DNA from: a virus
Direction: 5' to 3' (one strand)
Virus record (IMG/VR): IMGVR_UViG_3300020180_000060
Span: 1 to 36,432 of that record
Length of the DNA: 36,432 nucleotides
The position numbers and the translations under genes were made by a program. Positions 1-36,432 of this stretch are shown piece by piece (positions within the stretch are counted from its first letter, which is position 1; every line of letters starts with the position of its first letter). The notes beneath the pieces are model-generated. The model made no database searches. It saw only the letters and a list, made by a program, of their open reading frames with translations, and had not been told where the DNA came from.

Positions 1-149
1 GCAATGGATCAGGCTACGGCCACGGCTACGGCAACTGCTATGGCTTCGGCTACGGCCACGGCAGCGGCTATGGCCACGGCAACGGCTCAGGCGACGGCAA
101 CGGCTCAGGCTCAGGCTCAGGCTCAGTAAACGGCTCAGGCCACGGATGA
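1..149 (+). CDS. Gly-X repeat protein, 3' end only
   Basis: The reading frame entered at base 3 is open and ends at TGA 147-149. It encodes 48 visible residues in which nearly every second residue is Gly, alternating with Tyr, His, Asn, Ser, Asp, Phe or Cys. Gly is almost always the codon GGC. The C-terminus GSGSVNGSGHG closely matches the end of the Gly-X gene at 36023-36268, which fixes the frame; the other frames would give Ala-X or Arg-X repeats. The 5' part lies outside the window. No enzyme motif, signal peptide or hydrophobic segment is visible, so the protein is likely disordered or fibrous. Function unknown. It could be non-coding repeat DNA, but the conserved frame and stop argue for a gene. 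Confidence 0.6.
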   Translation, partial: NGSGYGHGYGNCYGFGYGHGSGYGHGNGSGDGNGSGSGSGSVNGSGHG

Positions 150-157
150 TTCTTCAA

Positions 158-200
158 CTGAGCGCGAAGGGGCCGCCTTGTAGCCCCAACCTTTTTGGAG
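158..200 (+). promoter_or_regulatory. Attenuator-like leader, copy 1
   Basis: Bases 158-187 are identical to 35678-35707. The stem GGGGC (169-173)/GCCCC (183-187) encloses a 9-nt loop and is followed by a five-T run at 192-196, which resembles an intrinsic terminator. The Shine-Dalgarno GGAG (197-200) of the next gene follows at once. The CCTT in the loop could also pair with AAGG on its 5' side. It may terminate transcripts leaving the Gly-X array or attenuate the downstream gene; which of the two is inference. Confidence 0.5.
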
Positions 201-207
201 ATGAGCA

Positions 208-570
208 ATGGCCGAAAACATAAACGAAGAGCAATTTGAACAAGCACAGAGCCAGCAGATTGAGCGGTTCAAACTCAAAATGCGTGAGGCATTCGAGGAC
301 GTTCTGGGGACGTTTTATTGCGACGTGTCGATTCACGCGGCAACCGATGCTCATCAGAATTACAGAAACCATCTGCGCGAAGAGCTGCGTGACTCCTTCG
401 TGAAAGAAATCGCACAGGATTACAGTTATCAATCATGGGCACACGGCATCAGAATGAAGCTCCTCAAGGATCACCCCGATCAGCTTAGAAATAAGATTAT
501 CGAAGATCTGACTGAGCGTAACGCTTCTCTTGAGTCTCATCTTGATCAGTTACGAAGAAGGTACTCATGA
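208..570 (+). CDS. Uncharacterized helical protein, 120 aa
   Basis: I do not recognise this family. The protein is highly charged, rich in Glu, Gln, Arg and Leu, and looks mainly alpha-helical, with a likely coiled coil in the last 30 residues. No cysteine pair, membrane segment or signal peptide is seen. The start at 208 is chosen because GGAG at 197-200 sits 7 nt upstream; an ATG at 201 is out of frame. It is the first gene after the attenuator-like leader and overlaps the next gene by ATGA, so the two are translationally coupled. Confidence 0.7.
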   Translation: MAENINEEQFEQAQSQQIERFKLKMREAFEDVLGTFYCDVSIHAATDAHQNYRNHLREELRDSFVKEIAQDYSYQSWAHGIRMKLLKDHPDQLRNKIIEDLTERNASLESHLDQLRRRYS

Positions 571-776
571 CCCAAGCTTTCCGATTGTTCGATATCGTCC
601 GTTACATGCGCGACGGCACCAAGTTCCGAGGCCCGCGAACTCCGTCGAAAGAACTGAGCCGCGTGGTCCGAATCCAGCCCGACCGGATCACCATTGAGAC
701 CGAGCTATTCGGCGAACGGGTCCGCAAGTTCGTGCACCCGAACAACTTGCAGTTCGTGAGCCGCGACGATGTATAA
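567..776 (+). CDS. Small basic beta-rich protein, 69 aa
   Basis: The product is unrecognised. It is small and basic, with alternating hydrophobic and charged residues suggesting a small beta-barrel (a stretch near residues 32-58 reads as three strands). The start overlaps the previous stop as ATGA, and its own stop overlaps the next start (ATG at 769). This chained overlap supports it as a real gene in a coupled operon. A nucleic-acid-binding or inhibitor role would be a guess. Confidence 0.65.
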   Translation: MTQAFRLFDIVRYMRDGTKFRGPRTPSKELSRVVRIQPDRITIETELFGERVRKFVHPNNLQFVSRDDV

Positions 777-978
777 ACAACCCGAGATCAGACACGTTAG
801 GGCGCACGTCCAGGGCAAGTGGGGGACGCAGATTATCCGAAGCCTATGCGGCAAGACCGGCAAGCTCGTTGATCAGTCAAGCGAGGCAAACTGTGGCGCA
901 TGCACGCAAGAGTTGAAGAAGATGACGCCCGGTACAGCGGCCGTAGAATTAGAACTCGATTGGGAAATGATGCCATGA
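769..978 (+). CDS. Small Cys-rich (zinc-ribbon-like) protein, 69 aa
   Basis: Visible features are an N-terminal His pair and three cysteines: one in SLCGKTG near residue 27, then CGAC near residues 42-45. This H/C...CxxC layout is common among small phage zinc-ribbon proteins that sit in early accessory regions. The start overlaps the end of the upstream gene by 8 nt and its TGA overlaps the next start (ATG 975) as ATGA. Zinc binding is inferred from spacing only; function unknown. Confidence 0.65.
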   Translation: MYKQPEIRHVRAHVQGKWGTQIIRSLCGKTGKLVDQSSEANCGACTQELKKMTPGTAAVELELDWEMMP

Positions 979-1685
979 GCGCACTTGAGAAACTGAAAGC
1001 ATCGAAATACTGGCACCCGAAATACAACCTTCCCATTTCTGAAGCGGGAAATAATCCCGCAATCTATACAGCCTACGCAGAACTCGTGCTTCGTCTTCAT
1101 GGTGAAACCGTGGTTGAGCAGTACAAACAGTTCTATATACTCTGCGCAGTGCCGGAGCGAGATGGCGGCCTGTTCTTTCGCTGGCCAGGTGGCAGGGGCG
1201 GCCCGAACTCACACGACGAGGTGATGGGCGCATGTTTCATGGACCGAGGCATCGCTCGCGAGATCATTCAATACCTTGATTCTCACGACGGCGTATTTGA
1301 ATCGCACGGCTCAGATCCAAAGAACCCCGAGCGATACAATATCTACAGGTTTTTTTGGCTGAGGCCATTCCTTGCTCAATGCGCGGGTTACAGGGTCGGG
1401 CTAATGGCCCAGGCGATTTGGTGTGCGAAGCTCATCATGGATTCATTCCGCCATCCTGACTCATCGAAGGTCGGACCCGGCCCGAGATTACGAGCCTGGC
1501 TGATGGCGTCTCGGCTCAGGGAGCTACCTGCGTGCGCGCTGGTGTGGGAGTGGTATCGCTGGCGGCTGGAACGTGCGGGCCGAACCCTGCGCCATGACCT
1601 TGAGCAAGAGCCAAACTGGAAAGAACTCTCGGAGCTAGCACCTGAACAATACCTGCACCCGCAGGAGAAGGGGAAGTTGAAATGA
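975..1685 (+). CDS. Uncharacterized phage protein, 236 aa
   Basis: The start ATG 975 overlaps the previous stop (ATGA); an in-frame ATG at 900 would overlap the upstream gene by 79 nt and is less likely. The protein is aromatic-rich: an N-terminal region with many Tyr, a central Gly/Trp-rich stretch (RWPGGRGGP) and a Trp/Arg-rich helical C-terminal third. I recognise no catalytic motif or fold. Its stop overlaps the next start as ATGA, so it belongs to the same coupled run of accessory genes. Confidence 0.7.
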   Translation: MSALEKLKASKYWHPKYNLPISEAGNNPAIYTAYAELVLRLHGETVVEQYKQFYILCAVPERDGGLFFRWPGGRGGPNSHDEVMGACFMDRGIAREIIQYLDSHDGVFESHGSDPKNPERYNIYRFFWLRPFLAQCAGYRVGLMAQAIWCAKLIMDSFRHPDSSKVGPGPRLRAWLMASRLRELPACALVWEWYRWRLERAGRTLRHDLEQEPNWKELSELAPEQYLHPQEKGKLK

Positions 1686-1939
1686 GCACGAAGGCGATCC
1701 TAACTAAGTACATTGGCCCCACTAGCCGCAGGGGGCTGCGCATCCGGGCCAGCGAACCAGAAGGCAGATCGGTAATGCTCGACTACTCGAAAGAATTAGA
1801 TAGCGAAGGAAACCATGTCGCAGCGGCAAGCGCCTTGTGCAAGCGCATGGGCTGGAGTGGCAAACTGATATCGGGCTGGTTGGGCGGTGTCTGCTTTGTC
1901 CACGTTTTCGCCGCACTCGCAGAGGGGAAGTCGGAATGA
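1682..1939 (+). CDS. Small conserved phage protein, 85 aa
   Basis: The pattern KYIGPTSRRGLRI near the N-terminus, a central NHVAAA and a C-terminal G-x-CFVHVF resemble a small protein found in many phage accessory regions, often annotated only as hypothetical. There is no membrane segment or metal motif. It starts by ATGA overlap with the 975 gene and ends in EGKSE, encoded by the first copy of the recurring junction motif GAAGTCGGAATGA (1927-1939), which also holds the next start codon. Function unknown. Confidence 0.7.
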   Translation: MSTKAILTKYIGPTSRRGLRIRASEPEGRSVMLDYSKELDSEGNHVAAASALCKRMGWSGKLISGWLGGVCFVHVFAALAEGKSE

Positions 1940-2259
1940 GCGATCGCCCAAAGTTTACTTGGATGGCCGACGACGACGCTGCCTTAATGTATAGAGTTGA
2001 TTGTTACAAGGGCAGTGCGACAAACCCTTTTAAGCGAGAAGCTTTCGCGGATGCGGGGTACAGAGGATTTCTCGCCGGAGCAGCCTACAAAGAGGTGCAG
2101 ATGCGCGCCGAGGTGGAGAAGCTTAGTTTCGCACTCCTCCTTATTGAATCGCAAACGCAAGACAGCACAGTTATGGGCCACCCAGAAATTAAGTGTCAAA
2201 CGTGCGAAAGCGTGAACAGTATTGCTGCCCGATCGTTTCCCGAAGGGAAGTCGGAATGA
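1936..2259 (+). CDS. Uncharacterized small protein, 107 aa
   Basis: The start ATG 1936 lies in the first junction motif and overlaps the previous stop (ATGA); upstream in-frame starts would run deep into the neighbour. The N-terminal half is rich in Asp, Tyr and aromatic residues, the middle looks helical, and a CQTC pair near residues 85-88 suggests a small metal knuckle. It ends in FPEGKSE, again encoded by the junction motif. No known family recognised. Confidence 0.6.
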   Translation: MSDRPKFTWMADDDAALMYRVDCYKGSATNPFKREAFADAGYRGFLAGAAYKEVQMRAEVEKLSFALLLIESQTQDSTVMGHPEIKCQTCESVNSIAARSFPEGKSE

Positions 2260-2381
2260 CGAACGACTCAGCGCCAGAACACGATACCGAAAGTGATGGC
2301 CTTTGCTGGTGCCAGCCTGAGCTATCTTATGTGGATGCCGAAACCGGAGCGAAAGTATGGTTGCACAGAGAGATCCAATGA
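2256..2381 (+). CDS. 41-residue CxC/His micro-protein
   Basis: A very short ORF starting at ATG 2256 inside junction motif copy 2. It is acidic at the N-terminus and carries CWC near residues 17-19, with a His near the C-terminus (WLHREI). Very small CxC...H proteins are frequent in phage accessory regions. Its TGA overlaps the next ATG (2378) as ATGA, and both flanks are chained to neighbours, which is the main support for coding. Function unknown. Confidence 0.55.
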   Translation: MTNDSAPEHDTESDGLCWCQPELSYVDAETGAKVWLHREIQ

Positions 2382-2695
2382 CGAACGAAACGGATACCGA
2401 GCTAGAGAAGCGCGCTAATGAATACGCTCGGAAGTTGGGCGATGAGTGCCTTTGCGCCCGAACGAACCCGTTAACTCCTGCTGGCGAGTGTATCTCTATT
2501 TTTTGTGGTTGTCACGTTGCGGAAAGCTATGTGAGCGGAGCACTCTCAGAGCGCCAGCTGCACAAGGGCGATAAAGTAAGCCAATACATGGCGGAAGCTA
2601 TTGCACTAGAACAAGAGGTTGCGTCCCTCCGCGCCGAGGTCAGGCGACTTCGCTCTTTTTTAAACATACATGACCCCAGTATTATTGTTCTGTAA
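2378..2695 (+). CDS. TELEKRA-family small protein, 105 aa
   Basis: The ATG at 2378 overlaps the previous stop (ATGA); an in-frame ATG at 2357 adds only seven residues and lacks a ribosome site. Residues near 7-16 read DTELEKRANEY and residues near 56-63 SGALSERQ. Both motifs recur in the next gene, and bases 2393-2412 are identical to 2860-2879, so these are partial paralogs. Several Cys lie between the motifs, and the C-terminal third is a likely coiled coil. Function unknown. Confidence 0.6.
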   Translation: MTNETDTELEKRANEYARKLGDECLCARTNPLTPAGECISIFCGCHVAESYVSGALSERQLHKGDKVSQYMAEAIALEQEVASLRAEVRRLRSFLNIHDPSIIVL

Positions 2696-2709
2696 AAGGA
2701 GAAGTCGGA

Positions 2710-3231
2710 ATGAGTAATCAGAATTTAATAGGACATCCCATCTGCACAGTGTGTCTATGGCCTGTACCGGCCCCTGTATCCTTCAGCGAATGGGATTCCC
2801 GTCTGCCCACGCACTGTCCCACCTGCGACCCTGTTAAGCCTCCAGCTCCAGCCCCAGAGGATACCGAGCTAGAGAAGCGAGCGGAAGAGTACGGCGTATT
2901 CGTCGCGCAGCCTATAATGCGATCAATGTACAGTTGTTCGCGGGGGGAACTCACTGCGCTGCTGGCGTTTGCTTTTAAAACTGGAGCACTCTCGGAACGC
3001 GAGCTGGTCGCCCACAATTTTACAGTTCTCCGCGAGCTTACTGAGCTTGCCACTACAGATAGAAAATGGCACCGGGCAGAATCTCGAAGGTTGCGCGATG
3101 CTTTGACGGATGCTCATTATGACCTGGAGCGAATCGCAACGGCGGATTGGGGCGTTGAGCAAATTCGCATGGCGGCGGAAGCGGGTGCATCGAATGCAAT
3201 CCGCGCACTCAGAGAATGGAAGTCGGAATGA
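2710..3231 (+). CDS. Zinc-ribbon plus TELEKRA-motif protein, 173 aa
   Basis: The N-terminus has two cysteine pairs, CTVC (near 13-16) and CPTC (near 37-40), typical of a four-Cys zinc ribbon. A Pro-rich linker follows, then DTELEKRAEEY and a second shared motif TGALSEREL, both matching the upstream gene. The C-terminal half is helical and charged. An AAGGAG site just before junction copy 3 gives a strong ribosome binding site. It ends in WKSE, encoded by junction copy 4. It looks like a mosaic of a zinc ribbon and the TELEKRA module. Role unknown. Confidence 0.65.
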   Translation: MSNQNLIGHPICTVCLWPVPAPVSFSEWDSRLPTHCPTCDPVKPPAPAPEDTELEKRAEEYGVFVAQPIMRSMYSCSRGELTALLAFAFKTGALSERELVAHNFTVLRELTELATTDRKWHRAESRRLRDALTDAHYDLERIATADWGVEQIRMAAEAGASNAIRALREWKSE

Positions 3232-3776
3232 GCTTAGTGGGATTCAAGGCGCGAAATCATACGCAGCAAGTAAATCGTCGCGGTGCTGACGATGACACCG
3301 ACGATAGGCGCACTTTAGCGGAGACATTTAGCCCATTAAATACTGAGTTTAGTTTCACGCTAGACGTGGCGGCCAGCGGCGAAAACGCAAAGTGCGCACG
3401 ATATTTTACAAAAGAAGATGATGGCTTATCGCAACCCTGGATTGACGAGGTTGTGTGGTGTAATCCTCCGTATTCCAATCTCGGCGGGTGGTGTCGGAAG
3501 GCCGTAACCGAAACACAGAGCGGGGGTTGTCCGTGCGTTGTAATGTTACTCCCCGCAAATAGGTGCGAGCAGTCTTGGTGGCAGGATTATATTGAACCCC
3601 ACCGCGACAGAGGCGGCGTCATTGAAACGCGCTTTTTGCGCGGCCGCACCCGCTTTGGTTGGAGCCAAAGCAGAGAGTTGCCAAAGAAGGGCGATCGGCC
3701 CCCATTCGGATTGGTCATTGTTGTGATTAAAGGGCAGTCGGGAATGACGAACCGGCCCACCGACTCGACACGATAG
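3228..3776 (+). CDS. Phage Dam-type DNA N6-adenine methyltransferase
   Basis: The region FTLDVAAS...NAKC..YFT..DDGL, followed by the catalytic motif NPPY at residues 79-82 and an Arg/Trp-rich C-terminal half, fits the compact phage DNA N-6-adenine-methyltransferase family, which methylates adenine from S-adenosylmethionine, probably to evade host restriction. It starts by ATGA overlap in junction copy 4. Its end is odd: relative to other junction copies, an extra G at about 3740-3742 bypasses the expected stop, so the ORF runs ten codons into MTNRPTDSTR, the relic start of another gene. The catalytic core is intact. Confidence in family is high; target site is unknown. Confidence 0.85.
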   Translation: MSLVGFKARNHTQQVNRRGADDDTDDRRTLAETFSPLNTEFSFTLDVAASGENAKCARYFTKEDDGLSQPWIDEVVWCNPPYSNLGGWCRKAVTETQSGGCPCVVMLLPANRCEQSWWQDYIEPHRDRGGVIETRFLRGRTRFGWSQSRELPKKGDRPPFGLVIVVIKGQSGMTNRPTDSTR

Positions 3777-3864
3777 GTTTAAGCGCGCACAATCCATTTC
3801 GAGGCAGCCCAGGGCGGGGCTCGTTATCCATGGAAGGATGGCCTCACTGGTCTTTGCGAGATGA

Positions 3865-3942
3865 CGGCCCGGCGAGGATCGAACTCGCGACCTCTCCGCG
3901 CTGATCAAGCGCAGAACTCTCTAACCCCTGAGATACGGGCCG
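3865..3942 (-). tRNA. tRNA-Ile(GAT)-like gene with expanded anticodon arm
   Basis: On the minus strand this folds as a cloverleaf: a 7-bp acceptor CGGCCCG/CGGGCCG, TA spacer, D-stem TCTC/GAGA with loop AGGGGTTA, T-arm GCGAG/CTCGC with loop TTCGATC, and a 5-nt variable loop AGGTC. The anticodon arm is abnormal: the helix can extend to 8 bp (TTCTGCGC/GCGCGGAG, two G-U pairs) closing the 7-nt loop TTGATCA, which centres GAT. Equivalently, a normal 5-bp stem would carry a 13-nt loop. The discriminator would be U and no CCA is encoded. It could be a functional variant, a decoy or a decaying tRNA. The cloverleaf is convincing; the decoding ability is not. Confidence 0.75.
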
Positions 3943-3993
3943 GCACTCCCTCGCTCAAATTAAGTTTGCTTTCCCACGTTGTCACGTTTAATT

Positions 3994-4026
3994 GTTTAAG
4001 TACCTAAACAGTATTAAGCAACTTAA
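3994..4026 (+). promoter_or_regulatory. Two adjacent palindromes, candidate operators
   Basis: GTTTAAGTACCTAAAC (3994-4009) is a 16-bp near-palindrome with one mismatched pair. TTAAG-CAA-CTTAA (4014-4026) is a perfect 5-bp inverted repeat. They lie in the AT-rich block ending 19 nt before the HTH gene start at 4045. Such a placement suits autoregulation by the HTH protein or control by the repressor at 29898. Binding is inference. Confidence 0.4.
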
Positions 4027-4044
4027 ACTGGTAATTGAGCAACT

Positions 4045-4494
4045 ATGCCAAGGGAATGCACACCAAACAGAGCAAATCGCGGCGCGGATCTGATCAAACT
4101 CAGGCGCGAGTGGTACGGGCGACTCGAGTCAGACGGGTTTGAGGATATCGAATATTTGGACGCGGCCGATGCCTACTCCCACCTTTCCCTGCGTAACCCC
4201 GCATCTCAGCTTGCTGCCCGGATGAACCCGACGACATGGGCCGCGAGCCTTGAATACTGGGACCTAGCCGCCACGTTCACCCATGAGCATGTTTTCCGAT
4301 CACCTATGGAGCGCGAGTGTTTCGAGCACTACGCTCAGGGGCTCAGTTACCGGGAGATCGGGTCAATCCTCGGCCGGCATTTCACGACGGTCGCGGAGCA
4401 CATCACGCGCGTCCTTCAGGGTCCGTTCGATCGCTACCTGAAACAGGTCTGCTCCATGCCTAGGGCCGATGCGAAGGATTGTGAAGATTCATGA
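4045..4494 (+). CDS. HTH DNA-binding protein (sigma region 4/LuxR-like helix-turn-helix)
   Basis: Residues about 86-120 contain a helix-turn-helix pattern: ECFEHYAQGLSYREIGSIL followed by GRHFTTVAEHITRV, like the C-terminal HTH of sigma70 region 4 or LuxR-type regulators (G-x-S-x-x-E-I then a recognition helix). The N-terminal part is basic and aromatic and not recognised. The gene is first after the palindromic AT-rich block and overlaps the GNAT-like gene by ATGA. A role in transcription control of this phage is likely; a small terminase-like or sigma-like role is an alternative. Confidence 0.65.
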   Translation: MPRECTPNRANRGADLIKLRREWYGRLESDGFEDIEYLDAADAYSHLSLRNPASQLAARMNPTTWAASLEYWDLAATFTHEHVFRSPMERECFEHYAQGLSYREIGSILGRHFTTVAEHITRVLQGPFDRYLKQVCSMPRADAKDCEDS

Positions 4495-4973
4495 ACGATC
4501 AGATGCAAGTCATCCGCACCCGGCAGAGCATCCTCTCGGTGGAAACGAAGCCCGAACGGGTTCAATTCATGTTGAGACCGGCCGTCTCGAGTGATCAGGC
4601 GTTCATCCTAGCGACTTGGAAGAATCGGATGCGGAAGGTGGGGTTAAGTGCTTATCTGACTAACTCGGTTTACTTCTCGGGCGAGGCAGTGCGCATGAAC
4701 GAGATCCTAAGCCGTGCCCAAGTGACCTGCATCCATAGCCCCGAGCACCTTGATCACCTCTATGGCTACGTCATTCATCAGCGCATGGGCGAGGCGTTCG
4801 TCATCCATTTCGCGTACGTCAAACAAGTGTACCAGCGAATGGGCATCATGACTCTGGCGCTCCAGCAGATCCACCCGGCGTTCGGTCGTGAAGAAGTCGC
4901 GATCACCGCTTTCGTGCCCGAGCTGATCAAACACCGCACCCGCTACCACCTTAATTTCAACCCGTACCTCTAA
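4491..4973 (+). CDS. GNAT-like acyltransferase, 160 aa
   Basis: From about residue 27 the pattern resembles a GNAT N-acetyltransferase: LRPAVSSDQAFILATW at the start, a central pair of strands (LYGYVIH, FVIHFAYV) and YQRMGIMTLALQQI in the place of the acetyl-CoA pyrophosphate loop R/Q-x-x-G-x-G/A. The loop is degenerate (QRMGIM). Phages often carry such short GNAT-fold proteins near terminase. The substrate is unknown. It starts by ATGA overlap with the HTH gene. Confidence 0.6.
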   Translation: MNDQMQVIRTRQSILSVETKPERVQFMLRPAVSSDQAFILATWKNRMRKVGLSAYLTNSVYFSGEAVRMNEILSRAQVTCIHSPEHLDHLYGYVIHQRMGEAFVIHFAYVKQVYQRMGIMTLALQQIHPAFGREEVAITAFVPELIKHRTRYHLNFNPYL

Positions 4974-4997
4974 CCCTTAAGAAGAAGGATCACTCAG

Positions 4998-5234
4998 ATG
5001 CATAAAGTATTGAAACGCCTACGCCTAGCCAATGTCGTCATGGTCGGCGGCAAAGAACAGAACTTCTACCGAGACGATTTGCACCATATGGTCCTGCGTG
5101 ACGGCGTGATCATTGACATCACGAACAAGCGGACGAACGAGACCGGCACGACGAGCCTCTTCAATGCGACTTGGTGGGAAGAAGAGAAGGTCTTGGTAAC
5201 GGAAGAAGCACCCGTGAAAGCGAAGAAGGCTTGA
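4998..5234 (+). CDS. Small basic protein with Lys-rich tail, 78 aa
   Basis: Ribosome site AAGGA (4985-4989) lies 8 nt before ATG 4998. The N-terminus is basic (KVLKRLRL), the middle appears beta-rich (VVMVGG, HMVLRDGVIIDI), and the C-terminus ends in a Pro/Ala/Lys tail (PVKAKKA). I do not recognise the family. It precedes the ParB/methyltransferase gene by 5 nt and is likely cotranscribed. Confidence 0.65.
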   Translation: MHKVLKRLRLANVVMVGGKEQNFYRDDLHHMVLRDGVIIDITNKRTNETGTTSLFNATWWEEEKVLVTEEAPVKAKKA

Positions 5235-5239
5235 GCCCT

Positions 5240-6484
5240 ATGAGCAAAATGGAAGTGCATTGCTTGTACGACAAGCTAGTCCGGGTATCGGAGTTGAAAG
5301 AGCACCCGAAGAACCGGAACGTGCACCCGCAAGACCAAATTGATCGCCTAGCTAAGATCTTGAAGTATCAAGGCTGGCGAGCACCCGTGAAGGTCTCGAA
5401 ACGCTCGGGGCTCATCACGGCTGGCCATGGTCGATTGATGGCGGCTCGGCACGCTGGCTGGAAAGAAGTGCCCGTTAACTTCCAAGATTACGACTCAGAT
5501 GAACAGGAGTACGCCGACCTCCAGGCTGACAACGCCATCGCACTGTGGGCGGACCTCGACCTATCCGGCATCAATGCAGACTTAGGCGATCTCGGCCCTG
5601 ACTTCGATCTCGAGATGCTCGGCATGAAAGACTTTGAGCTAGTGATTGGGGATACGCTCGACCCTCAGTGTGATGAGGATGAGATCCCTGAGTTTGTCGA
5701 ACCGAAGTCTAAGCTAGGGGATATCTACCAGCTCGGTCGTCACCGGCTCATGTGTGGGGACAGCACGAGCATTGATGCGGTCGAGAAGCTCATGAACGGC
5801 GACAAGGCCGATGTAGTATTCACAGACCCGCCATATAACCTTCAGGAACACGGTCAGACAAAGCGAACCAATAAGACCGATAGCAAGACGGAGAAATTCG
5901 GCGACTGGGACGTTGGATTTGACCCACTCGACGTATTGCCGGTTATCGTAGCCGCTACAGCAGAGGTTTCTCATCGGTTTATATGCACATCAAGCTGGCT
6001 CTTTGGGAAGATCCACGATTGGTTTGAACGGGCGGGGGAAAAGCCTAACTATTTAGTATGGGCAAAAAATAACCCAATGCCATCACTCTCTAAGACCAGC
6101 TTTGTCCAGGCATCCGAGCTGATCGTTCATTCGCGCAGGGGAGGTCCGCCCTTCGACTATCCATCCGGCAAGAACCTTCCAAACGTCTTCATGGGCAATG
6201 TCGAGCCGCACGAATTTGGGCACCCAACCCAGAAGCCAGTTTACATGATCGAGTACTGCATTCAGCCCACCACTGGATCCGTTCTCGACCTCTTCGGCGG
6301 CTCGGGCTCGACTCTCATCGCTTGCGAAAAGACGAACCGTAACTGCTTCATGATGGAACTCGACCCGAAGTATTGTTCGATAATCGTCGAAAGGTGGTGT
6401 AAATACACTGGCCAGGAGGCTTATCTAATCAATGAAGATGGGACGCAGACCGGCTGGAGTGCAGTCAAAGGAGGCATGGAGTGA
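5240..6484 (+). CDS. ParB-like domain fused to beta-class DNA methyltransferase
   Basis: Residues about 12-90 form a ParB/sulfiredoxin-like domain (VSELKEHPKNRN, then GHGRLMAA at 62-69). The methyltransferase follows: DPPY at 196-199, then the SAM-binding FGGSG at 352-356. DPPY preceding FGGSG is the beta-class order (N6-adenine or N4-cytosine). This fusion is common in phages and prophages and probably modifies phage DNA against restriction. The start at ATG 5240 is preferred; upstream in-frame ATGs would overlap the previous gene. The C-terminus (ERWCKYTGQEA and beyond) is probably acquired: a second copy of the same segment, RWEKYTGKQAEL, lies after the next gene at 6976-7029. Confidence 0.88.
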   Translation: MSKMEVHCLYDKLVRVSELKEHPKNRNVHPQDQIDRLAKILKYQGWRAPVKVSKRSGLITAGHGRLMAARHAGWKEVPVNFQDYDSDEQEYADLQADNAIALWADLDLSGINADLGDLGPDFDLEMLGMKDFELVIGDTLDPQCDEDEIPEFVEPKSKLGDIYQLGRHRLMCGDSTSIDAVEKLMNGDKADVVFTDPPYNLQEHGQTKRTNKTDSKTEKFGDWDVGFDPLDVLPVIVAATAEVSHRFICTSSWLFGKIHDWFERAGEKPNYLVWAKNNPMPSLSKTSFVQASELIVHSRRGGPPFDYPSGKNLPNVFMGNVEPHEFGHPTQKPVYMIEYCIQPTTGSVLDLFGGSGSTLIACEKTNRNCFMMELDPKYCSIIVERWCKYTGQEAYLINEDGTQTGWSAVKGGME

Positions 6485-6974
6485 GCCCCGTGTTTACAAG
6501 TATCAGCATACGGTCATTGCCAAGATATGCATTGAGTGCGGGAAGGCTTTCCAGGCGATCCGCAGGCTCAAGCCGATCTGCTCGGATGAGTGCAAGGGCG
6601 CTCGCCGATCAAGGTTTCGACCTCAGACCTTCCTCGAGTGCTCGTCGTGCGGGAATCGATTCGGCCCCGCTTCGCACCTTAAGCAGCGGCTATGCTCCCG
6701 AGCGTGTAAAGTTAAAAAGCAATCTACCGGGCGTAAGGTCACGCGCAAGACCATCCCGAAGGCGATCAACGCTCAGCGTTTGGTGCGCTACCACGTTCAA
6801 GCGGGGCATATCATTCGACCCAATACCTGTGAGCAGTGCGGAGTCGTTGCTAAGATTGAGGGCGCGCACTTTAACTATGATGAGCCCTTACGGGTTCGCT
6901 GGCTCTGCCGATCGTGCCATGTCCGGTGGGACAAGGCCGAGCCTAAGCACGGCACAATTCGCATCTACATATAG
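6432..6974 (+). CDS. HNH-like multi-zinc-knuckle protein, 180 aa
   Basis: Three successive Cys clusters are visible: CIECG...CSDEC (about 33-54), CSSCG...CSRAC (about 71-92), and CEQCG...IEGAHFNYDEP...WLCRSCHVRW (about 133-168). The last resembles an HNH-like treble-clef zinc finger found in phage proteins with an H-x-[DN]-Y-x-x-P...WLC-x-x-C-H signature. It may be a nuclease, perhaps a homing enzyme, or a DNA-binding protein. The start at 6432 has AGGAGG (6414-6419) upstream and overlaps the methyltransferase by 53 nt; GTG 6459 is an alternative. A relic methyltransferase C-terminus directly after it suggests it was inserted as a mobile unit. Confidence 0.7.
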   Translation: MKMGRRPAGVQSKEAWSEPRVYKYQHTVIAKICIECGKAFQAIRRLKPICSDECKGARRSRFRPQTFLECSSCGNRFGPASHLKQRLCSRACKVKKQSTGRKVTRKTIPKAINAQRLVRYHVQAGHIIRPNTCEQCGVVAKIEGAHFNYDEPLRVRWLCRSCHVRWDKAEPKHGTIRIYI

Positions 6975-6975
6975 C

Positions 6976-7029
6976 GCACGCTGGGAGAAGTACACCGGCA
7001 AGCAAGCGGAGCTAGTACCCCATGGCTAA
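6976..7029 (+). pseudogene. Relic C-terminus of the DNA methyltransferase
   Basis: In the frame ending at TAA 7027-7029 the bases encode ARWEKYTGKQAELVPHG. This aligns with ERWCKYTGQEAYL inside the methyltransferase at 5240-6484, and RWEKYTGK-x-A-E-L is a usual ending of such enzymes. It has no start of its own. The stop overlaps the terminase small subunit start (ATG 7022) by 8 nt, which was probably the original coupling between methyltransferase and TerS. It is best read as the scar left when the HNH-like segment with a divergent methyltransferase 3' end was inserted. Confidence 0.75.
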
Positions 7030-7465
7030 GATGGGCCGACCCGTCATCACGATCGACTGGGATCAGTTCGAGAAGCTTTGTCAGGTGCACTGCACGCTTG
7101 AAGAGATCGCGGGCATCTTCTCTTGCTCATCAGATACGATTGAACGCCGAGTAGTCGAGAAATACGGTCGTATATTTGCGGAGGTGTTTAAAGAGAAGTC
7201 AGCCTTGGGCAAGTTGAGCCTACGCAGGAAGCAATTCGAGCTAGCGCAAAAGGGCGACAAGACGATGCTAGTCTGGCTCGGCAAGCAATTCTTGGGGCAG
7301 GTGGATAACATTGAGCACCGAATCCAGCGCGAAGAGGATGCTGTACTCGAGTTGAGTTACGACCAACTCATGGAGCGAGCCAGGAAGGCGTTACCCGACT
7401 TGATCGCTGCTTATCAAAAGCTACCCGCGCCGCAGGAAGCCGAGCAAGAACCTGATGAGGATTAG
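7022..7465 (+). CDS. Terminase small subunit (TerS)
   Basis: A 147-residue protein directly upstream of the large terminase, with an N-terminal helix-turn-helix (about residues 25-47, TLEEIAGIFSCSSDTIERRV), a central helical oligomerization region and an acidic C-terminal tail (EQEPDED). This matches small terminase subunits, which recognise the packaging site and regulate the large subunit. GGAG at 7008-7011 may be its ribosome site. It overlaps TerL by 11 nt. Confidence 0.82.
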   Translation: MAKMGRPVITIDWDQFEKLCQVHCTLEEIAGIFSCSSDTIERRVVEKYGRIFAEVFKEKSALGKLSLRRKQFELAQKGDKTMLVWLGKQFLGQVDNIEHRIQREEDAVLELSYDQLMERARKALPDLIAAYQKLPAPQEAEQEPDED

Positions 7466-8864
7466 GAACGAGATCCTGCTCAAAGAGATCATTAGGCGAG
7501 GGGAGGCGGGAGCAAGCGCCCATATCCTCTTAGATGACGCTGCATTTTCTCAGCAGTCGGCCTTCACACAAGACAGCTCCCGGTATCTCTCGGCGCTCTG
7601 CACGAGACGAGCGGGCAAGACGGCAGGGCTCGCCATCAAGTACTTCAATGCAGCGAGGAAACATCCCGGCGCGTTCCTTCCCTACTTCGCGCTCACCAGG
7701 GATTCGGCGCGGAACATCATGTGGCCGGTACTCAGGGAAATGGATGCGAAGTTTAAGATTGGCGCTGAGATGAAGGATTCATCCCTTCGGTGCCGCGTGC
7801 CCGGCGGGGCTGAGATCGTACTCATGGGTGCCGACATGCCGAACTTCATCGGACGCGTGAGGGGTATCAAGTCGCCCTTCGCTGCCATTGATGAAGCCCA
7901 GAAGTTCCGAAACTCTATCTTGACTGAATTGATCGACGATATCCTGACCCCCGCGATCTCCGATTACAAGGACGGGGCGCTAGCCGTGTGCGGAACGCCC
8001 GGGCCGCTACCTAAAGGGAAGTTCTTCGATATCACGAGCGGCAAGGAGGGCTTTTCGATCCACCGCTGGAGCGTATTTGATAACCCGTATATGCCGAACA
8101 TGCGGGAGTTCGTCGATGACATGAAATCTAAGAAGGGCTGGACGGATGACCACCCAACCTACCGGCGCGAGTGGCTCGGTGAGTGGGTCGCTGATACCGA
8201 TGCGCTCGTTTATAAGTTCTCAGACTTGAACAGAGCCCCCACGCTGCCCGCTGCGAAGGAGTACCGTTACGTTCTGGGCGTTGACTTGGGCTACGATCCT
8301 GACCCTTCAGCGTTCGTCCTGTGCTGTTATAGCCCACACGACCCGACCCTCTATGTGATTGAGACGTTCAAACAAACTAAAATGATCGTATCGGACGTGG
8401 CTGAGAGGATCCGCTCGTACTTGAAGCGCCATCCGGTCTGTCAGGTGGTCGTGGATGCGGGCGCTCAGGGCAAACAAATCGTTGAAGAGATGCGCCAGCG
8501 TTACTCGTTGCCCATTCATGCGGCTGACAAACACGGGAAGTCGGGCTTCATCGAGCTACTCAACTCCGACATGGCGAGGGGATGCATTAAAGTCGTGAGC
8601 GGGGCCGATCTCATCGAAGAGTGGCAGCATTTGATCTGGGACCCGGACGCGGCTGAGAGGAAAGAGCATCCCGAGTACGACAACCATCTGACCGATGGGT
8701 TCCTGTATGCGTGGCGGTGGGCCTACAACTACGCATGGACTAATAAACCTAAGCGCGTTGACCCGAACTCGGAAGAAGCCGTCGACCTTTGGGCGGACCG
8801 AGAAGCGGTGAAGCTTGATCGCAACAAGAAGCGCATGCCTTGGGATCTAGACGACGAGTATTAA
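7455..8864 (+). CDS. Terminase large subunit (TerL)
   Basis: This is the ATPase/nuclease motor that packages DNA into the prohead. ATPase motifs: Walker A CTRRAGKT (49-56), Walker B FAAIDEA (142-148, catalytic Glu 147) and coupling motif AVCGTPG (177-183). The RNase H-like nuclease has the expected acidic residues: GVDLG (Asp 277), VVVDAG (Asp 334) and HLTDG (Asp 414). At 469 residues the length is normal. It starts within the TerS gene (11-nt overlap). The packaging strategy (cos or headful) cannot be decided from these motifs. Confidence 0.95.
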   Translation: MRIRNEILLKEIIRRGEAGASAHILLDDAAFSQQSAFTQDSSRYLSALCTRRAGKTAGLAIKYFNAARKHPGAFLPYFALTRDSARNIMWPVLREMDAKFKIGAEMKDSSLRCRVPGGAEIVLMGADMPNFIGRVRGIKSPFAAIDEAQKFRNSILTELIDDILTPAISDYKDGALAVCGTPGPLPKGKFFDITSGKEGFSIHRWSVFDNPYMPNMREFVDDMKSKKGWTDDHPTYRREWLGEWVADTDALVYKFSDLNRAPTLPAAKEYRYVLGVDLGYDPDPSAFVLCCYSPHDPTLYVIETFKQTKMIVSDVAERIRSYLKRHPVCQVVVDAGAQGKQIVEEMRQRYSLPIHAADKHGKSGFIELLNSDMARGCIKVVSGADLIEEWQHLIWDPDAAERKEHPEYDNHLTDGFLYAWRWAYNYAWTNKPKRVDPNSEEAVDLWADREAVKLDRNKKRMPWDLDDEY

Positions 8865-8895
8865 CTCGCACCTCCCTACACTGGCACTTAGGCAT

Positions 8896-9180
8896 ATGGC
8901 ATCAAACTCCACTACTGCACCCGCTAAGAAGGCGAGCGCACCGTTTCGCGTTCAAACCCTGAAGAAGATTTTAGACCTGGCTGAGACTTATCAGCTCGAG
9001 GAACTGAGCTTTGCGGGCATCTACCTAAAACGAGGCGGACCGATCAAGGCCGACAAGTCGAAAGGCAAGCCAGTCTCGCAGTCAGCTCCGATTGATACGG
9101 GATGGTCGATTGAGGATATTGATGCCCAAAACGCGCCCATCCTACGGGCCTACGCAGAAGAGTTAAAGGTAGCTGAGTAA
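8896..9180 (+). CDS. Small protein between terminase and portal, 94 aa
   Basis: The N-terminus is Ala/Thr/Lys-rich and probably disordered, followed by one amphipathic helix (VQTLKKILDLAETYQLEEL) and a basic Gly/Lys region. The family is not recognised. A gene of this size before the portal is often a minor head or packaging-accessory protein. The stop overlaps the portal start (TAATG at 9178-9182), so it is coupled to portal translation. The ribosome site is weak. Confidence 0.7.
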   Translation: MASNSTTAPAKKASAPFRVQTLKKILDLAETYQLEELSFAGIYLKRGGPIKADKSKGKPVSQSAPIDTGWSIEDIDAQNAPILRAYAEELKVAE

Positions 9181-11123
9181 TGGCACGCGATCACGACCAG
9201 TCGAAGATTAAAACGCTCGAGTATAACAAGGGCAAGACCAAAGCCGGCGACGCGATCGACGCTCGGTGGTGGCTGATCAAAGACGAGCAAATCTTTGAAC
9301 ACTTGTTTCCTCTGGTGCGCGACATTGAACGCCGCCAGATGTACCGACGCACGGCTAACCTGCGCTACGCTAGGCTCTACTCGAACATGGAAGTTCTAGG
9401 CTTCTACGCCGGGATGACGAACCCTGCGATGTTCGACGGAGCGAACCAGTCGCGCGTGACCTTGAATGTCGTGAAAGCGTGCGTGGATACGGTCGGCTCT
9501 AAGATCGCTAAAAGCAAACCCCGCCCGATGTTCCTGACCGATGACGGCAATTGGAGCGAGCAAGAGCGCGCAAAGAAGCTGACCAAGTTCATGGACGGCG
9601 CATTTGATGAGATGGGCTACTACCTGGAGAAGCAGCGAGCCTTCCGAGATAGCGAGATCTTCGGGACGGGTGCGGTCAAGTTCTTCAAGAAGGACGGCAA
9701 AGTAGCTTGCGAGCGTTCTATGATCGACGAGCTAATCGTAGACGACGCTGAGTCAATCTACGGGACGCCGCAGTCGCTTCATCAAGTCAGGTATGTGAAC
9801 CGCGACGTGCTGCTCGAGACGTTCCCCGACCATAAGGTGGCGATCAAGGCCGCTGCGTGTGCATTCTCGGCTAACGTCATGAGCCCAGCCGCCAAGGACG
9901 TGCTCCGGGTTGTTGAGAGCTGGCATCTGAAGAGTGGCAAGAAGGCCAAGGACGGCAAACATGCGATCGTCTTAGACGGCGCTACCCTATTTGCTGAGAG
10001 CTACGCGTCTGAGATGTTCCCATTCGAGTTCATGCGCTGGACGGACCGAATCACGGGCTTCTACGGCATCGGAATCGCCGAGGAACTCATTGGCATCCAA
10101 ATGGAAATCAACAAGATGCTGGCCACAATCAAGCGCGCCCAGGATCTCATGTGCGTTCCTCGGGTGTGGATCGAATCGAGTTCGGCGATCAATACGAACG
10201 GCATCACCAACGAGATCGGTGGCACGGGCATCTATACCGGCACGCCACCCACGTTCACGACTGCGCCAGGCATGAGCCCCGAGGTGTACTCGCACCTCCA
10301 GATGCTCTACCAGAAGGCGTTTGAGATCGTCGGCGTCTCCCAGTTGTCAGCGACCGCGAAAAAGCCGGCCGGTTTGGATTCAGGCATTGCGCTACGCGAG
10401 TACCAAGACATTGAGAGTGAGCGTTTCCAGTTGGTCAATCAACGCTACGATGACGGCGCACTGACCGCGGCTGCTATCGTGATTGAAAAGACGCAAGAAA
10501 TGTCGGACGCCGGCACTGGTTACAAGGTGAAGGTCAAGGGCGGCAAGGGAACTAAGACCATCTCGTGGAAAGATGTGGAAATGGACCGCGAGGACTACGT
10601 TATGCGCGCGTTCCCAACCTCGATCTTGCCCACGACTCCAGCCGGACGACTCCAGACGACTCAAGAGCTGACCCAGGCGGGGTTCATCGACAAAGATCAG
10701 GCTATGGACCTGCTCGATTTCCCTGACTTGGAAGCGTACATGAGCACCAAGAACGCCCCGGTCGATCTCGTGAAGAAGATTGTCGAGGGGTTCCTAGAGC
10801 GCGGTGAGTACCAGACGCCCGAGCCGTACATGAACCTGCAAATGTCGGCCACGATGGTTCAGTATGCCTACATCAGGGCGAAGCTAGACAACGTGCCCGA
10901 AGAGAAGTTGGACCTATTCCGTCGCTTCATGGATGACTGCCAAGCGCTCATCACCCAAGCGTCAGCCCCACCAGAAGATCCGATGGCTATGGACCCGAGC
11001 ATGGACCCTGCGATGGCTGAAGCCGGTATGGATCCGCTGGCCGTTGACCCGATGGCCGCACCCGAGGCGCAGCCCGTGAGTGACCTAGTGCCAAACGTGC
11101 CCATGGAAGGCATGGCTGAATGA
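9180..11123 (+). CDS. Portal protein
   Basis: A 647-residue protein in the portal position (after TerL, before scaffold and capsid). It has the portal-type pattern of an N-terminal helical/beta wing, a long central clip/stem region (RITGFYGIGIAEELIGIQMEINKML is a typical portal helix region, about residues 284-310) and a C-terminal barrel helix. It would form the dodecameric ring for DNA entry and tail attachment. The last ~55 residues are low-complexity, with recurring MDP/AMDP units. It overlaps the next gene by ATGA. Confidence 0.88.
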   Translation: MARDHDQSKIKTLEYNKGKTKAGDAIDARWWLIKDEQIFEHLFPLVRDIERRQMYRRTANLRYARLYSNMEVLGFYAGMTNPAMFDGANQSRVTLNVVKACVDTVGSKIAKSKPRPMFLTDDGNWSEQERAKKLTKFMDGAFDEMGYYLEKQRAFRDSEIFGTGAVKFFKKDGKVACERSMIDELIVDDAESIYGTPQSLHQVRYVNRDVLLETFPDHKVAIKAAACAFSANVMSPAAKDVLRVVESWHLKSGKKAKDGKHAIVLDGATLFAESYASEMFPFEFMRWTDRITGFYGIGIAEELIGIQMEINKMLATIKRAQDLMCVPRVWIESSSAINTNGITNEIGGTGIYTGTPPTFTTAPGMSPEVYSHLQMLYQKAFEIVGVSQLSATAKKPAGLDSGIALREYQDIESERFQLVNQRYDDGALTAAAIVIEKTQEMSDAGTGYKVKVKGGKGTKTISWKDVEMDREDYVMRAFPTSILPTTPAGRLQTTQELTQAGFIDKDQAMDLLDFPDLEAYMSTKNAPVDLVKKIVEGFLERGEYQTPEPYMNLQMSATMVQYAYIRAKLDNVPEEKLDLFRRFMDDCQALITQASAPPEDPMAMDPSMDPAMAEAGMDPLAVDPMAAPEAQPVSDLVPNVPMEGMAE

Positions 11124-11338
11124 TCTACGTCGTTAAGCAAGCCGTCTCTCACCCGCTGCACTCGAAAGTGTTCCTGAAGATCTCGCGCATCGTGGGCTCA
11201 GACCTTCGGCACGCGGCTGAGATGCTCCGTTTGCCTGACTCCAATCGACGGGACATTGAACGCACCGGCCGCACGACTAAGGTCGATGAGCACGGTCGCA
11301 GAACAGAAATTGAAATCATTGCTGAGGAAAAAGTCTAA
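11120..11338 (+). CDS. Small basic protein between portal and scaffold, 72 aa
   Basis: Unrecognised. The N-terminal half is hydrophobic/basic and the C-terminal half is charged (RRTEIEIIAEEKV). It starts by ATGA overlap with the portal and its TAA shares one base with the scaffold ATG (TAATG at 11336-11340). The strict chaining supports a real gene. The role is unknown; a head-assembly accessory is plausible from position only. Confidence 0.7.
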   Translation: MIYVVKQAVSHPLHSKVFLKISRIVGSDLRHAAEMLRLPDSNRRDIERTGRTTKVDEHGRRTEIEIIAEEKV

Positions 11339-12330
11339 TGCTCTTGCCATCTTCAACCCCTACCGTCTCTATTCCAACTGCTCCGGGCGCTGCCGGCCAG
11401 GGTCTCGCTGCCAAGGAAGGCAGTCTTACCGCTGATTCTTCAGCCGGGGCTATGGAAGGCCACGCTACTCAACAGCCCGATGCGGGAGTGAAGCCGGATG
11501 ACGACCTCTCTGCACGCTTCGCGGCCCTATCTCGCAAGGAGCACAAGTTCCAAGAGGACAAAAGGAAAGCCAAAGAGCTGTCTGAGAAGTACAGCCCCTT
11601 TGAAGAAGCGATCACGCAGAAGGACGCACTTAAACTCCTTGAGCGAGCAGGATTTAGCATCAACGATGTTATTGACGCTGCTCTAAAGGTCGATCACGTT
11701 CCCACGTCAGATGAGAAGGTCGCGACGCTCGAGCAGAAGCTAGCCGCGTTTGAAAAGGCGCAGTTGGATGCAGCTACCGCGAAGGAACAATCCGCCCAGC
11801 AAGAGGTGTTCGACCGCGAGGTATCCGCCTTCAAGGAGACGCTAGGCAAAACCCTCGCCAGCGACCCTGACCGATTTGAATTGATTAACTCCCATGGAGC
11901 AGCCGACACTATTTACGACGCTTGCTTTGAGATCGTGCAAGACGACCCGGATAGCTATGAGACGAGGGCGGAAGTGGAAGCCCTGATTCCTCGGGTTGCG
12001 GACATGATCGAAGCGCAGCTTCAAAAGAACTTAGAAAAACTCAGCGGTGCCAAGAAGTTCAAGGCTCTGTTGGGTTTGACCGAAGCGACTCCAGGGGTGG
12101 GGTTGAACTCAGGTACTCGGTTAGCCGCCCCTACTCAAGCCAGTCTTTACTCCCCTGCTCAAGCGAGTTCTCAGCAGGACATCACACTGACGAACCGTAA
12201 TGCGGCCTCACCGGCTCAGCCAGAAGCAAAACCCAGGGCGATGACTCGAGATGAGTCAAAAGCCCAGGTTGCTAAATGGTTAGAGGAACAGATGAGGCTC
12301 AAATCACAGCAACCTAAGCCACGCGCTTAG
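11338..12330 (+). CDS. Capsid scaffolding protein
   Basis: A 330-residue protein just before the major capsid gene. The N-terminus is Ala/Pro/Gly/Ser-rich and disordered; the centre (about 60-220) is a long charged helical coiled coil rich in Lys, Glu, Ala and Gln; the C-terminus ends with a basic helix and a PRA tail. This composition and position match scaffolding proteins, which template prohead assembly and leave or are cleaved before packaging. No protease motif is seen. Confidence 0.85.
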   Translation: MLLPSSTPTVSIPTAPGAAGQGLAAKEGSLTADSSAGAMEGHATQQPDAGVKPDDDLSARFAALSRKEHKFQEDKRKAKELSEKYSPFEEAITQKDALKLLERAGFSINDVIDAALKVDHVPTSDEKVATLEQKLAAFEKAQLDAATAKEQSAQQEVFDREVSAFKETLGKTLASDPDRFELINSHGAADTIYDACFEIVQDDPDSYETRAEVEALIPRVADMIEAQLQKNLEKLSGAKKFKALLGLTEATPGVGLNSGTRLAAPTQASLYSPAQASSQQDITLTNRNAASPAQPEAKPRAMTRDESKAQVAKWLEEQMRLKSQQPKPRA

Positions 12331-12348
12331 ATTTAAAGGGAGTTCCAG

Positions 12349-13599
12349 ATGGCCTTAGACCTAACTACGTTCGACGCTGCGCTTAAGCAGCATTACACTG
12401 ACGATGCCGTGCTCGACATGGTTTATAAAGATAACCCACTTTTGGCGCTCTTGCCGAAAATGGAAAGCTTCGGCGGCAAAAACCTTCCGGTGCCCCTGAT
12501 CTTTGGCAACCCACAAGGTCGCTCGGCCAGCTTCGCTCGCGCGCAGATCCGCGGCGCTGCGACTTCTTCGCTCTTGCAGGATTTCGTCCTGACCCGCGTG
12601 AAGGATTACTCGATTGCCACGATCGACAACGAGACCATGGAAGCTTCGATTGGGAACGCTAACGCGTTTCTGGAAGCCGCTACGGTTGAGATCGACGGCG
12701 CGATCAATTCGCTGACCCGTTCTTTGGCGATTGCTCAGTACCGTTCTGGCTTCGGTGAGATCGGCAACATCTTGGCTGGTTCTGCGGTCAGCACCGTGAA
12801 CCTCTCGCTTGAGATCGCTTCTTCTGTGACCAACTTTGAAGTCGGCATGGAGCTTGACGTGGCTGCTACCTTGACTGGTGCAGTCCGCGCTTATGGATCT
12901 TCGGGCAACGGCCTGATCGTTACGGGCGTGAACCGTTCGGCTGCTACCTTGCAGTTGACCTTCGGTTCCGCAGTCAACGACGCTGCAAACGGTATCCCGC
13001 TGATTGCTGCTGGCGACTTCCTGTTCGTTCGCGGAGATCACTCGGGCGCGACCGTTACGAAGGTTGCCGGTCTGGAAGCTTGGATTCCACCCGCTGCTCC
13101 AACCTCGACCTTGTTCTTCGGTGTGGATCGTACGGTTGACGTGACCCGTTTGGGCGGTCAGCGTTTGAACGCAGCCGGCTTGCCAATTGAAGAAGCCCTG
13201 ATCGACGGCGCAACGCAAGTTGCTCGCGAAGGCGGGAAGATCGACCATTACTTCATGGACTACTTGAAGTTCGCCGAGCTTGAGAAGAGCTTGGGCTCCA
13301 AGGTTCAGTACGTGAACCTGTCCGCGACGGCTACGGTTGCGTTCCGAGGCATCCAAATCAACGGCCCACGCGGCGTGATTCAGGTGGTTCCGGATCAAAA
13401 CTGTCAGTCTAACCGTGTTTGGGGCGTGCAGCTTGATTCTTGGAAGCATTACTCGCTCGGCAAAGCCGTTCGCGTAATTGATACGGACGGGCTCCAAATG
13501 CTTCGTCAAGCGACGGCTGATGGCGTGGAAGCACGTTACGGCTACTACGCACAGATGGGTTGCCGCGCACCGGGCTTCAACATCAACTTGCAAGTCTAG
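12349..13599 (+). CDS. Major capsid protein
   Basis: A 416-residue protein after the scaffold with a strong ribosome site (AAAGGGAG 12335-12342, 6 nt spacing). The N-terminal pattern (ALKQHYTDDAVLDMVYKDNPLLALL) followed by a beta-rich body with many Ala, Val and Gly fits HK97-fold capsid proteins of podovirus-like phages (inference from pattern and position). A hairpin follows in the gap after the gene. A long antisense ORF here is only a shadow. Confidence 0.88.
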   Translation: MALDLTTFDAALKQHYTDDAVLDMVYKDNPLLALLPKMESFGGKNLPVPLIFGNPQGRSASFARAQIRGAATSSLLQDFVLTRVKDYSIATIDNETMEASIGNANAFLEAATVEIDGAINSLTRSLAIAQYRSGFGEIGNILAGSAVSTVNLSLEIASSVTNFEVGMELDVAATLTGAVRAYGSSGNGLIVTGVNRSAATLQLTFGSAVNDAANGIPLIAAGDFLFVRGDHSGATVTKVAGLEAWIPPAAPTSTLFFGVDRTVDVTRLGGQRLNAAGLPIEEALIDGATQVAREGGKIDHYFMDYLKFAELEKSLGSKVQYVNLSATATVAFRGIQINGPRGVIQVVPDQNCQSNRVWGVQLDSWKHYSLGKAVRVIDTDGLQMLRQATADGVEARYGYYAQMGCRAPGFNINLQV

Positions 13600-13612
13600 T
13601 TCTAAAACTGGC

Positions 13613-13658
13613 GGGGGCTTGGGTGCGTGGGTCATGTGACCTATTTGCTCAAGCCCCC
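13613..13658 (+). terminator. Strong hairpin after the capsid gene
   Basis: GGGGGCTTG (13613-13621) pairs perfectly with CAAGCCCCC (13650-13658). The 28-nt loop contains a smaller GGTCA/TGACC inverted repeat. The 3' side is followed by ATTCTTCGG, not a clean T-run, so it may be a partial terminator or an mRNA 3' stabiliser rather than a full stop. Confidence 0.5.
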
Positions 13659-13717
13659 ATTCTTCGGCTCGGGGGCGAGTCGCAAGTCTTAACCCATACC
13701 TCAGGGGATCTAAGTTT

Positions 13718-14089
13718 ATGTCGAACCGTTACATGCAGCAGTTCATTTATTCGTTTCTTAAGATGTTTAAGAAGGTCATTGCTGAGATTCCGCTAACCGC
13801 AGCGGCAGCAGTCGGAACCGTCTACGCTCCAGGCATCGCGAGCGTAACGAAGTCGGGCACCGGACAGTACACGGTCGTCTTTCAAGACCAGTATGTGAAG
13901 TACATGGGCGCGCATCTGCAAGTGCAGGCTGCCGTCCCAGTGAGCATCGTTGCTCAAGTGCTTTCGTATACTCCGGCCACAAAGACCTTGGTGTTTTCGA
14001 CTCTGGCGGGCGCAACCCCGGTGGACGTCTCGGCAGCCATAGTCATCTATATGGAAGCTAACTTCCGCGACAGCACAGTCGCTCAGTAA
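13718..14089 (+). CDS. Probable capsid-associated beta-sandwich protein, 123 aa
   Basis: The segment from residue ~35 is beta-rich with the patterns GTGQYTVVFQDQYV and LVFSTLAGATPVDVSAA, a style seen in small phage surface or decoration proteins. Its place straight after the capsid supports a head decoration or head-completion role, but the sequence alone cannot show this. AGGGGAT upstream of ATG 13718 is the likely ribosome site. Confidence 0.6.
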   Translation: MSNRYMQQFIYSFLKMFKKVIAEIPLTAAAAVGTVYAPGIASVTKSGTGQYTVVFQDQYVKYMGAHLQVQAAVPVSIVAQVLSYTPATKTLVFSTLAGATPVDVSAAIVIYMEANFRDSTVAQ

Positions 14090-14150
14090 TTCGACGGCGG
14101 CCCAGGGTGTTGCTACCTGCCGCTTTTCAACGACGCTTGGCGAGGTTTTT

Positions 14151-14429
14151 ATGATGCTAATGAATCCTAACCGTAAAGCAGTTTCGATCTTGCTTGGCAA
14201 AGTGAAGACCTCGCCATTTGTTCAAAAGGAATCCGCCCCGCAGCAAGCGGTCGGCTCACCTTCGGACGCGCTCCCCACCGATGCGAGTTATGGCTTAGAG
14301 GCTTGCGCAGCGAAGATGCTGTCTTGCTTTGAAGCGAAGGATGCAAAAGGTCTGTCATCCGCCCTGCAAGACTTCATTGATATGCACTCGAGCGAGTCGC
14401 AGTCAGGCATCGAGGAAGTGAAGGCGTGA
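14151..14429 (+). CDS. Small structural-region protein, 92 aa
   Basis: Unrecognised by fold. It has a basic N-terminus, a Ser/Pro/Ala linker and a C-terminal acidic helical segment (ALQDFIDMHSSE). Similar short proteins with a C-terminal helical motif often lie between capsid and adaptor genes in phages. ATGs occur at 14151, 14154 and 14160; GAGG at 14142-14145 gives best spacing to 14154. It overlaps the adaptor gene by 4 nt. Confidence 0.6.
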   Translation: MMLMNPNRKAVSILLGKVKTSPFVQKESAPQQAVGSPSDALPTDASYGLEACAAKMLSCFEAKDAKGLSSALQDFIDMHSSESQSGIEEVKA

Positions 14430-15106
14430 GCAAGACGCTTTTACAACTGAGGGCCGAGGTGAGGCAGCGCGCCGACATGCAAAGCACGCAGTTCGTTACG
14501 GACGCGGAGCTGACCACCTCAATCAACGGCAGTTACGGCGAACTCTATGACTTGCTCGTGTCGAAGTTTGAGGACTACTACACCAAATCAAGCTCTGCGA
14601 CGCTGACCGGGTCACAGAATCAGATCCCCTTGCCGATCGACTTCTATAAATTGCGTGGACTAGACGCGGCCGGCTCATCTGGATCTGACTGGTGCACGGT
14701 TCCTCGCTACGCCTTCTCCGAGCGGAACTCCTACGGCCAGGTGGGCAGTCGGATCCTCTCGGGTCAATCGCAGTTGTCCTATAACGTGCTCGGCGGGGTG
14801 ATTAACCTGCTCCCTGAGACGCAAGCGACGGGTACCTACCGAGTTTGGTATGTTCCACGCTTCGTGCCGCTCGTGATTGACGCGGATGTGATGGGAGATG
14901 TGCTCGACTTCTCGGAGTACGTCGTCATTGATGCGGCGATCAAGTGTTTGGTCAAAGAAGAGTCAGACATTTCGGCCATGATGGGCGCGAAGGCGATGCT
15001 CATTGGACGCGTGAACACGATGGCAGCCCAGCGAGACGCTACGGGCATGGGCCGCGTGGGTGACGTGAACAGCAGCAGCTATGGCGATGGGTTCTTCCCC
15101 TACTGA
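14426..15106 (+). CDS. Head-tail adaptor protein (tail tubular A-like)
   Basis: A 226-residue protein with an N-terminal helical repeat (LLQLRAEVRQRADMQS, TDAELTTSINGSYGELYDLLV) and central strands ending in YRVWYVPR, a pattern shared by podovirus adaptor proteins that bind beneath the portal. The position between the capsid and the large tail protein supports this. It starts by a 4-nt overlap with the upstream gene. Confidence 0.8.
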   Translation: MSKTLLQLRAEVRQRADMQSTQFVTDAELTTSINGSYGELYDLLVSKFEDYYTKSSSATLTGSQNQIPLPIDFYKLRGLDAAGSSGSDWCTVPRYAFSERNSYGQVGSRILSGQSQLSYNVLGGVINLLPETQATGTYRVWYVPRFVPLVIDADVMGDVLDFSEYVVIDAAIKCLVKEESDISAMMGAKAMLIGRVNTMAAQRDATGMGRVGDVNSSSYGDGFFPY

Positions 15107-15116
15107 GGCTTAATCC

Positions 15117-15425
15117 ATGATTCTGCCCGTAAACATCCAGACGAATGACCAGACTTTGAACCGGATTCAGGCCGCAACTGCTGAAGCAGTGAAGCGGGTG
15201 CAGAGCGAGAACTTGATTCTTAACTCAAACTTGGTTGAGGTGGTCTTGAGTACGGGTGACACGGTAGTCGGCCATAGTTTGGGGCGCGTGCCGATTGGTT
15301 ACTTTGTGGTCGACGCAAACGCATCGGCCAATGTGTGGACTTCGGCCACGGTGAGCGTCACCCCGCTGCAAACGATTGTGCTTCTCGCTAGCGCAACGGT
15401 CGCGGTCAAACTTTATTTCTTTTAG
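15117..15425 (+). CDS. Small tail/virion protein, 102 aa
   Basis: The N-terminal half is helical. The C-terminal half is a small beta domain with the pattern LSTGDTVVGHSLGRVPIGYFVV, common in short phage structural proteins placed between adaptor and tail genes. Probably a head-completion or tail-collar protein; the exact role is unknown. It sits 12 nt before the large tail protein. Confidence 0.65.
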   Translation: MILPVNIQTNDQTLNRIQAATAEAVKRVQSENLILNSNLVEVVLSTGDTVVGHSLGRVPIGYFVVDANASANVWTSATVSVTPLQTIVLLASATVAVKLYFF

Positions 15426-15436
15426 GATCTAAAACC

Positions 15437-18346
15437 ATGGCGCTACAGAAACAGACCATCGAGATCCCCTTCGGAGTGGGTGTCGATACCAAGACGGACG
15501 CCAAGCAAGTGCAGCCCGGCAAGTTACTCGCGCTCGAGAACGCCATCTTCCAAAGGCTCGGCAAGCTAGTTAAAAGATTAGGGCTTAGACCGCTTGCGCA
15601 AGTCATCTTCGGAGGTGGGACGGTCTCCACGGGGCGCGCGCTCACGACCTTTCAAAAAGAACTCAACCTGATCGATGGCACTTCGTTCTACAGCTACTAC
15701 GAAGGCGATGACGAGTGGGTCACTAAGAGTAAAATCTGGGGCGTGGATCTCAAGTACCAACTTCTCAATCGAAGCGGTGGGGGCAGTACCTGCGCGGTAG
15801 GTGCTGGCTTAATCCTCTATGCAGAGGGCGGGGGCATCTCGGTTCATGAAGTGGAAAACGGGCAGCTCATTCAAAAGGGGCTAACGGGAGTCGGTGAAGT
15901 ATTTCCGGGCGGCCTCTTGTTCCTTAATGGCCTCTTCTACATTTACCACGGGAATCCTTCCGGCGTTTCTGTGTCTACTTTTAACCCGGCTACGTTTTCC
16001 ACATCTGCAAGTGCGGTGGTCTTTACGCCAGCCGCTTCCAACCAATTAGTCAGCTTTGTTGCGCGCCCAATGGGCTCAAACATTGTCTTGGTAGCCGCCG
16101 AATGGACCCAGCTCGTTATTGGGCTGGCGGCGCCTAGCGGATTGTTTGCTGCTACGCCCACGGTCTTGGCGACTGGGACTATCTCTAGTACCATTATGAC
16201 CGAAGCGAACGTCTATCCGTTATTTACGGGCGTGCCGGCGACCGATGGAATTTATGTTGTTTGGGGGCAGCTCACATCAATCAGTAATACGATCCTTCGC
16301 GGCATCGTACTGGATACGGCACTTGCTACGGTGGCGCCTGCGTTCACTATTGCAACCAACGCTGTTAACGGGGCCTATAGCCCATCGATTGGGCTAGGAA
16401 CGTCTAACCGGGCGATTCTTTTCTACTCAAACCAAGTAACCGCTGGCTTCCCTTGGTTTGACATGACGACGCATCGGGTGCAGCTCACTCGAGCCGGCGT
16501 GATTCAAGACGTGGCCACGATCAGCTCCCAGGCATTCCCAGCCAGTAATCCATTTGAAGCCTACGGCCAGACCATGGTCATTCTCACGCACCCATCGGAC
16601 ACCGGGCAAGCGCAGTACATCATTATGACGGCAGCGGGCGAGACGGTGGCCGCGTTTAGCTATCAGAACGGCGTACCGGGCGGGGTATCTAGAATTGCTC
16701 CCAATAACGTCAGCATTTTAGGAACCAATAGCTTTGTTTACTGCTGCGGAAGGGTGGGGCGGTCAATCGGCGGCTCTAAGTTCCTATCTCAGTCGCAAAT
16801 CATTGCCGGCCAGTCGGTCAGGATGAATTTCGCATCTGAGAACCTATTCATTACCCAAGAGATCGACCAGGGGCTTCACATCGCTTCGGGCACGGTCTGG
16901 AATTATGACGGCGTGAGCCTTTATGAGATGGGATTCCGCACTTTCCCACAGAACGTATTGGCTACGCCCACTGTTGGGACATTTATGGGGGTGGGCACGA
17001 GAAGTTACGTTGCCATCTATGAATGGACTGACTCGAGGGGCCAGATTTACCGATCAGCTCCCTCCACTCCAGCCCCTTTCATCATTGCATCGGGGACCAA
17101 TAACGCTTCGGTCAAGGTCTCTACGCCCATGTTTTCTAGCAAGCCTCTCTCAACCATTAAAATCGTATTGTTTAGAACCGTAGCCGGGGGAACGACTTAT
17201 TACCGGACGGGCGAAAACGGCGTTGTGGCCAACGTACCCTTCACGTCAATTACAGACGGCTTTCCAGACTCGAATATCATTAGCCGGGAGATTCTTTACA
17301 CGACCGGGGGAGTTCTGGAGAATATCCCTCCTCCCTGCGCCACCTATGTGAGCGAGTACAATAACCGCGCATTTGTCATGGGGCTAGAAGATCCAAACGA
17401 GCTTTGGTACTCGCGCCAATACTTGCCGGGTGAGAGCCCTTATTTCAATGACGGCCTGACTCTTCGGGTTGACCAAGGCGCGGGCGGAATCGTGGCCGGC
17501 CAGACGCTTGATGAGAAGTTCATTATCTTCAAAGAGGCTTCGATCTTTTTGATTCGCGGCCAGGGTCCGACCGACACCGGGTCGAGTAACGACTACGGGC
17601 AACCTCAGCAGGTTTCGATTGACGTGGGATGCACCGAACCAAAGAGCGTGGTTACGATTCCTACCGGGATTATATTTAAGAGCAGCAAGGGGTTTTACTT
17701 GCTCGACCGGGGACTTAACACTCAGTACATCGGGGCGAATGTTGAGGAGTTTAACTCGCTCACGGTTTCGTCTGCGGTTCACATTGAGAATCAGAACCAA
17801 GTCAGGTTCACGCACTCCAACGGGGTTGCTGTTTTCTATGACTACTTGGTGGGCCAGTGGGGAACGCTCACGAACTTTACTGCCATCGGTGCGACTGAGT
17901 GGAATGGTACGCATACGGTCGTATCCAGCGCAGGGCTCGTGCGAGTGAACGATAGCGCGACCTACTTGGATAGCGGCTTAGCCGTTCCGATGCGACTCGA
18001 GACGCCTTGGATACCGCTCGCGGGGTTGCAAGGCTTCCAGCGCGTGTATGAGGCATCTTTCTTGGGTGATAAGATCTCTGCTCATACCTTCCGGGTTCGC
18101 GTCGCCTATGACTATGACAACGCTTGGGTTGAAACTCTGACCGGGCTATCGAGCGAGATTACGAACTCAGTTGAACAATTTAAAGTCAGACCGGCTCGGC
18201 AGAAGTGCCAGTCAATCAAGTTTGAAGTAACCGACCTAAACCCGGTTCCAACTGCGGGCGAGGGTCTCACGCTTTCCAGCATGTCGCTGACAATTGGCGT
18301 GAAGGGCGGAATCAACCGCACGAAGTCGGGCCAGGTGATGACGTGA
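15437..18346 (+). CDS. Large tail tubular/stabilization protein, 969 aa
   Basis: Long, beta-rich and without membrane segments, with an N-terminal PFGVGVDTKTDAKQV and FQRLGKLVKRLG pattern typical of podovirus proteins of the tail-tube B / stabilization type, which contain beta-propeller-like domains. It follows the adaptor as expected for a short-tail knob. No enzymatic motif recognised. The last codons overlap the GNAT gene (GTGA at 18343). Confidence 0.78.
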   Translation: MALQKQTIEIPFGVGVDTKTDAKQVQPGKLLALENAIFQRLGKLVKRLGLRPLAQVIFGGGTVSTGRALTTFQKELNLIDGTSFYSYYEGDDEWVTKSKIWGVDLKYQLLNRSGGGSTCAVGAGLILYAEGGGISVHEVENGQLIQKGLTGVGEVFPGGLLFLNGLFYIYHGNPSGVSVSTFNPATFSTSASAVVFTPAASNQLVSFVARPMGSNIVLVAAEWTQLVIGLAAPSGLFAATPTVLATGTISSTIMTEANVYPLFTGVPATDGIYVVWGQLTSISNTILRGIVLDTALATVAPAFTIATNAVNGAYSPSIGLGTSNRAILFYSNQVTAGFPWFDMTTHRVQLTRAGVIQDVATISSQAFPASNPFEAYGQTMVILTHPSDTGQAQYIIMTAAGETVAAFSYQNGVPGGVSRIAPNNVSILGTNSFVYCCGRVGRSIGGSKFLSQSQIIAGQSVRMNFASENLFITQEIDQGLHIASGTVWNYDGVSLYEMGFRTFPQNVLATPTVGTFMGVGTRSYVAIYEWTDSRGQIYRSAPSTPAPFIIASGTNNASVKVSTPMFSSKPLSTIKIVLFRTVAGGTTYYRTGENGVVANVPFTSITDGFPDSNIISREILYTTGGVLENIPPPCATYVSEYNNRAFVMGLEDPNELWYSRQYLPGESPYFNDGLTLRVDQGAGGIVAGQTLDEKFIIFKEASIFLIRGQGPTDTGSSNDYGQPQQVSIDVGCTEPKSVVTIPTGIIFKSSKGFYLLDRGLNTQYIGANVEEFNSLTVSSAVHIENQNQVRFTHSNGVAVFYDYLVGQWGTLTNFTAIGATEWNGTHTVVSSAGLVRVNDSATYLDSGLAVPMRLETPWIPLAGLQGFQRVYEASFLGDKISAHTFRVRVAYDYDNAWVETLTGLSSEITNSVEQFKVRPARQKCQSIKFEVTDLNPVPTAGEGLTLSSMSLTIGVKGGINRTKSGQVMT

Positions 18347-18705
18347 CGGCGGACCATTATGAAGCTCCTGAAAGCCTTTTTTCAGCATATTACAAAGAGC
18401 GTACGGGCGGCTCGGTACTTGAGGCGCCTTGCGTGGGCTTCGTTGCCTACCGAGTGATACCGGGCACCACGGAAGCGTTCATTGACGAGATCTACATTGC
18501 GCCCGAGCACCGGATGACGGGAAGCGGATCGGCGCTACTCAATGAAGTGACTGAAAAGGTGAAGGCGCTCGGGATGAAGCACCTCACTTGCTCGATCTCA
18601 CCCGCGGCCAGGAACTCGAGCCAGGCTTTGGCGGCTGCGATCCAATACGGTTTTAAACTTCACTCGACCGGAGTGAACGAAGTTTTTCTCATGAAGGAGA
18701 TTTGA
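18343..18705 (+). CDS. GNAT N-acetyltransferase, 120 aa
   Basis: A clear GNAT fold: strand FIDEIYIAPEHR, then the acetyl-CoA loop RMTGSGSALLNEV (R-x-x-G-x-G/S) at about residues 56-68, and LTCSISPAARNSSQALAAAIQYGF near the C-terminus. It would transfer an acetyl group to an amine; the substrate is unknown. The start is GTG at 18343, overlapping the tail gene stop as GTGA. Its place inside the virion gene block suggests modification of a phage structural protein or of a host target, which is inference. Confidence 0.82.
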   Translation: MTADHYEAPESLFSAYYKERTGGSVLEAPCVGFVAYRVIPGTTEAFIDEIYIAPEHRMTGSGSALLNEVTEKVKALGMKHLTCSISPAARNSSQALAAAIQYGFKLHSTGVNEVFLMKEI

Positions 18706-18708
18706 AGT

Positions 18709-19602
18709 ATGGGCAAAGTCGTTAAAGGAATTGGCAAATCACTCGGGCGGGCGATCGGCTTAGGTGGGGCCGGAGACGTAGGGAACAATACGGGTCTCAA
18801 TTTGAACTTTGGCCAGCAAATCAAAGACCGGAACGCCATCAACCCGACCGAAGCCTACGATAAGCAGCAGATGGCGCTCAATAAGCAGCTCATGAACCAG
18901 GCGCAGGGTATTGGCCCAAGCGTTGCGGGGATGCAGCTTCAACAAGCGACTGATCAAAACATTGCCCAGCAACAGGCGTTAGCAGCGAGTGCTCGCGGTG
19001 GGAACGTGGGCATGGCGCAAAGGATCGCGTCTCAACAAGCCGGACAAATCCAGCAACAAAGCGCCCAGCAAATGGGCCTACTCAGACTTCAAGAGCAGCA
19101 GCAAGCGCAAGGACTACTCAATTCGGGCATTGGTCAGGGCGGCAGCATGGCGCTCAATAACCAAGCTGGTAAAGATGCGTTCAGTTCAGATTTTACGAAA
19201 GCTGGAACAACGCGGGACATTGGTCAGCAAACGGCTGCGGCGGCTGGCGGGGGGATGCTCGGTAACCTTATAGGCAATGCCGGCGCAGGCGTAGCAAAGT
19301 TGATAGAAGTCTCTGACGAGAACATGAAGAAGGATATCAAGCCCGGCGACAAAGAGATCACTTCATTCCTCGATGCCATGAAGGCGCACTCGTACAAGTA
19401 TAAAGACGAGAAGCACGGCGAAGGCAAGAAGGTCAGCCCGATGGCTCAGGAATTAGAAAAGACCTCACTCGGCAAGTCGATGGTCAAAGAAGGACCGGAC
19501 GGCAAGATGGTTGATTACGGCGCCGGGTTTGGCGCGATGATGGCTGCAATGGCAAGCCTCAATCAAAGAACGAAAGAGCTCGAAGGGAAAAAGGGGAAAT
19601 AA
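18709..19602 (+). CDS. Gln-rich virion protein with C-terminal S74 chaperone-like domain
   Basis: The N-terminal ~190 residues are Gln/Ala/Gly-rich and helical, like internal virion or tail needle-type proteins. From about residue 205 the sequence SDENMKKDIKPGD...LDAMKAHSYKYKDE matches the intramolecular chaperone/autoprotease family (peptidase S74), whose Ser (of SDE) and Lys (of KKD) form the self-cleavage dyad. It ends in a coiled coil (NQRTKELEGKKGK). AAGGAG at 18694-18699 sets the start. It may help fold or trim a trimeric tail component. Confidence 0.75.
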   Translation: MGKVVKGIGKSLGRAIGLGGAGDVGNNTGLNLNFGQQIKDRNAINPTEAYDKQQMALNKQLMNQAQGIGPSVAGMQLQQATDQNIAQQQALAASARGGNVGMAQRIASQQAGQIQQQSAQQMGLLRLQEQQQAQGLLNSGIGQGGSMALNNQAGKDAFSSDFTKAGTTRDIGQQTAAAAGGGMLGNLIGNAGAGVAKLIEVSDENMKKDIKPGDKEITSFLDAMKAHSYKYKDEKHGEGKKVSPMAQELEKTSLGKSMVKEGPDGKMVDYGAGFGAMMAAMASLNQRTKELEGKKGK

Positions 19603-19604
19603 AC

Positions 19605-21152
19605 ATGTCAAACCTAGACCCTGCTAAAATTGCGGAGCTCGAAGCACGCGGGAAAATCACACCCGAGGTTGCTGGACGAGCGAAAGAATCCTTTGCTAGG
19701 CGCTTAGGCTCATCGATTTCAGGCGGCATTGGGGACGCGATCGGTGCAATGAAAACTGTGGGCGGCGCAATCGCCGAACCCGTCGTTGAGTTTGGGCAAG
19801 GGCTCATGGGAGTGGAGAGCGAAGAAGAAGAGGCTGCTCCTTCACAAGCCCCTCTCGCTGGCGGGAATAGTATTCAACCCGTATCTGTTCCGGCCGTCGC
19901 TGATGCTTCTGCACCTAGCCAGTTGAAGCTTGCGAGTGATGTTCAAGCGGCACCTCAAAACCCCGACATGGTGGGCGGTTCACCCGGTCTAGGTAGCGCG
20001 GGATTGAACGCAATGGGCGGGGCGATGGGAAAGCAGCGCACTGCGATCAACATGGCTGCAAATGCTGAGTCATCGAAAGCCGAACAAATTGCGACTGAGA
20101 TTGATAACCAAGTCAAAGCAGATGAGATCGTTCGCTCTAAACAACTGGTTCGCCAAGGCGCGGAGGATAAACAGCTCGACGACATGCTGACAGATAGAAA
20201 TGCGGCCATCGCTGAATTTAAGGGAATGGAAGTGGACCCAGGCCGCTTGTGGCGCAACCGATCGACTGGCGATAAGATCCTAGCCGGCGTTTCTTTATTC
20301 TTGGGCTCTTTCGGTGGGGCTCGCGGGAACACCGCGGTTACCGTTCTTAATGATGCGATTGATCAGGATATCGCAGCTCAAAAGGCGAACATTGCAACAG
20401 CGGGCGACGCCATTAAGGCTCAAACGGGGCTTTACCAAGAGATGCGCCAGAGGTTTGGAGACGAGCGCATGGCTGATGCGGCCACTCGCAGCGCGTACAT
20501 AGAACAGATGAAGCTCAAGGTCGAAAGCATCTCTCAGCGTAGCGCCGGACCTCTCATTAAGGCTAATGCCCTGAAGGCCATCGGGATGCTCGAGCAGCAG
20601 CAAGCAAACTCAATGATGGAGTTTGAAAAGGCCGCTCAAGTAGTAGCAGCGCAGAGACGACTCCAAGGCGGCCAGGTCAGCCAGACGGACATGGATATCG
20701 CATCCCTGCCACCCGAGCAGCAAAAGGAATACCGAGCGACCCGAGTACGGGGCAAGGGAGTTGATGGGTTTGCGGGCAGTCAAGAGCAGCAGAAGCTACT
20801 TCAAGGTGTCGTCAATGATACGGAAGCAGCAACAGCAAGCATTGATGACTTGATGACCCTGGGTGATCGTCATGGGAAAGCAATTTCAGGAACCGAGGCA
20901 AGAGCAGAGGCTGACGTTTTGAAAATCATGCTGACCGCAAGTTTACGGACCCAAGTTGTTGGGCCAGGCGCAGTGAGTAAAGAAGAGTGGGAGTTGCTTG
21001 AGTCGGCAGTCAGAAACCCGCTTGCGCTGACGACACTCAACGCAAAGACTGCTCTAAAAAAGCTCAAGGTTGTTTTAAACCGCAACATGCTCACTAAGTT
21101 AAAAAACTCAGGCATCGGAATGAAACAAGTCAGCTACGGTGAGGCAAAGTAA
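19605..21152 (+). CDS. Internal virion protein, 515 aa
   Basis: Predominantly helical, Ala/Gln/Lys-rich, with an N-terminal GGIGDAIGAMKTVGGAIAEP region that may be membrane-active, a Gly/Ala/Pro linker and long coiled-coil stretches (about 140-380). The layout (two long helical proteins after the tail knob and before fibres) matches podovirus internal core/ejection proteins that help deliver DNA. No lytic transglycosylase motif seen here. Ribosome site AAGGGGAAAT upstream. Confidence 0.7.
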   Translation: MSNLDPAKIAELEARGKITPEVAGRAKESFARRLGSSISGGIGDAIGAMKTVGGAIAEPVVEFGQGLMGVESEEEEAAPSQAPLAGGNSIQPVSVPAVADASAPSQLKLASDVQAAPQNPDMVGGSPGLGSAGLNAMGGAMGKQRTAINMAANAESSKAEQIATEIDNQVKADEIVRSKQLVRQGAEDKQLDDMLTDRNAAIAEFKGMEVDPGRLWRNRSTGDKILAGVSLFLGSFGGARGNTAVTVLNDAIDQDIAAQKANIATAGDAIKAQTGLYQEMRQRFGDERMADAATRSAYIEQMKLKVESISQRSAGPLIKANALKAIGMLEQQQANSMMEFEKAAQVVAAQRRLQGGQVSQTDMDIASLPPEQQKEYRATRVRGKGVDGFAGSQEQQKLLQGVVNDTEAATASIDDLMTLGDRHGKAISGTEARAEADVLKIMLTASLRTQVVGPGAVSKEEWELLESAVRNPLALTTLNAKTALKKLKVVLNRNMLTKLKNSGIGMKQVSYGEAK

Positions 21153-21153
21153 T

Positions 21154-24100
21154 ATGGCCCGCAAACCCACGGTGCCGGCTGGCCCGACCCTTTATAACGT
21201 CTCGACTCGCAAAGCTGAGTCATTGCCTTCCGATCAGCTTCAACAGGCGATTGCATCGGGCACCCACTCCTATGAAGCCGGTCAGTTTATTAACGTCATC
21301 AAGTCAGACGGTGAGGCGGCTTCCGTCTCTGCCGAACAACTGAAAGATGCCATTGCTGAGGGCTCGCAGATTGAAAGCCCCATGGAGGGCGAAGTCAGAA
21401 AGTACGTCGCTGACAAAAAGGGTCTTGCTGGCGCTGCTCGTGTGTTCGGGGAGCAAGCGGTTGACGAGTTCGGGATGGGTGTTCCCGGTATTATCGCCAA
21501 GAAGTTTGCCGATCCGCTCGAGATCGCCAAGCGCGAAGGTCTACGCAAACAACACGAGCTGTCAGGTATTGCGGGCTCGATCACGGGGTTTGTCGGATCG
21601 ACCCTCTACGGTGGGTCTTTATTTAAGGGCGCAACGAAGGCCGGTCAAATTGCCGCAAGGAGCACTGAAAAGCTTGTCTCTGAAAGCCTGAAGGCTGCGG
21701 GCGTGCGCGGGGTGAGCGAGGCGGCTGCGAAGGGGATGTTAGCGCGCGCTGGGCAGAAGGCTATCGAGATGGGCGTTGAGGGCGCAGTCGTCTCTGCTCC
21801 CCGAGTGATCACAGAAGCCATGCTCGGAGATCCAGAACAAGCGGGCGAGACGCTGCTACTCGGTGCGGGTTTAGGCGCAGCCTTGGGTGTTCCGACAGGA
21901 CTGCTCGGCGGAGCACTTGGGAAGATCGCATCGAAGCGCGCGAAGCTTGCGGCTGAAGAGTCGAAGCTTGCCGGCAATGCGGCCAAGGCTGACGCAGCGG
22001 TTGCATCGGAATCGAAAGCACTCTCGGGCGCTAAAGAAGAGGATCTGATTGAAACGATCGGGCCAATCTTCGATGCGAACGATGCTACGCAAGTCATTCG
22101 GGACGGCGTATCGAGCAAAGCGGTGGGCAATGACCTCTTGATGGCCGCAGCCGAGCGCCAGGGCGTGAAGATCCCACTCGTTATGCAGTCGGATTCAGCG
22201 ACGATGAAGGCAATTGCAGCCGACACGGCCCGTAGTCCTACTTTTTCCGGTCAATCCTACGCCAAGGAGCTCGAGAAGGCATCCGAGGGGATGCAAGACG
22301 TTGCGGCGCGGGGCATGGGCGGCATTAGCGCCAAGGATGCACTTGTAACAGAAAGCAAAGCGGTTGTCGGAGACGAGGCAGCCGAGGTTCTTAAGGCCGA
22401 GGTGAGGAAGCGCCGCGAGGGATTCCAGCAACGCTATAAAGCACTCGAGGACAAGGTAGAAAACCAAGGCATCAGTGCACAGGCGATCAAAGACGCTCAA
22501 GAGAAGTTGTTTGTGGCGAGGAAAGAAGCCGTCACGGCGCTTGAGAGTAACTCGGGCTATAAGCTTGAATCTCAGGCCAGTAACGTCAGTAAAGCGCGCC
22601 TTTATGTGAACGATATCGCGAAGGCTGACTCGGTGAGTTCGCTGAATATTAGCATCACTTCAATCAAGGGCGAGATTGACCAAGCTTTCCGTCAAGGTGA
22701 CCAAAACCTGATTAGCTTCCTCACGCCGATCAAAGACGCGGCAGTCAAAGCGCGCGCCGCTGTTTTAGATGCGGCCGGTTTAGCGGGTGAGCGAAAGGCG
22801 CTTGATTCGGGTTACCGGGAGTTCAAGGAATGGCTTTCAGACATGGGCCAGATGGGCAAGCTTGGCAAAGGGGCGAGCGCGTCTCGAGTCATTGAGAAGC
22901 TTGAGAAGATCCCACCCGAGCAGCTCGTGAAGAACTTGTTTGACGTGAATAACTCGCGAGCGTTGACCTTCTTTCAAAAAGAGTTCCCCGAGGCGTTCGA
23001 TAAGCTGCGCCAATACAAATTAAAAGAACTCGCAGAGAAGCACGTCAGCGCAGAAACTGGCAAGTTCAAGGTCGCAAGCCTTCTGCGCCAAGTGAAGGGG
23101 CTATCCCCCGAAGCAAAGGGTGCGCTCTTCTCGCCAGCTCAACGCCAGAGCCTCGAGGATTTGAGAATCCTTCATGAGCGGTTTCCCAAAATGGATAACC
23201 CAGGCTCGGCGGCTGCGCTCGAGCGGCTTAGGTTTTTCAGTAACCCGATCGCCTATGCTTCCCAGAACGTAGCGGACGCGGCCAAGGTTGCGGCCCTTCG
23301 CGGTGAGGCTGCCTATGATGGGCTTCTGTTCTTAGAAAAGACGATGAAGAAAGCGGCCGAGCAGATCGACCGCATCCCTGAAATCTTGGACGGCATGGCG
23401 GCACCCGCGGCAAAGGGCGCGACCCAATCAACTGGCTTCACTAAGTCTAGAACTGGAATGACCGACATAGGGCCTAAGTCGATCGGGGCATTGCTCGCTG
23501 TCTTGGGTGATGACCGCGACCCACCGAAGGATGTGGAAACAGCCTTTGAACGCCTTCAGGAAAAAATCTCAGAACCACTTCAGCAGCCCGGCAAAACAAG
23601 GAAGAAATCAGGGCTTTTAGCCGAAGCGATTAGTGAGGGAGGTGCACCTTTAGCTGCCGAATCCATGATGATGAAGCAGGTAGTTGCATTAACGTACCTA
23701 GAGAAGACGATGCCGAAGGCGCTAGTGCCGAGTTCGCTTGTCTCTCATAGGAAGTTCAAACCCTCGGATGCTGATTTGAGCAAGTTCGCTCGGCGAATTG
23801 AAGTCATCATGAACCCGTTCAAGATCTTGGATGACCTTGGTTCGGGCACGATCACGCGCGAGCAAGTAGAAGCACTCGATGCGGTCTATCCGAAGTACAT
23901 GAGCACGATCCGCACGAAGGTTGTAAACGCGCTGGCCGTGAATCCTAGAAATTTCCCCTATGACTCGCGGGTGAAGCTTTCCCTTTTACTCGGCATGGAG
24001 CTTGACCCTTCGCTCACCTCGGGCGCGATCCAATCCCTTCAATCGAGTTTTGCACAACAGCCGGGCGCGAACGCGCAGCCGGAAGCACCACAATCACAGG

Positions 24101-24186
24101 ATCTTAACTTGGGTGGGGTTGCGCAGATGAACACGGGCAACCGCGCGATGACGGACACGGAGCGCGTGAACTCGAGACGGGGATAA
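21154..24186 (+). CDS. Large internal virion/ejection protein, 1010 aa
   Basis: A very long Ala/Lys/Glu-rich helical protein, with a hydrophobic Gly/Ala segment at roughly residues 130-260 (GVPGIIAKKF, LLLGAGLGAALGVPTGLLGG) that could insert into a membrane, then extended coiled coil and a Gln/Pro/Ala tail. This is typical of ejected inner-core proteins. ATG 21154 is chosen since an in-frame ATG at 21139 would overlap the previous gene. No catalytic motif found, so any peptidoglycan cleavage is unsupported. Confidence 0.7.
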   Translation: MARKPTVPAGPTLYNVSTRKAESLPSDQLQQAIASGTHSYEAGQFINVIKSDGEAASVSAEQLKDAIAEGSQIESPMEGEVRKYVADKKGLAGAARVFGEQAVDEFGMGVPGIIAKKFADPLEIAKREGLRKQHELSGIAGSITGFVGSTLYGGSLFKGATKAGQIAARSTEKLVSESLKAAGVRGVSEAAAKGMLARAGQKAIEMGVEGAVVSAPRVITEAMLGDPEQAGETLLLGAGLGAALGVPTGLLGGALGKIASKRAKLAAEESKLAGNAAKADAAVASESKALSGAKEEDLIETIGPIFDANDATQVIRDGVSSKAVGNDLLMAAAERQGVKIPLVMQSDSATMKAIAADTARSPTFSGQSYAKELEKASEGMQDVAARGMGGISAKDALVTESKAVVGDEAAEVLKAEVRKRREGFQQRYKALEDKVENQGISAQAIKDAQEKLFVARKEAVTALESNSGYKLESQASNVSKARLYVNDIAKADSVSSLNISITSIKGEIDQAFRQGDQNLISFLTPIKDAAVKARAAVLDAAGLAGERKALDSGYREFKEWLSDMGQMGKLGKGASASRVIEKLEKIPPEQLVKNLFDVNNSRALTFFQKEFPEAFDKLRQYKLKELAEKHVSAETGKFKVASLLRQVKGLSPEAKGALFSPAQRQSLEDLRILHERFPKMDNPGSAAALERLRFFSNPIAYASQNVADAAKVAALRGEAAYDGLLFLEKTMKKAAEQIDRIPEILDGMAAPAAKGATQSTGFTKSRTGMTDIGPKSIGALLAVLGDDRDPPKDVETAFERLQEKISEPLQQPGKTRKKSGLLAEAISEGGAPLAAESMMMKQVVALTYLEKTMPKALVPSSLVSHRKFKPSDADLSKFARRIEVIMNPFKILDDLGSGTITREQVEALDAVYPKYMSTIRTKVVNALAVNPRNFPYDSRVKLSLLLGMELDPSLTSGAIQSLQSSFAQQPGANAQPEAPQSQDLNLGGVAQMNTGNRAMTDTERVNSRRG

Positions 24187-24222
24187 CTCACTGCCCTACG
24201 CCGGCACCCTTTTATAGACCTA

Positions 24223-24241
24223 ACGCAGACAGATCCTGCGT
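24223..24241 (+). other. Short hairpin before fibre genes
   Basis: ACGCAG (24223-24228) pairs with CTGCGT (24236-24241) across a 7-nt loop, in the 79-nt gap between the internal virion gene and the next ORF. There is no T-run, so it is more likely an RNA processing or stability element than a terminator. Weak support. Confidence 0.3.
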
Positions 24242-24265
24242 GAACTCACAAGGGGGACCGCCGTC

Positions 24266-24607
24266 ATGAGCAGCTTCAAGAGAATCCTAGAGCCATTCAC
24301 GCTCCTTTCCGCTGAAAGCATGGGCGCGAGCTTCTCATCCCCCGCTACCAGCTTCAAGTACATGGACCGAGTGATGCTGCACATCACGACGACCGGAACG
24401 CCGACCGGAACCCTGTCTGTCCAGACTTCGATCAATGGCCAGACGGGCTGGGAGATCGTACCGCTCGGAATGAACCCGCTTGCGGGCGTCAATGACGACT
24501 ATGTGATCGACATGCAGGTCACGGCCTTACCCTTTTTGCGCATTAACTACGTTCGCACCTCGGGCACGGGCACTTGCACGGCCGTTCTAAGCGGGAAGGA
24601 GTCGTAA
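24266..24607 (+). CDS. Small beta-sandwich protein, paralog A, 113 aa
   Basis: All-beta pattern with GTPTGTLSVQTSINGQTGW and a C-terminal LRINYVRTSGTGTCTAVL. The same layout (SPTG...VSVNG...W...R.SGTGT) is found in the 108-residue protein at 28769, so the two are diverged paralogs. Such small sandwiches occur beside fibre genes and may be fibre-associated or decoration proteins. Strong ribosome site AGGGGGA at 24251-24257. Confidence 0.65.
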   Translation: MSSFKRILEPFTLLSAESMGASFSSPATSFKYMDRVMLHITTTGTPTGTLSVQTSINGQTGWEIVPLGMNPLAGVNDDYVIDMQVTALPFLRINYVRTSGTGTCTAVLSGKES

Positions 24608-25711
24608 ATGGCCACTCAATTTATTCAATACCCAGCCCCTTCGATCTCGTTGAGCCCGATCACGATTCAATACGACCGAGACACGGTTTCGACCAAGGTT
24701 TCTGAAGATACATCGACGCCGGCCAATAGCAGACCCTTGCCGGTTAAGGTTTTCAACACCTCGGGCGTGATCGTTAACCTAGCGACTGAGGCGACTCTTG
24801 CGGCGGCTTCGGCAAAGCTACCCGCAGCTCTTGGTCAAACCACGATGGCCAGCAGCTTGGCCGTATCCATTGCATCCGACCAGTCGAGCATCCCTGTCAC
24901 GGGTACTTTCTTCCAAGCGACGCAACCGGTCTCTGCGGCATCTTTACCTTTGCCGGCGGGCGCATCGACTGAGACGACGCTTGCGGCGCTCAATACGAAA
25001 GTGCCGGCCAACCTGACTGTGACCGCGACTCGGTTACTGACAGACGGTTCGGGCGTTACTCAGCCGGTATCTGGCACCTTCTTCCAGGGCACGCAGCCTG
25101 TCTCAGCAGCATCGCTTCCTTTGCCAGCAGGTGCAGCGACGGAGACGACTCTTGCGGCTCAATCTGCGAAACTCCCCGCGACTCTTGGGGCAAGTACTAG
25201 CGCACTCTCGCTGGCCGTGGTCTTGGCGTCCGATCAAGCGGCCCTTCCGGTTAACGCGACTCAGACGGGCACTTGGACGGTGCAGCCCGGTAACACGGCG
25301 AACACGACGCCTTGGCTTGTGAACGCTCGCGCGCAAGACGGCGCAGGGAACGTGGTCACCTCCGTTCTAACGGGCGCTAACCGAGGATTCCAAGTCAGTC
25401 AGCAAGGGCGATCCGTCGTTACGACGATTAGAAATGATTACACGTCTGGCAACGTCACGACCGGCGCATGGGTGCAGCTCGTTGCCTCGACCGGTGCAGA
25501 GGTTGCGGAACTAGAGATATTCGACTCGAGCGGGCAAACGCTTGAGATCGGCACGGGAGCGGCGGCTTCCGAGGCTCGTTTGATTCTGCTCTTTCCAGGC
25601 GGAAACGGACGCGTGTGCGTTCACATCCCAGCCGCAACTCGCGTGTCGGTTCGCGCGGTCAGCGCTCTGGCTTCAGTCGGTGAATTGAACATCAACTTCT
25701 ACGGCCTGTAA
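24608..25711 (+). CDS. Tail fibre-like protein with 57-residue repeats
   Basis: The N-terminal two thirds contain tandem modules: TFFQATQPVSAASLPLPAG and TFFQGTQPVSAASLPLPAG begin exactly 57 codons apart (24908 and 25079), each followed by a TETTLAA...SLAV motif; a first partial module precedes. Such Thr/Gln/Pro-rich repeats are frequent in phage tail fibre and receptor-binding proteins. The C-terminal ~100 residues are a separate beta domain. It follows paralog A with AAGGAG at 24597-24601. Confidence 0.75.
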   Translation: MATQFIQYPAPSISLSPITIQYDRDTVSTKVSEDTSTPANSRPLPVKVFNTSGVIVNLATEATLAAASAKLPAALGQTTMASSLAVSIASDQSSIPVTGTFFQATQPVSAASLPLPAGASTETTLAALNTKVPANLTVTATRLLTDGSGVTQPVSGTFFQGTQPVSAASLPLPAGAATETTLAAQSAKLPATLGASTSALSLAVVLASDQAALPVNATQTGTWTVQPGNTANTTPWLVNARAQDGAGNVVTSVLTGANRGFQVSQQGRSVVTTIRNDYTSGNVTTGAWVQLVASTGAEVAELEIFDSSGQTLEIGTGAAASEARLILLFPGGNGRVCVHIPAATRVSVRAVSALASVGELNINFYGL

Positions 25712-25747
25712 TCGGCGGTAGAACTAGCTTTGAAAGGCTAATTGATT

Positions 25748-27631
25748 ATGGGCAGCCCTACTATCTTCTCAGGCAGACGCACAAGAACGCTCACAGCGGA
25801 CGGCTTAATCTTAGCGGCTGGCTCTAAGGTCGATTTCGACGGCGTGGTCAACTACGTTACGAACGGGCATGCGGAAGTGAACACGCTCGGATGGGCGACC
25901 TATGCCGACGCGGCAGGTCCGGCACCAGTAGACGGAACGGGGGGCTCACCTCAGGCCGGCTTATTCACGCGTTCAACCACAACCCCTTTGCGCGGCCTTG
26001 CTAGCTTCCTACTCGATAAGACCGGCGCAGCCAACCGCCAGGGGCAGGGCTCGAGCTATGACTTCATAATCGACGAGACGGACCGAGCCAAGCGTTTCCC
26101 TATCTCGTTTGACTATGTTCCGTCTGGCACCTACGCAGATGATGACGTGACCGTTTGGATTTATGACGTAACGAACGCCGCACTCATTCAGCCCGCAGGA
26201 TTTCAGATTAAGAACGCGGGTATTGCATCTCGCCAAGTAGCCACGTTTCAGACCACATCAAACTCCAGCAGTTATCGTTTGATCTTCCACGTCTCTTCTG
26301 TCTCGACGGCAAACTACGCGCTGAAAATCGACAACGTGCAAATCGGGCCGCAGAACGTGACGTTCTCGACTCCGGTAACGGATTGGATAAGTTACACGCC
26401 TACGGGCGGTTTCACGAACACGACTTATTCTGGACGATACCGCAGAGTCGGCGACTCGATGGAAGTCCAAGCGTTCATGGCGCTAACCGGAACTCCTACC
26501 GGAGCGTTCAACGTATCCATCCCCGCTGGCTTTACGATTGATACCGCCAAGATTACAAACGGAGGCACCTCCAATGTTTACGGCATTGTCATTGGTGCGG
26601 ATACGGGCGTAAACAACTACACTGGGTCAGCAGTTGCTCTCGACTCAACCACGGTTCGGGTTATTGCCGATGGGTCCGGTACTTCGCTTTGGAGCACAAC
26701 CATTCCTTTTACTTGGGGCAACACGGATAACGCCTCATTTCGATTCACTGTTCCAATCGTCGGCTGGTCTGCCTCTGCGCAAGTCGTGAGCGACTCAAGC
26801 GAAGGGCGGGTGGTTGCTGCAAGCTATAGCGTTCTAAGCAGCACAACGCTCACTTCTGGGACCGCCATTAAATACACCTCGCTTAAATACGACACTCACG
26901 CTGCCTACAACACGTCAACGGGGCAATACACGGTCAAAGTTCCGGGGGTCTATCGAGTAACGCTCGGCGGAACCTACGTCGGTTCCGGCACTAATGACAT
27001 TTCTCTGTACCTAAACGGTTCAAACTCACTCGCAAACTTTGGAACACTCATCAGCACTGGGCGCGTAGCAAACGCGGTCAGCGTTAAGTGCGTGGCAGGC
27101 GACATCATTACGATTGTTCCAGGTTCATCTGCTAACAATGCCGGAAGCACTGACGGATTCTTCTCAATCGAGATGGTCCAGGGCTCGCAAACCCTGCTCG
27201 GCGGGGAGACGGTTGGTTGCAGGTATACAACAGGCGCTACTCAGGCAATCGGCACGGCAACAATTGTGGACTTCGAGACCAGAACCTACGATTCACATCT
27301 TGCCGTTACCACTGGCGCATCTTGGCGGTTTACGGCTCCGGTTTCTGGGCTTTACTCGGTTAAATCGCGATTCTTAACTGCGGGTTCGACTCTTGCGCAA
27401 CGGTTCACCTACGATATTTTCAAGAGCGGAGTCACCACAAACGCAAACGTCGTATCGCACCAGAAAGAAACTACAAACTCTAGCCGTCACAACGCTGCGG
27501 GTGGCGACACGATAAGGTTATTGGCAGGAGAGTTTATCGATCTGCGCGGATCGGCGACTGGAGCCACTACTAACCTTTCCGGTGACACGTCTTTTAACTT
27601 CATCGCAATCGAGCGGGTCGGAAACTACTGA
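25748..27631 (+). CDS. Tail fibre with C1q/TNF-like domains
   Basis: The N-terminal segment (about 30-210) resembles a carbohydrate-binding-type beta sandwich often present in phage fibres. A central module (ISYTPTGGFTNTTYSGRYRRVGDSMEV) is common in fibre proteins. Two C1q-like jelly-roll domains follow (GQYTVKVPGVYRVTL and SWRFTAPVSGLYSVKS mark the core strands). It probably contacts the host receptor. ATG 25748 is preferred; TTG 25742 is an alternative. Its stop overlaps the next ATG as TGATG. Confidence 0.75.
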   Translation: MGSPTIFSGRRTRTLTADGLILAAGSKVDFDGVVNYVTNGHAEVNTLGWATYADAAGPAPVDGTGGSPQAGLFTRSTTTPLRGLASFLLDKTGAANRQGQGSSYDFIIDETDRAKRFPISFDYVPSGTYADDDVTVWIYDVTNAALIQPAGFQIKNAGIASRQVATFQTTSNSSSYRLIFHVSSVSTANYALKIDNVQIGPQNVTFSTPVTDWISYTPTGGFTNTTYSGRYRRVGDSMEVQAFMALTGTPTGAFNVSIPAGFTIDTAKITNGGTSNVYGIVIGADTGVNNYTGSAVALDSTTVRVIADGSGTSLWSTTIPFTWGNTDNASFRFTVPIVGWSASAQVVSDSSEGRVVAASYSVLSSTTLTSGTAIKYTSLKYDTHAAYNTSTGQYTVKVPGVYRVTLGGTYVGSGTNDISLYLNGSNSLANFGTLISTGRVANAVSVKCVAGDIITIVPGSSANNAGSTDGFFSIEMVQGSQTLLGGETVGCRYTTGATQAIGTATIVDFETRTYDSHLAVTTGASWRFTAPVSGLYSVKSRFLTAGSTLAQRFTYDIFKSGVTTNANVVSHQKETTNSSRHNAAGGDTIRLLAGEFIDLRGSATGATTNLSGDTSFNFIAIERVGNY

Positions 27632-28089
27632 TGACCCAGGACATGATCATTCAGTACGGTCCGCTCACGGTGCCGATCTCGGGCGCGGTACTCGTGCTCG
27701 TGTTCTCTAAGATCGCGGCCGGCATCCGCTCGGGCGTGAAAGCATCGTTTGAATGGTTCCGTAATCAGATTGAGGCCAGACTAGAACGACATGAAAAGAC
27801 GCTTCAGAATCACGGCGAGCTGATCTCGGCTGCAAACTTGAACACGAGGGATCTCCTGATTGAGATTCGGGCTGTTAAGGAGCGCTTCGAGGATCTCAAA
27901 GAATCCCTCAAAGACGTTCGGCACTCGTTAGACGGCTATTCTGAACTGATGAACCGGTGCATGAAGCTAGATCACCAAGTTGAATCTCTGAATGCGCGCC
28001 ACGCCGCGAACTGTGCTGAGATGAACGTCATTCAAAAGAACCAAGAAACAATCCTGAACGGCCTGAAGAAGCTAACCAAGAAGGACTAA
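27631..28089 (+). CDS. Membrane-anchored coiled-coil protein (lysis candidate)
   Basis: One N-terminal transmembrane segment (about residues 13-35, TVPISGAVLVLVFSKIAAGI) followed by a long charged coiled coil (about 45-150). This fits an i-spanin-like protein or a holin-associated protein. It is the first gene of a membrane/lipoprotein/lysozyme cluster and overlaps the fibre gene stop by TGATG. A holin function cannot be excluded. The gene order supports a lysis role; biochemistry is unknown. Confidence 0.6.
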   Translation: MTQDMIIQYGPLTVPISGAVLVLVFSKIAAGIRSGVKASFEWFRNQIEARLERHEKTLQNHGELISAANLNTRDLLIEIRAVKERFEDLKESLKDVRHSLDGYSELMNRCMKLDHQVESLNARHAANCAEMNVIQKNQETILNGLKKLTKKD

Positions 28090-28093
28090 CCAC

Positions 28094-28381
28094 ATGAATC
28101 AAGATCAGACCTATGAATTCGTAGTCGGCCTAGCGCAGAAGTTCCCCATCCTGGGCATCCTGCTCGCGTTCTTGGGCGGCATTGTCGTGATCGCGCAAAT
28201 CGTGATCGCGTTGACTCCGTCGAAAGACGATGACGCTTGGGTTGCGAAAGTCTGGGCGCTGCCACTCGTGGGCAAGGTCTTGCTCTTGCTTGAGCGGTTC
28301 GCACCAGTTACGAAAAAGACCGACGCCGAGATGCAAGCGAAGATGGCCGATGCTTCAATCATTGCGGACAAGAAGAAATGA
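28094..28381 (+). CDS. Holin-like small membrane protein, 95 aa
   Basis: One strong hydrophobic helix (FPILGILLAFLGGIVVIAQIVIALT, about 19-43) followed by a second weaker hydrophobic stretch (VWALPLVGKVLLLL), then a charged Lys-rich tail. The size, topology and placement before the lysozyme suit a holin. AAGGA is at 28081-28085. It overlaps the next small gene by ATGA. Confidence 0.6.
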   Translation: MNQDQTYEFVVGLAQKFPILGILLAFLGGIVVIAQIVIALTPSKDDDAWVAKVWALPLVGKVLLLLERFAPVTKKTDAEMQAKMADASIIADKKK

Positions 28382-28545
28382 TCTCCCGGTTCATCGCCGA
28401 GCTAGTCGAGCAGTTCATGCACCGCATGTACTCGCTCGTGGTTCGGTGGTTGGATCGCGAGTCGATTAAAGATGCGATCAAGAAGGCCGACACCGAGGAA
28501 AAGAAACGTGAAGTGGCTCGCAGCTTGTCTCGCCCTAAGTCTTAG
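28378..28545 (+). CDS. Small amphipathic basic protein, 55 aa
   Basis: Starts at ATG 28378 with a 4-nt overlap to the holin-like gene and ends at TAG 28543-28545. It is rich in Arg, Lys, Glu and Val with an amphipathic N-terminal helix (ISRFIAELVEQFMHRMYSLVV) and a Lys/Glu tail. It overlaps the start of the lipoprotein gene in another frame. The overlap chain is the main support. Possible antiholin or lysis regulator, by position only. Confidence 0.5.
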   Translation: MISRFIAELVEQFMHRMYSLVVRWLDRESIKDAIKKADTEEKKREVARSLSRPKS

Positions 28546-28711
28546 CGCGTGCGCTCATCCTCGAGGGGACGGTCGGGTGTGTACGTTTGACGGAGCGTCT
28601 GCGATCTGCCCTGCTGATAACGATACGGTGAGCACTTGGAAGATGGGCCAGGAAGGTGACTGGGTTTGCATGAAGATCCAAGAATATTTAGAGCGCACTC
28701 GGTGCGAGTAA
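28508..28711 (+). CDS. Small lipoprotein (o-spanin candidate), 67 aa
   Basis: A GTG start at 28508 yields MKWLAACLALSLSAC, a compact type II signal peptide with lipobox LSAC; GAGG at 28495-28498 gives good spacing. An upstream in-frame ATG at 28472 would extend the N-terminus with charged residues and lacks a ribosome site. Several Cys are in the mature part. It is embedded in the 3' half of the preceding gene, an arrangement typical of Rz1-type outer membrane spanins. It lacks the usual proline richness, so the spanin call is tentative. Confidence 0.55.
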   Translation: MKWLAACLALSLSACAHPRGDGRVCTFDGASAICPADNDTVSTWKMGQEGDWVCMKIQEYLERTRCE

Positions 28712-28768
28712 ATTGTCTCGCACCGCCCAGGTCTTTGAAGAAAAAGAAGAACAGAAGGAAATAGCTTT

Positions 28769-29095
28769 ATGAGAATCAATAACGATCAAATATTGACCGC
28801 GCAAAGCATGGCCGCAAGTATTGTTGGGCCAGCGGTGGATCTCGAGCACATCGGTATGGCTGCGATCCACTGCATCTGGACGGGGGCATCGCCGACGGGG
28901 GATATCGTCGTTCAGGTGAGCGTTAATGGGGCAGACTGGGTCAATTTGGGAGCGGCGTTCGTTCAAGCGATTACGGTTGCGGGCGAGCGGTTGTTTCTGC
29001 TGACGGATATCGGCTACCCAAAATGCCGAGTCGTGTTCAACCGCGCATCGGGCACCGGGACCATCAACGCTTGGATTAACGCGAAGGGCTTTTAA
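28769..29095 (+). CDS. Small beta-sandwich protein, paralog B, 108 aa
   Basis: Aligns by eye with the 113-residue protein at 24266: SPTGDIVVQVSVNGADW versus GTPTGTLSVQTSINGQTGW, and RASGTGT versus RTSGTGT near the C-terminus. Predicted all-beta, no signal peptide. AAGGA 13 nt upstream. It sits between the lipoprotein and lysozyme, unusual for a pure lysis protein. It could be a virion protein moved by duplication. Confidence 0.65.
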   Translation: MRINNDQILTAQSMAASIVGPAVDLEHIGMAAIHCIWTGASPTGDIVVQVSVNGADWVNLGAAFVQAITVAGERLFLLTDIGYPKCRVVFNRASGTGTINAWINAKGF

Positions 29096-29114
29096 CTAGA
29101 CGGGGGATGCACCC

Positions 29115-29555
29115 ATGATGTCGATTAAACCATCGAAGCTTCGAGAGATGTTGAAACGCCACGAGGGGTTGCGCTTAAAACCGTACCTCTGCCCGTCTGG
29201 CAAATACACGATCGGCTATGGGCGGAACCTCGAGGACAACGGCATCACGCTGATGGAAGCGAATATCATGCTGAGCGAGGATATCTCTCGCGTCTTGCAA
29301 GAGTGTACTAACGCCTTTGTTTGGTTCAACGCCATCTCGATAGAGCGACAAGATGTCATTTGCAATCTTTGTTATAACCTTGGAATGACGAGGCTGCTCC
29401 TTTTTAAGAAGTTCCTCGCGGCCATGTCCGCGCAGGACTATGTACGTGCATCCAAAGAGATGTTGGATTCAAGATATGCACAGCAAGTCCCACTGCGTGC
29501 TCAGGAGTTAGCGAGAATGATGGTCACAGGTTCGTACGGGGACCAACTCAGTTAA
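29115..29555 (+). CDS. Endolysin, T4-type lysozyme (GH24) with Cys in catalytic triad
   Basis: Residues RHEGLRLKPYLCPSGKYTIGYGR align with the GH24 catalytic region. Glu 17 equals the catalytic acid, Cys 26 lies where T4 lysozyme has Asp 20, and Thr 32 is conserved, giving the E-8-C-5-T pattern; Cys variants at this place are known to be active. The rest fits a compact one-domain lysozyme of 146 residues that cleaves peptidoglycan. No export signal seen, so it depends on the holin. Starts at 29115 or 29118. Confidence 0.85.
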   Translation: MMSIKPSKLREMLKRHEGLRLKPYLCPSGKYTIGYGRNLEDNGITLMEANIMLSEDISRVLQECTNAFVWFNAISIERQDVICNLCYNLGMTRLLLFKKFLAAMSAQDYVRASKEMLDSRYAQQVPLRAQELARMMVTGSYGDQLS

Positions 29556-29607
29556 TGCAAAGACCGAATGTCTTAAACCAATTCCCTTGCCAGCGGATCC
29601 CGATCCA

Positions 29608-29641
29608 GAGGGTACTCAATACCCTCGCTCCCGAGAGCGAG
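29608..29641 (+). other. Tandem overlapping hairpins
   Basis: GAGGGTA (29608-29614)/TACCCTC (29620-29626) forms a 7-bp stem with a CTCAA loop. CTCGCTC (29624-29630)/GAGCGAG (29635-29641) forms a 7-bp stem with a CCGA loop. The two share three bases, so they are mutually competing. Placed just after the lysozyme, they could be an mRNA 3' end structure or a regulatory RNA element. Not a tRNA. Confidence 0.5.
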
Positions 29642-29861
29642 AACAGAAGTGGTGTACGATCTCAAAAAGGCAGAATCAAGCTAATTGCGAGTGGTGCATT
29701 TTGACCCTAGGCCGCTCGGTTACTTAGCAACGGCCAGGGGCGTCGAAATCGTGCCTATAAGTGCGGTTTGGTCGGGTTATTTGCGACCCTGCGGCCGGCC
29801 CATCCTGTAACCCCTCGGGACGACGGCGCTCGTTTGTTAAGATTTCTACTATATTGTCTTG

Positions 29862-29891
29862 TTGATATTTGGTGCTACAGAGTTCTATACT
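29862..29891 (+). promoter_or_regulatory. sigma70-type promoter of the repressor
   Basis: TTGATA (29862-29867) and TATACT (29886-29891) each match the sigma70 consensus at five of six positions, with an 18-bp spacer. Transcription would begin at about 29898, the A of the ATG, so the mRNA would be leaderless, as known for lambda cI from PRM. Confidence 0.7.
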
Positions 29892-29897
29892 ACTTGT

Positions 29898-30110
29898 ATG
29901 AACACCGAATTGATCAACAAATGGATTGAATCCCACCAACCCCAAGGCAAGGCGCGGCTGGCCGTATTGGCCGGTATCAGCGTCGGCACCCTGGTCTGCA
30001 TCCTGCGCGATGGCCACGAGCCGGGGGTAGATATCGTCCGCCGCATCGCTCGGGTCATAGGCGTGAGCCTAGACGCCCTAGCGGGCCAAGAGAGCACGCC
30101 AGCCGCCTAG
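29898..30110 (+). CDS. Cro/CI-like XRE repressor, 70 aa
   Basis: Starts at ATG 29898, near the predicted transcription start. The helix-turn-helix lies at about residues 19-47 (ARLAVLAGISVGTLVCILRDG), followed by VDIVRRIARVIGVSLDALAG, typical of XRE-family lambda Cro/CI proteins. It is short and lacks a C-terminal dimerization/cleavage domain, so it is more Cro-like than CI. It may control early genes; no integrase is present, so lysogeny is uncertain. Confidence 0.82.
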   Translation: MNTELINKWIESHQPQGKARLAVLAGISVGTLVCILRDGHEPGVDIVRRIARVIGVSLDALAGQESTPAA

Positions 30111-30150
30111 TCCCCCTCAATCGTCCCCATAACCCCCAGGAGCAGTCTGT

Positions 30151-30720
30151 ATGATGCAACCAAAATGGTTTACTCAGTCGCTTGATCAGAACTCATTCGC
30201 CCCGCTTTACCGTCGATACCCAGGACAGATTGACTCCCAGCGAGCCTATCTAGTGATTCGTCCGACGGGCGAACCGGACGTAGTTTTTGAAATTGATGCG
30301 GAAATCGGCAGCGGGGTAACGGCGGACGTTTACCGCAACCGCGAGCTACGCTTTCGGGTGTCGTCGCAGCTGACCCACGAGGGTTGCATGTCGATCATTG
30401 AGTGCCCAAAAGTACAGTCACTCATCGAGCGCGTGATCGCGGGTCATAGCATTGACCCTGCCGATTGCGAGCGGTTCGGCGTGCTGACAGAAAATGCGCG
30501 CAAGGCGAGCGAAGTTCTACAGGACATGTTGGAGCACAATTTATGGACTGACCGGCGCGACGGCTTCTTTGCAGAAGTTTGGACGGTCGGCGAATGGATG
30601 CGGGACTGCATCGGCGACCCATATGGCACGGCGGAAAGTATTCGCTTAAACGCGGAGACCGATGGCGTGCATATCGACGGCGACATTGCCCAGTATTTGG
30701 CCGATCGGGGTGCAGCATGA
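30151..30720 (+). CDS. Uncharacterized early protein with MQPKWF start, 189 aa
   Basis: Unrecognised. The first residues MMQPKWFTQ are nearly the same as MMQPKWFIQ of the next gene, and the DNA around both starts is almost identical, suggesting a duplicated or shuffled 5' end. The middle is beta-rich, the rest helical and acidic. AGGAG is near 30138. It ends at TGA 30718-30720 overlapping ATG 30717. Possible accessory or anti-defence protein; not supported further. Confidence 0.65.
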   Translation: MMQPKWFTQSLDQNSFAPLYRRYPGQIDSQRAYLVIRPTGEPDVVFEIDAEIGSGVTADVYRNRELRFRVSSQLTHEGCMSIIECPKVQSLIERVIAGHSIDPADCERFGVLTENARKASEVLQDMLEHNLWTDRRDGFFAEVWTVGEWMRDCIGDPYGTAESIRLNAETDGVHIDGDIAQYLADRGAA

Positions 30721-30983
30721 TGCAACCAAAGTGGTTCATTCAGGTCACCGACAACAGCCTTCACGGCTACTACACGCTCGAGGTTCTGCTCATGGATCTC
30801 GCGCTGCACAGGCATGAGCAGGTCACAGTTTTTGAACTCGAGACGCGCTCGTACACGACCCGCTACCAAGTGACGACCGAGGCGGCACTCCGTAAACAGG
30901 CCGAGGAACGGGTTTTAGAGACTATTCGCCTTGGCCAGAGCAAGACCGAGGACCGCGAGCGGTACGGGCGGGAAACGTCATGA
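30717..30983 (+). CDS. MQPKWF-start paralog, 88 aa
   Basis: Starts at ATG 30717 (ATGATG) by overlap with the previous stop. It shares the initial MMQPKWF(T/I)Q with the gene at 30151 and then diverges. The body is charged, mixed alpha/beta. No known domain seen. Its TGA overlaps the next ATG (30980). The shared 5' end with the preceding gene is the notable point. Confidence 0.6.
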   Translation: MMQPKWFIQVTDNSLHGYYTLEVLLMDLALHRHEQVTVFELETRSYTTRYQVTTEAALRKQAEERVLETIRLGQSKTEDRERYGRETS

Positions 30984-31135
30984 GCCAGTCATATCCGATT
31001 GAGCAATGCGTTGAGTGTGGCGTCGACATTGGGACGCTCGAGTTTGGACTGGTGCCATTATGCACCACTTGCTTTGACCTCTGCTTCGGTAACCCAGACC
31101 GCGACGAACAAGAGCAGGAATCAGGTGCTGCATGA
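30980..31135 (+). CDS. 51-residue zinc-knuckle protein
   Basis: Starts ATG 30980 as ATGA overlap and ends TGA 31133-31135. Cys pairs CVEC (10-13) and CTTC (28-31), plus Cys 35, suggest a zinc ribbon. The C-terminus is acidic (DRDEQEQESG). Chained overlaps on both sides support coding. Function unknown. Confidence 0.6.
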   Translation: MSQSYPIEQCVECGVDIGTLEFGLVPLCTTCFDLCFGNPDRDEQEQESGAA

Positions 31136-31317
31136 GGGAGGCGCTACCTGGTTGTAACTGCTCTGAAACATGCCCTTATCACCCGATCGCGTTGATTGAG
31201 GAGGCGGACAAACTGCGGGCTGCGCTTGAGGCGGCGGCTCTTTACCTGCGGATGACCGGAGTCAACGTGGACAAACTGGAAGAAATTATCGTCAAAGCAG
31301 GGGGCAAGAAATTATGA
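31132..31317 (+). CDS. Small Cys/His protein, 61 aa
   Basis: Starts by ATGA overlap with the previous gene. The N-terminus CNCSETCPYHP (about 8-18) is a compact Cys/His cluster that could bind a metal; the rest is a helical, Leu/Ala-rich stretch. Overlaps the HNH gene by ATGA. No recognised function. Confidence 0.6.
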   Translation: MREALPGCNCSETCPYHPIALIEEADKLRAALEAAALYLRMTGVNVDKLEEIIVKAGGKKL

Positions 31318-31781
31318 ACCCGCTCACGAACTACGGGCCCAGCCCAATTTCCGCCGAGAAGCGACTTCTTGCGCGCAGAACGGTTTGCGAAACCGGGTGC
31401 TGGGAGTGGATCGGCGGCACCAATGGAGTCGGCTATGGAATGATCAGAGTCGGCTCAATGGTTGACGGAACTAGGGCAAGGGTTTTGACTCATCGGTTGG
31501 CGTATCAACTTTGGCGTGGCCAAATCCCGAAGGGGCTGGTGCTCGATCACCTGTGCCGTAACCGGATCTGCTTTAATCCTCACCATCTTGAGGCGGTCAC
31601 GATGGCAGAAAACCTATATCGAGGCCAATCGCCCACGGCCGTAAATAAAAGATCCACGCACTGCGTTCTTGGCCATCCCCTGAGCGGGGAGAATTTAATC
31701 AAGCGCAAAGGAACTAAAAGCCGCCCCAATGGGGCACGACGGTGCAGAACCTGTTTCGAGAAGAAAAATGAAAATAAGTAA
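31314..31781 (+). CDS. HNH homing-type endonuclease, 155 aa
   Basis: N-terminal CWEWIGGTNGVGYGMI and THRLAYQLWRG, then the catalytic segment LVLDHLCRNRICFNPHHLEAVT (His-Asn-His), are characteristic of the phage HNH endonuclease family (HNH_3 type). A C-terminal Cys cluster (CVLGHP...CRTCFE) adds a zinc finger. It probably makes site-specific DNA breaks; such genes behave as mobile elements within phages. It starts by ATGA overlap and overlaps the nuclease gene at 31768 by 14 nt. Confidence 0.85.
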   Translation: MNPLTNYGPSPISAEKRLLARRTVCETGCWEWIGGTNGVGYGMIRVGSMVDGTRARVLTHRLAYQLWRGQIPKGLVLDHLCRNRICFNPHHLEAVTMAENLYRGQSPTAVNKRSTHCVLGHPLSGENLIKRKGTKSRPNGARRCRTCFEKKNENK

Positions 31782-32664
31782 TCGCGCAAATTTACCAGAC
31801 GCACTTGTTGCCGCAATTGAAAACGACCCCTACACAAAGGGAACTGCCGACTTCAGCGTAACTGAATTAATTGGACCGCCGAGGATAGCGGCGTTAAAAA
31901 TCAAACACCACGACGATATCGAAGAGGATGCTGAAGATCGGCTTCATTCGCTTTATGGTCAGATTGTGCACTTAATTCTGGAGCGCGCTAACCGTGTCGG
32001 TTTTGCTGAGAAGCGGCTTTATCTTGAAAGCGACGGATCGAGCATATCGGGCCAGCTTGATACGGTAGAACTAGAAAGCGGCACACTGACTGATTGGAAA
32101 TTTAGCACCGTTTGGAAATTCAAACCCGGAAATCCTGCTCCGGAAGAATGGGTGGCGCAGCTAAATATGCAGTTAGAGTTGCTGCGCGTAAACGGGATGG
32201 ATGCAAAGTCACTTCAGATTGTAGGGTTACTACGAGACTTTTCTAAGCTGGAGGCTCGCAGAAACCCAGACTACCCAAAACGATCAGTAGTTATTATGCC
32301 GATCCCAATGTGGGAGCGTGAGAAAACTCAATCGTTCATTCTCAACCGGGTCATCTTGCATAAACAAGCTCGCATCACGCTGCCGCTCTGCACGCCAGAA
32401 GAACGATGGGCGCGTCCGAACAAGTACGCGTTAATGAAGAAGGGCGGCAAGCGGGCAGTGAAACTTTACGACTCGGAAGCAGATGCGAAGTCACATGCCG
32501 AATCAGACCCGAAGAATTTATTCGTAGAGGACCGGCCAGGAGATCAAGTCAGGTGCTCGGCCTACTGCGGAGCTGCGCCATTTTGCGCACAGTACGAAGC
32601 GATCACTCAAGCGGCTAATAGCCAAAAAGAAGCCCTAAATGGGCAGAAAGAAGCAGCATTATGA
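31768..32664 (+). CDS. PD-(D/E)XK nuclease, Cas4/RecB-like, 298 aa
   Basis: The core has the nuclease pattern: helix LYGQIVHLILERANRVG, then ISGQLDTV (Asp 98) and LTDWKFS (Asp 109-Trp-Lys 111), matching the PD-(D/E)XK fold. A three-Cys cluster near the end (C263, C267, C273) recalls iron-sulfur clusters of Cas4/AddB-type nucleases; a fourth ligand is not identified. It likely processes DNA ends in replication/recombination. ATG 31768 is used; an upstream in-frame start would overlap HNH further. It overlaps the SSB-like gene by ATGA. Confidence 0.75.
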   Translation: MKISNRANLPDALVAAIENDPYTKGTADFSVTELIGPPRIAALKIKHHDDIEEDAEDRLHSLYGQIVHLILERANRVGFAEKRLYLESDGSSISGQLDTVELESGTLTDWKFSTVWKFKPGNPAPEEWVAQLNMQLELLRVNGMDAKSLQIVGLLRDFSKLEARRNPDYPKRSVVIMPIPMWEREKTQSFILNRVILHKQARITLPLCTPEERWARPNKYALMKKGGKRAVKLYDSEADAKSHAESDPKNLFVEDRPGDQVRCSAYCGAAPFCAQYEAITQAANSQKEALNGQKEAAL

Positions 32665-33179
32665 AGTTTGAAGATGTGAGCGGCAGTGGGGATGGCAAAA
32701 AAGTCGCGTTATTTATATCCATGAAAGACGGCGACAAGGTCACCGGTTTATTTGCGGGCGAGCCGAGTATCTTTAAAATCCACTGGATCGGAAATAAGTC
32801 GATGGTCTGCGCGGGTAAAGAATTGTGCGAGACTTGCCAGAGCGGGGACAAGGCAAAGTTCCGCTTTAAGTTGAACATGATCGTCAAAGAGGATGGCGTG
32901 GCATTGGCTAAGATCTTTGAAGGCGCTTATGGCACGTTCCTAGACCTAAAGAACTTGCATGAATCTGATTACAACTTGGAAGACACGGTGGTCACCATCT
33001 CGCGCAAAGGGCAAAAGACTGACACGCGTTACACGGTTCTACCTGTGCCGCCGAAAGCTCAACCGAAGCCCGCCGAACTCGAGTTGCTGAAAAAGATTCC
33101 CTTAAACTCACTTGTGGACAAGGATCGGGGCATAGCGGACAGCTTTGATGACGCCCCTTCAGGCGACATTCCATTTTGA
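32661..33179 (+). CDS. Single-stranded DNA-binding protein-like, 172 aa
   Basis: A beta-rich N-terminal two thirds with a CETC pair (about 56-59), followed by a Pro/Lys linker and an acidic C-terminal tail DDAPSGDIPF, the hallmark tip of SSB proteins that recruits replication partners. It follows the recombination nuclease and precedes the initiator. The match is by architecture; the OB fold is not proven. Confidence 0.68.
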   Translation: MKFEDVSGSGDGKKVALFISMKDGDKVTGLFAGEPSIFKIHWIGNKSMVCAGKELCETCQSGDKAKFRFKLNMIVKEDGVALAKIFEGAYGTFLDLKNLHESDYNLEDTVVTISRKGQKTDTRYTVLPVPPKAQPKPAELELLKKIPLNSLVDKDRGIADSFDDAPSGDIPF

Positions 33180-33187
33180 GGCGAGGG

Positions 33188-33283
33188 ATGCAGCGCATGA
33201 ACATGTTTACCTTCTTAGGTTGGGTCATCGTCTTGTCAGCGATGGGCTGCTTCGTGCTCGCGTACTTTTGGACGATGGGATGA
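33188..33283 (+). CDS. Single-pass micro membrane protein, 31 aa
   Basis: ATG 33188 to TGA 33281-33283 encodes 31 residues dominated by one hydrophobic segment (FLGWVIVLSAMGCFVLAYFW). Its TGA overlaps the next ATG (33280) as ATGA, the same coupling used elsewhere. ATG 33197 is an alternative start. No function is known; small membrane peptides can be toxins or lysis/defence factors, but this is speculation. An overlapping frame also exists, so coding is moderate. Confidence 0.5.
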   Translation: MQRMNMFTFLGWVIVLSAMGCFVLAYFWTMG

Positions 33284-33513
33284 GCCCTGTGTATGTGCGC
33301 CCCCCTCGCGCGGGTTGGATCGCGCCGCCGAAAACCACGAGCGACGTGGTGCTATTCCAGGGGCGGCCTGACTCGTACCTGCTCGACTTTCCAAAATATG
33401 ATTTCCTGCTCGTGTGCGTCGAGGGGCGCGAATGGTGGATGCGCAGGACCGTGATGCATGACCCAGTTATTGGCGAGTGGATCTTGGAGCTAACGGGGGT
33501 ATTTCGGGACTAG
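33280..33513 (+). CDS. Small early protein, 77 aa
   Basis: Starts at ATG 33280 by ATGA overlap with the micro membrane gene. In-frame upstream starts at 33145-33148 would give a longer product that overlaps the SSB tail; the coupled start is preferred. It is rich in Val, Trp, Arg and Pro, with WWMRR and a beta-rich C-terminal half. Unrecognised. Confidence 0.55.
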   Translation: MSPVYVRPPRAGWIAPPKTTSDVVLFQGRPDSYLLDFPKYDFLLVCVEGREWWMRRTVMHDPVIGEWILELTGVFRD

Positions 33514-33623
33514 CAAGCCCGGCGGTTTTGAGGGGGAGAGCATTACCGTACCCCGCATGGATGCGGGTGATTATCGGCAACAGGTTCATGGATGAGGGGA
33601 AGTGCGCGCGCAGGGGTGTGGGG

Positions 33624-34364
33624 ATGAGCAAAGAAGAGTGGGTCGAGGTCGAGGTTTTAAACTGGTCTAAATATAGTCCGCGCGGAGATGTTAAGAAGCC
33701 TTCATGGTTCCGGGTCGACTACGGGATGCTAGATGACCCAGATTTTTACTCGTTCACGCATGAAGAGTTTAAGGCGTGGCTTTATGTGTTGGCCCAAGCC
33801 TGCCGGAAGAATACCGGGACAATTAGAGTCAACTATGACCACGCCGAGCGAGTTTCCCGACTGTCTCGCAAGGGTATTGACGACTCACTTAAAAAACTTG
33901 AATCATTATCAATAGTTCTCGTGAACGTTACGCGCACGTCACGCGCACGTCACGCGGACGTAACGGACACGTTAGTTGAGGCGACTCCACGGGTGGCGCT
34001 CGGGCCACAGACGTTCATCATTCAGTACGTCCAAGCCTACCAAGCGCGGTACGGGGCTAAAGCGCGTCCGGACCTTCGGGGTAAAACCCAGGGCGGGATT
34101 AAAAGGCTCTTGGGTGAGATCCCTCTCGAGAGGGCCTGTAACCTGATTCAAATTTACCTTCAAATGAATGACCAATGGTTCCTGACCAAAGCGCACGACT
34201 TTGGGACCTTCGCAGAAAACTTAGGCAAAGTGGGTTTGGCACTCGACACGGGCAAACACACGACCGCATCGGAGGCGCGCCAGGTTGACCGGCAGCAGGG
34301 GAATCTAAACGGGTGGGGCGTGTTGCATGAAGAAGCCCTGAAGCGCGAGGCTAACCATGGCTGA
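33624..34364 (+). CDS. O-like replication initiator, 246 aa
   Basis: The N-terminal ~95 residues look like a winged-helix replication initiator (WFRVDYGMLDDPDFYSFTHEEFKAWLYVLAQACRK-type region at about 28-62, then SRLSRKGIDDSLKKLESLSIV), as in phage O/DnaD-related proteins. A linker with iteron repeats follows, then a helical C-terminal part. ATG 33624 with AGGGG 7 nt upstream is preferred to upstream starts. It would bind the origin, probably its own internal iterons, and recruit the helicase loader. The stop overlaps the next ATG by 8 nt. Confidence 0.75.
   Translation: MSKEEWVEVEVLNWSKYSPRGDVKKPSWFRVDYGMLDDPDFYSFTHEEFKAWLYVLAQACRKNTGTIRVNYDHAERVSRLSRKGIDDSLKKLESLSIVLVNVTRTSRARHADVTDTLVEATPRVALGPQTFIIQYVQAYQARYGAKARPDLRGKTQGGIKRLLGEIPLERACNLIQIYLQMNDQWFLTKAHDFGTFAENLGKVGLALDTGKHTTASEARQVDRQQGNLNGWGVLHEEALKREANHG
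33930..33973 (+). repeat. Candidate replication origin: 11-bp iterons in the initiator gene
   Basis: ACGCGCACGTC occurs at 33930-33940 and 33941-33951, then diverged copies ACGCGGACGTA (33952-33962) and ACGGACACGTT (33963-33973), four head-to-tail. CGTTACG (33926-33932) and CGTAACG (33959-33965) form a flanking inverted repeat. An AT-rich stretch lies just upstream (about 33887-33920). This is the lambda ori layout inside the O gene, hence candidate origin. Confidence 0.6.
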
Positions 34365-34998
34365 AGCATCTATTCGACTCATCGACGAACTCGCCATTAC
34401 GGGCGAACTCCTAGGCGCGCCACCTATGTCTGACCGCGCCCGTCGGGTGTACGCCGCCGAGTTGGCAAGCTACCCCGAAGAACAAGTGATCAATGCGCTT
34501 TGCCGGTGCCGGAGGGAGCTGCGGAACTTCCCGACGCTATCCGACGTACTGTCACGCATCGACGACGGACGACCGGGGGCTGAGGAAGCATGGGCTATGC
34601 TGCCGAAGAGTGAAGCGGATTCGGTCGTGTGGACTGGCGAGATGGCAGGGGCGTTTGGGACGGTCAGTGAAATGATCGGAGTGGATTCAATCGCCGCGCG
34701 GATGGCGTTTCGCGAAGTCTATGTTCGGATGGTTACCGAGGCTCGAGCAAACCGAAGGACGACTCATTGGGTCCCGAGCTTGGGTCACAACAAGGCCGGC
34801 CATGAGCCCGTTTTGCGGGATGCGGTTGCTAAGAATCGGTTGACGATCAGTCAGGCCACCGCGCTCATCCCCGACCTAAGACCGGCCACGTGTGCAGCTC
34901 AACTTGCTGGCCCAGGTGAGCCCGAGTTGAATGTGTTTGATCCAATGCAGATTATCCAACATATCAAGGAAAACATCGCAAAGGCGGAAGAACCATGA
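34357..34998 (+). CDS. Helicase loader-like replication protein, 213 aa
   Basis: Immediately downstream of the initiator and overlapping it by 8 nt, as lambda P follows O. The sequence is helical with a repeated Arg pattern (CRCRRELRNFPTLSDVLSRI) and Trp-rich parts (EEAWAMLP, VVWTGEMAGAF), and a C-terminal acidic helix. This resembles phage proteins placed as P-like loaders or primosome partners. No Walker motif is seen. Function inferred from position and pattern. Confidence 0.6.
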   Translation: MAEASIRLIDELAITGELLGAPPMSDRARRVYAAELASYPEEQVINALCRCRRELRNFPTLSDVLSRIDDGRPGAEEAWAMLPKSEADSVVWTGEMAGAFGTVSEMIGVDSIAARMAFREVYVRMVTEARANRRTTHWVPSLGHNKAGHEPVLRDAVAKNRLTISQATALIPDLRPATCAAQLAGPGEPELNVFDPMQIIQHIKENIAKAEEP

Positions 34999-35189
34999 AC
35001 CCAGAATCACGCACGGCGCTTCGCGGGAAGTGTGAGCACCGAAAAACCACCATCTACATGACAAGCCTAGAAGCCGAGCCGAGTAGAAGTTGCGTCATCG
35101 AGCACCACGTTTGCGACCGCTGCGGCTTTTTGTTCGGTAAAGATAACTGGACGGCCTCACTCGCTGAAAAAGAAAACCGGGGTATTTAG
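34995..35189 (+). CDS. Small zinc-ribbon protein, 64 aa
   Basis: Starts by ATGA overlap with the loader-like gene. Cys/His pattern: CEHRK (about 13-17) and CDRCG (about 40-44), with HH between; this suggests a zinc finger. No further homology. Its TAG overlaps the GTG start of the VRR-NUC gene. Confidence 0.6.
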   Translation: MNPESRTALRGKCEHRKTTIYMTSLEAEPSRSCVIEHHVCDRCGFLFGKDNWTASLAEKENRGI

Positions 35190-35668
35190 TGAGGGCGCTC
35201 AAACGACGGCAGAAAAGCGCAAACACTGAGCAGCTCTTGAAGCGTGAAATCTGCGACTGGCTCTGGAGACAGGGGGCCTATGTGGTCATGTACGCCGCAA
35301 TGCGGGGCGGGAAGCAAGCTGACGGATCTTGGCGCACTTATAAAAGCCCGTACATGCCGAACGGTGTGCCCGATGTGCTCGCTTGCTGGAAGGGCCAGTT
35401 TGTTGGAATCGAAGTCAAACGCCCGAAGCAAACCCAGGCCGAACTTCTCGGAGCAAAACCCAGACCGGCCGGGAAGGTTAGCGATGACCAACGCCGGCAA
35501 ATCGAGAAGATAAAACAAGCTAGTGGATCGGCGTTCGTTGCCTACTCGCTCGAGGATGTAATTTCAGTTCTGAGCCCCAATCGAAGGGAGGTGATCACTC
35601 ATGAAGAAGACGACAAAATCTATGACCAAAGAAGTCAAGACGAAGGCCAAGACGAAGAAGAAAACTAA
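35189..35668 (+). CDS. VRR-NUC domain nuclease, 159 aa
   Basis: Starts at GTG 35189, sharing a base with the previous stop. The VRR-NUC (PD-(D/E)XK) core is clear: N-terminal TEQLLKREICDWL, GVPDVLACW with Asp 62, and GIEVKRP with Glu 75/Lys 77, then a C-terminal helix (QRRQIEKIKQASGSAFVAYS). Phages use such enzymes for replication or recombination intermediates, often Holliday-junction or structure-specific cuts. The tail is acidic. The Lys-rich micropeptide is encoded in another frame across its 3' end. Confidence 0.85.
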   Translation: MRALKRRQKSANTEQLLKREICDWLWRQGAYVVMYAAMRGGKQADGSWRTYKSPYMPNGVPDVLACWKGQFVGIEVKRPKQTQAELLGAKPRPAGKVSDDQRRQIEKIKQASGSAFVAYSLEDVISVLSPNRREVITHEEDDKIYDQRSQDEGQDEEEN

Positions 35669-35675
35669 GAAGTGA
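35601..35675 (+). CDS. 24-residue Lys-rich micropeptide
   Basis: ATG 35601 to TGA 35673-35675 encodes MKKTTKSMTKEVKTKAKTKK-type sequence of 24 residues, 12 of them Lys and 6 Thr. It overlaps the end of the VRR-NUC gene in a different frame. The upstream GGAGGTGATC (35587-35596) matches the anti-Shine-Dalgarno complement over 10 bases, with 9 nt from GGAGG to ATG, suggesting strong translation. It resembles a histone H1 tail-like nucleic-acid condensing peptide. Role unknown. Confidence 0.6.
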   Translation: MKKTTKSMTKEVKTKAKTKKKTKK

Positions 35676-35677
35676 AC

Positions 35678-35720
35678 CTGAGCGCGAAGGGGCCGCCTTG
35701 TAGCCCCGCTTTTTAAGGAG
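35678..35720 (+). promoter_or_regulatory. Attenuator-like leader, copy 2
   Basis: Bases 35678-35707 repeat 158-187 exactly. Stem GGGGC (35689-35693)/GCCCC (35703-35707), five T's at 35710-35714, then AAGGAG at 35715-35720 just before the DUF6948-like gene. The loop CCTT could pair with the SD AAGG as an alternative fold, so both termination and ribosome-site masking are possible. Confidence 0.5.
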
Positions 35721-35726
35721 ATGGAC

Positions 35727-36035
35727 ATGAAAAAGAAACTCAGTAAAACGAAACTAAAATACGTGATCGTGCGGACATACTCGGCGGGAGTGTTCGCAGG
35801 ACTCCTAATCAGCCGCAAGGGTAAAGAAGTCGTGATGAAAGATGCGCGTCGTCTTTGGTATTGGAAAGGCGCCGCGACACTCAGTCAACTTGCAAACGAC
35901 GGCGTGAAATGTCCGGACGAGTGTAAATTTCCTGCACCCGTGGCGCGTATCGAACTCACCGAGGCGATCGAAATTCTTGATGTGACCCCACAGGCAAGGA
36001 AAATAATTAAAGGCGTCCCGGCATGGAGCGCGTGA
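35727..36035 (+). CDS. DUF6948-like protein, 102 aa
   Basis: The sequence KYVIVRTYSAGVFAGLLIS, then KEVVMKDARRLWYWKGAATL, CPDECKFPAPV and a C-terminal IEILDVTPQARK...GVPAW match what I recall of a conserved phage/bacterial protein family annotated DUF6948 (recognition from memory). Function is unknown. ATG 35727 fits the AAGGAG (35715-35720, 6 nt spacing) better than ATG 35721. It lies directly after the second leader copy, and its end overlaps the following Gly-X gene start, so the two are coupled. Confidence 0.7.
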   Translation: MKKKLSKTKLKYVIVRTYSAGVFAGLLISRKGKEVVMKDARRLWYWKGAATLSQLANDGVKCPDECKFPAPVARIELTEAIEILDVTPQARKIIKGVPAWSA

Positions 36036-36268
36036 GCGAAAGCCACGGCAGCGGCTCGGGCTTCGGCGACGGCAACGGCTCAAGCTCATTAAACGGCTCG
36101 GGCTACGGCGAAGGCCACGGCTGCGGAGCTGGCTCAGAATCCGGCCACGGCGACGGCTCGGGCGTGGGCGTAGCCTCGGGCTTAGGCTTCGGCGAGGGCT
36201 ACGACTCAGGCACAGGCTGCGGCTACGGATACGGCTCAGGCTCAGTAAACGGCTCAGGCGGCGGATGA
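36023..36268 (+). CDS. Gly-X repeat protein, complete copy, 81 aa
   Basis: ATG 36023 overlaps the DUF6948-like gene by 13 nt; a GTG at 36032 (GTGA overlap with its stop) is an alternative. After a short N-terminus (ERVSESH) the sequence alternates Gly with Ser, Tyr, His, Asp, Asn, Glu, Phe and Cys, with few interruptions. It ends GSGSVNGSGGG, almost the same as the array gene at 1-149. Predicted disordered/low-complexity; GGC is the dominant Gly codon. Function unknown; it may condense or aggregate. Confidence 0.6.
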   Translation: MERVSESHGSGSGFGDGNGSSSLNGSGYGEGHGCGAGSESGHGDGSGVGVASGLGFGEGYDSGTGCGYGYGSGSVNGSGGG

Positions 36269-36294
36269 CTCTTCAACCTGGCGAAGGGGATAGC

Positions 36295-36432
36295 ATGAAC
36301 GAAGGACAGGGCGACGGCTCAGGCTGCGGCACGGGCTTCGGCAACGGCGATGGCTCGGGCTACGGCTATGGCCACGGCAACGGCGTCGGCTATGGCAACG
36401 GCTCGGGCGGCGGCGGCGGATACGTCAACGGC
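36295..36432 (+). CDS. Gly-X repeat protein, 5' end only
   Basis: ATG 36295 begins a 46-codon open frame to the window edge: MNEGQGDGSGCGTG..., again alternating Gly with Ser, Tyr, Asp, Asn, Cys, Val and His. Upstream GAAGGGG (36282-36288) is a possible ribosome site, and the spacer after the previous Gly-X gene resembles the one after 149. Truncated by the end of the window; the continuation is probably the start of the window in another assembly frame, but direct joining breaks the frame. Confidence 0.55.
   Translation, partial: MNEGQGDGSGCGTGFGNGDGSGYGYGHGNGVGYGNGSGGGGGYVNG

Follow-up and report, generated by a model that had tools for sequence, protein, structure and literature searches.

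Phage DUF6948 proteins with a predicted Sm fold, and two related families, are paired with a gene for an acidic alternating-glycine protein

Results

Gene layout of the window

The window, that is the whole stretch of DNA analysed, is an entire IMG/VR record of 36,432 bp from a tailed phage (terminase, portal-type and SU10-like capsid matches). At its right end, on the plus strand like the Gly-X segments and the 27-nt and 46-nt repeats described below, lies a gene of the DUF6948 family (35721..36035, 104 aa), which encodes a predicted Sm/LSm-fold protein. An earlier sequence-only reading had called this gene DUF6948-like, and comparison with Pfam placed it in PF22253 (E 3e-31; score 107.8 bits, gathering cutoff 27). 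Next comes a complete (Gly-X)n gene (36023..36268) for an acidic low-complexity partner of 81 aa, 40% of it glycine; most relatives have it at this position and in this frame. The two genes overlap by 13 nt (36023..36035), as they do in most relatives, and the conserved Gly-X start lies within this overlap (...gcATGGagc...).

Two partial Gly-X frames occupy the ends of the record. The 5' portion of a second (Gly-X)n gene (36295..36432, 46 open codons beginning MNEGQGDGSG) runs off the right end, and a 3' portion (3..149, NGSGYGHG...SGSVNGSGHG*) enters from the left. Because the two frames join in frame given a 2-nt overlap, and because in 16 of 80 related contigs the end likewise falls within a Gly-X ORF, the two portions are likely a single gene cut by assembly. 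The sequence-only reading had counted at least three Gly-X genes; the three segments stand, and they more likely represent two genes. A homolog of the gene at 208-570 was sought elsewhere as a test of genome circularity, and none was present in 35 related records.

The 3' ends of the two genes have an identical 27-nt stretch in common, at 36233..36259, where it encodes the C-terminal GSGSVNGSG, and at 114..140. The identity had been noticed over the shorter interval 114-131 and 36233-36250, and its full extent points to a gene duplication. Like the window, loci L007, L080 and L079, among others, have two to four Gly-X ORFs close to a single DUF6948 gene. A six-frame scan of the window found five runs of at least five restricted Gly-X units, all within the three Gly-X segments, and only two strict G-nonG runs elsewhere, of four units each, which argues against a chance origin of the Gly-X runs.

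A 46-nt direct repeat (158..203 and 35678..35723) is 87% identical between its copies, 28 nt of it perfectly. The copy before the DUF6948 gene contains a hairpin (GGGGC..GCCCC), a T-run and a GGAG ribosome-binding site. It had been described as a duplicated leader of the Gly-X genes. The repeat is real, but its second copy precedes the unrelated gene at 208-570, and the repeat is thus not specific to Gly-X genes. The terminator scan did not call it as an intrinsic terminator, and the predicted stability of its hairpin was no better than that of shuffled sequences.

Two other repeated features were observed in the window. An 18-nt element, GAGGGGAAGTCGGAATGA, occurs in five copies of 83-100% identity (1668-1685, 1922-1939, 2242-2259, 2696-2713 and 3214-3231). 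At several copies it encodes a common C-terminal peptide, ..GKSE, and the stop and start codons at which one gene overlaps the next lie within it; it appears to serve small genes as a recurring cassette for translational coupling. Adjoining ORFs have the start segment ATGATGCAACCAAA.TGGTT in common at 30151-30177 and 30717-30743, suggesting that they are tandem paralogs.

Pairing of DUF6948 and Gly-X genes across phages

With the window protein as query, DUF6948 loci were collected from viral contigs (80), genomes (23) and annotated phages (16 records, 8 of them analysed). Two more scans with divergent DUF6948 queries added 80 loci of an Iodobacter type and 36 of a gut type. Of these 227 loci, four lie on contigs that end too early, leaving 223 assessable. 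A Gly-X run of at least five units lay within 150 nt downstream of DUF6948 in 207 of the 223 (93%, strict criterion). By a looser criterion, 8 of the 16 misses carry degenerate or short repeats, so that about 96% of loci are paired and about 4% are without a partner. Redundancy among the loci includes about 20 near-identical Neisseria-type prophages and about 8 representatives of one phage type; among non-redundant loci of the viral-contig, genome and annotated-phage sets, 84 of 92 were Gly-X-positive. As background, Gly-X runs were found at 201 loci in the 145 kb just downstream of DUF6948, compared to 12 in the remaining 718 kb, most of these being nearby extra copies. Natural exceptions, DUF6948 relatives with no adjoining Gly-X gene, were seen at L008, L043, L111, L192, L194, L208 and L213.

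The pair is present in the cultured phages Pectobacterium phage Taid, Iodobacter phage PhiPLPE, Chlorobiaceae phage CV-1-33 and Vibrio phage IKEMa6-1, as well as in Neisseria prophages. In PhiPLPE the Gly-X gene carries no annotation.

The reciprocal search used a 20-nt Gly-X DNA word picked independently of DUF6948, which matched at least 120 contig stretches. DUF6948 lay just upstream of 83 of the 99 arrays with enough upstream sequence. The neighbour association that the sequence-only reading had put forward is true, and it is stronger than was claimed. Twelve of the remaining 16 arrays were preceded by a member of one of two unnamed families ('IVVLDRGFVYVG...WGTTKGLGEL' and 'RAVVVVDRGWIFAGDV...'), whose genes overlap or abut the Gly-X gene. 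Neither family matched Pfam, and their representatives had no match in PHROG. In separate searches, Gly-X followed the second family at 73 of 78 and the third at all 78 assessable loci. Profile-profile comparison linked DUF6948 to family 2 (88%, E 3e-6) and family 2 to family 3 (98%, E 8e-13), making these two abundant unnamed phage families (L353-L432 and L433-L512) profile relatives of DUF6948. The system is larger than first noted: three related families have a near-obligate Gly-X partner.

Start codon, composition and turnover of the Gly-X gene

At window-type loci the first 13 nt of the Gly-X gene are mostly also the last 13 nt of the DUF6948 gene, stop codon included. Its ATG takes the A from the third position of one codon and the TG from a conserved Trp codon. 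The base before this terminal TGG was A in 72 of 84 cases, compared to 198 of 656 where these amino acids occur elsewhere in the genes (Fisher 5e-23), which shows selection on the Gly-X start codon. The genes overlap in another frame in gammaproteobacterial phages and by ATGA in Neisseria-type prophages; since the overlap persists while its frame and details differ, the coupling has been kept. Translational coupling of DUF6948 to the Gly-X gene, an early proposal for this locus, is thus well supported.

Among 2297 X residues from 83 arrays, Ser (36%), Tyr (27%) and Asp (22%) predominated. Ala was seen 18 times against 207 expected from independent codon positions. His and Cys, which arise by transitions from the Tyr codon, each made up 1% or less, indicating that mutation bias alone does not explain the X alphabet. 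This alphabet was much alike in arrays built on GGC, GGG or GGT, and the order of X residues was indistinguishable from random (mean z -0.34). An apparent ban on GGT-NNT codon pairs was dismissed (3 seen, 4.2 expected). A diversity-generating retroelement, whose products the AAY-type codons resemble, was considered as a source of the X variation, but Tyr-rich arrays can be explained without one.

Any one array was nearly uniform in its Gly codon and in the third base of its X codons (about 96-97%). Array codons were unrelated to the phage's own usage; arrays of low-GC phages used GGC at 71%, compared to 20% in the neighbouring gene. Array length shifts in 6-nt steps, consistent with slippage, as had been suggested for the array, or with recombination. 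The simplest reading is that arrays expand and contract fast, homogenising synonymous sites, while selection holds the amino-acid mixture.

The near-uniform codons leave room for an RNA-level role. TRAP binds spaced RNA triplets, and the Sm-like ring could in a similar way bind the 6-nt-periodic Gly-X mRNA, the repeat RNA being the functional target of an autoregulatory loop. Codon uniformity and the preference for GGC even in low-GC phages would fit such a loop. However, concerted expansion explains the uniform codons, phages differ in the RNA word (GGC, GGG, GGT or GGA; NNC or NNT) but keep the S/Y/D protein alphabet, selection acts on the Gly-X start codon, and in some proteins the reading frame continues from the repeat into another domain. 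We consider this loop very unlikely. That the arrays are young and internally homogenised would also fit a selfish repeat expanding behind DUF6948 to no function. This is scarcely credible for an array retained in three divergent families at about 95% of loci, with a selected start codon and an S/Y/D mixture kept even though transitions in Tyr codons would yield His and Cys. Gly-X is a real, selected protein gene.

Turnover was most visible in the Neisseria-type prophages (L167-L187), where 21 loci carried 17 distinct Gly-X alleles and 20 DUF6948 genes were at least 98.6% identical. Most alleles encoded 91-97 aa in two-residue steps, one encoded 129 aa, and a few were truncated. The L167 DUF6948 protein matched N. 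gonorrhoeae at 100%; two gonococcal PLSDB 'plasmid' records are about 2.17 Mb long and are evidently chromosomes. The shortest Gly-X proteins had only 23 aa in total.

Modularity and genomic neighbours

A motif search of the collected loci saw no in-frame fusion of the Sm-like protein with Gly-X, and thus no Hfq-like tail in cis. Other domains do follow the repeat. In gut-type phages the Gly-X run forms the N-terminal portion of a larger protein with the conserved domain HH.LTGSC..GR; this domain of about 140 aa (AHGETL...WHH.LTGSC..GR...YGG) stands behind Gly-X at L110:4333-4779, L112:2366-2833, L113-L116 and many of L197-L232, and it had no match in Pfam. A 30% relative occurs in Riemerella phages, where it is annotated 'ribonuclease inhibitor'. 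A second type of domain (C..GTLHAT..P..W.G.RWWIVAL) follows the repeat at L243, L276, L296, L299, L319, L326, L331 and L429, one member having a sub-threshold match to DUF7666 (E 0.033). Since different domains stand behind Gly-X runs, the repeat is the common part, able to carry cargo domains.

The pair is mobile between unrelated phages, with hosts ranging from clostridia to proteobacteria. Its upstream neighbours were diverse and no conserved third gene was found near it, the next commonest being ERF at 9 of about 91 loci. Of the few neighbours to which a name could be given, most were DNA-metabolism genes (Sak4, SSB, helicase, primase, RusA, RecT and methyltransferases), and from this context we infer that the pair is expressed early in infection.

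The neighbours bear on two roles that had been raised for the locus, at the virion surface and in defence. Alternating glycine has a superficial likeness to silk and polyglycine motifs, as is generally known, which would suit a virion surface or silk-like structural protein. Gly-X is instead acidic and Tyr-rich with Ala nearly absent, its partner is a predicted Sm-fold protein, and the nameable upstream genes lean to DNA metabolism, though terminases do occur (2 of 110). The virion proposal found no support, and a structural role is highly improbable. As to defence, no defence family was matched: PADLOC gave no match for five module proteins at E 0.1, and an NCBIfam search returned nothing useful. 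PADLOC covers host defences rather than phage inhibitors, and the pair could still act in counter-defence, blocking or titrating a host defence or RNA-processing factor with the array as a fast-changing decoy or binding surface. The early-gene context, the mobility and the contrast between Gly-X and DUF6948 variation in the Neisseria-type prophages would fit. We nevertheless regard counter-defence as unlikely; a varying target would not be expected to leave one simple composition in hosts from clostridia to proteobacteria.

Predicted Sm fold of the partner

The AlphaFold2 model of DUF6948 (66 sequences, pLDDT 93.3) was compared with the PDB, and the 50 matches listed were all Sm/LSm structures (best E 2.3e-3, Z up to 7.7). 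For a model of the second family (58 sequences, pLDDT 93.6), nearly all matches listed were likewise Sm/LSm (Z up to 8.7), the exceptions being TIP60 designed particles and NatC subunits. The third family is tied to the Sm-like group by profile. Z values of 7.7-8.7 are middling. Non-Sm small barrels are common in the PDB, and the uniformity of the Sm/LSm matches therefore outweighs the middling scores. This fold had been missed by the sequence-only reading.

The DUF6948 profile found nothing significant among PDB chain sequences (best E 0.78), and the Pfam search with the DUF6948 gene returned only DUF6948 and no Sm/LSm family. The Sm2 signature, an Arg-Gly in loop L5, is absent; the DUF6948 consensus reads ELTEAIEIL in this region. 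In the model, the most conserved residues (R18, T19, S21, A22, G23, R43, W48 and G61) are found near loops L2 and L4. The usual RNA-binding loops of Sm proteins are L3 and L5, and the conserved contact face of DUF6948 is thus perhaps not the usual RNA site. For these three reasons, the lack of a significant PDB sequence match, the missing Arg-Gly and the displaced conserved face, we label DUF6948 'Sm-fold, predicted', a five-stranded small barrel by its model, rather than a proven Sm/LSm member. The median net charge was +2 for DUF6948 and -8 for Gly-X.

Discussion

No paper naming DUF6948 or alternating-glycine phage proteins was found in the literature searched, and a two-gene phage system with a Gly-X partner is not described there. 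We tentatively favour, at somewhat less than an even chance, a model in which an Sm-like nucleic-acid-binding ring receives its disordered, acidic, Gly-rich tail from a second gene, the tail tuning binding, clustering rings, or both. The pair would be a mobile early-gene module of phages whose two proteins are produced together. DUF6948, the small Sm/LSm-fold protein, would form a ring and bind nucleic acid, and the disordered Gly-Ser/Tyr/Asp repeat protein, started inside the first gene, would act on the ring in trans. Its tyrosines may bring rings together, and in the two lineages with an extra domain behind the repeat, the repeat may tether that domain to the ring. Ring formation, nucleic-acid binding and the action of Gly-X in trans are inferred by analogy with known systems.

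The closest of these is Hfq. In E. coli, the acidic C-terminal tail of Hfq binds the Sm core, where it mimics and competes with nucleic acid (PMC5606850), and in A. baumannii Gly-rich GGFGGQ repeats of Hfq affect RNA binding and autoregulation (PMC11617691). Gly-X may do for the phage ring what this tail does for Hfq, competing with or releasing nucleic acid. Both systems would combine an Sm-type fold, predicted in the phages, with an acidic, Gly-rich, presumably disordered segment. In contrast to Hfq, the phages encode the segment in a gene of its own that overlaps the first; its Gly-X alternation is strict, its length is hypervariable and it was never seen fused, and the phage-borne Sm-like protein has no Sm2 RG signature. 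The absence of fusions weakens the model of a ring with a tail in trans, since a segment that served only as a tail would be expected to occur fused in some phages. The folds of DUF6948 (Z 7.0) and of the second family (Z 7.7) also matched 3by7, an Sm-like protein of an uncultured marine organism, but with only 14-19% identity over the aligned part.

A second comparison is with eukaryotic LSm4 and Sm B/D1/D3, which have RG-rich tails linked to RNP bodies. The phage pair would share with them an Sm fold and Gly-rich low-complexity sequence; their tails, however, are basic RG repeats in cis, whereas the phage sequence is acidic G-S/Y/D in trans. A condensate, already proposed for this locus, is compatible with the composition of Gly-X. 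An Sm-fold ring and a fast-evolving Gly-S/Y/D polymer from a separate gene could together condense into a nucleoprotein body by which phage DNA or RNA is organised in early infection, and into which the polymer draws extra domains in some lineages; we hold this to be possible but doubtful. Rather unlikely, in our estimate, is a version in which Gly-X is the scaffold, a sticker-and-spacer polymer (Tyr as stickers; Gly, Ser and Asp as spacers) seeded by the multivalent ring into a compartment on phage DNA or RNA. The S/Y/D mixture kept in every lineage, the random order of X, a partner with the predicted fold of ring-forming proteins and optional C-terminal domains that could be recruited would all suit such a scaffold, but proteins as short as 23 aa would make a weak one.

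The favoured model of a ring with a tail in trans lends itself to experiment, as the Sm-like and Gly-X parts are encoded by different genes, each of which can be deleted, swapped or recoded on its own. DUF6948 gains a testable hypothesis. Three phage families, of which two have no entry in Pfam, come together in a single group with a predicted Sm fold and a near-obligate low-complexity partner, in phages of many bacterial phyla. If the condensate reading were true, the pair would be a prokaryotic-virus counterpart of Sm/LSm bodies. The pair is also a natural setting in which to ask why Sm-type rings gain glycine-rich disordered partners.
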